This document shows positions 1 to 41,695 of a DNA stretch of 41,695 nt, piece by piece. Made by a program: the position numbers and the translations under genes. The notes under the pieces were generated by a model. The model saw only the letters and a program-made list of their open reading frames with translations. It was not told the origin of the DNA and did no database searches. The stretch's first letter is position 1. Each line of letters starts with the position of its first letter. Source of the DNA: a virus. The stretch covers positions 1 through 41,695 of the IMG/VR virus record IMGVR_UViG_3300010364_000001. One strand, written 5' to 3'.

Positions 1-113
1 TAGCTTGTTACGATTATGGATTTGAACTTACAGCATGTGAGATTAATAAAGATTATTTTGATAAATCAATTGAGCGAATAAATAATCATATCAGTCAACA
101 GAAATTGTTTTAA
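1..113 (+). CDS. 3' fragment of the adenine methyltransferase (repeat of 41573-41685)
   Basis: This is the C-terminal end of the methyltransferase encoded in full at 41011-41685, present twice only because the ends of the window overlap. It is not a separate gene or a pseudogene. Confidence 0.9.
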   Translation, partial: ACYDYGFELTACEINKDYFDKSIERINNHISQQKLF

Positions 114-123
114 TTATTAAAAA
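1..123. repeat. Terminal direct repeat, left copy
   Basis: These 123 bases are identical to the last 123 bases of the window. The match covers the 3' end of the methyltransferase gene and the bases just after it. The simplest reading is the overlap left when a circular molecule is assembled; a short true terminal repeat is the alternative. Either way the two ends join, and the unique length is about 41,572 bp. Confidence 0.95.
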
Positions 124-139
124 AAATATTGAAAACATC

Positions 140-163
140 ATATTTTTTATATTATTTAAAAAT
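140..163. repeat. AT-rich 24-bp repeat, copy 1 (possible partition site or operator)
   Basis: A 24-bp AT-rich block that recurs with one mismatch at 1504-1527, between parA and the RHH gene. Both copies lie near a separate shared word, AAAACATCATAT (132-143 and 1541-1552). ParA/RHH systems usually have centromere or operator repeats upstream of and inside the operon, so binding by the RHH protein is an inference. In such AT-rich DNA chance similarity is a real alternative. Confidence 0.35.
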
Positions 164-202
164 TTAAACTTCTATATATTTTTAATAAACACAAAAAATA
201 TT

Positions 203-210
203 TACTTTAG
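203..210 (+). promoter_or_regulatory. Weak -7-like element upstream of the partition cassette
   Basis: TACTTTAG resembles the Bacteroidota TAnnTTTG -7 element with one mismatch and lies about 30 bases before the first gene of the cassette. No clear -33 TTG is seen. Confidence 0.3.
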
Positions 211-240
211 CAGAAATTAATTTAAATAATCAGCATAACT

Positions 241-681
241 ATGACAAAACAAGAAATAATACAGGAAGCATACGGAGAGCACTGGGAAAGTTTAAAAGAT
301 TACATTGATGAAAATGGCTGGATACCATTTACCATTCTATGCAAAAGAAATATAAATATCACAACCATACGCGAACAACGATTTCATATCATAGATATTA
401 GTAATTCAAAAATAATTTGTGCAAAACCAGCAATAATTCAAAATATAGAAAGTAACTATGGTTGGATCAAAATTGAAAGCGAAGCTGATTTACCTAAATG
501 GCATAATGAATTTTACTGGACTATTGATGAATTTCACCAAATAGGTATAAGGGTATTCGACCAAGAAGAAGGAACATTTTTTATTGAAGGGGAATGCGGT
601 TGTTGCGATAATGGATGTAATGGGGAAAATATAATAACTCATTATAAAATAATTCAAACACCAAGCCCTCCAATTTATTAA
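241..681 (+). CDS. Hypothetical protein with C-terminal DUF551-like part
   Basis: A 146-residue soluble protein of unknown function. Residues from about 78 carry GWIKIESEADLP, an aromatic-rich middle and a late HYKII, the same layout as the 70-aa protein at 17610-17822 (WIRINTLEDLP ... SHYQKII). Such WI...LP segments occur in many small phage proteins of the DUF551 kind. This copy also has a Cys-rich insert, CGCCDNGC (about 119-126), which could bind a metal. It lies 43 bases before parA on the same strand and probably shares its transcript, but nothing ties it to partition directly. Confidence 0.75.
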   Translation: MTKQEIIQEAYGEHWESLKDYIDENGWIPFTILCKRNINITTIREQRFHIIDISNSKIICAKPAIIQNIESNYGWIKIESEADLPKWHNEFYWTIDEFHQIGIRVFDQEEGTFFIEGECGCCDNGCNGENIITHYKIIQTPSPPIY

Positions 682-724
682 TCAAAAAAAAATAGAAATC
701 AATTATAACTTAATCAAACAATAA

Positions 725-1489
725 ATGGGAAAAACAATTTCAATAAGCAATCATAAAGGTGGGGTAGGAAAAACCACAAGTACAATCAACATCGGAGCGG
801 CTCTTCATCAGCTCGGAAAAAAAGTATTGCTCGTGGATCTCGACCCTCAGGCCAATTTATCGCAGAGTTTAGGTATCATCGATGTAGAACATGATATTTA
901 TGAATCTTTGAGTAAGAAATCAAAACTTAAACCGTATTCGTATAAAGAAGGCTTTGATTTGATTCCATCGTGCCTGAATCTTTCCGGAGCAGAAATAGAA
1001 TTAAGTTCGTCAATAGGCAGGGAATACATCTTAAAAAAGCTTATAGACGAAATCAAAGACAATTACGATTACATTCTAATTGATTGCCCTCCATCTTTAG
1101 GCTTATTAGCTATTAATGCGTTTGCTGCCGCAGATGAAATCCTTATTCCGGCGCAAGCTGAATTTTTATCTACTCAGGGGCTTACTAAGCTAATAGAAGT
1201 GATCGGGGAAATAAGATGCGATCTGAATAAGAACCTAAAAGTAGCAGGTATTATTATAACTCAATATGACAGCCGAAAAAACTTAAACAAAGAAGTAGTT
1301 GACTTTATAGATTCTGAATTCAAGAATGAAGTTTTCAATACCAAGATCAGAAACAATATAGCACTTGCTGAAGCTCCGGCTATGTCAATGGATATATTCA
1401 GTTATAATCCAAAATCTAACGGGACAAGCGATTACATGGAGTTGACTAAAGAAATATTAAAAAGAGAAGAAACATCAAAAATATTGTAA
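725..1489 (+). CDS. parA: ParA-family partition ATPase
   Basis: A 254-residue Walker-type partition ATPase that would move or anchor plasmid copies on the nucleoid so both daughter cells inherit one. The deviant Walker A motif KGGVGKTT is at residues 11-18, with the extra lysine typical of the ParA/MinD family. DLDPQ follows at 38-42 (motif A') and the Walker B strand YILIDCPPS at about 116-124. There is no N-terminal HTH domain, so it is the short form, usually paired with a small ribbon-helix-helix centromere-binding protein. Such a gene lies 67 bases downstream. Partition genes in a phage genome point to a plasmid prophage state. A chromosomal Soj-like role is unlikely in this setting. Confidence 0.93.
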   Translation: MGKTISISNHKGGVGKTTSTINIGAALHQLGKKVLLVDLDPQANLSQSLGIIDVEHDIYESLSKKSKLKPYSYKEGFDLIPSCLNLSGAEIELSSSIGREYILKKLIDEIKDNYDYILIDCPPSLGLLAINAFAAADEILIPAQAEFLSTQGLTKLIEVIGEIRCDLNKNLKVAGIIITQYDSRKNLNKEVVDFIDSEFKNEVFNTKIRNNIALAEAPAMSMDIFSYNPKSNGTSDYMELTKEILKREETSKIL

Positions 1490-1503
1490 ATATTAAAATT
1501 GTT

Positions 1504-1527
1504 ATATTTTTAATATTATTTAAAAAT
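1504..1527. repeat. AT-rich 24-bp repeat, copy 2, between parA and the RHH gene
   Basis: Matches 140-163 at 23 of 24 positions and lies in the gap between parA and the RHH gene, a usual place for a centromere or operator. The words ATATTTTTAATATT and AAAACATCATAT around it are also present upstream of the cassette. The role in partition is inferred from position only. Confidence 0.35.
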
Positions 1528-1556
1528 ATCCACAATTTAAAAAACATCATATTGTT

Positions 1557-1829
1557 ATGGCTGTAAAAAAATTCAACGGGGGGTTTCAATCCCTCTCAAA
1601 AAGAACAGAATCCGAAAAAGAAATCTCAGAAACCGAACCGGCTACATCTAGGGCAACCTTCGAAATAAATACTGATATTTTAGAAAAAATGAGAGCTATT
1701 GCTTATCATGAAAAGATTTTGCAAAGAGATATAATAAATGAAGCGATGCAGAGATTCATTGAGGAATACGAAAACAAATACGGAAAAATCAAACCTATTC
1801 CAGGAATAAAAAAAGAGCGACTGTTGTAG
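1557..1829 (+). CDS. Ribbon-helix-helix protein, probable centromere-binding partner of ParA
   Basis: A 90-residue protein with a charged, flexible N-terminus (1-30) and a C-terminal ribbon-helix-helix fold. The strand is about SRATFEINT (31-39), followed by helix DILEKMRAIAYHE and helix LQRDIINEAMQRFIEEYENK. RHH dimers insert the strand into the major groove, and in type Ib partition systems they bind parS repeats and activate ParA. The order parA then RHH gene, both on the plus strand, fits this. The last codons are inside a terminator hairpin, so the cassette ends here. An antitoxin of the same fold is less likely because no toxin gene is adjacent. Confidence 0.82.
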   Translation: MAVKKFNGGFQSLSKRTESEKEISETEPATSRATFEINTDILEKMRAIAYHEKILQRDIINEAMQRFIEEYENKYGKIKPIPGIKKERLL

Positions 1830-1841
1830 TCGCTTTTTTTA
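1811..1841. terminator. Bidirectional intrinsic terminator
   Basis: AGCGACT (1816-1822) pairs with AGTCGCT (1828-1834) across a 5-base loop, flanked by an A-run and a T-run. The stop codon of the RHH gene lies in the hairpin. It separates the plus-strand partition genes from the minus-strand homing endonuclease that ends at 1842. Confidence 0.9.
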
Positions 1842-2765
1842 TTAAATGTGTGTCCAAGTTTCTTTACGAATTATAGAACTTATATTTGTTTGGCTAGTAT
1901 TATATATTTTAGATAATTTCCTTTGAGATAAATTACTTGATCTGATTTCTAAAACTTGTTTTTCTGTAAGTATAGTGCCATGATGTTTTTCGCCTCTACT
2001 AGGTCTTTTTATATAATGCATACAAATAGTATCTAGCCAATTATTATCATAAGCTTTACCATATGCAGTACTCGATTTCTTTTTAAATTCCGTCATATCA
2101 GTATACTTTAAAGCTTCTTCTTTAACCAATTCATAAGTCCAATATCCGCGATATTTTCTATCTTGAATCATATGTAAACATATTTCATCTATATTTTTAT
2201 CTCTACACGCCGCAGAATATGCTGATAAACTATTTTCTTTGAAATTCTTTCTATTTGAATATTTTAATGCTTCTTCCTTGTATTTTTCTAATGTCCATAT
2301 TAAATTACCTCCCCCTAATGCACCACCTTTTATTTTATTTAAAATATTAACACCATTATTTTTATATTCATCTATTAATCGAATTTCTAATGCAGAAGCA
2401 TCTTCTTTGCTTAATAAATCACTCAATAATTCAAATATAGGTTCTGTATTAGTTTGAATCATATATTTATAAACCGTGCTTTTATTCTTACTTAAATGTT
2501 CACTTTTTCTTTGCTCAAAATTATAAGTAAGTCCTATATAAACTGAATTATTTGGAAACATTGCTTTATACACATATCTCTTCATAAGATTTCCTTGTGG
2601 AATCATATGAGTACAAATTTCATTTAACCATTTATATTCACGAGCAGCATGATAAGCTTTATTATTATTTTTATAAAATTCAGTTCTTGAAATGTATTTT
2701 AAAGCTTCTTTGCGACATATATCAAATGTCCAATATCCATTAGGTTTTTTTTTCTTAATTTCCAT
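1842..2765 (-). CDS. GIY-YIG homing endonuclease with three W-T-eALKY modules and C-terminal HTH
   Basis: A 307-residue free-standing homing-type endonuclease. A GIY-YIG domain occupies about residues 63-148, with a degenerate first motif VYK (65-67), VYIG (75-78), the conserved Arg86 and Glu127. Three copies of a 45-residue module surround it (about 10-54, 156-199 and 208-251). Each starts with a W-T pair, has EALKY in the middle and ends in an Ile-Cys-x-His segment; these look like DNA-recognition modules. Residues 263-305 form an HTH (EKQVLEIR, then RKLSKIYNTSQTNISSII). It lies 46 bases downstream of terL on the same strand and has its own promoter, so it is probably a mobile intruder beside the terminase gene rather than part of packaging. 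Confidence 0.85.
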   Translation of the reverse strand: MEIKKKKPNGYWTFDICRKEALKYISRTEFYKNNNKAYHAAREYKWLNEICTHMIPQGNLMKRYVYKAMFPNNSVYIGLTYNFEQRKSEHLSKNKSTVYKYMIQTNTEPIFELLSDLLSKEDASALEIRLIDEYKNNGVNILNKIKGGALGGGNLIWTLEKYKEEALKYSNRKNFKENSLSAYSAACRDKNIDEICLHMIQDRKYRGYWTYELVKEEALKYTDMTEFKKKSSTAYGKAYDNNWLDTICMHYIKRPSRGEKHHGTILTEKQVLEIRSSNLSQRKLSKIYNTSQTNISSIIRKETWTHI

Positions 2766-2769
2766 GCGG

Positions 2770-2777
2770 CAAATATA
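2770..2777 (-). promoter_or_regulatory. Bacteroidota -7 element of the homing endonuclease gene
   Basis: On the minus strand TATATTTG ends only four bases before the ATG at 2765. The start of transcription would then fall at or beside the start codon, giving a leaderless or nearly leaderless mRNA. No clear -33 TTG is present. Confidence 0.5.
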
Positions 2778-2811
2778 CTATTTAACTACATTAAAATGAG
2801 AACTTTAACAT

Positions 2812-4053
2812 TTAAACTATATTTATAATTCTATGGTTAATCATATGAGTACAAGCGTAACTAATACTGTCAATTTGATGATTATGAGCATCGATGGGCG
2901 TTTCTAATTGCTTACCCCACTTGTCTTGCGCATAAGAATAATTTCTTCCTTCGAATTCAATATTCTTAGAACTCGCAGTATAGAATATATTTAAACTAGA
3001 CATTATGGCTATTCGGTCTAACAATTTGCTTTTGGCTCCTATAGCATATGCTCCCTCCCAACCTGCTTTTCGAAGAGTAAGTATTTTATTTGGGTAATTT
3101 GAATCACAAATTATAATTGAATTCTTAGGGATTCCCCATTTAGTAAATAGATGTGTTATAAGACCGTCATTCTCTTTAGCATTAATCTGCATTTGTTCTG
3201 TTGAACTTAGTTTGCTTCTTATTTCATTTTCACTAGCGTAATTGATCTCTCTTACGTAGATATTACCATCAAAATAACGAACTTCAGTAACTGCCATTGG
3301 GTCAACCATACCCCAATCTACTGAATATATTGGAGTTGTATTAATTTTATTATAATCTTCATCATTAATCTTTTTCCAATGATAGATTCTGCCCTCGACA
3401 GACCCGACTTCTCCAAGGCCATACACACGCCATTTATTAGCCCAAAATTCATTTTTTACTGTTCCATCCTCATTATAACCTAAAGTCTTATATCTTTCAA
3501 TATTGGCAACTTCTTGTTTTGGCAGATATTCATTGTCGAGATAAGTTAAATTTATGAAATTGGTTTCAGTTTGAAGATCATTGAGCCAAAAAAGCGCATC
3601 TGGATTATAATCGCAGATCATCAGTTTTGCTCTTTGTGCAATATCGGCAAATGAATTTAAAGTGATCTTATTGGCTTCATTTATATAAATAATGTCCCTG
3701 CGCCTGCCTTTTCCTACATCGGCTTTATCCAGTCCTATAAATTCAATATAGCTTCCGGAAGCAAAATTGATTACGCCCTCTCGTTCGTGAATGGATTTCA
3801 TTGGAACATTCCAATCTTTAAGTATTTTCACGAAATCCCGAAAAGCAGTATCCATCAATTTGGATTTCTCGGCCGAGCAAATGGTAATGTCTTTTTTTGA
3901 ACGATTGCACGCATCTATAATAATCATTAAAATAGAGATTGTTTTCGATGCACCTTGCCCTCCTTGGACAATAAATAAAGATTCTTTTCTTTCAAAAAGT
4001 TTGTTTATCTTCCAAAATGCTTTCGTTGGGCGATATGTGAAATCTTGGTTCAT
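2812..4053 (-). CDS. terL: Terminase large subunit
   Basis: The ATPase/nuclease motor that packages DNA into proheads. The N-terminal ATPase has an atypical Walker A, GGQGASKT (31-38), a Walker B IIYINEAN with the catalytic Glu126, and a C-motif-like segment near 143-150. The C-terminal RNase H-like nuclease shows YSVDWG (Asp246), IICDSN (Asp317) and DAHNHQIDSISYA (Asp388, Asp395). At 413 residues it is the usual size for PBSX/SPP1-like (Terminase_3) enzymes. Its ATG overlaps the end of the small-subunit gene by four bases. The portal gene is not next to it but 3.5 kb away across the join, beyond an antisense cassette. Confidence 0.95.
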   Translation of the reverse strand: MNQDFTYRPTKAFWKINKLFERKESLFIVQGGQGASKTISILMIIIDACNRSKKDITICSAEKSKLMDTAFRDFVKILKDWNVPMKSIHEREGVINFASGSYIEFIGLDKADVGKGRRRDIIYINEANKITLNSFADIAQRAKLMICDYNPDALFWLNDLQTETNFINLTYLDNEYLPKQEVANIERYKTLGYNEDGTVKNEFWANKWRVYGLGEVGSVEGRIYHWKKINDEDYNKINTTPIYSVDWGMVDPMAVTEVRYFDGNIYVREINYASENEIRSKLSSTEQMQINAKENDGLITHLFTKWGIPKNSIIICDSNYPNKILTLRKAGWEGAYAIGAKSKLLDRIAIMSSLNIFYTASSKNIEFEGRNYSYAQDKWGKQLETPIDAHNHQIDSISYACTHMINHRIINIV

Positions 4054-4469
4054 TCATCGACCAATGGATTAAATCCAAATATAGGAGTCGGGGCAATAAT
4101 ATTCATGTCTGATTTAATTGGAGCCTTAAAACCTTCGATTTCACAGAATAACTTGCATGCGTTTATTTTATCAGAATCTTTTTCTGCATCAGTAATTATT
4201 TCTTGCAATTTCCATAATATATCTGATTTTGAAAATAAAGCCAAATCCAGCAATTCTTTTGACTTAGCCCTACTTTCCTCTTCGATTTGTTTTTGAATCG
4301 CTATTTGCTTCTCCAAATGTCTTGAATTGGCTTCTTTCCAATATCTACCAAATGTTCTTTCTGAAACTTGCCATTTACTGCCATTTACTGCCAAACATTC
4401 AGCCCGTGTAGTGCATTTTTCTAACTCAATGAGAATATCCGTAATAATATTTTCCTTATTCGGTTTCAT
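4050..4469 (-). CDS. terS: Terminase small subunit
   Basis: A 139-residue protein just upstream of terL, overlapping it by four bases. It is mainly helical: an N-terminal DNA-binding part (about 1-50, including SERTFGRYWKEA as a possible recognition helix), a coiled region of Glu, Gln and Lys residues around 50-70 that could drive ring assembly, and a C-terminal tail rich in Pro and Phe that would contact TerL. Small subunits recognise the pac or cos site. The assignment rests on position and general build, as the sequence itself is poorly conserved. The non-coding DNA directly upstream (4470-4690) could hold the packaging site. Confidence 0.8.
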   Translation of the reverse strand: MKPNKENIITDILIELEKCTTRAECLAVNGSKWQVSERTFGRYWKEANSRHLEKQIAIQKQIEEESRAKSKELLDLALFSKSDILWKLQEIITDAEKDSDKINACKLFCEIEGFKAPIKSDMNIIAPTPIFGFNPLVDE

Positions 4470-4497
4470 TTTTTTAATTATAATAACTAAATTAACA

Positions 4498-4532
4498 AAA
4501 AAAATGCAGACTTTTTAGATCTGCATTTTTAA
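4498..4532. terminator. Terminator-like hairpin 1 upstream of terS
   Basis: AAAATGCAGA (4501-4510) pairs with TCTGCATTTT (4520-4529), with A- and T-runs on both sides so it could work in either direction. A nearly identical hairpin follows at 4586-4613. Both lie between the divergent genes terS and 4793, where a terminator is not expected; they could instead be part of a packaging site. Confidence 0.65.
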
Positions 4533-4686
4533 AAGGGAATAATCTTGGTCGGACTTCTGTTATGAAATATTATAAATGAAAGTAAAAAATGCAGACTTTT
4601 AGGTCTGCATTTTGAAAAAAGGATTCTTTTTGCGGAGCCGAACCGAGAAATTAAATTTAGAAGCGCTAATTTAATAAGAATAATCG
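4533..4686. other. Non-coding segment upstream of terS, possible packaging region
   Basis: No convincing gene is seen here. The segment holds the second hairpin and two GC-rich islands in very AT-rich DNA: GGTCGGAC at 4547-4554 and GCGGAGCCGAACCGAG at 4632-4647. Cos and pac sites often lie just before terS, so this is the best place in the genome to look for one. Nothing in the sequence proves it. Confidence 0.3.
4586..4613. terminator. Terminator-like hairpin 2 upstream of terS
   Basis: AAAATGCAGAC (4586-4596) pairs exactly with GTCTGCATTTT (4603-4613). It shares stem sequence with the hairpin at 4501-4529, so one is a copy of the other. Confidence 0.65.
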
Positions 4687-4781
4687 GTTTTTAAATGTTA
4701 AAGTTTTTAAAAAGATTAGTTTTGATATTGTATATACGAAATCATGTTGTATATTTGCATCAGCAATAAAGCAAAACAAAT
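4687..4781 (+). repeat. 95-bp direct repeat carrying a promoter, copy 1
   Basis: Identical over 95 bases to 5394-5488. It contains a complete Bacteroidota promoter: TTG at 4728-4730, a 19-base spacer and TATATTTG at 4750-4757. The repeat ends 11 bases before the ATG of the 174-aa gene at 4793. Perfect identity suggests a recent duplication or active gene conversion. Confidence 0.95.
4728..4757 (+). promoter_or_regulatory. Strong Bacteroidota promoter (copy 1)
   Basis: TTG, 19-base spacer, TATATTTG: a near-consensus match to the TTG/TAnnTTTG promoter of Bacteroidota. Transcription would start near 4763 and give a leader of about 30 bases for the gene at 4793. Confidence 0.8.
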
Positions 4782-4792
4782 ACTTATAAATT

Positions 4793-5317
4793 ATGACAAC
4801 ACTTATTTTTAGAACAAAAAAAGATTTAAAATCAAGATTTGGAAATTCAATGATTACAGAATTTGCAAAAGAAGGTAGCATATCAGATGCGTTAAGTTAT
4901 TTTGACGGAAGTCATGATTTTGGTAGTTTTTTTCATAATGACGAAAAAGGTTATTATTACGTAACGGATGATAACGGAAGAGAATTAATTACAGATGACG
5001 AAATTGAGAATAACGAAGAAGTTAATTGTTCGGTAGATATTTATTCTTTTTGGACTACAAAAATTGATAATTTGAATAGTGAAGAACTTTTGTCGGTTTT
5101 AAAAGATGGTAGTTATCTGGCTCAAGAAGTTTTAGAAGCGAATGAATACAGCTATGATGATTATCAAGTTGCGAAATATTTCGATGATGTTGATGAGTTT
5201 ATAGGAGAGCATCCTTATGAAAACTATATAAAAGATTACTATGAAGTTTCGGAAAAAGAGTTTGATAATGGGTGTGAAGAATTTGAACTTAATGGTAAAT
5301 TTTATCAAAAATCATAA
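4793..5317 (+). CDS. Highly acidic hypothetical protein
   Basis: A 174-residue protein with no recognised domain. It is strikingly acidic: I count 41 Asp/Glu against 15 Lys/Arg. It is rich in Tyr and Phe and has no membrane segment. It is the first gene of the plus-strand early region and has its own strong promoter, duplicated in front of the next gene. Small, very acidic, early-expressed phage proteins are often DNA mimics or inhibitors of host defence, but there is no ArdA-like motif here and that role is only a guess. Confidence 0.8.
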   Translation: MTTLIFRTKKDLKSRFGNSMITEFAKEGSISDALSYFDGSHDFGSFFHNDEKGYYYVTDDNGRELITDDEIENNEEVNCSVDIYSFWTTKIDNLNSEELLSVLKDGSYLAQEVLEANEYSYDDYQVAKYFDDVDEFIGEHPYENYIKDYYEVSEKEFDNGCEEFELNGKFYQKS

Positions 5318-5393
5318 CAAAAAACTATAAAACAAAGCTGATGACTAAAACCAATAATCTTCGTAAGAAAATTCAATATTATGAAGATAATTT

Positions 5394-5488
5394 GTTTTTA
5401 AATGTTAAAGTTTTTAAAAAGATTAGTTTTGATATTGTATATACGAAATCATGTTGTATATTTGCATCAGCAATAAAGCAAAACAAAT
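5394..5488 (+). repeat. 95-bp direct repeat carrying a promoter, copy 2
   Basis: Exact copy of 4687-4781, ending 15 bases before the ATG at 5504. It directly follows the short reading frame that opens at 5341 (MTKTNNLRKKIQYYEDN), which looks like the beginning of a real gene cut short where the repeat begins. Confidence 0.95.
5435..5464 (+). promoter_or_regulatory. Strong Bacteroidota promoter (copy 2)
   Basis: Same TTG, 19-base spacer and TATATTTG as at 4728-4757, inside the duplicated block. It would drive the gene at 5504 and the small genes behind it. Confidence 0.8.
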
Positions 5489-5503
5489 TAAAACTTAAAA
5501 AAC

Positions 5504-5917
5504 ATGAAAAATTATTTAGCAAAACAAAAATCAGGTTACCAATTAGAATTTTCTTGTCAAGCAGAATCATTGGAATTGGCAAAAAAATACTTTTCTGAAA
5601 AATCTTCGATTGAATGTGATGTTTGGGAAGATTCAGACCAAACAGTTTGGCAAAGCACAAATGGTTATGAAGGTGAATATGTAGAAAAAGATCACATTAA
5701 AAAAGCTATTGTAGTATGTTTTACAAATTATTATTCAAGAACACAATATCAATTAGTAATAGGTACAAAAAATGCAAGAAGAGCTATTAAATTGGTTAAA
5801 GATGACAACATAGGAAGAAAATGTGATATAATAAAAACGATTCTCATAGAAAATAAAGATTTTAATGCTTTAGGATTGCCTTTTGATATTTCTTTTGAAT
5901 CGGCAATTATTATTTAA
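5504..5917 (+). CDS. Hypothetical early protein
   Basis: A 137-residue soluble protein without a recognised domain, with mixed alpha/beta character and no signal peptide. The second half has AIVVCFTNYYSRTQYQLVIGT, which looks like paired beta strands, then a Lys/Arg-rich helix NARRAIKLVKDD. It has its own copy of the early promoter and begins a tightly packed series: the next ATG overlaps its stop codon. Confidence 0.75.
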   Translation: MKNYLAKQKSGYQLEFSCQAESLELAKKYFSEKSSIECDVWEDSDQTVWQSTNGYEGEYVEKDHIKKAIVVCFTNYYSRTQYQLVIGTKNARRAIKLVKDDNIGRKCDIIKTILIENKDFNALGLPFDISFESAIII

Positions 5918-6060
5918 TGAAAACCAATAATCACGGAGGAAAACGCCTTAATTCAGGACGGCCAAGTTTAGGGAAAAAGAAATACTTAATAACTTCATTA
6001 CCTGAACATATAGATAAAATAAGAAATTTTATTAAACAAATTCATGAAAAAAAGAAATGA
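5917..6060 (+). CDS. Small basic protein with GGKR...GRPSLGKKK motif
   Basis: A 47-residue protein whose ATG overlaps the stop of the upstream gene by one base and whose end overlaps the next gene, a sign of translational coupling. The N-terminus HGGKRLNSGRPSLGKKK (6-22) resembles the GGxRxGAGRP AT-hook-like lead found in many small phage and plasmid proteins. It is followed by SLPEHIDKIRNFIKQIHEK, a likely helix like those in RHH-type proteins. It may bind DNA; this is inferred from the motif. Confidence 0.65.
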   Translation: MKTNNHGGKRLNSGRPSLGKKKYLITSLPEHIDKIRNFIKQIHEKKK

Positions 6061-6394
6061 TTTATTTCAAGAGTTAAAAGATTCTACATTAGAAAGGATA
6101 TTTAAGTTCTGTTTCAAGAATTATTATAATGAAAATATTATCAAATCTGATATACAGATTTTTCATAATGGTTACTGCTTAGGAATGGCTTCATTTGAAG
6201 TATCAGCTGATGTTTTAGAAGAAGGTAGCGAGGCAACCAATGAATATCCTCCAACTCCCGACATAGTAGAATTTCGATTGAATAATATAGAGGTCAGATT
6301 TATTTTTTCAACCAGAGGTACCGAGGCAACCAATGTAAAAAATGCCCTTAATAAGCTTTTGAAAGAATTTGAAAACGAAATCTTAAAATTATGA
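6044..6394 (+). CDS. Hypothetical early protein
   Basis: A 116-residue protein, largely alpha/beta, with no recognised family. Two matching stretches, EGSEATNEY and RGTEATNVK (about 61 and 92), form a short internal repeat. It overlaps both neighbours by a few bases, so it is an integral member of the early operon. Confidence 0.72.
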   Translation: MKKRNDLFQELKDSTLERIFKFCFKNYYNENIIKSDIQIFHNGYCLGMASFEVSADVLEEGSEATNEYPPTPDIVEFRLNNIEVRFIFSTRGTEATNVKNALNKLLKEFENEILKL

Positions 6395-6546
6395 TTATAG
6401 AGATAAAAAAAGAGAATGGCAAATGGGTGGTGAATTCTAAATCAATAGATCAATTAACGTCCACGGAAAAACTATTGTTAAATGAATTTTTCCATGAGGC
6501 AAAATTAGCGCAAGAACAATCAAATAAAGAAGAAAATGAAAAATGA
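6391..6546 (+). CDS. Small hypothetical protein preceding recT
   Basis: A 51-residue charged protein, starting MIIEIKKENGKWVV and ending in a Glu/Lys-rich helix. Its ATG overlaps the end of the gene before it by four bases, and its stop overlaps the recT start by 11 bases. That tight coupling on both sides is the main reason to call it. Function unknown. Confidence 0.65.
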   Translation: MIIEIKKENGKWVVNSKSIDQLTSTEKLLLNEFFHEAKLAQEQSNKEENEK

Positions 6547-7282
6547 AATTGTTGCAAACGAGCAGATAAACGACAAAATATTAGTCGAATATCTTGATGT
6601 GATGGGAATCACACCTAAACTCGAAGAAAAAGAAAAATCACAATTTTTGAATATTGCCAAGATATGCAAGCTAAATCCTTTTAAGAGAGAAATATATTGC
6701 ACAGTATATGGAGAAGGGCAATATAAGCAATTTTCTATACTTACTGGCTATGAGGTTTATATCAAAAGAGCGGAACGTAGTGGCCAACTTGATGGCTGGA
6801 GCGCGACAACATCTGGAAGCGTAGCCTCAGGAGACTTGAAAGCCATTGTCACTATTTATCGTAAGGATAGGCAACATCCATTTATTTGGGAAGTCCTTTA
6901 TGATGAATGCGTACAAAAAACAAAACAAGGAGTAGTAACCAAATTTTGGGAAAAAGCTAATTTTATGACCAAAAAAGTAGCTATATCCCAAGGATTCAGA
7001 TTATGTTTCAGTGATGAATTGGGAAGTATGCCATACACTTCAGATGAAATGCCGAACCATTCTGAAGAAATCATCGATATTAAATATATCGAAGTGACAG
7101 AACCGAAAGAAGTGAAAATCGTTACGCTAAGCAAAAAACAATTCGAAATTCTCATGAACAGCGATTTAGACACTGTTGAAAGAAATCTTAATGCTATCGA
7201 GCAAGGCTTGCTTAAAGCTACTCAGGAACAACATGAGGGTATTTCGATTAGATATTCAGAACTTAAATCATTAAATAAATAA
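6536..7282 (+). CDS. recT: RecT/Bet-family single-strand annealing recombinase
   Basis: A 248-residue protein of the phage recombination protein Bet/RecT family, which anneals complementary single strands during phage recombination and replication. The core FLNIAKICKLNPFKREIY, the central TGYEVYIKRAERSG with GWSA after it, and FWEKANFMTKKVAISQGFRLCFSDELG are the hallmarks of the family (about 40-165). The C-terminal part is variable. No RecE- or lambda-exonuclease-like gene is near; the SSB at 9165 is its likely partner. Confidence 0.92.
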   Translation: MKNEIVANEQINDKILVEYLDVMGITPKLEEKEKSQFLNIAKICKLNPFKREIYCTVYGEGQYKQFSILTGYEVYIKRAERSGQLDGWSATTSGSVASGDLKAIVTIYRKDRQHPFIWEVLYDECVQKTKQGVVTKFWEKANFMTKKVAISQGFRLCFSDELGSMPYTSDEMPNHSEEIIDIKYIEVTEPKEVKIVTLSKKQFEILMNSDLDTVERNLNAIEQGLLKATQEQHEGISIRYSELKSLNK

Positions 7283-7288
7283 CTCATT

Positions 7289-7468
7289 ATGACAATAGAA
7301 GAATTTAATGAAAAAAGATGGTCTGCAAACACATGGTGTTTATGGAACAATAAAAAATATGAAATCGTATCGGTTGATTTTGAACAAGGATTGATTGGTA
7401 TATTGGAAGAAAATATAGAATCAATTTCTTGGAAAAGATGCGAAAATATTGAGTTAATAAATAATTGA
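7289..7468 (+). CDS. Small hypothetical protein
   Basis: A 59-residue protein directly after recT (6-base gap). It is Trp-rich for its size (SANTWCLWNNKK ... ISWKRCENIE) and probably folds as a small beta barrel or sheet. No family recognised. The following gene starts three bases after its stop codon. Confidence 0.6.
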   Translation: MTIEEFNEKRWSANTWCLWNNKKYEIVSVDFEQGLIGILEENIESISWKRCENIELINN

Positions 7469-7470
7469 TT

Positions 7471-7650
7471 ATGATTATAATAATAAATATTTTATTAATA
7501 ATAATTATATTTTTACTTTGGAAAAACACAGTAATGATTTATAAAATAAGTTATTACGAACAAACGCTTAAAAACAATAAGCATTTATTTAGTGATGTAA
7601 GATTTAAGCAAATTGAAAAAATTATGAATACAAAAAATCCTTTTAAATAA
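7471..7650 (+). CDS. Small single-pass membrane protein
   Basis: A 59-residue protein starting at the ATG at 7471. Residues 2-18 are an almost pure Ile/Leu/Phe segment (one transmembrane helix), followed by a short hydrophilic tail with several Lys residues. The membrane segment at the extreme N-terminus suggests an anchored cytoplasmic tail. Function unknown; early position argues against a lysis role. Confidence 0.6.
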   Translation: MIIIINILLIIIIFLLWKNTVMIYKISYYEQTLKNNKHLFSDVRFKQIEKIMNTKNPFK

Positions 7651-7656
7651 ATAATC

Positions 7657-8112
7657 ATGGGAAATTCAGCAAGGATGTTTTTACAAATGCGCGCAAATGA
7701 AATGGCTGATCTTTATCCGTCATCATTTTCAAAAAAGGACGCCAAAGAAACAGGTAGAAAATTAGTCGAAGATTTATTGGAATCTGGAGAGGTGGATAAA
7801 ATGCGCTTCGGAGCCAATCTTATAAGGCTCAATGAAGTTATAAGCTCGGCAGTAGAGGCTTTCAGGGAATCAATAATAGATATAGATAAGCAAAGCTGCA
7901 TGGGAATGGAATTTGTGCCTACAAATGGAAGATTAATGATTCAATATCAAGAAGATCATTTGTGGTCAGAACTAAATGAAAAAATAAAAGATAGAACAGA
8001 ACTTTTAAAATTGGCTGAAAAATCCAAGGATGCAATTTATGATTCTGAAGGAATAGAAGTGCCTAAATGTTCAGTAAATTATTCAAAATCAAGTGTTATT
8101 ATCAAGTTTTAA
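7657..8112 (+). CDS. Hypothetical early protein
   Basis: A 151-residue mostly helical protein starting MGNSARMFLQMRANEMADLYP. It is of mixed charge with a short C-terminal strand (SSVIIKF). It lies six bases after the membrane peptide gene. I know of similar unnamed proteins in Flavobacteriaceae phages but no function. Its stop codon lies four bases before the -7 element that precedes the first pseudoknot RNA. Confidence 0.75.
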   Translation: MGNSARMFLQMRANEMADLYPSSFSKKDAKETGRKLVEDLLESGEVDKMRFGANLIRLNEVISSAVEAFRESIIDIDKQSCMGMEFVPTNGRLMIQYQEDHLWSELNEKIKDRTELLKLAEKSKDAIYDSEGIEVPKCSVNYSKSSVIIKF

Positions 8113-8115
8113 TTG

Positions 8116-8123
8116 TAAATTTG
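8116..8123 (+). promoter_or_regulatory. -7 element in front of pseudoknot RNA 1
   Basis: TAAATTTG matches TAnnTTTG. Initiation five to eight bases later would begin the transcript at about 8130, exactly where stem A of the RNA starts. The -33 TTG is not obvious. Confidence 0.55.
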
Positions 8124-8129
8124 CAATTG

Positions 8130-8215
8130 TAGAGTCGTCGCTACAATGTAAAATTTTATATGAATTCCCGCAAATGATAAGAACGACGACTCTTTGATTT
8201 TGCGGGTTTTTTTAT
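8130..8215 (+). ncRNA. Pseudoknot-type RNA element 1 ending in a terminator
   Basis: Stem A AGAGTCGTCG (8131-8140) pairs over 10 bp with CGACGACTCT (8184-8193). Stem B CCCGCAAA (8167-8174) pairs over 8 bp with TTTGCGGG (8199-8206), which is followed by a T-run. The order A-B-A'-B' gives either an H-type pseudoknot or a switch between two hairpins, the second an intrinsic terminator. Loops are 26, 9 and 5 bases. It lies between a -7 element and a GIY-YIG gene whose ATG (8218) is just past the terminator. The same layout recurs at 13208 and 13648. No known RNA family is recognised. Confidence 0.7.
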
Positions 8216-8217
8216 TT

Positions 8218-8661
8218 ATGATAGGTATTTATAAAATAATAAGTCCAACAAATAGAATTTATATTGGACAAAGTGTTAACATTAAAGAAAGATTTGGAAA
8301 TTATAAAAGATTAGATTGTAAATACCAACCTAAATTAAGACATTCTTTTTTAAAATATGGAGTTGAAAATCATTTATTTGAAGTAATGTGTGAATGTGAT
8401 GTTTCAGAATTAAATGAAAAAGAAAGATTTTATCAAGATTTATATTCAGTTTTAGAATCTGGACTTAATTGTATATTAACAAAAACCAATGATAGAAGTG
8501 GTTATTCTTGTGAAGAGACAAAACAAAAAATTGGAAGAGCTCATTTAGGTAAAAAACATAGTGAAGAAAGCATTGCTAAAATGAAAAAAGTTCAATCAAA
8601 TAGATCTCAAGAATGGCTTGAAAATAATAAAAAAGGAAATAAAAACAACAAATTTAAATAA
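8218..8661 (+). CDS. GIY-YIG endonuclease with NUMOD3-like tail
   Basis: A 147-residue homing-type nuclease. I chose the ATG at 8218 because the domain begins there (MIGIYKI) and the longer reading frame would run through the terminator hairpin. The GIY-YIG domain has GIY at 3-5, YIGQS at 16-20, the active-site Arg in IKERF, and Glu in NEKERFYQDLY. The tail has the NUMOD3 signature (SCEETKQKIGRAHLGKKHSEESIAKMKK), a DNA-recognition module of homing endonucleases. It is clearly related to the 110-aa gene at 33406-33738. It breaks the early operon directly after RNA element 1, so it may be inserted there. Confidence 0.87.
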   Translation: MIGIYKIISPTNRIYIGQSVNIKERFGNYKRLDCKYQPKLRHSFLKYGVENHLFEVMCECDVSELNEKERFYQDLYSVLESGLNCILTKTNDRSGYSCEETKQKIGRAHLGKKHSEESIAKMKKVQSNRSQEWLENNKKGNKNNKFK

Positions 8662-8678
8662 CAATTAAAAAAAAACAA

Positions 8679-8906
8679 ATGCTCGAATTTTTAGAAATTA
8701 ATGTTGAAGAATTAATAAAAAAAACATCAAAAGCAACTAGATTATTATTAGCAGAAACGCTAGTAGTAGAAGAAAAAATGGAGATAGATAAAAAAAAACT
8801 TATCGATTATATTAAAGGAAATTTTACCGAATCAGAATTATTATTTATTTCTTATCAATGGATTGCCGAAAAAACAGTAGAGATATTAAAAAATAAAACA
8901 TTTTAA
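8679..8906 (+). CDS. Small helical hypothetical protein
   Basis: A 75-residue protein rich in Lys, Glu, Ile and Leu, almost entirely predicted helix, no membrane span and no recognised family. It lies 17 bases after the GIY-YIG gene and 18 before the next one, spacing typical of this operon. Confidence 0.68.
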   Translation: MLEFLEINVEELIKKTSKATRLLLAETLVVEEKMEIDKKKLIDYIKGNFTESELLFISYQWIAEKTVEILKNKTF

Positions 8907-8924
8907 CAATAATTAAAAGCAAAA

Positions 8925-9155
8925 ATGGAAGAAAACAATCAAGAATTCACAGTATTCAATTTAAAAGGGAAATTGATAGGGATTATCACGGAAGATAGCA
9001 CCGTTAGAGAAGTTAATTTATTATTCAATAATGAAGACTCCAGAGATTTCATTTTTGTAGATGGAAACAATGAAATTATCAAATATAGGTATATATTAGG
9101 ATGTGAAGATATATTTCCAATCACCGTTTTTAAACCAATCAGAACTAAATTATAA
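8925..9155 (+). CDS. Small hypothetical protein
   Basis: A 76-residue acidic protein, probably beta-rich (FTVFNLKGKLIGIIT ... DFIFVDGNNEIIKYRYILG). No family recognised. It lies immediately upstream of the SSB gene and probably shares its transcript. Confidence 0.68.
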   Translation: MEENNQEFTVFNLKGKLIGIITEDSTVREVNLLFNNEDSRDFIFVDGNNEIIKYRYILGCEDIFPITVFKPIRTKL

Positions 9156-9164
9156 TTGAAAAAA

Positions 9165-9548
9165 ATGGAGATAATAGGAAAAATTAAAATGATCGGAGAA
9201 GTTCAACATGTTGGCGATTCATTCAGAAAAAGAGATTTGGTCGTAACCACCGAAGAACAATATCCTCAGCATATCTTGATTGAATTCAATCAGGATAAAT
9301 CAGATTTGCTAAATGGTCTAAATATAGGGCAGGACGTAAAAGTACATTACAATTTGAGAGGTAGAGAATGGGTGAATCCGCAAGGCGAAACAAAATATTT
9401 CAATTCTATTCAAGGATGGAAATTGGAGATCCAGAATTTCGCTCCGGTAACTTCACCCAATTCTAATAACGCGCAAACCGAGACTAATCCACAAAGTTCT
9501 GATTCTATTGCTGCGAATGAAGAAGATAATGGAGATTTACCTTTTTAA
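9165..9548 (+). CDS. DUF3127-type single-stranded DNA-binding protein
   Basis: A 127-residue OB-fold protein from the ATG at 9165; an upstream TTG at 9156 is less likely. The N-terminal 85 residues match the DUF3127 family of Bacteroidota, which stands in for SSB in many of their phages: FRKRDLVVTTEEQYPQHILIEFNQDK, then DVKVHYNLRGREW and FNSIQGWKLE. A Ser/Asn/Pro-rich linker follows and the protein ends in DNGDLPF, like the acidic SSB tip that binds partner proteins. It would coat single strands for RecT annealing and for replication. Confidence 0.88.
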   Translation: MEIIGKIKMIGEVQHVGDSFRKRDLVVTTEEQYPQHILIEFNQDKSDLLNGLNIGQDVKVHYNLRGREWVNPQGETKYFNSIQGWKLEIQNFAPVTSPNSNNAQTETNPQSSDSIAANEEDNGDLPF

Positions 9549-9560
9549 AAAAAAACAAAT

Positions 9561-9887
9561 ATGACAATTAATTCTATTCTCTCCGTTATTATATGTTTTA
9601 TTATTCCATTTCAAATTTTGAGTCTTTTAATTTCGGTAAGAAGCATAATGTTTTCTTATTTTAGAAGTGATATAGCTAATATGTGTTTTTTATATGATAT
9701 TAAAAATAGTCATTCAATAATTATAAACGGAAAAGATTCAGCTTTTGATTTTATTTACCAAAAATTACCTTCTTCTCGAGAAATGATTTATTCATTCAAA
9801 TCCTTAAAATTAGAAAATTGGATTGATGAGAAAGATATTTTGGAACTTAAAAACGGAATTAAAAATCCGCCTCAAAAAAACGTATAG
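9561..9887 (+). CDS. Small membrane-anchored hypothetical protein
   Basis: A 108-residue protein with a long hydrophobic N-terminus (about residues 4-33, enough for one span) and a hydrophilic C-terminal half. No signal-peptidase site is evident. It is the last gene of the left early operon, ending just before a strong terminator. Confidence 0.68.
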   Translation: MTINSILSVIICFIIPFQILSLLISVRSIMFSYFRSDIANMCFLYDIKNSHSIIINGKDSAFDFIYQKLPSSREMIYSFKSLKLENWIDEKDILELKNGIKNPPQKNV

Positions 9888-9911
9888 TCCGAACACGACT
9901 ACTCAAAAAAT

Positions 9912-9955
9912 GTTAAAAGCCTTATAAATCAATAGATTATAAGGCTTAATTTTTT
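9912..9955. terminator. Bidirectional intrinsic terminator
   Basis: AAGCCTTATAA (9917-9927) pairs over 11 bp with TTATAAGGCTT (9937-9947), with an A-run before and a T-run after. It ends both the plus-strand early operon and the minus-strand integrase unit. Confidence 0.92.
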
Positions 9956-10324
9956 TCAGGGTGTAAGAGAGGGGACGAATTTTTTTAAAATAGACTCATT
10001 TCGCTCTTTTTTAATTTTTTGATAATCATTATATTTGTCCAGAGCATAATCAGGCATCATTTCATCAGAAAGCACCATGCTAGTTATTTCCAATTCGCGA
10101 AACGGATCTTCTTCAATAATTCTAAGTACAGATTCCGTTATCAAAATTTTCCATTCTAGTTTTTCATCGATGAAAGAAAATGTTTCAAAATGATATGTAT
10201 GCGCATAATTAGGTTTGAAGTTTGGATCGCCTAAAATTCCGGCTAATACATTTTGCCTCAATTTTTCGTAATGCCATTCTGAAAACATTTTTATATATTC
10301 TTTTTTTGTTATTTCCTGCTCCAT
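9956..10324 (-). CDS. Hypothetical protein downstream of the integrase
   Basis: A 122-residue soluble protein, mixed helix and strand, charged C-terminus (KKERNESILKKF). It follows the integrase gene by 30 bases on the same strand and ends at the terminator, so the two are very likely co-transcribed. A role in excision would fit the position, but it has no recognisable excisionase HTH and is longer than typical excisionases. Confidence 0.72.
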   Translation of the reverse strand: MEQEITKKEYIKMFSEWHYEKLRQNVLAGILGDPNFKPNYAHTYHFETFSFIDEKLEWKILITESVLRIIEEDPFRELEITSMVLSDEMMPDYALDKYNDYQKIKKERNESILKKFVPSLTP

Positions 10325-10354
10325 ATATTTTTTAAATCTCGATTTAATTTTTCA

Positions 10355-11587
10355 TTAATTGAAAAATGGATGTTCCATTAATTTATCGGCATTTTCCTGT
10401 TGACTGATCTTAATGTATTTCATAAATGATCTTTCCGTCTTATGTCCTGTCATTTTCATTATCGAAATAACCGGAACGTCGGCAAGATATAAATTTGTCG
10501 CAAAACTTCTTCGTGCTGTATGTGAAGAAATGAGTTCATATTTAAAATGCGTTGTTTTTTCTATCAGATTATGCTTTTTAATAGTTATCTCGATTAAATC
10601 TTTTATACCGGCTAATTTCGCTATTTTTCTCAAACGCTCGTTCATTGTTTGATTGCTGGATGATTTTGGCAATTTTGAATCGTATTTAACTATTATTTCC
10701 TTTACTATCCGATGCAGTGGAATTATTACTTTGGCACCAGTCTTTAATGTTCGTTTTATCACTGTTGAATTTTCAAGATTTATATTCTCTGGGTTGATAT
10801 GTGTGAAATCTGAAAATCTGAGCCCCGTGTAACATCCAATTAGAAATAAATCGCGCGTTTTATCCAATTTCGGATTTTTCGAAAGATCCAAATCTTTGAT
10901 TTTTTCAACCTCCTTTATATTAAGGTAGATGCTGTCTGAATCTTCAGAAACCGTTTTGAATTTCTTTTTACGAAATTCCAAATTTTCATTGAGTCCCCTT
11001 TCAGTCGCTTCATTCAAAAAGGATTTTATTGTTTTGATATGTTTTCCAATAGTGTTAATGGATAATGATTTTTCATTGGATAAAAATGCCAAATAATCAT
11101 TATAAAATGCTAAATCAATATTTTTAAAATCAATATACTTATGCTTTAAATTATACTGTTTCAGATATTTTAAAACAATTTCATAATCCTTTAAAGTAGA
11201 TTCTCTCCTGTTGTTTTCGCACTCCTTTATATACACTTCACAAAATTCTATAAATGTCTGTTTTTTAGTATTTATAGGAATACCATTTAACAAAGAATCT
11301 AAATGTTTTTTAAGGATTTGATTGTTTATTTCCATACCATCATTATGTAATTTTCTGAATATATTATTTATCGCGTGCTGAATATTATCCAGTTTGGTAT
11401 TGAATTCCTGATGCTCTGAAAACTGTTTGGATTCTTTTGCGCGATGTTCTTTTTGGTTCCAGAATTTAGGATCTATTTTTTCTTTCGTTGAATATTTAAA
11501 CCTATGATAATCGTAATTATAGGTAAGATAAACTAGAGTATCTTTTTTTGATTTCGGTTCCTTTAATATGAATTTTGCTCTTGACAT
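10355..11587 (-). CDS. int: Tyrosine recombinase (phage integrase)
   Basis: A 410-residue integrase that would join phage attP to a chromosomal attB and, with a helper, excise it. The N-terminal arm-binding domain (SRAKFILKEPKSKKDTLVYL, with KFWNQKEHRA) is the form typical of Bacteroidota phages and conjugative elements. A SAM-like core-binding domain covers about 110-205. The catalytic domain has Arg257 (GLR), Lys282 (TLKTG), His356-x-x-Arg359, His382 (GHK) and the nucleophile Tyr391, so it looks intact. No tRNA or obvious core repeat is adjacent, and attP is not located. Confidence 0.95.
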   Translation of the reverse strand: MSRAKFILKEPKSKKDTLVYLTYNYDYHRFKYSTKEKIDPKFWNQKEHRAKESKQFSEHQEFNTKLDNIQHAINNIFRKLHNDGMEINNQILKKHLDSLLNGIPINTKKQTFIEFCEVYIKECENNRRESTLKDYEIVLKYLKQYNLKHKYIDFKNIDLAFYNDYLAFLSNEKSLSINTIGKHIKTIKSFLNEATERGLNENLEFRKKKFKTVSEDSDSIYLNIKEVEKIKDLDLSKNPKLDKTRDLFLIGCYTGLRFSDFTHINPENINLENSTVIKRTLKTGAKVIIPLHRIVKEIIVKYDSKLPKSSSNQTMNERLRKIAKLAGIKDLIEITIKKHNLIEKTTHFKYELISSHTARRSFATNLYLADVPVISIMKMTGHKTERSFMKYIKISQQENADKLMEHPFFN

Positions 11588-11724
11588 TTTTATAAATTTA
11601 TTTGGCTAACTTTTTAGCATGAATTTTTAAATTATATTCCTTGTATTATCTATATTTATATACTTTTCCATATTTTTAATATTTTTGGTGTTTTTAATAT
11701 TTTTAATATTCTTTAACAATTCTG

Positions 11725-11732
11725 CAAATATA
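11725..11732 (-). promoter_or_regulatory. -7 element upstream of the integrase
   Basis: On the minus strand TATATTTG matches TAnnTTTG exactly. It would give a leader of about 130 bases before the integrase ATG, unusually long here, which could leave room for control of integrase translation. Confidence 0.45.
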
Positions 11733-11786
11733 TCATTTATTAAAAATATAGACTAAATTTTACCTTTAATCAATACCATAAATTTA

Positions 11787-11794
11787 TATATTCG
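11787..11794 (+). promoter_or_regulatory. -7 element of the replication operon
   Basis: TATATTCG, one mismatch from TAnnTTTG, 33 bases before the ATG at 11827. Confidence 0.45.
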
Positions 11795-11826
11795 CATTCA
11801 AAAATAAAAAGTTAAAAAAATAAGAA

Positions 11827-12150
11827 ATGTATTATATATTAAAAAATAAAGAGGTAATAAAAGTTGATTCAGTTTTAGAATGGGCAAAAAACTTTGAGAA
11901 TATTGAAAACTTTGAGAAAAATAAAATTGTTGCCAGAACTGAAATTGGAAAAATAGCAATTTCCACAATATTTTTATGGATTGATCATAATTTTATTCAA
12001 GATGGAAAACCTTTATTATTTGAAACGATGGTTTTTGGAGGTCCTTCTGAATACCAAGCTAGATATTCTACTTATGAGGAAGCTGAAGCAGGGCATAAAG
12101 AAGTTTGTGAAGTTTTTGAAAAGAGAATAGAACGTTTAAAAAATAAATAA
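11827..12150 (+). CDS. Conserved phage protein of unknown function, paralogue A
   Basis: A 107-residue protein of a type common in phage genomes: VARTEIGKIAISTIFLWIDHNF, KPLLFETMVFGG and YSTYEEAEAGHKEVC (about 36-100) are its conserved blocks. The function of the family is not known to me. It is the first gene of the right-hand plus-strand operon. The next gene, one base away, is a diverged copy with the same blocks. Confidence 0.8.
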   Translation: MYYILKNKEVIKVDSVLEWAKNFENIENFEKNKIVARTEIGKIAISTIFLWIDHNFIQDGKPLLFETMVFGGPSEYQARYSTYEEAEAGHKEVCEVFEKRIERLKNK

Positions 12151-12151
12151 A

Positions 12152-12451
12152 ATGGATTATTACATTTTGGAAGATAAAATACCAAAAAAGATAGAATTTA
12201 AAGATTTATGGAAGTATAAAAATAAAGCATGCCAAATTATTTGGCAAACTGAAATAAAAAAAATTCTTATCACTACTCTTTTTTTTGGTTGGGCCGATAA
12301 TTTAAATGATGAAAAACCAATATTATTTAAAACTTGGATTTCCGGTATAAATAGTGATTATCAACGTGAATATTCAATTTACGAAGAAGCGGAAATTGGT
12401 CACCAGAGAGTATGTGAAATGATTAAAAATAAAAAAAATAATGAGTCTTAA
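12152..12451 (+). CDS. Conserved phage protein of unknown function, paralogue B
   Basis: A 99-residue tandem paralogue of the previous gene. Shared blocks: YYIL at the start, TEIKKILITTLF, KPILFKTWISG, and YSIYEEAEIGHQRVCE near the end. It has lost the His-Asn of paralogue A's DHNF and overlaps the next gene by 11 bases. The pair shows duplication followed by divergence inside the operon. Confidence 0.78.
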   Translation: MDYYILEDKIPKKIEFKDLWKYKNKACQIIWQTEIKKILITTLFFGWADNLNDEKPILFKTWISGINSDYQREYSIYEEAEIGHQRVCEMIKNKKNNES

Positions 12452-12680
12452 AATAGAAACAATCACGGCATTTGTTGCTACCGATAAAGAAGGAAATGAA
12501 GGAATTATGGGATTTAAAAGCACCGATGCATGGATGCCTATGGTGTGTGCCGATGAAGAAAGAATAAAATCAATTCTTCCTATGGCTATTAAGATTTCAG
12601 AAATGTCAGGGCAACCTTTCCGAGTAATAAAGTTTACAAATAGAAAAGATATTACAGAACAATTAAATATTGAATCATAA
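12441..12680 (+). CDS. Small hypothetical protein
   Basis: A 79-residue protein (ITAFVATDKEGNEGIMGFK, then ERIKSILPMAIKISEMSGQPFRVIKF), probably an alpha/beta sandwich, seen as unnamed short proteins in other phages. Its start overlaps paralogue B and its stop overlaps the next gene by one base, so translation is coupled on both sides. Confidence 0.75.
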   Translation: MSLKIETITAFVATDKEGNEGIMGFKSTDAWMPMVCADEERIKSILPMAIKISEMSGQPFRVIKFTNRKDITEQLNIES

Positions 12681-13132
12681 TGAATCCAAACGAAAGCACA
12701 TTCAATAAAATATCAAGAAAATCAGGAAGAAAAATATCTTTCTGCAAATGTCAACAATGCAAAAAACAATGCACCGCCCCTTGTTTGGGAACTCCTGAAG
12801 ATATTGAAAAACTCATAGATGCAGGCTACAAAGACAAGATTTTAGAAACAACCTGGCTTGCAGGGATGATGATGGGAGCTGTTGACCATCCAATAGAAAT
12901 GTATCAAGCGGAACATAGGACAGACACAGGATTTTGTACGTTTTTTAAAGACGGTCTTTGTCAGCTCCATGATTTAGGATTGAAACCTACGGAGGGAAAA
13001 CTATCTCATCATTCTTTGAAAGCTGAAAACTGGACTGCTTCTAAATCAGTATCAATTTTAGTTGCAAAAGAATGGGAGAACCCTAAGAACAAAGAAATTA
13101 TTAATAGAATTATTGAAAAATTACCTAGATAA
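12680..13132 (+). CDS. YkgJ-like Cys-cluster (zinc/iron-chelating) protein
   Basis: A 150-residue protein with a cysteine cluster at 22, 24, 27, 31 and 35 (FCKCQQCKKQCTAPC) and a second group at 86 and 94 (FCTFFKDGLCQLH). The segment CLGTPEDIEKLIDAGY after the first group is characteristic of YkgJ-type proteins, which bind a metal or an Fe-S cluster. The biochemical role in phages is not established. It closes a block of four overlapping genes just before RNA element 2. Confidence 0.78.
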   Translation: MNPNESTFNKISRKSGRKISFCKCQQCKKQCTAPCLGTPEDIEKLIDAGYKDKILETTWLAGMMMGAVDHPIEMYQAEHRTDTGFCTFFKDGLCQLHDLGLKPTEGKLSHHSLKAENWTASKSVSILVAKEWENPKNKEIINRIIEKLPR

Positions 13133-13194
13133 AATAAAAGTTGAAGAAATTTAAATTTTAACATTTATTTTTTATGGATATTTAAAAAAGATTA

Positions 13195-13202
13195 TATATT
13201 TG
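13195..13202 (+). promoter_or_regulatory. -7 element of pseudoknot RNA 2
   Basis: TATATTTG, an exact match to TAnnTTTG, followed by the start of RNA element 2 within about 12 bases. Confidence 0.6.
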
Positions 13203-13207
13203 CACCG

Positions 13208-13310
13208 CAACGAAGTGAGATTCGTTTTTGAAATAAACATATCAGAAAAATATAATATAATCCCATTCGGGGCGGTGTATCTCACTTTAGCCAAACCGAT
13301 TGGGATTTGT
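13208..13310 (+). ncRNA. Pseudoknot-type RNA element 2
   Basis: Stem A AAGTGAGAT (13213-13221) pairs with ATCTCACTT (13279-13287). Stem B AATCCCATTCGG (13259-13270) pairs with CCGATTGGGATT (13296-13307) with a single T-T mismatch. The order is again A-B-A'-B', with loops of about 37, 8 and 8 bases. No T-run follows stem B closely, so unlike element 1 it is not an obvious terminator. A -7 element lies just upstream and the 82-aa gene starts 30 bases downstream. It shares stem A and flanking words with element 3. Confidence 0.7.
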
Positions 13311-13339
13311 CTTATATAATAGTTTTTTAAACAATCAAC

Positions 13340-13588
13340 ATGGAAGATCAACAAACAAAAAAAATATTTGATCCAGAAGAAATAGATGCAGAAGTTTTAG
13401 CAAAAGTAAAATCATTACCTAGAATTGATTTTGATGCGTTTACTGCACTTCATATTAGTGGTCAGGTTAAAAGATTGAAAAAATTAAAAAAACGTAGGAC
13501 AATTTTTTTTGATGAAGAAACTGGTTATTTTCTTTACTTAAACCCATTATATAAACAACTTCATAAATGTGGAGAATTCATAGAATAA
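13340..13588 (+). CDS. Small hypothetical protein between RNA elements 2 and 3
   Basis: An 82-residue protein with an acidic N-terminus (FDPEEIDAEVLAKVKSLPRIDF) and a very basic middle (KRLKKLKKRR, about 44-53), which could touch nucleic acid. No family recognised. It is the only gene between two related structured RNAs, so a link between protein and RNA deserves a look; nothing shows it directly. Confidence 0.68.
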   Translation: MEDQQTKKIFDPEEIDAEVLAKVKSLPRIDFDAFTALHISGQVKRLKKLKKRRTIFFDEETGYFLYLNPLYKQLHKCGEFIE

Positions 13589-13633
13589 ATATTAATATTA
13601 AGATTTATTCATAATTAATTATAAAATATTATT

Positions 13634-13641
13634 TAAATTTA
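13634..13641 (+). promoter_or_regulatory. -7-like element of pseudoknot RNA 3
   Basis: TAAATTTA, one mismatch from TAnnTTTG, at the same distance from stem A as the elements before RNAs 1 and 2. Confidence 0.4.
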
Positions 13642-13647
13642 TTATCC

Positions 13648-13750
13648 TTTAAAGCAGTGAGATACTTTAAGATAATTAAAAAACATCATATATCCCTATT
13701 ATTTATGGCTTATCTCACTTTCGAGCCTTAAACAATAGGGATATATTATA
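13648..13750 (+). ncRNA. Pseudoknot-type RNA element 3
   Basis: Stem A AGTGAGATA (13656-13664) pairs with TATCTCACT (13711-13719). Stem B ATATATCCCTATT (13688-13700) pairs perfectly over 13 bp with AATAGGGATATAT (13734-13746). Loops are 23, 10 and 14 bases in the order A-B-A'-B'. Relative to element 2, the A-T pair next to the CCC/GGG core of stem B has become T-A, a compensatory change. The ATCTCACTTT word and the AGCC after it are shared with element 2. It lies upstream of the initiator genes, 74 bases before the ATG at 13824. Confidence 0.7.
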
Positions 13751-13823
13751 TAAGCAAATTAAGAATACCAGTCCTCGGAAAAAAATCCGAATATAAATTA
13801 ATCAATAATCAAATTATAAAATC

Positions 13824-14102
13824 ATGAAAGACGAACAGCATATTATTATTCAAGGCTGGATGATAAATAAATTAAAATTAAGAGGCAACCAATTATTAAT
13901 CTATGCTATTATTTATGGATTTGTCCAAGATTTAAATACTGAATTTATCTGTGAAGCAGATTATTTTTATAAAACTTTAAATATTAGTGAATCTACATCA
14001 TTAAAATCAATAAGATCTTTAATTCGTAAGAAATATATATCAGAAAATAATGATAAAACAAACAATAACCATTTAAGAACTTATAAAATATATAAATTAT
14101 GA
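13824..14102 (+). CDS. Winged-helix protein, likely replication accessory
   Basis: A 92-residue winged-helix protein. The start IIIQGWMINKLKLRGNQLLIYAIIYGF matches the N-terminal domain of many phage replisome-organiser and DnaD-like proteins, and LNISESTSLKSIRSLIRKKYI forms the recognition helix and wing. Only that domain is present. It overlaps the initiator gene by four bases (ATGA), so the two are translated together. It may assist or regulate initiation at the iterons in the next gene. Confidence 0.78.
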   Translation: MKDEQHIIIQGWMINKLKLRGNQLLIYAIIYGFVQDLNTEFICEADYFYKTLNISESTSLKSIRSLIRKKYISENNDKTNNNHLRTYKIYKL

Positions 14103-14902
14103 GTTCAAAAATTAAAATGGCTTTTGATACCAAAATAGCTAAAATAGTTGGTACCGATGCTGCAATAATACTTTCTAACATAGAATTTTGGGTATTTAAA
14201 AACCAAGCTAACGAACATCATTTTTATGATGATGATTATTGGACTTACAATAGCATAAAAGCATTTGAAAAGATGTTTGATTATTTAAGTAGTGGCCAAA
14301 TAAGAACCTGTCTTGACAAGTTAGAAAAACAAGGTTTTCTTAAATCTGGTAATTATAATGAAACGAAATATGATAGGACAAAATGGTATTCTTTAGGATC
14401 TTCTTTTTATGAAATTACATCTGAAAATAACCATTTGTTGAAATCAACAAATGCATTTGTTGAAATTGACAAATGCATTTATTCAAATCAACAAATGGAT
14501 TTGTTGAAACCTGTAAATGGATTTGTTGAAATCAACAAACCTATACCAGATAATAAACCAGATAATAAACCAAATAATAAACCTTTTAAAGAAAATCAAG
14601 AAATTTTAAACGGTAATAGAAATGAAAATTTTGGAAATGAACTCTTGGAAAACGATAATTGGAAAGAATCTATTCTTATTCAAAATGAATTTTCTAAAAA
14701 AGGATGGGGATTTCAGCAATTAGAAATATTCATTCGGAATTTCAATGTAAAACTCAATTCCGAATTAGATATTAAAAATTCAAAAAAAGATTATGCTAGC
14801 CATTTCTCCAGATGGCTTTCAGGTGAAATAAAAAACCAAGAAAAAATTAAAATACAAAATTCAAATGGTACTCATCCGACTATGTCTCGTAGAATATCAT
14901 AA
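14099..14902 (+). CDS. Replication initiator, lambda O-like in layout
   Basis: A 267-residue protein with an N-terminal winged-helix DNA-binding domain (about 1-105; YWTYNSIKAFEKMFDYLSSGQIRTCLDKLEKQGFL carries the helices). A low-complexity linker covers about 110-175, and a C-terminal helical domain (NDNWKESILIQNEFSKKGW ... DYASHFSRWLSGEIKNQEK) is of the kind that contacts a helicase or loader. The linker DNA holds five 22-bp iterons and a 12-bp AT-rich repeat (PDNKPDNKPNNKP), so gene and origin appear to be one unit as in lambda O. The primase-helicase lies 0.4 kb downstream. Confidence 0.85.
   Translation: MSSKIKMAFDTKIAKIVGTDAAIILSNIEFWVFKNQANEHHFYDDDYWTYNSIKAFEKMFDYLSSGQIRTCLDKLEKQGFLKSGNYNETKYDRTKWYSLGSSFYEITSENNHLLKSTNAFVEIDKCIYSNQQMDLLKPVNGFVEINKPIPDNKPDNKPNNKPFKENQEILNGNRNENFGNELLENDNWKESILIQNEFSKKGWGFQQLEIFIRNFNVKLNSELDIKNSKKDYASHFSRWLSGEIKNQEKIKIQNSNGTHPTMSRRIS
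14432..14541 (+). repeat. Five tandem 22-bp iterons, probable replication origin
   Basis: Five head-to-tail units start at 14432, 14454, 14476, 14498 and 14520, each 22 bp. The first is a near-perfect palindrome with arms CATTTGTTGA and TCAACAAATG. Units 2 to 5 vary mostly in the right arm, and unit 5 ends imperfectly. Because 22 is not a multiple of three, the reading frame changes from unit to unit, so the repeat is conserved as DNA and not as protein. They are the likely binding sites of the initiator. Confidence 0.88.
14541..14583 (+). repeat. 12-bp AT-rich tandem repeat beside the iterons
   Basis: Three near-identical 12-bp units around ACCAGATAATAA, in frame as DNKP/NNKP. This AT-rich stretch directly after the iterons is a candidate duplex-unwinding element, by analogy with the lambda origin. 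Confidence 0.6.
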
Positions 14903-15024
14903 TATACCAAGTTTGGTACTAAATTTTAATTCTAAGGTAATTTTATATAAAAATCAATTATCTCTATTTTAAAAAAAAACAATCGCTTAAAACGCTTTAA
15001 AATCAATTTATTAAAATAAACGAA

Positions 15025-15279
15025 ATGGAGGATAAAAGAAATCGAATTAAAAAATCATTGCGATTAGCAATGATTTTTAGTGGTAAAAAATTAAATAATT
15101 TAGATTTAGCAATAGAAGATATTAATAATCATTTCCAACATGTTGAAATAAAATTTATCGAATTAGCTATAAAAGAAGGATCATTAGGATATTATGGAGA
15201 AGTTGATAAATTATCAATTCAAATAATTTGCATTTGGATAAACAAATCCATCGAAAAATATAGATCAAATTTTATTTAA
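15025..15279 (+). CDS. Small conserved phage protein
   Basis: An 84-residue protein ending in the block IELAIKEGSLGYYGEVDKLSIQIICIWINKSI, a pattern seen in short phage proteins that precede replication helicase genes in Bacteroidota phages. It could be a helicase-loader-type partner, but no ATPase motif is present and the function is unknown. It starts 122 bases after the initiator and ends five bases before the primase-helicase. Confidence 0.72.
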   Translation: MEDKRNRIKKSLRLAMIFSGKKLNNLDLAIEDINNHFQHVEIKFIELAIKEGSLGYYGEVDKLSIQIICIWINKSIEKYRSNFI

Positions 15280-15284
15280 AATTC

Positions 15285-17075
15285 ATGAAAACAATATTCG
15301 CTTGGTCAAAAATTCAAACAAACAAAACTTCTGGTAATATCAAAGCTACTTGTCCAGAATGTATAGATTCCAGAACTAACAAAAAAGATAAATCACTTCA
15401 AGTAAATTTTACTAATGGTATTGCTCATTGTCATTACTGCCATGCGATTAGTTTCAGGGATTCAATAGAACGAAAAACGGAGCAACAAAACTTCAAATTA
15501 CCAGTCCAAACTTGGAGAAATTACACTAATCTCTCAGAAGCAATGGTAAAATATCTTGAAAGCAGAAAAATATCTCAATCAACAGCGATAAATTTTAGCT
15601 TAACAGAAGAAGAATATTATCAGCCACAATTGGAAAAAAAAGTCAATAATCTGGTATTTAATTATTTTGAAGGTGAAATTTTAATAAATAAAAAATATCG
15701 ATCAGGAGGTAAAAAATTTACTCAAAGTGCAGGAACAAAATCGATTTTTTATAATATAAATTCAATTATTGGACAAGAAGAATGTTTTATTGTAGAAGGC
15801 GAATTAGACGTTTTGTCAATGTATGAAATCGGTATAAAAAATTGTATTTCATTGCCTAATGGAGCAAATGACAATGATAATGTTTGGATGAATTGCGAAA
15901 AATATCTAAAAGACATTAAAAAATTCTTCATAGCAACCGACAATGATGACAAAGGAAATGAGGTTGCAGATAAGATTGCACAACGATTAGGTCGCTGGAG
16001 ATGCGAAAGAGTGATTTTTAACCACAAAGATGCTAATGAGGACTTGATAGACGGTTCGTTGAAAAATAGTGTTTTAAATCGCTTAAAATACCCTGTATCA
16101 GGAATTTTTAATTCAGAAGATATTTATGATGATGTTTTAAATATTTATGAAAATGGATTACCGCCTACAATCTATCCTAAACATCCTTGTTTTGGTAATC
16201 TAAAAAATATATTTACTGTAATGCGCGGACATTTAGTTACTTGTACGGGAATTCCGAGCCACGGCAAATCGAATTTCACCGAATGGTACATTTTAAATCT
16301 GGTTAAAGATTATGATATGAAAGCATCATTCTTTTCTCCAGAGCATTATCCTTTAGAACTTCATCAATCAACATTTATAGAAAAAACTTTTGGTAAAAAT
16401 TTCTTCAAAGAAATATATGGCGTTCCAAGGATTATTACATACGACATTGCAAAATATACCGAATGGGCAAAAGAAAAAATTTATTTTACCTATCCTGAAA
16501 ACGGCGAAAATCCAAATTGGGATTGGTTATTGGAAAAATTCAAAGAACAAATGATTACTTATGGTACTGATATTTTTGTGATCGATGCTTTTAATAAAAT
16601 ATCTTTTGCTCAAAAAGGTAATAGATTGGAATTAATCGGCGATATTTTAACCAAATTAACCGCTTTTGCGCAAATGAATAATGTTATTATTTTTCTTGTC
16701 GCTCATCCTACAAAAATGCCAAAAACTACAAATGGTTTATATGCTTCACCTAGCCTTTATGATGTATCTGGTTCATCGGATTTTAGAAATCAAACTCACG
16801 ATGGATTCAGTATTTATAGATATTTTGGTGATGAAGAAAATGAAGCCAGAACTGTTTTTGAAAATCTGAAAACTAAAATGAAATTTCAGGGTGAAATTGG
16901 AGGTCAAGTTGAATTTGACTATCATATTCCATCAGGAAGGTATTATGAAAAAGGAACTGAATATCAACCATTCAATCTTATGGATTGGGATCAAGATCCA
17001 AATTTATTTACTCCGAAATTAGAAGAATTGCCAGATATTTTTGAATCAATAGAATCAGAAGATTTGCCTTTTTAA
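15285..17075 (+). CDS. Bifunctional primase-helicase (DnaG/DnaB, T7 gp4-like)
   Basis: A 596-residue replicative enzyme that would unwind the fork and lay down primers. The N-terminal zinc motif is CPEC (23-26) with CHYC (49-52). The Toprim core has VEGELDVLS (169-177) and IATDNDDKG (215-223). The C-terminal RecA-like helicase has Walker A GIPSHGKS (321-328), Walker B DIFVIDAF (428-435) and a later LVAHPTK segment, the usual DnaB motif 3. The length and order match the T7 gp4 type. The tail ends in EDLPF, like SSB tips, which is odd for a helicase. Confidence 0.93.
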   Translation: MKTIFAWSKIQTNKTSGNIKATCPECIDSRTNKKDKSLQVNFTNGIAHCHYCHAISFRDSIERKTEQQNFKLPVQTWRNYTNLSEAMVKYLESRKISQSTAINFSLTEEEYYQPQLEKKVNNLVFNYFEGEILINKKYRSGGKKFTQSAGTKSIFYNINSIIGQEECFIVEGELDVLSMYEIGIKNCISLPNGANDNDNVWMNCEKYLKDIKKFFIATDNDDKGNEVADKIAQRLGRWRCERVIFNHKDANEDLIDGSLKNSVLNRLKYPVSGIFNSEDIYDDVLNIYENGLPPTIYPKHPCFGNLKNIFTVMRGHLVTCTGIPSHGKSNFTEWYILNLVKDYDMKASFFSPEHYPLELHQSTFIEKTFGKNFFKEIYGVPRIITYDIAKYTEWAKEKIYFTYPENGENPNWDWLLEKFKEQMITYGTDIFVIDAFNKISFAQKGNRLELIGDILTKLTAFAQMNNVIIFLVAHPTKMPKTTNGLYASPSLYDVSGSSDFRNQTHDGFSIYRYFGDEENEARTVFENLKTKMKFQGEIGGQVEFDYHIPSGRYYEKGTEYQPFNLMDWDQDPNLFTPKLEELPDIFESIESEDLPF

Positions 17076-17117
17076 AAATAAAAATCATATCTTAGATATT
17101 ATCATAATAATTACGAT

Positions 17118-17192
17118 ATGATTAAGATAACAATTATAATAATGGCTATTATTCTTGCATTTATATTAAATGATGATGATACTCTAACATAA
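17118..17192 (+). CDS. Possible 24-residue membrane peptide
   Basis: A very short frame, ATG to stop, encoding a hydrophobic Ile-rich segment followed by DDDTLT. It sits in the 146-base gap between the primase-helicase and the HAD gene. Small membrane peptides are common in phages, but AT-rich DNA gives such frames by chance. Confidence 0.3.
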   Translation: MIKITIIIMAIILAFILNDDDTLT

Positions 17193-17221
17193 TCAATTTA
17201 TATTTAAATCGTATTATAATC

Positions 17222-17623
17222 ATGGATGAATATATGAAACCTGATGCGCTTCTGAATAAATTGATTTCAAAACACGAAAAACGCGGATATATAGCCATAG
17301 CCTGTGACTTCGATCATACTTTATATTCAGATGATACTGGACAATCTTATGAAATGGTAAGGCAATTATTAAGAGATTTAAAGGCTAGCGGTCAATATAT
17401 TATTATCTGGACTGCAAATATTGAAATTGCATTTATCAGAAACTTTCTTTTCAAACATGGAATTCCTTTCGATGGGATAAATTGTGAACCGCCTTATATT
17501 AAAGATGAGAAAACCACAAGAAAGATCCAATTTGAGGCTTGTTTGGATGATACATGTGGTTTAAAAGAAGTGTACGATACTTTAGTTAAATTTTTAAAAC
17601 ATATAAATCATGAATTGGATTAG
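17222..17623 (+). CDS. HAD-superfamily phosphatase
   Basis: A 133-residue haloacid-dehalogenase-fold protein. Motif I is DFDHT (29-33) with nucleophile Asp29 and acid/base Asp31, motif II is WTAN with Thr64, and the Lys/Asp end is near TRKIQFEACLDD (99-110). Similar small HAD proteins in phages act on nucleotides or 5'/3' DNA ends. The lack of a cap domain suggests a larger substrate, such as a nucleic acid end. It overlaps the next gene by 14 bases. Confidence 0.82.
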   Translation: MDEYMKPDALLNKLISKHEKRGYIAIACDFDHTLYSDDTGQSYEMVRQLLRDLKASGQYIIIWTANIEIAFIRNFLFKHGIPFDGINCEPPYIKDEKTTRKIQFEACLDDTCGLKEVYDTLVKFLKHINHELD

Positions 17624-17822
17624 AATCAATACTTTGGAAGATTTGCCAGACGAAACCTGTGATGTTTTTTTTATTCCAACCCATCATAATAGGGTAGTGT
17701 TAGGTCATTTTTACCTAGGTCCTTATGGAGATTTTTATTTTGGAGATGGACAGCATGTTATAGATGCAGGTCAAGTTTCCCATTATCAAAAAATAATAGA
17801 ACCTGATATGCCACAAGAATAA
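17610..17822 (+). CDS. Small DUF551-like protein
   Basis: A 70-residue protein, WIRINTLEDLP at the start and SHYQKIIEP near the end, with an aromatic centre (GHFYLGPYGDFYFGDG). It resembles the C-terminal half of the protein at 241-681. DUF551-like proteins are common small phage proteins of unknown function. Confidence 0.72.
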   Translation: MNWIRINTLEDLPDETCDVFFIPTHHNRVVLGHFYLGPYGDFYFGDGQHVIDAGQVSHYQKIIEPDMPQE

Positions 17823-17832
17823 ATATTATTTT

Positions 17833-18030
17833 ATGGAAATCCCTTTATTCTCGCATGTTTGGAAAGGCGTATATCGATGGCAACCAACTAAGGCCACGTA
17901 TTACGATTTTAAATATGTGGAATATTTAGGAACAAGTTCTGAAGGCCGTATTTATCTTGCTTGGACAGCAACAGAAAGATTCATTTTATTGGATTCCAGA
18001 AATATTTCTACAAGCCTTATTAAATCTTAA
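17833..18030 (+). CDS. Small hypothetical protein
   Basis: A 65-residue Trp/Tyr-rich protein (VWKGVYRWQPTKATYYDFKYVEYLG), probably a small beta-rich fold. No family recognised. It lies 10 bases after the preceding gene, and the next frame follows without a gap. Confidence 0.65.
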   Translation: MEIPLFSHVWKGVYRWQPTKATYYDFKYVEYLGTSSEGRIYLAWTATERFILLDSRNISTSLIKS

Positions 18031-18213
18031 TTGCTTTTCGATGATGAAAATATTGAAATCATCGCTATGAAAGGAGATAAAATCTTTAAAACAATTATAA
18101 CTATTTCCGAGTGGAAACGCTTTAAAAAAAAGTCTGGATGGAAATATGTAGCCTATCAGATAGGGTTTTCACAATATAATTTGTCGGATAAAACAATCTA
18201 TATGCGGCATTGA
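18031..18213 (+). CDS. Small hypothetical protein, start uncertain
   Basis: A 60-residue frame that opens with TTG directly after the previous stop codon. An ATG at 18067 would give 48 residues (MKGDKIFKTIITISEWKRF). The Lys/Trp-rich middle could bind nucleic acid. It is the last gene of the right plus-strand operon. Confidence 0.55.
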   Translation: MLFDDENIEIIAMKGDKIFKTIITISEWKRFKKKSGWKYVAYQIGFSQYNLSDKTIYMRH

Positions 18214-18222
18214 TTTTCAAAA

Positions 18223-18256
18223 TTGGATACCTATTCCGATTCCAAAGAGAATAGGC
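18223..18256 (+). ncRNA. Possible fourth, minimal interleaved hairpin element
   Basis: TTGGA (18223-18227) pairs with TCCAA (18241-18245), and CCTATTC (18230-18236) pairs with GAATAGG (18249-18255). The order A-B-A'-B' is the same as in the three larger elements, but stem A is only 5 bp, loops are much shorter and no promoter is seen. It may be chance or a decayed copy. Confidence 0.25.
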
Positions 18257-18300
18257 TTTAAACGCTTTTTATTTCAATTATGGAATGGAGAAGAATAAAA

Positions 18301-18332
18301 AAAAATCGCTATTAATAGCGATTTTTATTTTT
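18301..18332. terminator. Bidirectional intrinsic terminator
   Basis: A perfect palindrome of 26 bases with arms AAAAATCGCTATT and AATAGCGATTTTT, followed by further T residues. It lies between the end of the plus-strand operon (18213) and the minus-strand gene ending at 18333. Confidence 0.9.
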
Positions 18333-18557
18333 TTACATAATAGGTATATTATCAGGATCAATTGATTTAGCTACAAAATATTCCTCAAGCATTTTATAAG
18401 CCTTTACAGTATATTTTATATGTCCTTGTCCTTGAGGGTGTTTTTTTAACTCTTTTTTAGCACAACAAATTGCATTATAAATTTGTGTTAAAACCATTTT
18501 CTCTGAATAACTCATATCAAGAGGAAATTTTCTAGCAAATTCACTAAAATGTTCCAT
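18333..18557 (-). CDS. Small hypothetical protein
   Basis: A 74-residue helical protein (MSYSEKMVLTQIYNAICCAKKELKKHPQGQG) with two adjacent cysteines and a Lys-rich centre. No membrane span, no recognised family. It is two bases downstream of the following entry on the same strand and ends at a strong terminator. Confidence 0.65.
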   Translation of the reverse strand: MEHFSEFARKFPLDMSYSEKMVLTQIYNAICCAKKELKKHPQGQGHIKYTVKAYKMLEEYFVAKSIDPDNIPIM

Positions 18558-18559
18558 AA

Positions 18560-18880
18560 TTATTTATTATTATGATTATTAATATTTTGAGGCTTGTTCA
18601 TATTTTGAATCTGATTACTTAGATTCGCGACCATAGCCTTTAATTCTGAAATCTCTTGGCTATTATTTATGGCATTTGGATTGTATTTTTGATTATACCA
18701 AGTATTAAAAGATTCTTTATAAATCTCAGTAGCTTCGCTTCCTTCTTTAGTTTGGATATATTCAATATATTTTCCTTGTTTCATTTCATCTAATAATTGT
18801 TCAGGTGTTTTTTGAACTGGAGGAATATATTTACTGTTACCCTGCAACTGACTCAATAATTGATCGTAATAGGTGTTCAT
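18560..18880 (-). CDS. Hypothetical protein with C-terminal coiled coil
   Basis: A 106-residue protein. The first half is Pro/Gln-rich, then SQEISELKAMVANLSNQIQNM (about 73-93) is a clear short coiled coil, followed by an Asn-rich tail. It may be a minor virion or scaffolding-like protein, judged only from its build and its Gly-rich neighbour. An upstream terminator separates it from the 243-aa gene. Confidence 0.68.
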   Translation of the reverse strand: MNTYYDQLLSQLQGNSKYIPPVQKTPEQLLDEMKQGKYIEYIQTKEGSEATEIYKESFNTWYNQKYNPNAINNSQEISELKAMVANLSNQIQNMNKPQNINNHNNK

Positions 18881-18900
18881 TTTTTTCTTGATTAAAATAA

Positions 18901-18938
18901 AAAACCGCCTAAAAAAATTAGGTTTTTTAGGCGGTAAT
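18901..18938 (-). terminator. Intrinsic terminator after the Gly-rich protein gene
   Basis: ACCGCCTAAAAAA (18903-18915) pairs over 13 bp with TTTTTTAGGCGGT (18922-18934). On the minus strand it lies just after the stop codon of the 243-aa gene. The two genes beyond it must depend on read-through or a promoter I do not see. Confidence 0.88.
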
Positions 18939-18945
18939 TCTTTTA

Positions 18946-19677
18946 CTATTTGCCGTTCACCGATGTTGGATTGGCTGTTTGGGTTGTCGCCTGCAAACCC
19001 CCAACATTAATATTTTCTTGTTGGCTTCTTGACCATGCAAGTTGATTTCCGATTTGATTGAAAGAACCAAAAATTCCATCAATTCTACGGTGAACATCAA
19101 AATCGCGAACCATTTGTTTTTGCTCTTGTTGTTGGAACTGGGTAGCCACGGCAGTATTTTGATTGGAAATACTGATTTCGATTTCTTTAGAACGCAATCC
19201 GTGTCTAGTTTCAGCCAATTCCAATAACAACGCATCTTTTTCTGATTCGTTGATTCGTGCAATTATGGCTGCTGTTTGCAAAACTCCGGCTTCTTTAAGC
19301 TCTGTGATGTTCTGATTATTTGCAATAGCTAAAGCAGTCATTTGGTTGCCCAATTGTTGCTGATTTCGCTCGGCTTGGATTGCAGCAGCATACGCTTGTT
19401 GAGCAGAAGCCATTTCAGATCCACATATTGCAGCAGCTAAAGCGCGGCCCTCAAAAACTGTCTGATCTTTAGCTCCAGCAATAGCTTGAAGCGTAGCTAA
19501 TTCATTACGGCATCCACCACCATCATCATCATGTCCATGTCTGCCTCTGAGACCATCTAATCCAATTAAACCAAATAATCCGACAGCACCTAAGCCACCA
19601 AATCCACCACCGAATCCACCAAATCCACCACCGCCCATGCCGATAGCGTTACTTTCAAAACCACTTGTTAAACTCAT
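18946..19677 (-). CDS. Gly-rich, Ala/Gln-rich protein of unknown function
   Basis: A 243-residue protein in three parts: a Gly/Phe low-complexity head (GMGGGGFGGFGGGFGGLG, about 13-30), a hydrophobic GLFGLIGLDGL with an RGRHGHDDDGGG metal-like stretch (to about 55), and a long helical Ala/Gln region with likely coiled coil. The build resembles virion-associated or cell-surface proteins and could be self-assembling. It has its own terminator and probably its own promoter opposite the XRE gene, so it seems separately regulated. No recognised family; a lysis role cannot be excluded. Confidence 0.72.
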   Translation of the reverse strand: MSLTSGFESNAIGMGGGGFGGFGGGFGGLGAVGLFGLIGLDGLRGRHGHDDDGGGCRNELATLQAIAGAKDQTVFEGRALAAAICGSEMASAQQAYAAAIQAERNQQQLGNQMTALAIANNQNITELKEAGVLQTAAIIARINESEKDALLLELAETRHGLRSKEIEISISNQNTAVATQFQQQEQKQMVRDFDVHRRIDGIFGSFNQIGNQLAWSRSQQENINVGGLQATTQTANPTSVNGK

Positions 19678-19732
19678 GACTTTATAATTTAAATTATTAA
19701 TAATAATAAAGTTAATAAGATGTCAAATGTTG

Positions 19733-19762
19733 TTTGTAAGAGGAAAAAAGTTGTTAATTTTA
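19733..19762 (+). promoter_or_regulatory. Promoter of the XRE regulator
   Basis: TTTG (19733-19736), an 18-base spacer and TAATTTTA (19755-19762), close to the TTG/TAnnTTTG consensus, 25 bases before the ATG. Confidence 0.5.
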
Positions 19763-19787
19763 CGTTGTTATTAATGAGTATGTAAAA

Positions 19788-20033
19788 ATGTCATCAATAA
19801 ATAAAGAGGTTTCCGATATTGTTATGGCGATAGGTCGTAATGTGAAAAAATATAGACTTCTAAAAGGATTCACACAACAAAATTTAGCATTTAGATGCGA
19901 TCCAATGGATAAAAGTACTGTATCTAATATCGAATGCGGTAATTTCAATGGTTTGAATATAAAAACATTAATAAAAATCTCTTTGGCTTTGGAAGTTCAA
20001 ATTCAGTTATTGTTTGAAAATAATAATGAATAA
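19788..20033 (+). CDS. XRE-family HTH transcriptional regulator
   Basis: An 81-residue Cro/CI-type DNA-binding protein with an HTH at about 15-70: IGRNVKKYRLLKGFTQQNLAFRCDPMDKSTVSNIECGNFNGLNIKTLIKISLALEV. There is no C-terminal dimerisation or cleavage domain, so it is Cro-sized and not a full CI repressor. It is the only XRE gene in the genome and may control the divergent Gly-rich gene or the lytic switch. It is closed by its own terminator. Confidence 0.88.
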   Translation: MSSINKEVSDIVMAIGRNVKKYRLLKGFTQQNLAFRCDPMDKSTVSNIECGNFNGLNIKTLIKISLALEVQIQLLFENNNE

Positions 20034-20063
20034 AAAAAGCGCATTATTTCTAATGCGCTTTTC
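20034..20063. terminator. Bidirectional intrinsic terminator
   Basis: AAAAGCGCATTA (20035-20046) pairs over 12 bp with TAATGCGCTTTT (20051-20062), loop TTTC. It serves the XRE gene on the plus strand and the late operon on the minus strand. Confidence 0.92.
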
Positions 20064-20104
20064 CCTCCTCTCTTTAAAAATCAATTAATAATTAAAAACC
20101 AAAA

Positions 20105-20266
20105 TCAATCTTTATATCTACGTTTTAAATAACGTTGTAGAAAAAAACCAAGTATAACAGTGATTGACATTGTAAGACAAGTCAAAAACAGATTACCTAA
20201 AAAGTCAAGGAATAAAGTGCTAAAAGCTGCTCCAATTCCAAGTGTTATTTGTTCTTCAGTTTTCAT
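20105..20266 (-). CDS. Small membrane protein, holin candidate
   Basis: A 53-residue protein starting MKTEEQITLGIGAAFSTLFL. One long hydrophobic stretch (about 7-44, enough for one or two spans, broken by Asp at 21 and Asn at 25) is followed by a strongly basic tail, QRYLKRRYKD. Small size, membrane segment and basic C-terminus fit phage holins, and it is the last gene of the late operon, 59 bases after the fibre gene. No endolysin is adjacent, so this stays a candidate. Confidence 0.6.
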   Translation of the reverse strand: MKTEEQITLGIGAAFSTLFLDFLGNLFLTCLTMSITVILGFFLQRYLKRRYKD

Positions 20267-20325
20267 ATTATAAAGTTATATAATTTTTTATCTAAAGTTT
20301 AATAAAGTAATCTTATTTTAAATTA

Positions 20326-21696
20326 TTAAAGGTAAACTTCTATTGAAATGGAAGTACCATTTAACATATCATCGTCACCTGCTCCTGTTGACCAATTAGT
20401 TGTGAGAAGTAAAATTTCATTATCGCTAAGTGTAGTTGCACTAAAAGCACAAGGTGCAAAAGAACCATTCGTAGCAAAGACAATCGTTTTATTTGCTTTA
20501 AACCCTCCAGTTAAAGTGCCTAAGTATCTTCCTGGAGAACCATCTCTAGTCCAAACAATAGTGCCTATTGTATTCTCTAAAACAATTGTAGCGGATGGAT
20601 TAGATGCTCCTGTTTGACTTATCAAAGCCTTATAAATCTTCTTACCCAATGGCTGCTTAACCAACTCCTCCCAAGCGCCCAAAACGCCGTTCACTTTACA
20701 CCTTGTAAATACCCTGTTTGCTGTATTTAAATAACCCGAAGACGTTGCTGTTTGTTGAAAAAATAGACCTCCCCCATTTACCTCGCTTTGAACGGAAACA
20801 AACCAAGTTCCAGTGTCAGCTAATGGATTATTTGTTGTGCCCTCTCCTCTGAAAAAACCTGAGTAATCCAAATTATCCCAATCAATACCCGGTGTATAAA
20901 TCGCCTTGCCATATTTAAATCCATCTAACTCAGTAGTTCCTCCAGCAACTCTAAACCTTGCACCGTTGTCATCTGTAGCTCCTATAACGGTGTTATTATT
21001 TGGAAAAATAGTTAAAGCTACAAGTGCATTATCTACGACTACCTTAAAACCTGTGCCTATTACACCTTGTATTTGTACGAAATTATTCACCCAATAGTAG
21101 TAGGCTTTAACAACTCCATTCGCCACCGATGCAAAAGCCCCACCCGAATTATTCGAAACAGTACTGACATCAAATTGCCCCCCTCCTTTTAGATCTGTAT
21201 AACACCCGTTATTCAAACTATTTTGTATGCTTGTTCCTGTATCTCTTATGCCACTATCAGCATAATCACCTGTGGTTGAAGTGGCTTTTAGTATTTTATT
21301 TACAGTAGTAGTCGGTTTCCCTGTAACCCCACTCCAAGGCACACTTGCCGCTGTCCCAATATTATATGGTTCATAACCTAAATTGCTATTAAGATTAGCG
21401 TCATCAGTAACTACCCATATATCCTGAGTATCATTTTCTTTTACGCAATCTCCGTTTTGGACACCAGTTGTAGGGTCGGTGGTTAATGCAAATCTCGCGG
21501 CTTGGTCAGCTACTACTTTCATTCTTTCTAATGCAGAAGATGGTATTTGTGCTAATGGTATTTTGCTATCAGCACCAAGGGTAGCCACCCCGTTGGCAGC
21601 TCCCTTTTCAGTTATATTTATTTTCCCGTCAAGAGCGTTTTGCGCTGAATCAGAAATAAAATCCTCTATCTGGTCTTTTTTTAATGGATTTGCCAT
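20326..21696 (-). CDS. Tail fibre / receptor-binding protein
   Basis: A 456-residue fibre protein. The N-terminus (MANPLKKDQIEDFISDSAQNALDG, then GVATLGADSKIPLAQIP) is a typical fibre lead with the LD-x-x-GKIP pattern also found in the 1830-aa fibre upstream. The body is beta-rich and low in charge. The C-terminal part from about 250 has the GFFRGEGTTNNPLADTGTWFV and ANRVFTRCKVNG...WEEL pattern of pyocin/tail-fibre knobs that contact the cell surface. It ends the structural part of the late operon. Confidence 0.82.
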   Translation of the reverse strand: MANPLKKDQIEDFISDSAQNALDGKINITEKGAANGVATLGADSKIPLAQIPSSALERMKVVADQAARFALTTDPTTGVQNGDCVKENDTQDIWVVTDDANLNSNLGYEPYNIGTAASVPWSGVTGKPTTTVNKILKATSTTGDYADSGIRDTGTSIQNSLNNGCYTDLKGGGQFDVSTVSNNSGGAFASVANGVVKAYYYWVNNFVQIQGVIGTGFKVVVDNALVALTIFPNNNTVIGATDDNGARFRVAGGTTELDGFKYGKAIYTPGIDWDNLDYSGFFRGEGTTNNPLADTGTWFVSVQSEVNGGGLFFQQTATSSGYLNTANRVFTRCKVNGVLGAWEELVKQPLGKKIYKALISQTGASNPSATIVLENTIGTIVWTRDGSPGRYLGTLTGGFKANKTIVFATNGSFAPCAFSATTLSDNEILLLTTNWSTGAGDDDMLNGTSISIEVYL

Positions 21697-21717
21697 TGTT
21701 AATATTTTTTTAGTTAA

Positions 21718-24700
21718 TTAGTTTGCGGATGCGTTAATATATACCGTGGTAGAACCCCAGCCGCCATCTGTAAATGTGCCGTCGAGTCTTTTCACTAAGA
21801 CGCGCCAAGTGGTTCTGTTGTTCGCGGCGTCAAATGTGGGGTTTCCTAGTATGTGCGTTGAATAAGTCGTAAAGAACCCCGTATTTGTATCCCCCGTCTG
21901 CATCATTAATTTTTTTGCTGTCAAATTACCACTGCCATTAGGAGAACGGAGAGTGTACTCGTAAACCTTTCCGAAGTTCGCTCCTGCGTCTCTTAAAATG
22001 CCATTAGCCGAGGCGCCGATAAATTGTTGCCAAGATACAGGGATGCTTCCGAATAGCGTTGAAACATTACTATTAGCGTCGATGGTAAGAACTTTAGTGT
22101 CCACAACGTTAGTAGCTCCGTTTGCCATCCATAGTTCTAATTTAGTCTGAGAGTTGATAGTGTTCGCATAAGAACCGATTCGCCACTCTGAAGCCGCCCC
22201 CCATTTATTACCTCCTTGACCAAATCTATCAGCTCGTTGATAAGCGACTGCCGTGACGTTATCCGTAGTCAATACGTTAGCGTCATTGTAATGCCTCTTA
22301 ACCCCTCTGTAGGTTTCATCGCCCGTCAAGTGCAGTACGTTGGCGTCGTTTGCTTTAGGGGTTAATTCAGAGGTGTAAGCATATGTACCTAAGATTGCTC
22401 CAGCGTTATTCTCAGCTTGCATCCTCGTATTAGCAGTGTGTAACCTGACTACTATTCCTGTACCTGTTTTTTTATAAATATACGCGCCGCCATTAAAACC
22501 AACACCCATCCCGTCACTTGCAATCATTAAGTGTTTGTTAACGATAGTTTTCGTACCTGTTATATTCTCATCAGTTGCCTTATGTAATACGCCCGCATCA
22601 GCGGCTTTTGAATTTAACTGAGTTTGAATAGAAGAAGTGGCATCATTGAATAAATCCTGATTATCCGATTGAAACTTAAAGCCTGCTGATTCTGTAATCT
22701 GGCTCGTATTATAATCTCCTGCTGTCGCAACGATATTGGTTGTAGCTCTACCGAATACGGATTGAATTGTGCCTAATGGGGTTAGTAGTTCTTGCCAATT
22801 CGCTAATGTAGTTGCTGGTTCTGTTTGCAAGATGAATGATTTATTTATATCCGTACGCACGCAAACATCTCCTTTTGTAGCAGCAAGCGCGAGCATCGCC
22901 GCTTGTGAGATGGCTGTAAAAGTATCAGTTATAGCAGTAGCGGTTATATACGCGGCTGGTATTTTACCAGTTGTGTCAAGCGGCGCAACACCGCTGTTAA
23001 CCCCTTTCTGAGCCGTGATCCTTGCATCAACATCAGTAGTGAAAACGCCTATGGTATTGTCACCTTTACGGTATTCAGTAGCGAGTCCTGTGCTTAATTT
23101 GTCTTGCTTAGTATTAACCGTTGTTGTGAGCGCATTTAAATCAGTTTGACTTGCTTTAGTCCCGACAGTAGTGGTAAGACCGGCTAAGTTTGTATTAGTT
23201 GTGGTTAAATTTGTATTCGTAGTATTTAAATCAGTTTGATTCGCTTTTAAAGCTACACTGGCATTCGTTGTATCTAAATCAGTTTTATTCGCTTTAGTAG
23301 GAAATAAAGCATCAACAGCCGTATTTACTTGTTGCTGACTACTTCCAGATGGGGTACTTAAATTCGTAAAAGCTGTATCTTCGGTAATAACATCTGTATG
23401 TGGAGTGGACGACAAATCTTTCGCGTAAGCCCCGCCGTTTACCGATTTGATTCTATCGGTTACGGATAATTGAACCCCATTGATGAACGCATTTGTTCCT
23501 GAAACAGCAACCTCGTAAATCCATGATTGATTAGCCGCCGAAACAATTGGATTTGCGCCAACTCCCTGACCCTCTATAACTAATCCAGTCGAAGCGTCGT
23601 ACTTACCAAGGATTTTGTACGGGTTGACTGTTCCAACTACCGCCGCATCAAGTTGCGATTTATTAACCGCTTCATCTGGATTGACGGCAGCCTTAACCCC
23701 TGCAATCTTATGGTTAGTCATATCAAAATCACGCATCCAACCGCGTTTAATCGCTACTTCATCAAGATAAGTATCTTTTAATTGAATTTGTTGAGCATCC
23801 ATTGAGAATTGAATAGTACCAACAGTAGCAGATTTGATAACAATACCTACTGTTATTGAGTTTATAGCTCCTCGGGTTGCAGAATATTGCCCATTTGCTG
23901 CCAAATATAAAATCTGACCATTTGCAAAAGCAGTTGTGTTTACATTGTCAACTCTTTTTGTTTTATGAACAAGTCCTGTCGTGGCGTTTGGGATGTTTTC
24001 ACCAACGATGAATAAGCTCTTAATAGCGACTGTCGATTGGTCTGCCTTGGTCACGTTCGCGATAAAAGTAATTGGGTCAACATGGTCAATTTGAACAATT
24101 GTACCTGCGGTAAGAACTGCGCCCGTTTGGTTATTAGCCACTAAGCTTGTTGAATCTATTGCCGCATCATATTTGATAGAATTCACCTCAATCAAAGCGT
24201 TGATTTGCGCTTGTGTTGCACCTGCCGCGCTTCCAATAGTAGGGTAAGCAGTAGGGTCTGTAATCTGAGTTGCACCGTTTGTCTTATCAGCTTTTGAAGA
24301 CACAGAGTTATCAGTATATGTTTTTGCAGAGACCAAAGTGGCCGCGTCTTGCGTATCCACATAAGCCTTATTCACATCAGGGACAACAACAGCTCCTATT
24401 TTAGTATTGATTTTAGCATTTATCTGGGCTTGTGTATCGCCTGCTGCTGAACCGATTGAAGTGTATGCCGTCGGGTCGGTTATCTGAGTAGTCCCGTTTG
24501 TTTTATCGGCTTTATTAATAGTAGCCGCAGAAATAGCACTCGATGCTAAATCGCCCGTTACTACTCCTGTTTCACCAATAGTTACATCAATCGCTATTTT
24601 CACAATCCCTGCCTGTGTAGTGGTAGCTAAACTAACCCTGTCGATTCCTGTATCTATCCACAAATTACTTGCAGATGAAAATATCCAAGCATGGTCATCA

Positions 24701-27210
24701 GAGTCAACTATTTTATCATTATTTAATCTTGCTCTTGACGGATTTGTATTAGCTAAAACAAAAGCATCTAATAAAGTCGGGTCAGCAGTTACCTCGGCAT
24801 TCGTATTAGAGATAATCCCGATATAAACCAAAGCTTGGTTTAAAGCATTTGTTACCTGACTTTGTAAGTCAGCATCGGCCGCAGTTCTTGCAGTTGTTTC
24901 ATCGTCTATATTTGTTTGTAATAGAGCATCTGCGGCATCTACATAGGCTTTATCTACATTTGGAACTACAATTGCTCCTAATTTAGAATTAATGGCATTA
25001 TTAATAATTGCTTGCGTATCGCCTGCAACCGAGCCAATGTTTGCATAATTATTGGTATCTGTGATTTGTGAAGCTCCATCAATCTTATCTGCTTTAGTCA
25101 AAAGCTCTGTATCAGTGTAAATTTTCGCTGAAGATAAAGTATTTGAATCCTGCGTATCAACGTAAGTCTTATTCACATCAGGAATTACAATAGCCCCTAA
25201 TTTAGCATCAATAGCATTATTTATTGAAGCCTGCGTATTGCCCGCTACCGAACCAATATTGGCATGGTCAACAGTATCTGTGATTTGTCCTACACCTCCT
25301 GTTTTATCAGCCTTTGCGCTTAAATCAATCGTGGCAACCTTATTATCTGTATAGGTGTTAGCCGCCGAAAGAGTAGCGGCATCCTGCGCATCAACATAAG
25401 CTTTATCTACATCAGGAACTACGCCTGTTCCTATTTTAGTTTCAATAAGAGCATTAATTTCAGCTTGTGTTGCACCCGCCGCGCTTCCAATAGTTGGATA
25501 GGCTGTTGGGTCTGTAATCTGAGTCGCTCCGTCTATTTTGTCAGCTTTCAATGATACATCTGCACTTTGTCCGGCTGCTGTAAATTTGTATGAAATTCCT
25601 ATTTCATCAGTATCAATTACACTTTCAATTGTAATAGTTCTAGGTGCCGTAAACACAAATTGACTAGGAATAAGTTGCTGCCCATTTCTAAAAACACCTA
25701 AAACATCAACAATATCCTGAATTACAATAAATGTTTTATTTCCGCCAGCAGCCGAGAAATACTCGGTATCTAAATCTTGTGCTACATAAGTTCCGGTTCC
25801 CCCTATTCCTATTTTAGTTTCGATAAGAGCGTTAATTTCAGCTTGTGTTGCATTAGCCGCGCTTCCAATAGTTGGATAGGCTGTTGGGTCTGTAATCTGA
25901 GTTGCCCCATCTGTTTTATCTGCTTTAGCGTTTAATGCAGTTTGCGTAGCCGTAGAGATAGGCATAGAAAGCAATGGTTTCCAGCTTCCATCACCATTTA
26001 AATAATCCGTAGCTGTTCCACCAGCAGGAAGCCCTGTGCCAATATTAATGATAGCATTTATAGCGGAATTAATCTCTGCCTGAGTAGCCCCGGCCAGAGT
26101 CCCAATATTAGCATAAGGATTAGGATCTGTAATCTGTGTCGCACCATCAATCTTATCTGCTTTAGCATCGAGACCTTGCGCACCAATCTGTACCAGATTT
26201 ATGTTTTTTCGAAGTATTTCAAAATAAAATACACCAACTTTTATCGTTCCGGATCCGTCAGAAAACAACCATATTTCGGATGGGGAATCTTTTATACTGG
26301 TATTATTTATAGGAAAAGGAATAGCAAAAGTTTCAGTGTCCAGTCCTGCTATTTTAGGTATTTTAGAAAAGATAGTAATCACTTCCTCATTAGGAGTTCC
26401 AGCCGCCAATTTTAAACGAACTTCATATCTCTGGTCAGTGCTATTGGTATTAACTTTTAATTGCATTCTGAGCGTTAATACATCGCCAATACTTAAATCA
26501 GAAAAATCAGTCTGGTTAGTCGCTGAATTCCATACAGAGGAAACTCCGAATGGTGATTGAGTATAATCTGTTCCAAGTCCTAATGTATCATTAGTGATTT
26601 TAACCTCGGTATTTGAAGTAAATGGTATAGGAGTTGTTTGTGTAACGGCATCATCATAAAGAAAATATCCTACTGAATTAAGAAAGGTCTCTGGTTCTTT
26701 TGGAAGCTCTTTAAATATCAGCGCATTACCATCGGAATTACTGACTACCATTTGATCGGGAACTATCGAAATGGGCGTATCTGATAAATCCGTGAATTTG
26801 CTTACGTTACTAAAGATTACAGAGGTTAATTTCAATTCGCTACCGTCAACTATCACTACTTGCCCCGCTCTCCCAGTGTATTTGAAAGTATCTAATAACG
26901 CGTCAAACCTATCAACTCCAGTTCCTGTGCCTCCCCCTTTAATCCAATCGAAATAACCTTCTGCGAAAAGCGTATCAAATAATTCAGTTACCGTCTGTGG
27001 GTTAGTAGTAGCCGTGGCCACAATAGTTACATCAGTTGGAACTATCTGCTGAAGCTGAATGATATTTGCTCCGTTAGCCGTTTTAAAATGACATTGGGTT
27101 CCATAGGTAAATAAATCATTTCTAACATTGCGTATCTCTCCGGCTACGTTATTATCTATAATAAATGACCATTCACTATTAGCTAATTTGGTTAATTTTA
27201 AATTTGCCAT
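21718..27210 (-). CDS. Very long repetitive tail fibre
   Basis: A 1830-residue fibre, the largest gene here. The N-terminal 130 residues (MANLKLTKLANSEWSFIIDN ...) probably attach to the tail. From about 350 to 1050 a module recurs seven times: KADKxDGATQITDPxAY, then IGSAAGxTQAxINALI; some copies add VVPDVxKAYVDxQDAATL and TYTD. Later come heptad-like stretches (TDLNTTNTNLTTTNTNL) and a C-terminal receptor region ending WGSTTVYINASAN. Such repeats form long trimeric shafts and change in number by recombination. The DNA is visibly richer in G+C than the replication genes. Confidence 0.88.
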   Translation of the reverse strand: MANLKLTKLANSEWSFIIDNNVAGEIRNVRNDLFTYGTQCHFKTANGANIIQLQQIVPTDVTIVATATTNPQTVTELFDTLFAEGYFDWIKGGGTGTGVDRFDALLDTFKYTGRAGQVVIVDGSELKLTSVIFSNVSKFTDLSDTPISIVPDQMVVSNSDGNALIFKELPKEPETFLNSVGYFLYDDAVTQTTPIPFTSNTEVKITNDTLGLGTDYTQSPFGVSSVWNSATNQTDFSDLSIGDVLTLRMQLKVNTNSTDQRYEVRLKLAAGTPNEEVITIFSKIPKIAGLDTETFAIPFPINNTSIKDSPSEIWLFSDGSGTIKVGVFYFEILRKNINLVQIGAQGLDAKADKIDGATQITDPNPYANIGTLAGATQAEINSAINAIINIGTGLPAGGTATDYLNGDGSWKPLLSMPISTATQTALNAKADKTDGATQITDPTAYPTIGSAANATQAEINALIETKIGIGGTGTYVAQDLDTEYFSAAGGNKTFIVIQDIVDVLGVFRNGQQLIPSQFVFTAPRTITIESVIDTDEIGISYKFTAAGQSADVSLKADKIDGATQITDPTAYPTIGSAAGATQAEINALIETKIGTGVVPDVDKAYVDAQDAATLSAANTYTDNKVATIDLSAKADKTGGVGQITDTVDHANIGSVAGNTQASINNAIDAKLGAIVIPDVNKTYVDTQDSNTLSSAKIYTDTELLTKADKIDGASQITDTNNYANIGSVAGDTQAIINNAINSKLGAIVVPNVDKAYVDAADALLQTNIDDETTARTAADADLQSQVTNALNQALVYIGIISNTNAEVTADPTLLDAFVLANTNPSRARLNNDKIVDSDDHAWIFSSASNLWIDTGIDRVSLATTTQAGIVKIAIDVTIGETGVVTGDLASSAISAATINKADKTNGTTQITDPTAYTSIGSAAGDTQAQINAKINTKIGAVVVPDVNKAYVDTQDAATLVSAKTYTDNSVSSKADKTNGATQITDPTAYPTIGSAAGATQAQINALIEVNSIKYDAAIDSTSLVANNQTGAVLTAGTIVQIDHVDPITFIANVTKADQSTVAIKSLFIVGENIPNATTGLVHKTKRVDNVNTTAFANGQILYLAANGQYSATRGAINSITVGIVIKSATVGTIQFSMDAQQIQLKDTYLDEVAIKRGWMRDFDMTNHKIAGVKAAVNPDEAVNKSQLDAAVVGTVNPYKILGKYDASTGLVIEGQGVGANPIVSAANQSWIYEVAVSGTNAFINGVQLSVTDRIKSVNGGAYAKDLSSTPHTDVITEDTAFTNLSTPSGSSQQQVNTAVDALFPTKANKTDLDTTNASVALKANQTDLNTTNTNLTTTNTNLAGLTTTVGTKASQTDLNALTTTVNTKQDKLSTGLATEYRKGDNTIGVFTTDVDARITAQKGVNSGVAPLDTTGKIPAAYITATAITDTFTAISQAAMLALAATKGDVCVRTDINKSFILQTEPATTLANWQELLTPLGTIQSVFGRATTNIVATAGDYNTSQITESAGFKFQSDNQDLFNDATSSIQTQLNSKAADAGVLHKATDENITGTKTIVNKHLMIASDGMGVGFNGGAYIYKKTGTGIVVRLHTANTRMQAENNAGAILGTYAYTSELTPKANDANVLHLTGDETYRGVKRHYNDANVLTTDNVTAVAYQRADRFGQGGNKWGAASEWRIGSYANTINSQTKLELWMANGATNVVDTKVLTIDANSNVSTLFGSIPVSWQQFIGASANGILRDAGANFGKVYEYTLRSPNGSGNLTAKKLMMQTGDTNTGFFTTYSTHILGNPTFDAANNRTTWRVLVKRLDGTFTDGGWGSTTVYINASAN

Positions 27211-27214
27211 AAAA

Positions 27215-27973
27215 TTATATATTTAATATGTCGCTTTCTTTTGGGGAGAGATTATATGAAAATTGCCCGAAATTTTCATTTCCTTTTTTTTGTGGAAAAT
27301 CAATAGCCTCAAATAATGAAGCTCTGATTTTATTCACATACAAATAAGGACTTCGCAGAATCATAGATAAAAGAGATAATTCATGAAAAGCCATTGGTTC
27401 AGTGAGATAAGACTCTATTTTATTCACTTTCACTGATTGAGTCACAGTATGGCCTGTGGAAGTCTCATAATAGCTTGTAAGCTCAATTTTCTCATCCGGT
27501 TGATTAAACCATGTTCTAAAACCTATTGATTGATAAGTCTCTGTTTTTTTGTATCTATAATGGAATTGCGTAGTCTTATCAGCATACACTTTAGACAAAT
27601 GAAACGGATTTGAATAAAATGTTTCCCCAACGAGTTGGCTAACTTCTAAATAAGCTAATTGCGCTCCGAAGTCGGCAGGAATATTTGCTAATTGCCAAAT
27701 TACTTGCGGATCTCCATTATCGGAATTAGTAAGTTCTATTACATTGAAACTGGGAGTTATATCTACTGATCTTTTGTCGTCAATAGAAATTGCCTTTACA
27801 GTCCAGTCCTCTAAATGAATTCCAGTTGGAGTATTTGTAACCTGAACGTAAGAAGTTGTGTTGTTTGGAAGTAAATGAATTCCGCCAAATATATATTGCG
27901 TAGTATTTTGGCTGTTCTTGAAATAGAACGCCTCATTTTTGGTACGAAATAAATTTATAACTGGTAAAATCAT
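27215..27973 (-). CDS. Tail protein of unknown function
   Basis: A 252-residue beta-rich protein between the central tail protein and the long fibre, four bases upstream of the latter. It has no signal peptide and no recognised family. Its FGGIHLLPNNTTSYVQVTNTPTGIHLEDWTVKAI start and Tyr/Thr-rich strands resemble tail-tip or fibre-adaptor proteins. A role in linking fibre to baseplate is inferred from position alone. Confidence 0.72.
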   Translation of the reverse strand: MILPVINLFRTKNEAFYFKNSQNTTQYIFGGIHLLPNNTTSYVQVTNTPTGIHLEDWTVKAISIDDKRSVDITPSFNVIELTNSDNGDPQVIWQLANIPADFGAQLAYLEVSQLVGETFYSNPFHLSKVYADKTTQFHYRYKKTETYQSIGFRTWFNQPDEKIELTSYYETSTGHTVTQSVKVNKIESYLTEPMAFHELSLLSMILRSPYLYVNKIRASLFEAIDFPQKKGNENFGQFSYNLSPKESDILNI

Positions 27974-28017
27974 GGTTATAAATTTAATAAAAAAACACCC
28001 AATTAAATGAATTATCT

Positions 28018-30621
28018 TTACAACAATTTAAGCAGATTATCTAATTCATCAATGGTTTTAGAAATATATCCGTTTATTGCCACGGCATCCCAAAAAACTC
28101 CATTATATAAAAGTTCCCTATTGGAATCATATAAAAAAAGTTTGTCTTCTTTTATTTCATAAATCAGTTTTACTAAAGATGTTTCATTGTTTATTGTAAT
28201 CCCAAATGAAGTTTTATCAATAGTCATTTGGCTCGGTTCAAATTTCTGTTCGCCTTTGATTGTCAATTCCTTACTCATTACTTCATAGCTCATTGTCACA
28301 GGGAACAATTTTATGACTATCTCGTTTTTGTCAATAGTCCTGATAAAACCTCTATCTTTTCTTAATTTATTTTGCAGGTCAAAGAATTCCTCCAATTGGA
28401 CATTGGCAAAAATCACATTTTCATATATGAACGGAGTTAATATTTGTCCTTGCGGAATAAAATCAGCTCCCTCTTTTGTTTCAATATCGTTGTAGGTACA
28501 TTGGAAGTCTTTATTATTCTTGTACCAAGTTGTAGTGATTGGTTTATTTTCCCAATACTGATTGCAGGTTGCTAAATATGACTGAAAATATGTCTCTATG
28601 TTTCTTTTAACTGAATATCTTAAATTATGACAAGTTTCTGGTGAAGTTATGTTTCCAATGTTGGATATCTCCTCAATTGTTCGATTAACTAGCGGAACAT
28701 TTGTTATCGGAATATCATACTGAAATCCAGTCATAGCTATCCCGTTGTTATTTATGTTAGGATTCGCATTAGCTATTGATAATTCAACAGTGTTCTCTGT
28801 TACAATTTGAACAAGATAATATCCTGCATTTTTGTGTGGTGCATCTATCCAAAAATTAGTTCCAAAATAAAGCCCAATTACTAAAAAATTTAAAGAATCT
28901 GTTTTTAAAGTTAATCTATTTGTTGTAGCATCGAAACTATGATTTAATTCAGAAGTAGTTTTATATCTTTCATTAGCTTTTCTAGGCGCTGTATCTATAG
29001 CGAATATCTTATCATCATCTTGATAAGAAGTATTTTTTGTTATTTGCAAGCCCTTATTTCGCGCCTCCTCAATTAAGAATCCATCTCGAATCCATTCTAC
29101 CGTGATAGGTTTTTTATTTTCAACATTTTTATTAAATAAAGTCATTGTGGCTTCCCCATGAACCGTATCAGCTGTCTGCGGTTGCTCATTTTCTTTTAAA
29201 GCTTGGTATTTGTTATATTTAAAGCTAAATTCATTTATACAGAATCTCGGATTAGATATTTTGTCAAATTCATGAAATTGTGTCGTGTCAAAAAATCCGC
29301 ATTCAATAGGTTGGTAAAATTCTTTCTCGTTGCCAAAAAAGACTGCATCACCAGTCTCATAATCAGAATTACATTCGGTTATGGATTTAGATAAATCAGA
29401 TAATGATATTGGAAAAGAAGTTTTAAGACCTCTGAGTAAATTGCCATTAACCAAAAACGTATCGTAATAATCATTTCCATTATCAAAGAAAGGGGCCGAA
29501 ACATCAAGTTTAGATATTGATTTTACAACTTGCTTAATAGCGTCAATCAATCTCACCCCATCAACAACAGAATAAGATGAAGCAGAACTTGTGGTTGCTT
29601 TTATTTTCATTCCGGTTATATCTGATCTGCAATGAATTGTAGCCGCGATTCCTAATCCAGAAGTTTCTTGAAATTTATAATCAAAATAAACCCAAACTTT
29701 ATCTCCAATTTCCAACAATGGTATATCAATGTTGAAATCTGCTGTCTGTGCATAATCAAATCGCATACTGTGCTGCGGCCACAATGCTTTATCCGGAGCT
29801 ATTAATATTTGTTTCGTGGCTGATTCAAAATCTTTTCCATAAATAATATAAAAGCGCAAATCTAAAGTTCCTTTGCCACGATTAGTTGCCCCAGATAATA
29901 CATGCCATTCGATACCGGATATGGTAATTCTAGTATTGTTTAATATCTCTTTAGCTTCCAATATATAATAATCACTGCGACCTTCTATAGCCTGAAATGA
30001 AGTAAGTGATGATAATGTGGCTTTTATATCGCTTTTGGTTATAATCTGACATGGATTAGCTTGATAAAATTTTGTTGCTCCGGTTCCCTTAGCTTCCATA
30101 TAGGTGCCATCTGAATTAAAAGTAACCTGCTCCCAAGCTGATTCTTTAAAGATACTCTTGGGTTTCAAAAGTATTTTAGAAGTAGGAACTAACGTAATTG
30201 GGTTTCCATCAATATCGGTAGAGCTGAATAAATTTACATTTACATCTTCGCGCCTTTTTACTATTTGGGTTTTGCTTTGCTGGATCATTTTACACTTGAA
30301 ATATTCCAAATCATCAGTTTGTGCTTTAGCAAAATCAATATCATGAATAACCGAAACTCCATTAGGAAAAACTATCTCTAATTCAACATTGCTTTCGAAT
30401 CCAAAATGATGATTGTAATAGAATATTTTATCCAAATAATGCTCACGATATGAACTAAATTCCATTTGAGATTCGCCACCATTGAATGTAATATCACGGG
30501 CAAATCCATCCTCTTTTTGCTGGAAATTAAATGATAGGATATTGAACCCGATAGGTTCGTCTATTTGAACTTTGCCAAATCCATCAGATAAAAAATTAAG
30601 ATAAAATTTTTCTCCAGCCAT
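28018..30621 (-). CDS. Large tail protein (tail-tip/baseplate hub position)
   Basis: An 867-residue protein from the ATG at 30621; a TTG at 30645 would add eight residues (QYQNKFR after the initiator). It lies directly downstream of the tape measure, where the distal tail and hub proteins of siphoviruses are found. It starts MAGEKFYLNFLSDGFGKVQIDEPIGFN, is beta-rich throughout and resembles large unnamed tail proteins of Bacteroidota phages. No peptidase motif is visible. An in-frame ATG at 30678 (MKQYRKKY then TGA) lies upstream, in the same frame as this gene. Confidence 0.8.
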   Translation of the reverse strand: MAGEKFYLNFLSDGFGKVQIDEPIGFNILSFNFQQKEDGFARDITFNGGESQMEFSSYREHYLDKIFYYNHHFGFESNVELEIVFPNGVSVIHDIDFAKAQTDDLEYFKCKMIQQSKTQIVKRREDVNVNLFSSTDIDGNPITLVPTSKILLKPKSIFKESAWEQVTFNSDGTYMEAKGTGATKFYQANPCQIITKSDIKATLSSLTSFQAIEGRSDYYILEAKEILNNTRITISGIEWHVLSGATNRGKGTLDLRFYIIYGKDFESATKQILIAPDKALWPQHSMRFDYAQTADFNIDIPLLEIGDKVWVYFDYKFQETSGLGIAATIHCRSDITGMKIKATTSSASSYSVVDGVRLIDAIKQVVKSISKLDVSAPFFDNGNDYYDTFLVNGNLLRGLKTSFPISLSDLSKSITECNSDYETGDAVFFGNEKEFYQPIECGFFDTTQFHEFDKISNPRFCINEFSFKYNKYQALKENEQPQTADTVHGEATMTLFNKNVENKKPITVEWIRDGFLIEEARNKGLQITKNTSYQDDDKIFAIDTAPRKANERYKTTSELNHSFDATTNRLTLKTDSLNFLVIGLYFGTNFWIDAPHKNAGYYLVQIVTENTVELSIANANPNINNNGIAMTGFQYDIPITNVPLVNRTIEEISNIGNITSPETCHNLRYSVKRNIETYFQSYLATCNQYWENKPITTTWYKNNKDFQCTYNDIETKEGADFIPQGQILTPFIYENVIFANVQLEEFFDLQNKLRKDRGFIRTIDKNEIVIKLFPVTMSYEVMSKELTIKGEQKFEPSQMTIDKTSFGITINNETSLVKLIYEIKEDKLFLYDSNRELLYNGVFWDAVAINGYISKTIDELDNLLKLL

Positions 30622-30691
30622 ACGAAATTTATTTTGGTACTGCAACGGTATTCAGTACTTTTTACGGTACTGTTTCATGCTTTTTACGGTA

Positions 30692-33403
30692 CTATACTGA
30701 TATTCCTTTTCCGGAACCACGATTTTCTGCCGTTCTGGTAATATTTCCATTTTTAGATAAATAAGCTCCAAAGCCATTTCTATCAAAAGTAATTACTGAT
30801 TTAGTTTGATTGGCCAAATATTTTCCTAATAATTCATCCATTTCAGAGGCTTTTAAGCCATTATTTATAATAACAGGAATGTCGATGCCTCTACCTATAA
30901 GAATATTGCTTAATTGGGTATCAAAATCATTTTGGGACAATATTTTTTTAGTTTCATAAGCGTTAAAGATTTTATCGCCTTTTTCAAGATATTTGAATCT
31001 TGATCCTTTATCTGAACCAAAATCCTTTATATTCCCTTTGTTATCTGTATGTAACTCTGCACCTCGTTCATCTGTTTTAGCCCATCCTTGCGGTGCATTA
31101 TCGGTTCCTTGCCAAAATTCTGGTGGTTTTTGAGCTAAAATAATCGCTATCTGTGCGGCTCCAATAGCAGCGGCAACAGCGGCAAACGGCAAACCAAATG
31201 TTAGAGGACTTTCGGCTACCGATGCAATGACAGCTTGAGCTGTATCTATTACTACATTAAATATTGCTTGTTGTTGTTTAGCTTTTGCCTCTCTCGCTTG
31301 TATTTCTTTTCTTCTGGCTTCATATTCTGCTTCAATTTTGGCTTTAGCCTCAGCACTGTCTCCGGCGAATTTTAGAGATATATCTTTTTGCTTTTCAAGT
31401 CTGGCATATTCCGCGTCGAAATTAGCTTGGGAATTTTTATTGATAAAAGTGAATGTTTCTTGGGCTACATCTCCGATTGCTTTAAAAGAAACTGCAAATT
31501 TTTCAGCCGTTGTATCCGCTCCTTCCATTAATTGAGCAAAAGTGTTATCGAAAAATTGATTTAAGCTTCCAAAACCTTGCTCTGATAAAAAATCCGATCC
31601 TATCTTTTTTAATGAAGCATCGGTACCGGCTTGCATTTGTTTTATCATTTCATAGTAGGCTTGTTCACCTGCCATTCTTTTCTGTATTTCTGTGAGATGT
31701 TTTTTATTTGATTTTTCTAAATCTTTATCTAAAATTGTTTGCTTTCCAGTCAATTGATCGATTGCTATTTGAACCGCGCCAATTCTAACCGCCCATTCTT
31801 CCCATTCCTCATTATTGTTTGATAATGCTTCCTGAGCTTCCTCCAAAGCTTTTTTATGAGCTTCCAGTTTTTGCAATAATCCAGTAGCGTTTTGCTCTTG
31901 TGCTTTTAAATTATTAATAGTTTCTAAATCTGCTCTTTTTTCTTTAATCTCTCTATCTTTTTTATCCTTAGCCGCTTTATCTTCTAATGCTTTTATTTTT
32001 TGCTCATATTCCTCTGCTGAAATAAGTTTATCTTTTAATTCTTTTTTTAATTTCTTGATATTAGCGTCTCTAGCATCGGCTTCTTCTTTTATTCGATCTA
32101 AGTTGGCTTTGCTTTGATCCTTTTCTTGTGTTCCATTGCCAGTTATAGCATCATTCATTTTTGCTATTTTCAATAATAATTTTTCATACCACTTAGTCTT
32201 TTCCTCTAATGATTTATTATTTTCTTTAGAATTCTCTCTTTCCGCTTCGGCTATTTCCTTTACCAAAATGTCGGCCTCCGCTCTTTTTAAGGAAGCCTCA
32301 ATATATAAATCAGTCAAATCAATTACTTTTTGAAGCGTTCCTGCATGGTTTAAATCGGCCTTATCCAATGATGGTATTATTTCTCCTAATGCTTTTAAAG
32401 CCACTACTCTTTCCTTTTCTGATTTAGAAGTGTCTAAAACAATATCTCGAAGCGTTTCCAAAGTAACCATTTGATTGGTATATTGAGAATTTACCTCTCC
32501 CATGGTCTCTTTGAATTTTTCCGCCGCTTTATCGGCCGCTGTAACATCCATAGCCCAATTAACAATTTCATCTCCATAAATAGTAAGAAGCGTAACACCA
32601 ACCGACAATAGGGTTTGCCAAGAAAATAATGATGAAGCTATTTGTTGAAGTATAGACTGAGTAGGCTTGCCTTCTGCTTGCAATTGTTTAGTAGACGCGG
32701 CAGCCTGATTCATCGCATCGACGAATATCGGGATATTATTAGAAATAGCCATAAATCCAGTCTGCATGGAATTTGCGAATGCCGGAGCTTCACGAGTTAA
32801 TTGATTTATAGAATTTCCTAATACATTAAAACCGCTAGCGTAATTCCCTACATTACGTTGATGTTTTCCCATAGTGGCATCAACTGCTTTTAATGTGGTA
32901 TCGTATTTTGTTATCTTACCCTGAAGAAAATCATATCTTTTCTGCTCATCATCAGATAATTTATTAGTAAGTTCCTTTTGAATAGCAAGTGCTTTGTATT
33001 CATTCTGTAAAGTGTTGAGTTTTTGCTGAACTTTATTATAGAGATTTGACGCGGCCGTTAATTTCTGCTGTTCCCTATCTAATGCTTTATTTTGACGTTC
33101 GGTAGCTGCTTCGGTTCTGATTTTAGTTTGAACTAATTGTTCCTCTTTGATTTTAGATTGGGTAACTGATTGGTTATATTTCTCCAATTGGATTTGAAGC
33201 GAAGCATATAATTTTTCCTGTTTTAATATTTTTTCATTCAGATCGGTAATAGCAGAGGTGCTTCCGCTTGGAGTTTTTATAGTCCCCATAAAAGTATTAA
33301 TATCCTTAACGGATTTTACCGTTTCGGTTAATGCTAGGTTCAGCGTATTCAAATCAGCTAAAGCACTGGAACTGAGTATTTCGATAAATTCGCCCGCTGC
33401 CAT
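30692..33403 (-). CDS. Tail tape measure protein
   Basis: A 903-residue tape measure that sets tail length and is ejected with the DNA. Long coiled-coil regions rich in Lys, Glu, Gln and Ala (about 45-165 and 330-560) flank a hydrophobic segment with short Gly/Ala stretches (SLFSWQTLLSVGVTLLTIYGDEIV, about 263-286). A second hydrophobic segment, PLTFGLPFAAVAAAIGAAQIAIILAQKPPEFWQGT (about 755-790), has the Trp-Gln-Gly end often seen in Bacteroidota tape measures. Length predicts a tail of roughly 130 nm at 1.5 angstrom per residue. It follows the small GIY-YIG gene by two bases. Confidence 0.9.
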   Translation of the reverse strand: MAAGEFIEILSSSALADLNTLNLALTETVKSVKDINTFMGTIKTPSGSTSAITDLNEKILKQEKLYASLQIQLEKYNQSVTQSKIKEEQLVQTKIRTEAATERQNKALDREQQKLTAASNLYNKVQQKLNTLQNEYKALAIQKELTNKLSDDEQKRYDFLQGKITKYDTTLKAVDATMGKHQRNVGNYASGFNVLGNSINQLTREAPAFANSMQTGFMAISNNIPIFVDAMNQAAASTKQLQAEGKPTQSILQQIASSLFSWQTLLSVGVTLLTIYGDEIVNWAMDVTAADKAAEKFKETMGEVNSQYTNQMVTLETLRDIVLDTSKSEKERVVALKALGEIIPSLDKADLNHAGTLQKVIDLTDLYIEASLKRAEADILVKEIAEAERENSKENNKSLEEKTKWYEKLLLKIAKMNDAITGNGTQEKDQSKANLDRIKEEADARDANIKKLKKELKDKLISAEEYEQKIKALEDKAAKDKKDREIKEKRADLETINNLKAQEQNATGLLQKLEAHKKALEEAQEALSNNNEEWEEWAVRIGAVQIAIDQLTGKQTILDKDLEKSNKKHLTEIQKRMAGEQAYYEMIKQMQAGTDASLKKIGSDFLSEQGFGSLNQFFDNTFAQLMEGADTTAEKFAVSFKAIGDVAQETFTFINKNSQANFDAEYARLEKQKDISLKFAGDSAEAKAKIEAEYEARRKEIQAREAKAKQQQAIFNVVIDTAQAVIASVAESPLTFGLPFAAVAAAIGAAQIAIILAQKPPEFWQGTDNAPQGWAKTDERGAELHTDNKGNIKDFGSDKGSRFKYLEKGDKIFNAYETKKILSQNDFDTQLSNILIGRGIDIPVIINNGLKASEMDELLGKYLANQTKSVITFDRNGFGAYLSKNGNITRTAENRGSGKGISV

Positions 33404-33405
33404 GA

Positions 33406-33738
33406 TTATTTTCTTTTATGATTAGAAATTCTTTTTATTAACTTCTGATAATTTTTGATTGGATTTTCTTTTGTGATTTTGCAATTCAATCCATTTTTTC
33501 CCGTGCAATTGAACAGTTGCTGAAAATATCTTTCAAAACCATCCAATTGCCACTCAAAACAAATCACAAGTATTTCAAATCTATGATTAGCAACCCCGAA
33601 TTTCCGCAATGATTGATATATTTTCGGTTGTTTCCTACAACGCAATTTCCGATATGCCTTAAAACGCCGCTCTATATCCACGGATTGACCGATATATGAA
33701 GCACCAGCAGGGTTCATTATGCGGTAAATCCCTATCAT
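33406..33738 (-). CDS. Small GIY-YIG endonuclease inside the tail operon
   Basis: A 110-residue GIY-YIG nuclease: MIGIYRI at the start, SYIGQSVDIERRF (14-26) with the active-site Arg, QPKIYQSLRKFGVANHRFEIL, and the catalytic Glu in GFERYFQQLF. It is a clear relative of the enzyme at 8218-8661 but lacks its NUMOD3 tail, keeping only a basic end (KLIKRISNHKRK). It sits with gaps of one and two bases between a tail gene and the tape measure, so it is translated with late genes. It may be a homing gene or have been adopted by the phage. Confidence 0.85.
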   Translation of the reverse strand: MIGIYRIMNPAGASYIGQSVDIERRFKAYRKLRCRKQPKIYQSLRKFGVANHRFEILVICFEWQLDGFERYFQQLFNCTGKNGLNCKITKENPIKNYQKLIKRISNHKRK

Positions 33739-33739
33739 A

Positions 33740-34192
33740 TCACTCGATTTTAGCGGTTTCTTTTATCATTCGGATATATCTTGGAGCCAATATCTCCCTT
33801 TGAAACTTATCAAAGACAATCTTATTGAGGCCAAAAATTTCTTTGCCGTATTTTCCCGATAATTCCGCACTTTTACTATCATTGTTTCCGAAAGTATATC
33901 GATTTTGTTGTAGTTTTTTTAAAAACATCGCATTCACAAATTTTCCAGTCAATATCAAATCGACTGCTCCACCGGCCAATGGATTATGATACGCTTTAAA
34001 TAACTCATAATTTTTGCTTCTGTATGAATGCAAACTATCATCGCCATAAATATCTCCGGTTAAGAAATCCTGCTCTTTTAAATCTTTCAAAGTTGATTCT
34101 TCTTTTATAATTACTTCATAAGCCAAATCCTGCAAAACAGACAATTTGTTTACGCTTTTAAGCCTTCTTTGATATTCGGCCGCAGAAATCAT
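33740..34192 (-). CDS. Tail assembly protein of unknown function
   Basis: A 150-residue soluble protein (MISAAEYQRRLKSVNKLSVLQDLAYEV) between the chaperone-position gene and the tape measure. It overlaps the previous gene by four bases in the -1 frame at a run of six A residues (AATAAAAAATGA). That is where siphoviruses commonly use a frameshift to make the long tail chaperone, though here the downstream gene has its own ATG. Confidence 0.72.
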   Translation of the reverse strand: MISAAEYQRRLKSVNKLSVLQDLAYEVIIKEESTLKDLKEQDFLTGDIYGDDSLHSYRSKNYELFKAYHNPLAGGAVDLILTGKFVNAMFLKKLQQNRYTFGNNDSKSAELSGKYGKEIFGLNKIVFDKFQREILAPRYIRMIKETAKIE

Positions 34193-34791
34193 TTTTTATT
34201 AGCTTTTTTCATGCTTTCTATCTGTTTTTCCGCACTTTTTTTAAGCGCGATATATGTAGATAATGTCATATCGTCCTTAATCAGGCTATTTCCGGTAAGA
34301 ACATTGGATAAACCTATCATCGCATCATAAAACCCAAAATCATTCGTATTATGGCTTCCTTGAATTTCTTTTAAGCTTATTTCGGCCAAAGAAACTTCAT
34401 TTCTCAAAATTCCAAGTTCTATATTTAAAACCCGTCCAACTTCATCAATGAATTCGGCATTTTCATCTATTACAATTCCATATCCTATTTTCAATGCTTC
34501 AATGAATTGCTGGCGCATTTCTTTGGTTGTTTTGTTATAGAAATAAAAGGCCAGACTTTGTTTTAAAATCTCGATTTTATATTCATTCACAACAAGTACG
34601 TTCTGAAGCCTTAGATATTCTTTTGCTTCCTGATTATCTGATTTGATGAAATAATCATCATAAATGCTTAGAAAAACACTGTCCAAATTCTTTTCTTTAG
34701 GCTTTGGACGCAATTTCTGATAATCTTTATCCTTAAGTATTTCAAAGAAAACTTTGGCTGGGCAATTATCAATATGATCGTATAATGGCAT
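34189..34791 (-). CDS. Probable tail assembly chaperone
   Basis: A 200-residue mainly helical protein (EYLRLQNVLVVNEYKIEILKQSLAFYFYNKTTKEMRQQFIEALK), located upstream of the tape measure where gpG-type chaperones that coat it are encoded. No conserved domain is recognised, so the call is by position. An intrinsic terminator lies directly upstream, which should lower its expression relative to the tail-tube gene. Confidence 0.65.
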   Translation of the reverse strand: MPLYDHIDNCPAKVFFEILKDKDYQKLRPKPKEKNLDSVFLSIYDDYFIKSDNQEAKEYLRLQNVLVVNEYKIEILKQSLAFYFYNKTTKEMRQQFIEALKIGYGIVIDENAEFIDEVGRVLNIELGILRNEVSLAEISLKEIQGSHNTNDFGFYDAMIGLSNVLTGNSLIKDDMTLSTYIALKKSAEKQIESMKKANKK

Positions 34792-34810
34792 AATAATATG
34801 GTTTTAATAA

Positions 34811-34838
34811 AAAAAGCCACTTTTTACAGTGGCTTTCT
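34811..34838 (-). terminator. Intrinsic terminator inside the late operon
   Basis: AAAGCCAC (34813-34820) pairs with GTGGCTTT (34829-34836) over 8 bp with an 8-base loop. On the minus strand it is followed by a T-run. It lies after the capsid-to-tail-tube genes and before the chaperone and tape-measure genes, so it probably works as a partial terminator that sets their ratio. Confidence 0.85.
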
Positions 34839-34894
34839 CATTCTAAAAAACAAAAAAATATGGTGGAAGATAACATACACAATATACGTTTTTT

Positions 34895-35140
34895 TTAATT
34901 CCCAAACTTTTTCTTTTTGATATTTGTCATTTTAAAATCCGAATCCGGCTTTTTTGAATCTCCACATCCGCAACCACATTTTCCATCGATAGACTTAGGA
35001 GGATTATTTATCCATTGCATAATCTGATTCATATCCTGCATATTTGTATTTTTCAAAATCCAATCGATTTTGAATTCATCGCTCTGTTTACAGAATTCCA
35101 CAGAATCTTCTTTGCTCAATATCTTATTAAATATCTGCAT
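34895..35140 (-). CDS. Small Cys-rich protein after the tail tube gene
   Basis: An 81-residue protein with an acidic, helical first half and the cluster KCGCGCGDSKK (about 54-64), three Cys alternating with Gly, which suggests metal binding. The end is basic (NIKKKKFGN). It follows the tail tube gene by 11 bases and ends just before the internal terminator. Unknown function; its place suggests a tail assembly factor. Confidence 0.7.
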   Translation of the reverse strand: MQIFNKILSKEDSVEFCKQSDEFKIDWILKNTNMQDMNQIMQWINNPPKSIDGKCGCGCGDSKKPDSDFKMTNIKKKKFGN

Positions 35141-35151
35141 GATTTATTATT

Positions 35152-36084
35152 TTAAGCAATCGGCACAATTGTAGGAGACTGTCCTTTGTAAAATTTCGTT
35201 CCAATAATTGCCACATTTGTAGAGGTTACTGAATCATACAGTGTGACAACGAAATTATCTGTAGTGGTAAATGTCGCCGTTGGAGAAAATGAATATTCTT
35301 TGGTAATAGTATCATAAGTAAATGACAGAGCTGTAATAGGATCGATAATTCCATCTTTATAGCTTTGGATATTGCTCTGAGCTATTCCCAGTAATTGTGT
35401 GGATTTATTCATATCGAATACAGCCTTGAAATATACTTTTGCATCCGTAACATTGGCACGCCCGACAATTGAAATATCAGTTATTGGAGAAAGATCGAAA
35501 TTCGCATTGAAACCTAATACTGAAGAATCTAAAAGTGCCACATCGCGATTGAATTGCACTTCATTGGTTAATTGTATATGAACTTGCACGAATGAATTCA
35601 CGGATCCGTCCGTAAACATATAAGTGCCATTATTCAGCATTCCAAGATCAAAACCGGTAAAATTGGTTCCATTGCTCGCCCCTGCTATCGCGCCTGTTGA
35701 GAATACAAGTAACACATCGAATGCTTGGAAGGAATTGTAAGTATATAATGCGCTGGCCCATTTCCAGCCTCCTTTGACAAATTTAAACATATATTCAGGA
35801 AGCCCATTTCGAACGACAGTCTTAATTCCTCCGGGATATTCCTCTATAGTAGCTTCAGGGGTTTGATTTGCGGCCTCTACAGCTTGCAATACCGGAACAA
35901 AATTACCTAACTGGATTTGATTATTGACATAATCCAAATCAAATGCGTCGGTGACTAAATCTAAACTCCAACTCTTAGGAACAATGATAAATCCAGTTAA
36001 TCTGCCTTCTTGTATGATACAATCTGAAAGGCCTAAATTTTTTCTTGAAACAAGGCAGTCTTTTTGATTTATTAATATTGCCAT
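35152..36084 (-). CDS. Major tail tube protein (probable)
   Basis: A 310-residue beta-rich protein, MAILINQKDCLVSRKNLGLSDCIIQEG at the start. It lies after two connector-type genes and before the chaperone region, the standard place for the tail tube. Low Cys, many Thr/Val/Phe strands and its size fit. The C-terminal part (FTYDTITKEYSFSPTATFTTTDNFVVTLYDS, about 260-290) looks like an added surface domain. No catalytic motif. Confidence 0.75.
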   Translation of the reverse strand: MAILINQKDCLVSRKNLGLSDCIIQEGRLTGFIIVPKSWSLDLVTDAFDLDYVNNQIQLGNFVPVLQAVEAANQTPEATIEEYPGGIKTVVRNGLPEYMFKFVKGGWKWASALYTYNSFQAFDVLLVFSTGAIAGASNGTNFTGFDLGMLNNGTYMFTDGSVNSFVQVHIQLTNEVQFNRDVALLDSSVLGFNANFDLSPITDISIVGRANVTDAKVYFKAVFDMNKSTQLLGIAQSNIQSYKDGIIDPITALSFTYDTITKEYSFSPTATFTTTDNFVVTLYDSVTSTNVAIIGTKFYKGQSPTIVPIA

Positions 36085-36096
36085 GACCTTAAATTT

Positions 36097-36660
36097 TTAT
36101 GTTAAACAATTAATGTTAGTTTTTGTAAATCTTCCTTGAAATTCTATTTTTCGCGCGTCAACTATATCAATAGTGATACTTTTTGCGCCTTTTGCAGTTG
36201 TTTTAGTAAAATCACTATCATCGAAATCCAGTCCGTAATTAGGTATATCTAAGGTAGTGAAAATACTTTCGTAATCTTTGAATGCCAATGATATAACTGG
36301 ATTTGACTCCAAAAGTTTATATATTTTATCGGTAAGAGGATCGATTATATTAGAATAATTGATAAGTGATCTAGTGTTATTGTAATAAGATGCGTTTGTC
36401 GAAGTGAATAGATACAGGCAATAAGTGCTTTTAATAGTATCTATCGCGCTATTATTTCTCGGTTCGATGACGCACCAAATAAGCGGATATTTCTGCTTTC
36501 CGCTACGTCCTCTAATCCATTTTGCAAGCTCTTTAGAATCGCCAAAATGATATTGTACAGGTTTGGTAATAGGTGTTTTGTCTACAAAATTCGGCTTATA
36601 TTCATCATAAGTCAAAGTCATATCTTTGAATAGTTTGGCTAAAAAACCCGCGACTATCAT
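36097..36660 (-). CDS. Tail completion / neck protein
   Basis: A 187-residue protein between the connector and tail-tube genes. LAKWIRGRSGKQKYPLIWCVIEP (about 46-68) and a C-terminal strand IDIVDARKIEFQGRF are its most telling segments; they resemble unnamed tail terminator or completion proteins in Bacteroidota prophages. The call is mostly by gene order. It overlaps the upstream gene by four bases. Confidence 0.68.
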   Translation of the reverse strand: MIVAGFLAKLFKDMTLTYDEYKPNFVDKTPITKPVQYHFGDSKELAKWIRGRSGKQKYPLIWCVIEPRNNSAIDTIKSTYCLYLFTSTNASYYNNTRSLINYSNIIDPLTDKIYKLLESNPVISLAFKDYESIFTTLDIPNYGLDFDDSDFTKTTAKGAKSITIDIVDARKIEFQGRFTKTNINCLT

Positions 36661-37268
36661 AAAAATCTGTTTTGAAAATCAACATGAATAAAATTCGTAG
36701 TCGGATAATCTGTTGGATTATCGAATAAAAATTGATTCAGGCTCACAAATTCTGTGTCTCTCCAAGAAGTTGTCATCAAAACGAATTCATTCCAAATCAT
36801 AAAATATTGATTGGCTGCATTGCCTAAAAGAGCATTTTTACTACTAATTACATTCGCATTTCCATTACCATCAATTCTATTTTTCTGCATAAAATAAGCG
36901 CACCAAATATAATTTGTAAGTAAAGATTTTGGATAATTACCTATTTTATAGACAAGACCGTTCCATTTCTTCGGATTTCCATTTGCATCTTTATACTCTT
37001 TTCCGTTTATCAAATCTGACCATTTTTGATTTGGATCAGGTAAAATAGCCGGATGTTCAGGACGAGGCAAAACAATAGGCAATGATATATATGGCTTAAT
37101 ATAATTGTCAAATTCTTTAAACAATTCTATTCCCAATAAATCCTGCATAAACAATCTCACTTCAATATCAATGAATTGATTAAGAACATCTGAAACTCCT
37201 GACTGACTTTCATCAATATCAGGAATTTCATATTTTCCGATGAAATAAGAATTATCTATTAAATACAT
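36657..37268 (-). CDS. Head-tail connector protein
   Basis: A 203-residue protein with the general build of gp6-like adaptor proteins in Bacteroidota phages: an N-terminal helical part (DVLNQFIDIEVRLFMQDLLGIELFKEFDNYI) followed by a Tyr/Trp-rich region including KEYKDANGNPKKWNGLVYKIG (about 90-110), then LLTNYIWCAYFMQKN. This combination is common in such adaptors. It would join portal to tail. It overlaps the downstream gene by four bases. Confidence 0.75.
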   Translation of the reverse strand: MYLIDNSYFIGKYEIPDIDESQSGVSDVLNQFIDIEVRLFMQDLLGIELFKEFDNYIKPYISLPIVLPRPEHPAILPDPNQKWSDLINGKEYKDANGNPKKWNGLVYKIGNYPKSLLTNYIWCAYFMQKNRIDGNGNANVISSKNALLGNAANQYFMIWNEFVLMTTSWRDTEFVSLNQFLFDNPTDYPTTNFIHVDFQNRFL

Positions 37269-37270
37269 AA

Positions 37271-37483
37271 TTATGATTCAGGATTTTCATTATCTAATTT
37301 TGTTTGTTTTAATCGTTTCGATTGCGGTGTTATTATTGGATCAGAATATTCTGCAATTCCTTGTTTTACAACCATTAAATAAGCATTATCAACACTAAAT
37401 TCTCCTATATCACCAGCTTTTCTATTACTATAATCTACTAAAAAACGAACTTTTATTAAATCTATTTTTTCATCTTCATCCAT
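37271..37483 (-). CDS. Small head protein
   Basis: A 70-residue protein with KVRFLVDYSNRKAGDIGEF and AYLMVVKQGIAEY, a pattern often found in a short gene between capsid and connector genes of siphoviruses. It may be a decoration or assembly protein. It is 11 bases after the capsid gene and two before the connector. Confidence 0.7.
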   Translation of the reverse strand: MDEDEKIDLIKVRFLVDYSNRKAGDIGEFSVDNAYLMVVKQGIAEYSDPIITPQSKRLKQTKLDNENPES

Positions 37484-37494
37484 GATAAAATATA

Positions 37495-38682
37495 TTAAGT
37501 TGCTAATGTTGTTAATGCAGCAGTTATATCAGTTACTTTCATAAATCCTGTTTTATCAACATTTCTGATTAAAAACAACATACGTTTTCTTCCTTTAATA
37601 GTAACTATATCTTCAATTGCTTGAGTTCCAACATATACTCTTGAAATAGCGACACCTCCTTTTTCATAGATACGCGCAAAACGACTGTCTCCTACCGCTA
37701 ATTGATTATCAAGAATATTATTGTCTTCAATTATTTCTAACGGACCAATATTTTCTATATCTGGAAAAATATAATTTTTATTTCCGTCTTTTTTCATTTT
37801 CAATCTATCAATAGTATTAGCGTTCATTGCAACAATATCCGGTTGATATTTAGAACCTCTGTTAAAAACAATCGCTGTCCTTACTTTACCAACCAAATCT
37901 TTAATATTTGCATCGACAATTCCAGAAGCAATTGGTACATATACAGGAATCGAATTCATGAGCCCTGTCAAATTTAAACCTACACCATCCCCATTGACTA
38001 ATTGATTATCAATTACAGAATTTATATTGACATCAATAAACATTTCCAATTCAGCTGCTGCACTCGCTTCATCTTCTCCAAATTCTTCAGAAACGGGTAA
38101 TGTATCTCCTATTTTCTTTAAATCGATAGAATATTTTGCAAACTTTGCAGTTGATTCAGGAAATTGAGTACCTTCTGCAACCATTGCGGCTGCTCTTACA
38201 GTTGTAGCTTCATCCCAGTCATGATATACAACTTTACCTCCATCATTTCCAATATTCATATTTACTTTACCGAAAATATCATATAAGGATCTCCGTTTTA
38301 CCCCTAATTGTCCAATAGTAGTCAATAAATCTTGAGATGCTGAATTGAGTATAGATGCTCGTGTTGTATTTGCTTTTATTTCTATTTCCTTATACGAAGT
38401 TCCTTTAATCATTTTTATGATTTCGGCTTTCTTTTCGATCACCTCATCAAGAATAGTCCTACGAATGTCTTTATTAGTTTTAATTTCAGCAATTTGATTT
38501 GCTATTTCTTCTCCAAGAAATTTCTCTAAATCTGCTTTTCCTGTTTTCATTTGAGTTTCGACCTCTGTTGTAATAGCGGTTTTTTGCAGTTCAGCTTCAT
38601 ATGCTTTCAAATCTGCTTTATATTGATCCAGCTCTTCAGTTGTAAGAGCTTCGAGTTCTTTTGATGTTTTATAAATGAACAT
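37495..38682 (-). CDS. Major capsid protein, HK97-like
   Basis: A 395-residue HK97-type capsid protein. The first 115 residues are helical and Lys/Glu-rich (ELEALTTEELDQYKADLKAYEAELQ), the delta/scaffold domain that the protease removes. The body follows from about residue 120: LYDIFGKVNMNIGNDGGKVVYHDWDE, PVSEEFGEDEASAAAELEMFID (the spine-helix side) and KMKKDGNKNYIFPDIENIGPLEIIEDNNIL. The prohead protease gene is directly upstream, as usual. Confidence 0.9.
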   Translation of the reverse strand: MFIYKTSKELEALTTEELDQYKADLKAYEAELQKTAITTEVETQMKTGKADLEKFLGEEIANQIAEIKTNKDIRRTILDEVIEKKAEIIKMIKGTSYKEIEIKANTTRASILNSASQDLLTTIGQLGVKRRSLYDIFGKVNMNIGNDGGKVVYHDWDEATTVRAAAMVAEGTQFPESTAKFAKYSIDLKKIGDTLPVSEEFGEDEASAAAELEMFIDVNINSVIDNQLVNGDGVGLNLTGLMNSIPVYVPIASGIVDANIKDLVGKVRTAIVFNRGSKYQPDIVAMNANTIDRLKMKKDGNKNYIFPDIENIGPLEIIEDNNILDNQLAVGDSRFARIYEKGGVAISRVYVGTQAIEDIVTIKGRKRMLFLIRNVDKTGFMKVTDITAALTTLAT

Positions 38683-38694
38683 AATTTCAAATTA

Positions 38695-39549
38695 TTAGAT
38701 TATACTTTTCTTGCGCTTTTGAACGGCTTGTATAGTCGTTTCTTCGGGGTTTGAAGTGTCATTTGACGGCTCGTTATTTTTTGGAGTGTTGGATAACGGC
38801 TCCTCTTTATTGTTGGATATGGGGCCTGTGGAACTATTGCTTCCGAATAACACAAGACTGCTTTCTTTGACGTTTTCCGCTTCTGAGACCACCCAAAAAT
38901 ATAGAATAGACTCAAAATCATCTTTATTAGCAATTTGTTCCACATACTCATTATATGTTTTAAATTCTTCTATATCTTCTGGTCTTGTGCTGTTAAAAGC
39001 TACTTTAATATGGATATATCGCATCCTAACGCTCGCTTGTAAATCATCTCCTGATTCGAGCCAATTCTTTGCAACAGGATGGATTATTTTATCTTTTGCG
39101 ATTTTATAAATCAAAGCTTCGGTATTGCCTTCGTAAGATTTCCCAATTAAATTAAAAGGAATTTCTGCCGTCATCATCTCTACATCATTTTTTTTAGCAA
39201 CAACCGAAGCCATTTCCATTTTATGATCGGTTAAAAGATAATTTTTACCTTGCTGATCTTTTATTGTTTTTTTCCAAATACCATCAACATGTAAATCACC
39301 ATGAGAATCTAATATTTTTGTAGCGTTAACGGCGATATAATGATAATTGTCATCAATAGGAAAATTCTTTATTTCTTCACCTAATTTTGATAATCCAAGT
39401 GATTTTGAAACAATTGCAGTGCCTTTTTCGCAAGATTTCTGTATTTGTGCTTTTTTTAAAGATAGAATATCTTCTTTATTCGCTTTTAATTCAGCAAATA
39501 GAGAAGTTTCATCATCAAAATTCTTATTAAGTTCCCTGCAAAATATCAT
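38695..39549 (-). CDS. Prohead protease (S78-like)
   Basis: A 284-residue HK97-type prohead protease that would trim the capsid delta domain. The herpesvirus-assemblin-like fold has the catalytic pair His109 (LLTDHKM) and Ser173 (LQASVRMRY), with DSHGDLHVDGIWKKTI in the expected strand before. A long charged, Ser/Asn-rich tail (about 235-284) could act as scaffold. Its ATG overlaps the stop of the 38-aa gene before it by four bases. Confidence 0.85.
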   Translation of the reverse strand: MIFCRELNKNFDDETSLFAELKANKEDILSLKKAQIQKSCEKGTAIVSKSLGLSKLGEEIKNFPIDDNYHYIAVNATKILDSHGDLHVDGIWKKTIKDQQGKNYLLTDHKMEMASVVAKKNDVEMMTAEIPFNLIGKSYEGNTEALIYKIAKDKIIHPVAKNWLESGDDLQASVRMRYIHIKVAFNSTRPEDIEEFKTYNEYVEQIANKDDFESILYFWVVSEAENVKESSLVLFGSNSSTGPISNNKEEPLSNTPKNNEPSNDTSNPEETTIQAVQKRKKSII

Positions 39550-39662
39550 TTCTCAATTTCTTTATCATTCAACAGAATATGCTTTTTTATAATTAAAGCT
39601 TTTCGAAATTCCGGCATCAAATCTTTTCGCTCTAATTTCTTATTAATTTCTTCGAGTGTCAT
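39546..39662 (-). CDS. 38-residue protein between portal and protease genes
   Basis: A very short gene, MTLEEINKKLERKDLMPEF..., helical and highly charged. Its ATG overlaps the portal stop by four bases and its stop overlaps the protease ATG by four bases. These ATGA junctions on both sides strongly favour a translated gene in a coupled series. It could be a small head assembly or scaffold peptide; nothing in the sequence says which. Confidence 0.72.
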   Translation of the reverse strand: MTLEEINKKLERKDLMPEFRKALIIKKHILLNDKEIEK

Positions 39663-40852
39663 TCTACATTCCATATCTCATCAAGTTTTTGCTTTATCAT
39701 TGCCTGATTCATTCCTAACGCAACCGATGCAGTAAGATTGGTTAGTTGTGATGTTCTCAAATCTTCCCTTTCCTGCTCAAATATCTTATTGAAAGAAAGA
39801 TGAGAGAATTCTTTTCGCAAATCTTCCAAATCAAATATGTTTTCAAGTATATCAGTAAGTTTCTGTCCTAATGGCTTAAGACAGTAATCAGTCATACGCC
39901 CGATTGCTTTTTCCTGATTTTCAAATGTTGCACCTCCAGATAGTGACATTTCAACCACATCTTTCGGAACGCCGTACATTTTGGCTATCATATAAACTTT
40001 TGACAGAAATGTATCATCTAATTTAAGTTTTGATAGATCTCCTACAAAATGATGAATATCTACTTTCGAGCCTGTGGCGAACATATTTTTCCCGCTTCTG
40101 GCATTTCTGTCAAGAGAATCTTTTTCGTCACTTCCCATCATCTGCGAAGTGACATCATTGCTGTCATATTGCCCTGATACTAAGAATTTTTGTGAGAATT
40201 CCAGATTAACATTTTCAGAACTAACTGCCAAATTTGAATTTACTACTATTCCGTATAATGCATCAAGTCTACTTACTCCGGCAAACCAATCTCCATTTAC
40301 TCCACTCGTATCTTGAATTATATATAGATTTGATAAATCGAGCGTTATTTGTGTATTTCCAGTCCGATATTTGAAAGAACCTTTTTGTATATTTTTTTTA
40401 GTTTGCGTTCCGTATTTGGAAAAACTAAGTGTCTTAAATGAATTTCTTTGGTTTTGCGTCAATTGTATGTCTCGTTCTTGAAGAAAATACATTACATCAT
40501 TTTGTTCGTACAGATAGGCGTTTCCGAGTAAAATTCCGAAAATGTAATTCTGATCAAAATCTGTCCAAGTCTGCCATTGATTTGGATTGCCTAGTATTTC
40601 ATACAAATAATCTTCTTGATCTAATTTGCCATTTTTATAGGAATTATATTTTCCCATGGCATAATATTCTGAAATTAATTTAAAAACAAACATAGCAGCA
40701 GGACTATCGAGAACCGTTTGAAGCTTGTCGTAGTCTTTATGCTTCTTTCCTTTAAATGCGTTTATTATCTGATAAAAATAATTTTCTTTTATATTATCAA
40801 ATGTAATAGGATTTTTGCCAAATGAAATGTTAAAATTAAAAGACATATTCAT
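39659..40852 (-). CDS. Portal protein
   Basis: A 397-residue portal of the HK97/SPP1 group, the dodecameric ring through which DNA enters and leaves. Typical segments: DSPAAMFVFKLISEYYAMGKY (49-69), the NQWQTWTDFDQNYIFGILLGNAYLY region (about 91-115), the wing strands GNTQITLDLSNLYIIQD, SRLDALYGIVVNSNLA (about 194-209), and MYGVPKDVVEMS (about 290-301). It is the first gene of the long late operon. A second ATG two codons in is possible. Confidence 0.9.
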   Translation of the reverse strand: MNMSFNFNISFGKNPITFDNIKENYFYQIINAFKGKKHKDYDKLQTVLDSPAAMFVFKLISEYYAMGKYNSYKNGKLDQEDYLYEILGNPNQWQTWTDFDQNYIFGILLGNAYLYEQNDVMYFLQERDIQLTQNQRNSFKTLSFSKYGTQTKKNIQKGSFKYRTGNTQITLDLSNLYIIQDTSGVNGDWFAGVSRLDALYGIVVNSNLAVSSENVNLEFSQKFLVSGQYDSNDVTSQMMGSDEKDSLDRNARSGKNMFATGSKVDIHHFVGDLSKLKLDDTFLSKVYMIAKMYGVPKDVVEMSLSGGATFENQEKAIGRMTDYCLKPLGQKLTDILENIFDLEDLRKEFSHLSFNKIFEQEREDLRTSQLTNLTASVALGMNQAMIKQKLDEIWNVE

Positions 40853-40862
40853 TAGTTTGATA

Positions 40863-40870
40863 CAAATATA
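40863..40870 (-). promoter_or_regulatory. -7 element of the late operon
   Basis: On the minus strand TATATTTG, an exact match to TAnnTTTG, 10 bases before the portal ATG. It is the best candidate for the late promoter, and it faces away from the methyltransferase promoter. A leader of only a few bases would result. Confidence 0.5.
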
Positions 40871-40982
40871 ATCAATTTAATAATTAGATATTTGAATTAA
40901 ACATCAAAGCATTTCACTATATTTCATTATAAGTTGGATAATATAAAAAATATAATATTATTAAATAATATGGAAAATATTG

Positions 40983-40990
40983 TATTTTTG
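40983..40990 (+). promoter_or_regulatory. -7 element of the methyltransferase gene
   Basis: TATTTTTG, an exact match to TAnnTTTG, 20 bases before the ATG at 41011. No clear -33 TTG at the usual distance. Confidence 0.5.
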
Positions 40991-41010
40991 CGACAAATAA
41001 TTAATATCTT

Positions 41011-41685
41011 ATGACTATAACAAATGAATGCAATATGGAACTCATGAAACGCTATTCTAACAATTACTTTGATTTAGCTATTGTGGATCCGCCTTATTTT
41101 TCAGGACCTGAAAAAAGAAAATATTATGGGAATTCGATCAATAAACTAAATATAAAACGAACAGATTACAATCCATTAAATGATTCATGGAAATTACCTA
41201 CGGAAGAATATTTTAATGAATTATTCAGAGTTTCCAAAAACCAAATAATTTGGGGTTGCAATTATTATGCAAAATACATTCCATCAGTAGGCAGGATTGT
41301 TTGGAATAAAGTAAACGGCGAAAGTAGTTTTTCTGATGCGGAAATAGCTTCCTGTAGTTTTCATGATTCAGTAAGGCTTTTTTCTTTTATGTGGAACGGA
41401 ATGATGCAAGGAAGTGGCTTTGATGGAAAAGTAAACGGGAATAAAAAATTAAATGAAAAAAGAATACATCCGACTCAAAAACCTGTAGCATTATATAAAT
41501 GGATTTTAGATAAATATGCTAAACAAGATGATAAAATATTGGATACTCATTTAGGGTCAGGTAGTATCGCCATAGCTTGTTACGATTATGGATTTGAACT
41601 TACAGCATGTGAGATTAATAAAGATTATTTTGATAAATCAATTGAGCGAATAAATAATCATATCAGTCAACAGAAATTGTTTTAA
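41011..41685 (+). CDS. DNA adenine N6-methyltransferase
   Basis: A 224-residue DNA methylase of the DPPY group, transferring a methyl group from S-adenosylmethionine to adenine N6. Catalytic DPPY is at 26-29. HPTQKPV (153-159) is motif X, and DTHLGSGS (178-185) is a variant of the FxGxG SAM-binding motif I, so the motif order IV...X-I is the beta type. No restriction nuclease is nearby, so it is an orphan enzyme, which in phages usually protects DNA from host restriction or controls packaging and gene expression. The short region between DPPY and motif X would hold the recognition part; the target cannot be read from it. Confidence 0.92.
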   Translation: MTITNECNMELMKRYSNNYFDLAIVDPPYFSGPEKRKYYGNSINKLNIKRTDYNPLNDSWKLPTEEYFNELFRVSKNQIIWGCNYYAKYIPSVGRIVWNKVNGESSFSDAEIASCSFHDSVRLFSFMWNGMMQGSGFDGKVNGNKKLNEKRIHPTQKPVALYKWILDKYAKQDDKILDTHLGSGSIAIACYDYGFELTACEINKDYFDKSIERINNHISQQKLF

Positions 41686-41695
41686 TTATTAAAAA
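41573..41695. repeat. Terminal direct repeat, right copy
   Basis: Identical to bases 1-123. Joining the two ends restores an uninterrupted methyltransferase gene followed by the partition cassette, which supports a circular map. Confidence 0.95.

Follow-up and report, generated by a model that had tools for sequence, protein, structure and literature searches.

Comparative sequence analysis identifies the element at positions 8116 to 8213 of the window as one copy of a large, conserved, and widespread class of phage RNAs. On balance, we think it probable that this is a cis-acting 5' leader RNA dedicated to the gene downstream: it would be started at its first hairpin, partly terminated at a terminator-like stem, and thereby limit expression of that gene. 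By the window we mean the whole 41,695-nucleotide (nt) stretch analyzed (virus record IMGVR_UViG_3300010364_000001 of IMG/VR, positions 1 to 41,695), whose two ends carry an identical 123-bp direct repeat (1 to 123 and 41573 to 41695), which marks the record as a phage genome that is terminally redundant or was assembled as a circle.

Anatomy of the element upstream of the GIY-YIG gene

The first-pass annotation of this DNA had described two interleaved stems at 8130 to 8215, in the order A-B-A'-B', followed by a T-run and by a GIY-YIG gene starting at 8218. All of these are present: stem A joins AGAGTCGTCG (8131 to 8140) to CGACGACTCT (8184 to 8193) over 10 bp, stem B joins CCCGCAAA (8167 to 8174) to TTTGCGGG (8199 to 8206) over 8 bp, seven T's occupy 8207 to 8213, and an ATG stands at 8218. 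A mechanical scan of the whole window ranked the stem A/B pair second by stem strength, and among the top-ranked interleaved pairs it is the only one with a long T-run 3' of it. A strict version of the architecture scan described below also finds the 8116-to-8213 element in the window, with none in shuffled sequence.

All parts of the element lie on the plus strand. Its 5' boundary is a box, TAAATTTG (8116 to 8123), that matches the Bacteroidota −7 promoter element TAnnTTTG and is placed 2 to 7 nt upstream of the first base of the 5' hairpin or of stem A. This hairpin, H1 (8126 to 8147; ATTGTAG[AGTCGTCG]CTACAAT), has arms at 8126 to 8132 and 8141 to 8147 and a loop, L1, at 8133 to 8140. A second hairpin, H2 (8179 to 8194; AAGA[ACGACGAC]TCTT; arms 8179 to 8182 and 8191 to 8194), is nested within the loop of stem B, and its apical loop holds the segment L2 (CGACGAC, 8184 to 8190), the exact complement of GTCGTCG in L1 (8134 to 8140). 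Because L1 and L2 are the loops of H1 and H2, stem A amounts to a loop-loop (kissing) pairing. Judging from the comparisons below, the part of it kept in evolution is this 7-nt pairing (8134 to 8140 with 8184 to 8190), which forms the core of the stem A first annotated, and the three outermost pairs of stem A are in competition with the stems that close H1 and H2.

Stem B is, by its sequence, terminator-like, and its loop contains a hairpin. The stem (8167 to 8206) and the seven T's after it have the sequence form of an intrinsic (Rho-independent) terminator, and the U-run at 8207 to 8213 is the predicted 3' end of the RNA. A generic terminator scan left the site at 8167 to 8213 unflagged because the loop of stem B is 24 nt long. 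The stem ends 11 nt before the ATG at 8218, which lies outside it. The minimum-energy fold of the element comprises H1 and B and is devoid of the kissing pairs, which programs of this kind cannot display; loop-loop duplexes, calculated at about −8.5 to −11.7 kcal/mol, are by these models strong enough to matter.

The gene behind the element (8218 to 8661, plus strand) encodes a homing-endonuclease-like GIY-YIG protein of 147 amino acids (aa) with a NUMOD3-like tail (Pfam GIY-YIG, 3.2e-05, above the family cutoff; PHROG homing endonuclease, 7.9e-20). Two more GIY-YIG genes of the window, both on the minus strand (1842 to 2765 and 33406 to 33738), are without a leader element and have little or no upstream gap; the one at 33406 is a paralogue of the 8218 gene with 45% identity.

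A class of RNAs spread across phages

A blastn search with 8090 to 8230 as the query located the element in 34 Flavobacterium phage records, where it falls in gaps without annotation. The two relatives examined have it directly ahead of an HNH/NUMOD4 endonuclease gene, not a GIY-YIG gene, and the Flavobacterium phage relatives have two stem B base pairs changed on both sides. A 14-nt segment of H1, used to scan IMG/VR, picked out 104 stretches, mostly real copies. From 5' to 3', the real copies consist of TAnnTTTG, H1 (whose loop, L1, has 8 nt), about 20 nt of A/T-rich spacer, stem B, and a U-run. Inside stem B of the real copies is H2, whose 8-nt loop L2 is complementary to L1 over 7 nt, and an ATG follows 10 to 12 nt past the start of the U-run in 77 of 102 copies.

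A looser scan for the architecture itself (promoter box, H1, 7-nt loop complement, B, and T-run), run over fetched phage DNA (5.75 Mb, both strands), recovered 138 elements as against 5 in Markov-shuffled sequence; as with the other family counts, the IMG/VR contigs behind this number are partial and related. These elements display 48 different L1 strings. A T-run of at least 4 adjoins the 3' arm of B in 134 of the 138, and 131 have an ORF that begins no more than 150 nt away. Dropping the promoter requirement gave 83 elements (3 in shuffled sequence), and TAnnTTTG ends 2 to 11 nt, mostly 3 to 6 nt, before H1 in 70 of the 83 and in none of the 3. Since these 70 come from a scan that did not ask for a promoter, the structure is tied to a promoter box independently, and the transcript likely starts at H1. 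The earlier proposal that the TAnnTTTG element places the transcript start at the first stem gains support from this fixed offset, the exact site being a prediction.

Further carriers are the F. columnare phages FCL-2 and FCV-1 and Cellulophaga phage phi19:1 (element at 10367). Phage hattifnatt9-1 (MN812207), which infects Flavobacterium sp. LMO9, has elements at 13312 and 14346. There was no convincing element in crAss001 (first 50 kb), FL-1 (first 50 kb), or 6H (46 of 47 kb), and none was found in plasmids. The shuffles rule out a chance origin of the elements. A host chromosomal origin was rejected as well: a strict scan of 84,980 species, made with the commonest loop and H2 flank only, gave just two matches, one in a planctomycete and one in a mycobacterium, both likely due to chance.

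Compensatory change in loops and stems

The kissing pairing was assessed most fairly by a scan of IMG/VR in which nothing but the H2 arms and the promoter box was fixed and any 8-nt loop was admitted. An exact 7-nt L1 complement of L2 lies upstream in 79 of 80 distinct matches (one element is counted twice owing to overlapping promoter matches), and seven different pairings occur (L2 being CGACGAC in 38, CTACGAC in 18, CGACCAC in 9, CGTCCAC in 7, CTACCAC in 4, CTTCCAC in 2, and CTAGTCC in 1). The sole exception, L277, is without the L1:L2 match and resembles coding sequence. An alignment of 53 copies, whose rows were partly picked by L1:L2 and H1 complementarity so that the loop-agnostic scan is the fair test of those pairings, has 99.1% of its cells paired, changes on both sides in 18 of 22 pairs, and a covariation score of 0.468, as against 0.02 to 0.05 for slid partners. 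In these 53 copies the four inner pairs of H1 covary; the arms of H2 covary as AAAG/CTTT, AGAG/CTCT, and AAGA/TCTT, and double changes affect six of the seven pairs of stem B across copies.

A second subtype provides the clearest example, a comparison at a single locus, where both loops have changed together between phages in elements that are otherwise about 86 to 93% identical: hattifnatt has GTGAGACG/CGTCTCAC, mumin and snusmum9 have GTGGAACG/CGTTCCAC, and morran has GTGAGAAG/CTTCTCAC. The element thus has what defines a kissing-loop RNA, i.e., complementary hairpin loops kept by compensatory change, and this covariation shows that the loops of H1 and H2 pair, either within one molecule or between two. 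The first-pass annotation had argued that the topology itself is what is kept, and this is strongly borne out: joint changes of L1 and L2 recur across many lineages, and H1, H2, and B show covariation of their own. Its suggestion that pairing of stem A would block or knot the terminator is doubtful: as L2 occupies the apex of the terminator-like hairpin, loop-loop pairing and B are in principle compatible.

Other elements and repeats of the window

The two other elements that the first-pass annotation alludes to, at 13209 to 13307 and 13650 to 13746, exist and follow the same plan, both on the plus strand. The first, E1 (13195 to 13307), has TATATTTG at 13195 to 13202, H1 at 13209 to 13226, loops AAGTGAGAT and ATCTCACTT at 13213 to 13221 and 13279 to 13287, and B at 13259 to 13265 and 13301 to 13307, with no direct U-run. 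The second, E2 (13650 to 13746), has H1 at 13650 to 13669, loops AGTGAGATA and TATCTCACT at 13656 to 13664 and 13711 to 13719, and B at 13688 to 13700 and 13734 to 13746, with neither TAnnTTTG nor a U-run. They have the loop GTGAGAT in common. As both are without a U-run and E2 is also without the promoter box, E1 and E2 may be divergent or decayed copies.

The window holds repeats of other kinds. A 114-bp repeat (4668 to 4781 and 5375 to 5488; 94%) containing TATATTTGCATCAGCAATAAAGCAAAACAAAT stands just 5' of two different ORFs, at 4793 and 5504, and is a duplicated promoter/leader cassette of another type. Two near-identical hairpins of the AAAAATGCAGAC...GTCTGCATTTTT type, about 85 nt apart at 4500 to 4620, look like a pair of bidirectional terminators. 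Repeats of CAACAAATG/CATTTGTTGA occur in both orientations at 14419 to 14550, inside the ORF at 14099.

Downstream genes and the cassette

Among 72 proteins encoded downstream of the closest subtype, 48 match HNH_3, 41 NUMOD4, 11 AP2, and 9 GIY-YIG. Other copies head genes for DEAD/ResIII helicases, primase-like, methylase-like, and KilA-N proteins, and small unknown proteins. The association with an endonuclease gene made in the first-pass annotation therefore stands for the closest subtype and fails as a general rule, and an endonuclease-specific element was rejected on the ground that other subtypes precede other genes. A single gene family can be found with many loops and a single loop with many gene families. 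This decoupling makes it unlikely that the gene product reads the loops.

Several individual contexts deserve record. A family of 78-aa proteins of unknown function (MNTISVQGFKIDINHFDTQIS...) often follows an element with the loop GTCGTCG or GTCGTAG (L023, L024, L042, L061, L069, L083, L104, L261, and others). L025 encodes, on the minus strand (offsets 1258 and 9473), two KilA-N paralogues with elements of their own, whose loops are GTAACGG and GTCGTCG. In four copies with the commonest loop (L032, L038, L049, and L091), no ORF stands directly behind the element; a TATAACG... sequence, which may mark the border of another repeat, comes there instead.

Comparisons of related phages indicate that the element and its gene move together. 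In filifjonk9-1, the genes that flank the element and an HNH gene in hattifnatt have neither of the two between them; hence, element and gene came or went together. At one locus shared by FCL-2 (L259, 37487) and FCV-1 (L339, 35875), sequence identity is about 93% as far as the promoter box, past which the two phages carry different elements with different genes. This is a cassette swap with its left edge at the promoter box. Such genome comparisons show that element and gene are inserted or swapped as one unit, traveling as a cassette.

How the leader may act, and alternatives

As a leader acting in cis, the element would work as follows. Transcription would start at the base of H1, as the promoter box predicts, and the RNA would fold into H1 and the terminator-like hairpin B with H2 as its apical part, the loops of H1 and H2 pairing with each other. 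Many transcripts would end at the U-run, releasing a free RNA of about 85 nt. In those that read through, the start codon would directly follow a stable stem, and gene expression would probably be low. The loop-loop contact would set how often B terminates or opens. The kissing contact alone implies no effect on B, and an effect of the leader on translation or on RNA stability would be just as plausible. Because an immediate U-run is absent from some copies (E1, E2, FCV-1 35875, and the GGGCATTAAC group), termination may not be the function shared by the class. By analogy, a leader that limits its gene fits the phage habit of holding homing endonucleases down, although the class also heads other genes: in T4, RNA hairpins and terminators at the 5' ends of homing endonuclease genes keep expression low (PMC2988022).

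A more tentative possibility is feedback in trans that is specific to each element: the terminated leader would build up as phage copies accumulate and pair with nascent leaders of its own kind, shifting their termination. Each element would then need a loop pair of its own, so as to avoid cross-regulating the others. Extended to Bacteroidota phages at large, this is a speculative picture of interchangeable gene cassettes, in which the kissing loops of the leader would serve as a private address, its own kind would be recognized in trans, and the gene would be throttled as copy number rises. The decoupling of loop and gene family fits, in that it speaks against the gene product as the reader of the loops, and there are precedents: kissing hairpins set the specificity of attenuators (PMC4878617), and the CI RNA of phage P4 terminates its own leader (PMC4825925). 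No pair of elements on the same contig shares a loop among the 43 pairs of scan elements (8.0 expected by label shuffling), a figure inflated by the mixing of subtypes. Within the closest subtype, none of 12 same-contig pairs does so, with P = 0.0036 when labels are drawn from the whole pool, but P = 0.06 under the stricter null in which they are drawn only from multi-element contigs. The permutations are thus only suggestive of loop privacy. Against feedback in trans, E1 and E2 of the window have the same loop, neutral drift under a pairing constraint would diversify loops as well, and intramolecular pairing should normally beat pairing in trans. The lack of enrichment of loop 7-mers in the rest of these contigs (counts below) also counts against private loops.

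It is unlikely that the element is an independent, stable small RNA, its ends locked by the kissing loops and resistant to nucleases, with targets elsewhere in the phage or host and the downstream gene a mere passenger. The element does have its own promoter box, a compact fold, and a terminator-like end before the ORF, and the L032, L038, L049, and L091 copies have no ORF directly behind them. Yet an ORF start within 150 nt is the rule (131 of 138), element and gene move together, and the free variation of the loops is not what a seed for a fixed target would show. Loop 7-mers are also unenriched elsewhere in the same contigs (28 against 37.9 expected for L1; 40 against 32.9 for L2), and trans targets elsewhere in the phage were rejected on this ground. 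Least probable is an insulating promoter-terminator cassette that blocks upstream transcription and holds the mobile gene off until its own promoter comes into use, with kissing merely aiding folding: cassette insertion between genes, the T-runs and terminator-like stems of most copies, and the 5'-end terminators of T4 mobE and segF (PMC2988022) are in keeping with it, but a promoter box 5' of the terminator-like stem means that the cassette's own transcript would be stopped too, and an exact L1:L2 match, superfluous for insulation, has been kept through many changes.

Relation to known RNAs

Neither the window nor five related loci gave a match to Rfam 15 at the gathering score, and the best subthreshold match for the element was the trpB motif (17.9 bits versus 59 needed); Rfam, at gathering and relaxed thresholds, thus rules out a known RNA family. 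A riboswitch was rejected because a conserved ligand-pocket sequence is wanting: across subtypes little is kept beyond the architecture (48 L1 strings), with short flanks conserved within the closest subtype. The open-access literature yielded nothing relevant on kissing loops, leader RNAs, or conserved RNA motifs of Bacteroidota phages. Within the scope of Rfam and that literature, the class is apparently undescribed.

Its nearest parallels each differ in construction. In ColE1 RNAI/RNAII and the kissing hairpins of other plasmid copy-control systems, loops pair over about 7 nt and their sequence can set specificity; here, both loops belong to a single strand of one leader, which is not located at a replication origin. 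Attenuators of the pT181 type (PMC4878617) likewise place a sensing hairpin at the 5' end and an intrinsic terminator between it and the gene, have their specificity set by loop-loop kissing, and leave scope for orthogonal variants. They differ in employing a separate antisense RNA and an antiterminator, whereas here both complementary loops are in one leader, there is no known antisense partner, and no antiterminator is evident by eye in the window element. P4 CI RNA immunity (PMC4825925 and references therein) also involves a phage leader in which mutually complementary segments promote premature termination, but there a single immunity region with a processed CI RNA and seqA/seqC targets represses replication genes in lysogeny, whereas the Bacteroidota element forms small cassettes, several in each phage group and each with one gene. 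The 5' hairpins and terminators of T4 homing endonuclease genes (I-TevI, segB, and mobE; PMC2988022) share with the element an RNA structure 5' of GIY-YIG/HNH genes, low expression (here an expectation), and a promoter adjoining the gene. Each T4 hairpin, however, is peculiar to its gene and either sequesters the Shine-Dalgarno sequence or is located within the coding region; here, a single conserved kissing architecture, equipped with a promoter box and with a terminator-like stem ahead of the ATG, precedes unrelated genes. The parts (leader, terminator, and kissing hairpins) are thus of known kinds; as far as could be tested, their combination, spread over unrelated phage genes, and interchangeable loops are new.

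Implications

The element apparently adds a structured RNA class with many compensatory changes to phages whose gene regulation is little known, and, being present in over 30 records of Flavobacterium phages whose hosts are in culture, it can be tested now. If the loops are private addresses, they would constitute a natural, evolvable library of orthogonal attenuators, like those that synthetic biology builds from pT181. HNH and GIY-YIG mobile endonuclease genes, which belong to unrelated families, share one RNA control module, and the cassettes suggest that accessory genes of phages get swapped together with their leaders.

Follow-up and report, generated by a model that had tools for sequence, protein, structure and literature searches.

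Two self-complementary sequences that share the same complementary words flank a small gene ahead of the replication initiator of a virus, and this raises the question of whether they are regulatory RNAs and, if so, what they regulate. The window, i.e., the whole stretch of DNA analyzed, is a virus record of 41,695 bp with a 123-bp direct terminal repeat (1-123 and 41573-41695), which makes it likely that the genome is complete and either circular or terminally redundant. It codes for a tyrosine integrase (10355-11587), a ParA-like partition protein, a replication initiator, and a Toprim primase-helicase; a tRNA/tmRNA search gave no match. Promoter elements of the form TAnnTTTG, the -7 element of the Bacteroidota promoter consensus (PMC7366714), together with AT-rich DNA, point to a probable Bacteroidota host. 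Genes for ParA-like and ribbon-helix-helix proteins (725-1829) alongside the tyrosine integrase make a phage-plasmid lifestyle possible, and RNA copy control would fit such a lifestyle. Repeats of other kinds were also observed: four 22-bp near-perfect tandem repeats of the CATTTGTTGAAATCAACAAATG type within the initiator gene (14432-14541), which resemble initiator-binding iterons, so that the origin may lie inside this gene, as in lambda O; a promoter-containing 114-bp duplicate, 94% identical, with each copy before a different small gene (4668-4781, 5375-5488); and two near-identical terminator-like hairpins in series (4505-4530 and 4589-4612; AAAAATGCAGACTTTT..TCTGCATTTTT).

The first-pass annotation had proposed that the two sequences are interleaved RNAs built on common words. 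Sequence inspection and pattern search confirmed that both elements are real, and the observation is larger than first described. E1 (13209-13307) and E2 (13648-13746) are joined on the same (+) strand by E3 (8126-8215), which is probably the third element that the annotation had mentioned. Word A (AGTGAGAT) is found at 13214-13221 in E1 and 13656-13663 in E2, with A' (ATCTCACTTT) at 13279-13288 and 13712-13721, and the order in the window is A-A'-A-A'; the pattern AGTGAGAT-N30-60-ATCTCACT occurs twice, versus 0.00 expected. The A-B-A'-B' order, the perfect 13-bp outer stem of E2 H2, the exchange of an A-T for a T-A pair beside CCC/GGG, and the AGCC word were all recovered. RNA folding of E1 and E2 predicted a small 5' hairpin, H1, and a long second hairpin, H2, with the complementary words AGTGAGAT and ATCTCACT in their loops (Table 1). 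In E1, E2, and E3 alike, word A is the loop of its own small hairpin, not merely the arm of a long-range stem, and is predicted to kiss the ~24-nt loop of H2, which carries A'. Interleaved pairing is kept, and two hairpins with kissing loops describe the fold better than a plain pseudoknot. The A-A' kiss is compatible with the B-B' stem, and the fold alone therefore implies no obligatory switch; a two-state switch is possible. E1 and E2, both in this genome, retained one word while their stems diverged.

Table 1. Elements, promoter elements, and neighboring genes in the window
Feature	Position	Strand	Evidence or remarks
-7 promoter element TAAATTTG before E3	8116..8123	+	perfect TAnnTTTG
E3 H1, ATTGTAG-AGTCGTCG-CTACAAT; word A AGAGTCGTCG 8131-8140	8126..8147	+	finder
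E3 H2, core CCCGCAAA 8167-8174 / TTTGCGGG 8199-8206; A' CGACGACTCT 8184-8193	8158..8215	+	finder, interleaved-helix scan, 0/4000 shuffles
GIY-YIG homing endonuclease, directly behind E3	8218..8661	+	PF01541, phrog_314 7e-20
-7 promoter element TATATTTG before E1	13195..13202	+	TAnnTTTG match
E1 H1, AACGAA-GTGAGA-TTCGTT; word A AAGTGAGAT 13213-13221	13209..13226	+	finder, RNA fold
E1 H2, arms 13259-13276 / 13290-13307; loop A' ATCTCACTT 13279-13287	13259..13307	+	finder, 0/4000 shuffles
82-aa gene behind E1	13340..13588	+	no Pfam or PHROG match; pI 7.8
E2 H1, TTTAAAG-CAGTGAGATA-CTTTAAG; word A AGTGAGATA 13656-13664	13648..13671	+	finder, RNA fold
E2 H2, arms 13688-13710 / 13724-13746; loop A' TATCTCACT 13711-13719	13688..13746	+	finder, 0/4000 shuffles, inverted repeat I12
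92-aa DnaD-like / winged-helix protein	13824..14102	+	phrog_6969 6e-15, phrog_186 5e-4
Replication initiation protein	14099..14902	+	phrog_11233 E 4e-36

The surroundings of the elements were in part as annotated earlier. Both E1 and E2 do precede the replication initiator, with the DnaD-like gene in between. A -7-like element had been claimed for each: that of E1 matches TAnnTTTG perfectly and E2 has none, while E3 also has one. The 82-aa protein had been called basic and is in fact near neutral (15 K/R and 14 D/E). A type III toxin-antitoxin RNA, which would consist of short pseudoknot repeats in tandem beside a toxin gene of the ToxN/AbiQ type, was considered and rejected, as this neighbor lacks any Pfam or PHROG match and no tandem short repeats occur at the elements. 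H2 of E3 (CCCGCAAA...TTTGCGGGTTTTTTT) has the form of an intrinsic terminator, with a T-run from 8207, and stops a few bases short of the endonuclease ATG.

To search for the layout, a finder was used on both strands that requires two successive hairpins, H1 displaying word A in its loop and H2 displaying the complementary word in its own; its scoring was set by hand after inspection of E1-E3. The three top + strand scores in the window were those of E2 (78.5), E3 (69.5), and E1 (65.5), and the best score over 20 dinucleotide shuffles of the whole window was 60.0. A plain A-B-A'-B' scan that did not require H1 left E1 out of its top list; it was the kissing-hairpin model that separated E1. In a further series (SIGNIFICANCE), 4000 dinucleotide shuffles were scored per promoter-to-ATG segment, for the window elements and the relatives described below. 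The observed score was reached by none of the 4000 for E1, E2, E3, L027, elemoE, elemoA_7-9A, elemoA_13-1A, L122a, L128, L129, L142, and L145; by 1-22 for L079, L098, L084, L085, L100, L141, and L154; and by 41 for L122b, which was scored in a different register from the by-eye reading. L079, L098, L085, elemoA_7-9A, elemoA_13-1A, L129, and L145 were reached via flank or gene homology, not by the finder, so that selection bias is limited, though not removed. The matrix of complementarity between H1 and H2 loops across members is mostly diagonal (7-11, versus mostly 3-6 elsewhere); off the diagonal, E1 and E2 match each other, as expected, and a few more entries are also long. H2 stems contain 23 G-U versus 2 A-C oppositions, which indicates that the functional RNA is the promoter-sense (+) strand.

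Relatives were reached through replication proteins, and then by the finder or by reading homologous promoter regions. This gave approximately 18 distinct members from Flavobacterium phage elemo, a Bacteroides uniformis phage, and metagenomic phages, nearly all of them positioned ahead of replication operons; the genes behind them encode an initiator, a DnaD-like protein, or other replication proteins, with the exceptions of E3 and, directly, E1. The layout is common to all, although the sequences are not: stems and loop words differ nearly everywhere and pairing is retained. The kiss words are GTCGAGG in L027-29, GTAGAG in L084, AGTCCTAC in L079/L098, and GGTCGAA in L085/L100, an identical 36-bp promoter sequence being common to L084, L079, and L085; in elemo, they are GTGGAGG (elemoE), TGAGAGC (elemoA_7-9A), and GTGAGATG (elemoA_13-1A). 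The Bacteroides uniformis phage C3_41T2LP has two tandem elements, L122a and L122b, with AGGTGATAGT and, by eye, TGGTGGCGA/TCGCCACCA, which have no common word. Further members are L128, L129, L141, L142, L145, and L154. The typical geometry is constant, i.e., a promoter, usually 2-22 nt, H1, 17-45 nt, and H2, with ~8-9 nt flanking A' in the H2 loop, and the only sequence conserved across members is that of short loop flanks. Covariation in homologues, on which the first-pass annotation had staked its proposal, is present as compensatory change in relatives elsewhere. Its interpretation was partly supported: a family of interleaved RNAs with kept pairing exists and extends far beyond the window.

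Searches by sequence did not recover this family. The exact stem-A pattern in IMG/VR gave mostly unrelated matches and one contig identical to the window over the covered part, which indicates that a sequence search misses kissing-loop relatives. DNA similarity was absent when 13100-13850 was compared with the phage collection at distant sensitivity, and neither of two indirect comparisons, with this collection and with Rfam, gave homology to P4 cI. Rfam 15 gave no match in the window at the gathering threshold, and relaxed searches of E1 and E2 gave only low-scoring miRNA/snoRNA models (best, 25.4 bits against a cut-off of 66). No element above threshold occurred in the other 45 kb of elemoA or 46 kb of C3_41T2LP. 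No convincing element was found beside rep in Bacteroides fragilis phages B124-14, BF3-TP1, and BF8P1, which have a related initiator, or in Vibrio and Pseudoalteromonas phages with related initiators, and the genome-collection relatives L110-L117, mostly from other phyla, gave chance-level matches. Two other arrangements were seen along the way. In L040 (4762-4845) and L041 (~2675-2756), kissing hairpins whose 9-nt loops covary (TAGCGGGGT, TTGCCGGAC) lie upstream of initiator homologues, on the - strand, which is opposite to that of the homologues. L096, L105, L106, and L109 share a 25-bp promoter followed by a non-kissing hairpin, a terminator, and a second TATATTTG promoter; this hairpin is maybe an unrelated small RNA.

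The elemo phages show how variable the element is. In a 100-nt window over the element, elemoA_7-9A and elemoA_13-1A, which carry one species name, differ by 27 mismatches and 14 gap columns, whereas the next 2.8 kb (rep, primase) is mostly 98-100% identical among elemoA isolates, with one window having a 6-nt gap. Between elemoE and elemoA, the promoter side and the T-run side are near-identical and the core between them is different; the replication gene behind also differs. The loop pairs at this one site are compensatory (GTGGAGG/CCTCCAC, TGAGAGC/GCTCTCA, and GTGAGATG/CATCTCAC), and the three alleles occur in 59, 4, and 5 of 68 records, RefSeq duplicates included. A tRNA gene upstream of the element (L123, L126, L120; ~5780-5880 of L123) is tRNA-Ala in some and tRNA-Met in others, in an otherwise conserved region; since this neighboring region is also variable, local recombination is a likely route of change. 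H1 of elemoA_13-1A (L126) includes TTTCGAGGTG, whose 10 nt are perfectly complementary to the H2 loop of elemoE (L120) and exceed the own kiss of either allele in length; this is possibly cross-talk or a trace of ancestry.

A second form of covariation involves three sites. L128, L129, and L145 have a third copy of word A, A'', just before the ATG; their downstream proteins show ~71-73% identity to the L128 protein. The sequences of A, A', and A'' are CAGCTAC/GTAGCTG/CAGCTAC, CAGTCAC/GTGACTG/CAGTCAC, and CAACCAC/GTGGTTG/CAACCAC, respectively: the outer letters are fixed and the central triplet changes jointly at all three sites. Such three-way covariation is hard to explain unless A' pairs with both A and A''.

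Taken together, these data tentatively suggest that the leader encodes a regulatory RNA, complementary to itself, which attenuates or represses the replication operon in the manner of P4 CI or P1/P7 c4 and is apparently unrelated to these in sequence. We prefer this reading while regarding it as far from secure. The elements would be leader RNAs encoded in cis, mostly ahead of phage replication operons and in a few cases ahead of others, with transcription presumably starting in most members at the TAnnTTTG promoter directly before H1. The H1 loop would present the 6-10-nt word A and H2, usually terminator-like, would bear A' near the middle of its ~24-nt loop, so that the two loops could kiss in cis. 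Most transcripts would end after H2, producing a ~90-120-nt RNA that, having the same A/A' words, could pair in trans with H1 of nascent sibling leaders and, in one subgroup, also with A'' just before the start codon. Rising concentrations of this short RNA would then reduce read-through into, or translation of, the replication genes. Specificity would be set by the word: phages with the same word would repress each other and phages with different words would not, and the element may thus act as a determinant of RNA immunity, incompatibility, or copy control. The word shared by E1 and E2 and the A'' before the ATG are what a P4/c4-type circuit would need. Against trans action, A'' was found in only three members, the two tandem elements of C3_41T2LP differ in word, and matches of 8-10 nt to the words elsewhere in the loci were many, none being convincing except those between E1 and E2. 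The elemoA record has no annotated integrase, and classical lysogenic immunity would therefore not apply there, the lifestyle being deduced from annotation. Related Baltic Flavobacterium phages are described in PMC7077304, in which elemo is not named.

The main rival is a cis-only attenuator or 5'-UTR switch, in which the loop kiss would tune H2 termination or translation of its own transcript in response to transcription speed, a host protein, or a metabolite, with no trans product. This is a plausible account, if not a probable one: the words of most members find a partner only inside the same element, the loop geometry is constant, and H2 is terminator-like and in many members near the start codon. 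A T-rich tract follows H2 in E3, L084, L079, L085, the elemo alleles, L129, L142, L145, and L154, whereas E1, E2, and the two C3_41T2LP elements have a weak T-run or none; this counts against the preferred reading as well and is the chief anatomical obstacle to a model based on termination alone. In L079, A' could be read by eye as pairing with B to form an antiterminator, but this was not general among members. A switch acting only in cis would not need to change its word, yet hypervariability is concentrated in the element and the flanks are near-identical, and E1 and E2 kept one word despite the divergence of their stems.

An RNA directed outward, i.e., a small RNA or decoy against a host RNA, a defense system, or another phage, varying in an arms race and using the replication operon as a convenient promoter, appears improbable. 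Hypervariability of the element and of the adjacent elemo tRNA gene region would be expected of it, and a terminated small RNA is plausible, but strict A-A' complementarity in cis and A'' at the phage's own start codon indicate a self target, and the replication-operon position recurs. Slightly less probable still is a binding site for a phage protein that recognizes RNA shape, such as an autoregulating initiator or an antitermination factor. Constancy of shape and position would suit such a site; however, elemoA isolates with strongly different elements have almost the same initiator and primase, L079 and L098 have the same element before different replication genes, and conservation is confined to the short loop flanks. 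The elemo alleles and the L079/L098 pair speak against a fixed-sequence binding site for a downstream-encoded protein. Inverted repeats arising by chance in AT-rich intergenic sequence, or DNA operators such as the 8-bp inverted pair common to E1 and E2 might form, are a nearly negligible explanation, already largely refuted by the shuffle tests, the recurrence of one layout with different sequences in many phages, and the one-strand G-U bias.

A leader-encoded repressor RNA of the preferred kind would have precedents with instructive differences. The c4 antisense RNA of P1/P7 is processed from a longer transcript, controls the antirepressor operon, and has loop words that are complementary to the start of the downstream gene on the same transcript and differ between heteroimmune phages. 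The present elements resemble c4 in their variable loops and, in L128, L129, and L145 and in no other member seen, in a loop word that is complementary to the downstream gene start; unlike c4, they head a replication operon. In plasmids, rep leaders are controlled by an antisense RNA from the opposite strand, by attenuation in pT181/pIP501 or through a loop-loop pseudoknot in ColIb-P9 repZ, and loop changes define incompatibility groups; initiator-gene leaders with hairpin loops as pairing sites are common to both, whereas here the complement lies on the same strand. In P4, processing of an untranslated transcript yields the CI RNA, whose pairing with seqA and seqC terminates transcription of the replication operon, and IsrK of Gifsy-1 has been called a structural relative of the SeqA RNA (PMC4825925). 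Our elements share with P4 an untranslated replication-operon leader, a sense-strand RNA with internal complementarity, and (here predicted) termination in the leader. Like seqA/seqB/seqC, copies of the target word lie up- and downstream of the complement as A-A'-A'' in the L128 subgroup and A-A'-A-A' at E1/E2; most members have A-A' only. Unlike in P4, the word is located in kissing hairpin loops, H2 itself resembles an intrinsic terminator, the words differ almost phage by phage, the hosts are Bacteroidota, no sequence similarity was found, and action in trans is what we infer.

To our knowledge, only a few phages and satellites of enterobacteria are known to have leader-encoded immunity RNAs. 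A counterpart of conserved structure and hypervariable sequence at the heads of replication operons in Bacteroidota phages of the gut and the sea and in Flavobacterium isolates would show RNA-based control of phage replication to be far more widespread. Such a family is hard to find by covariance models because it has almost no conserved sequence and its key contact is between loops. With elemoA_7-9A and elemoA_13-1A, which share one host and differ in the element and hardly in the genes behind it, and with elemoE, the question is directly testable. A bolder possibility, which we consider rather unlikely as it stands, is a widespread code among Bacteroidota phages with and without integrase, in which a short covarying word (A, A', and in some cases A''), where shared, marks phages that regulate one another's replication or exclude it, and a few concerted letter changes create new compatibility groups. 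If this were true, it would be an RNA immunity or incompatibility mechanism in both kinds of phage. If the RNAs act in trans, compatibility between phages would be predictable from the words, which could also be used as programmable repressors in Bacteroidota. Pairing that is kept despite changed letters suggests an RNA switch of the viruses' own making, which may determine which of them are able to shut each other off.
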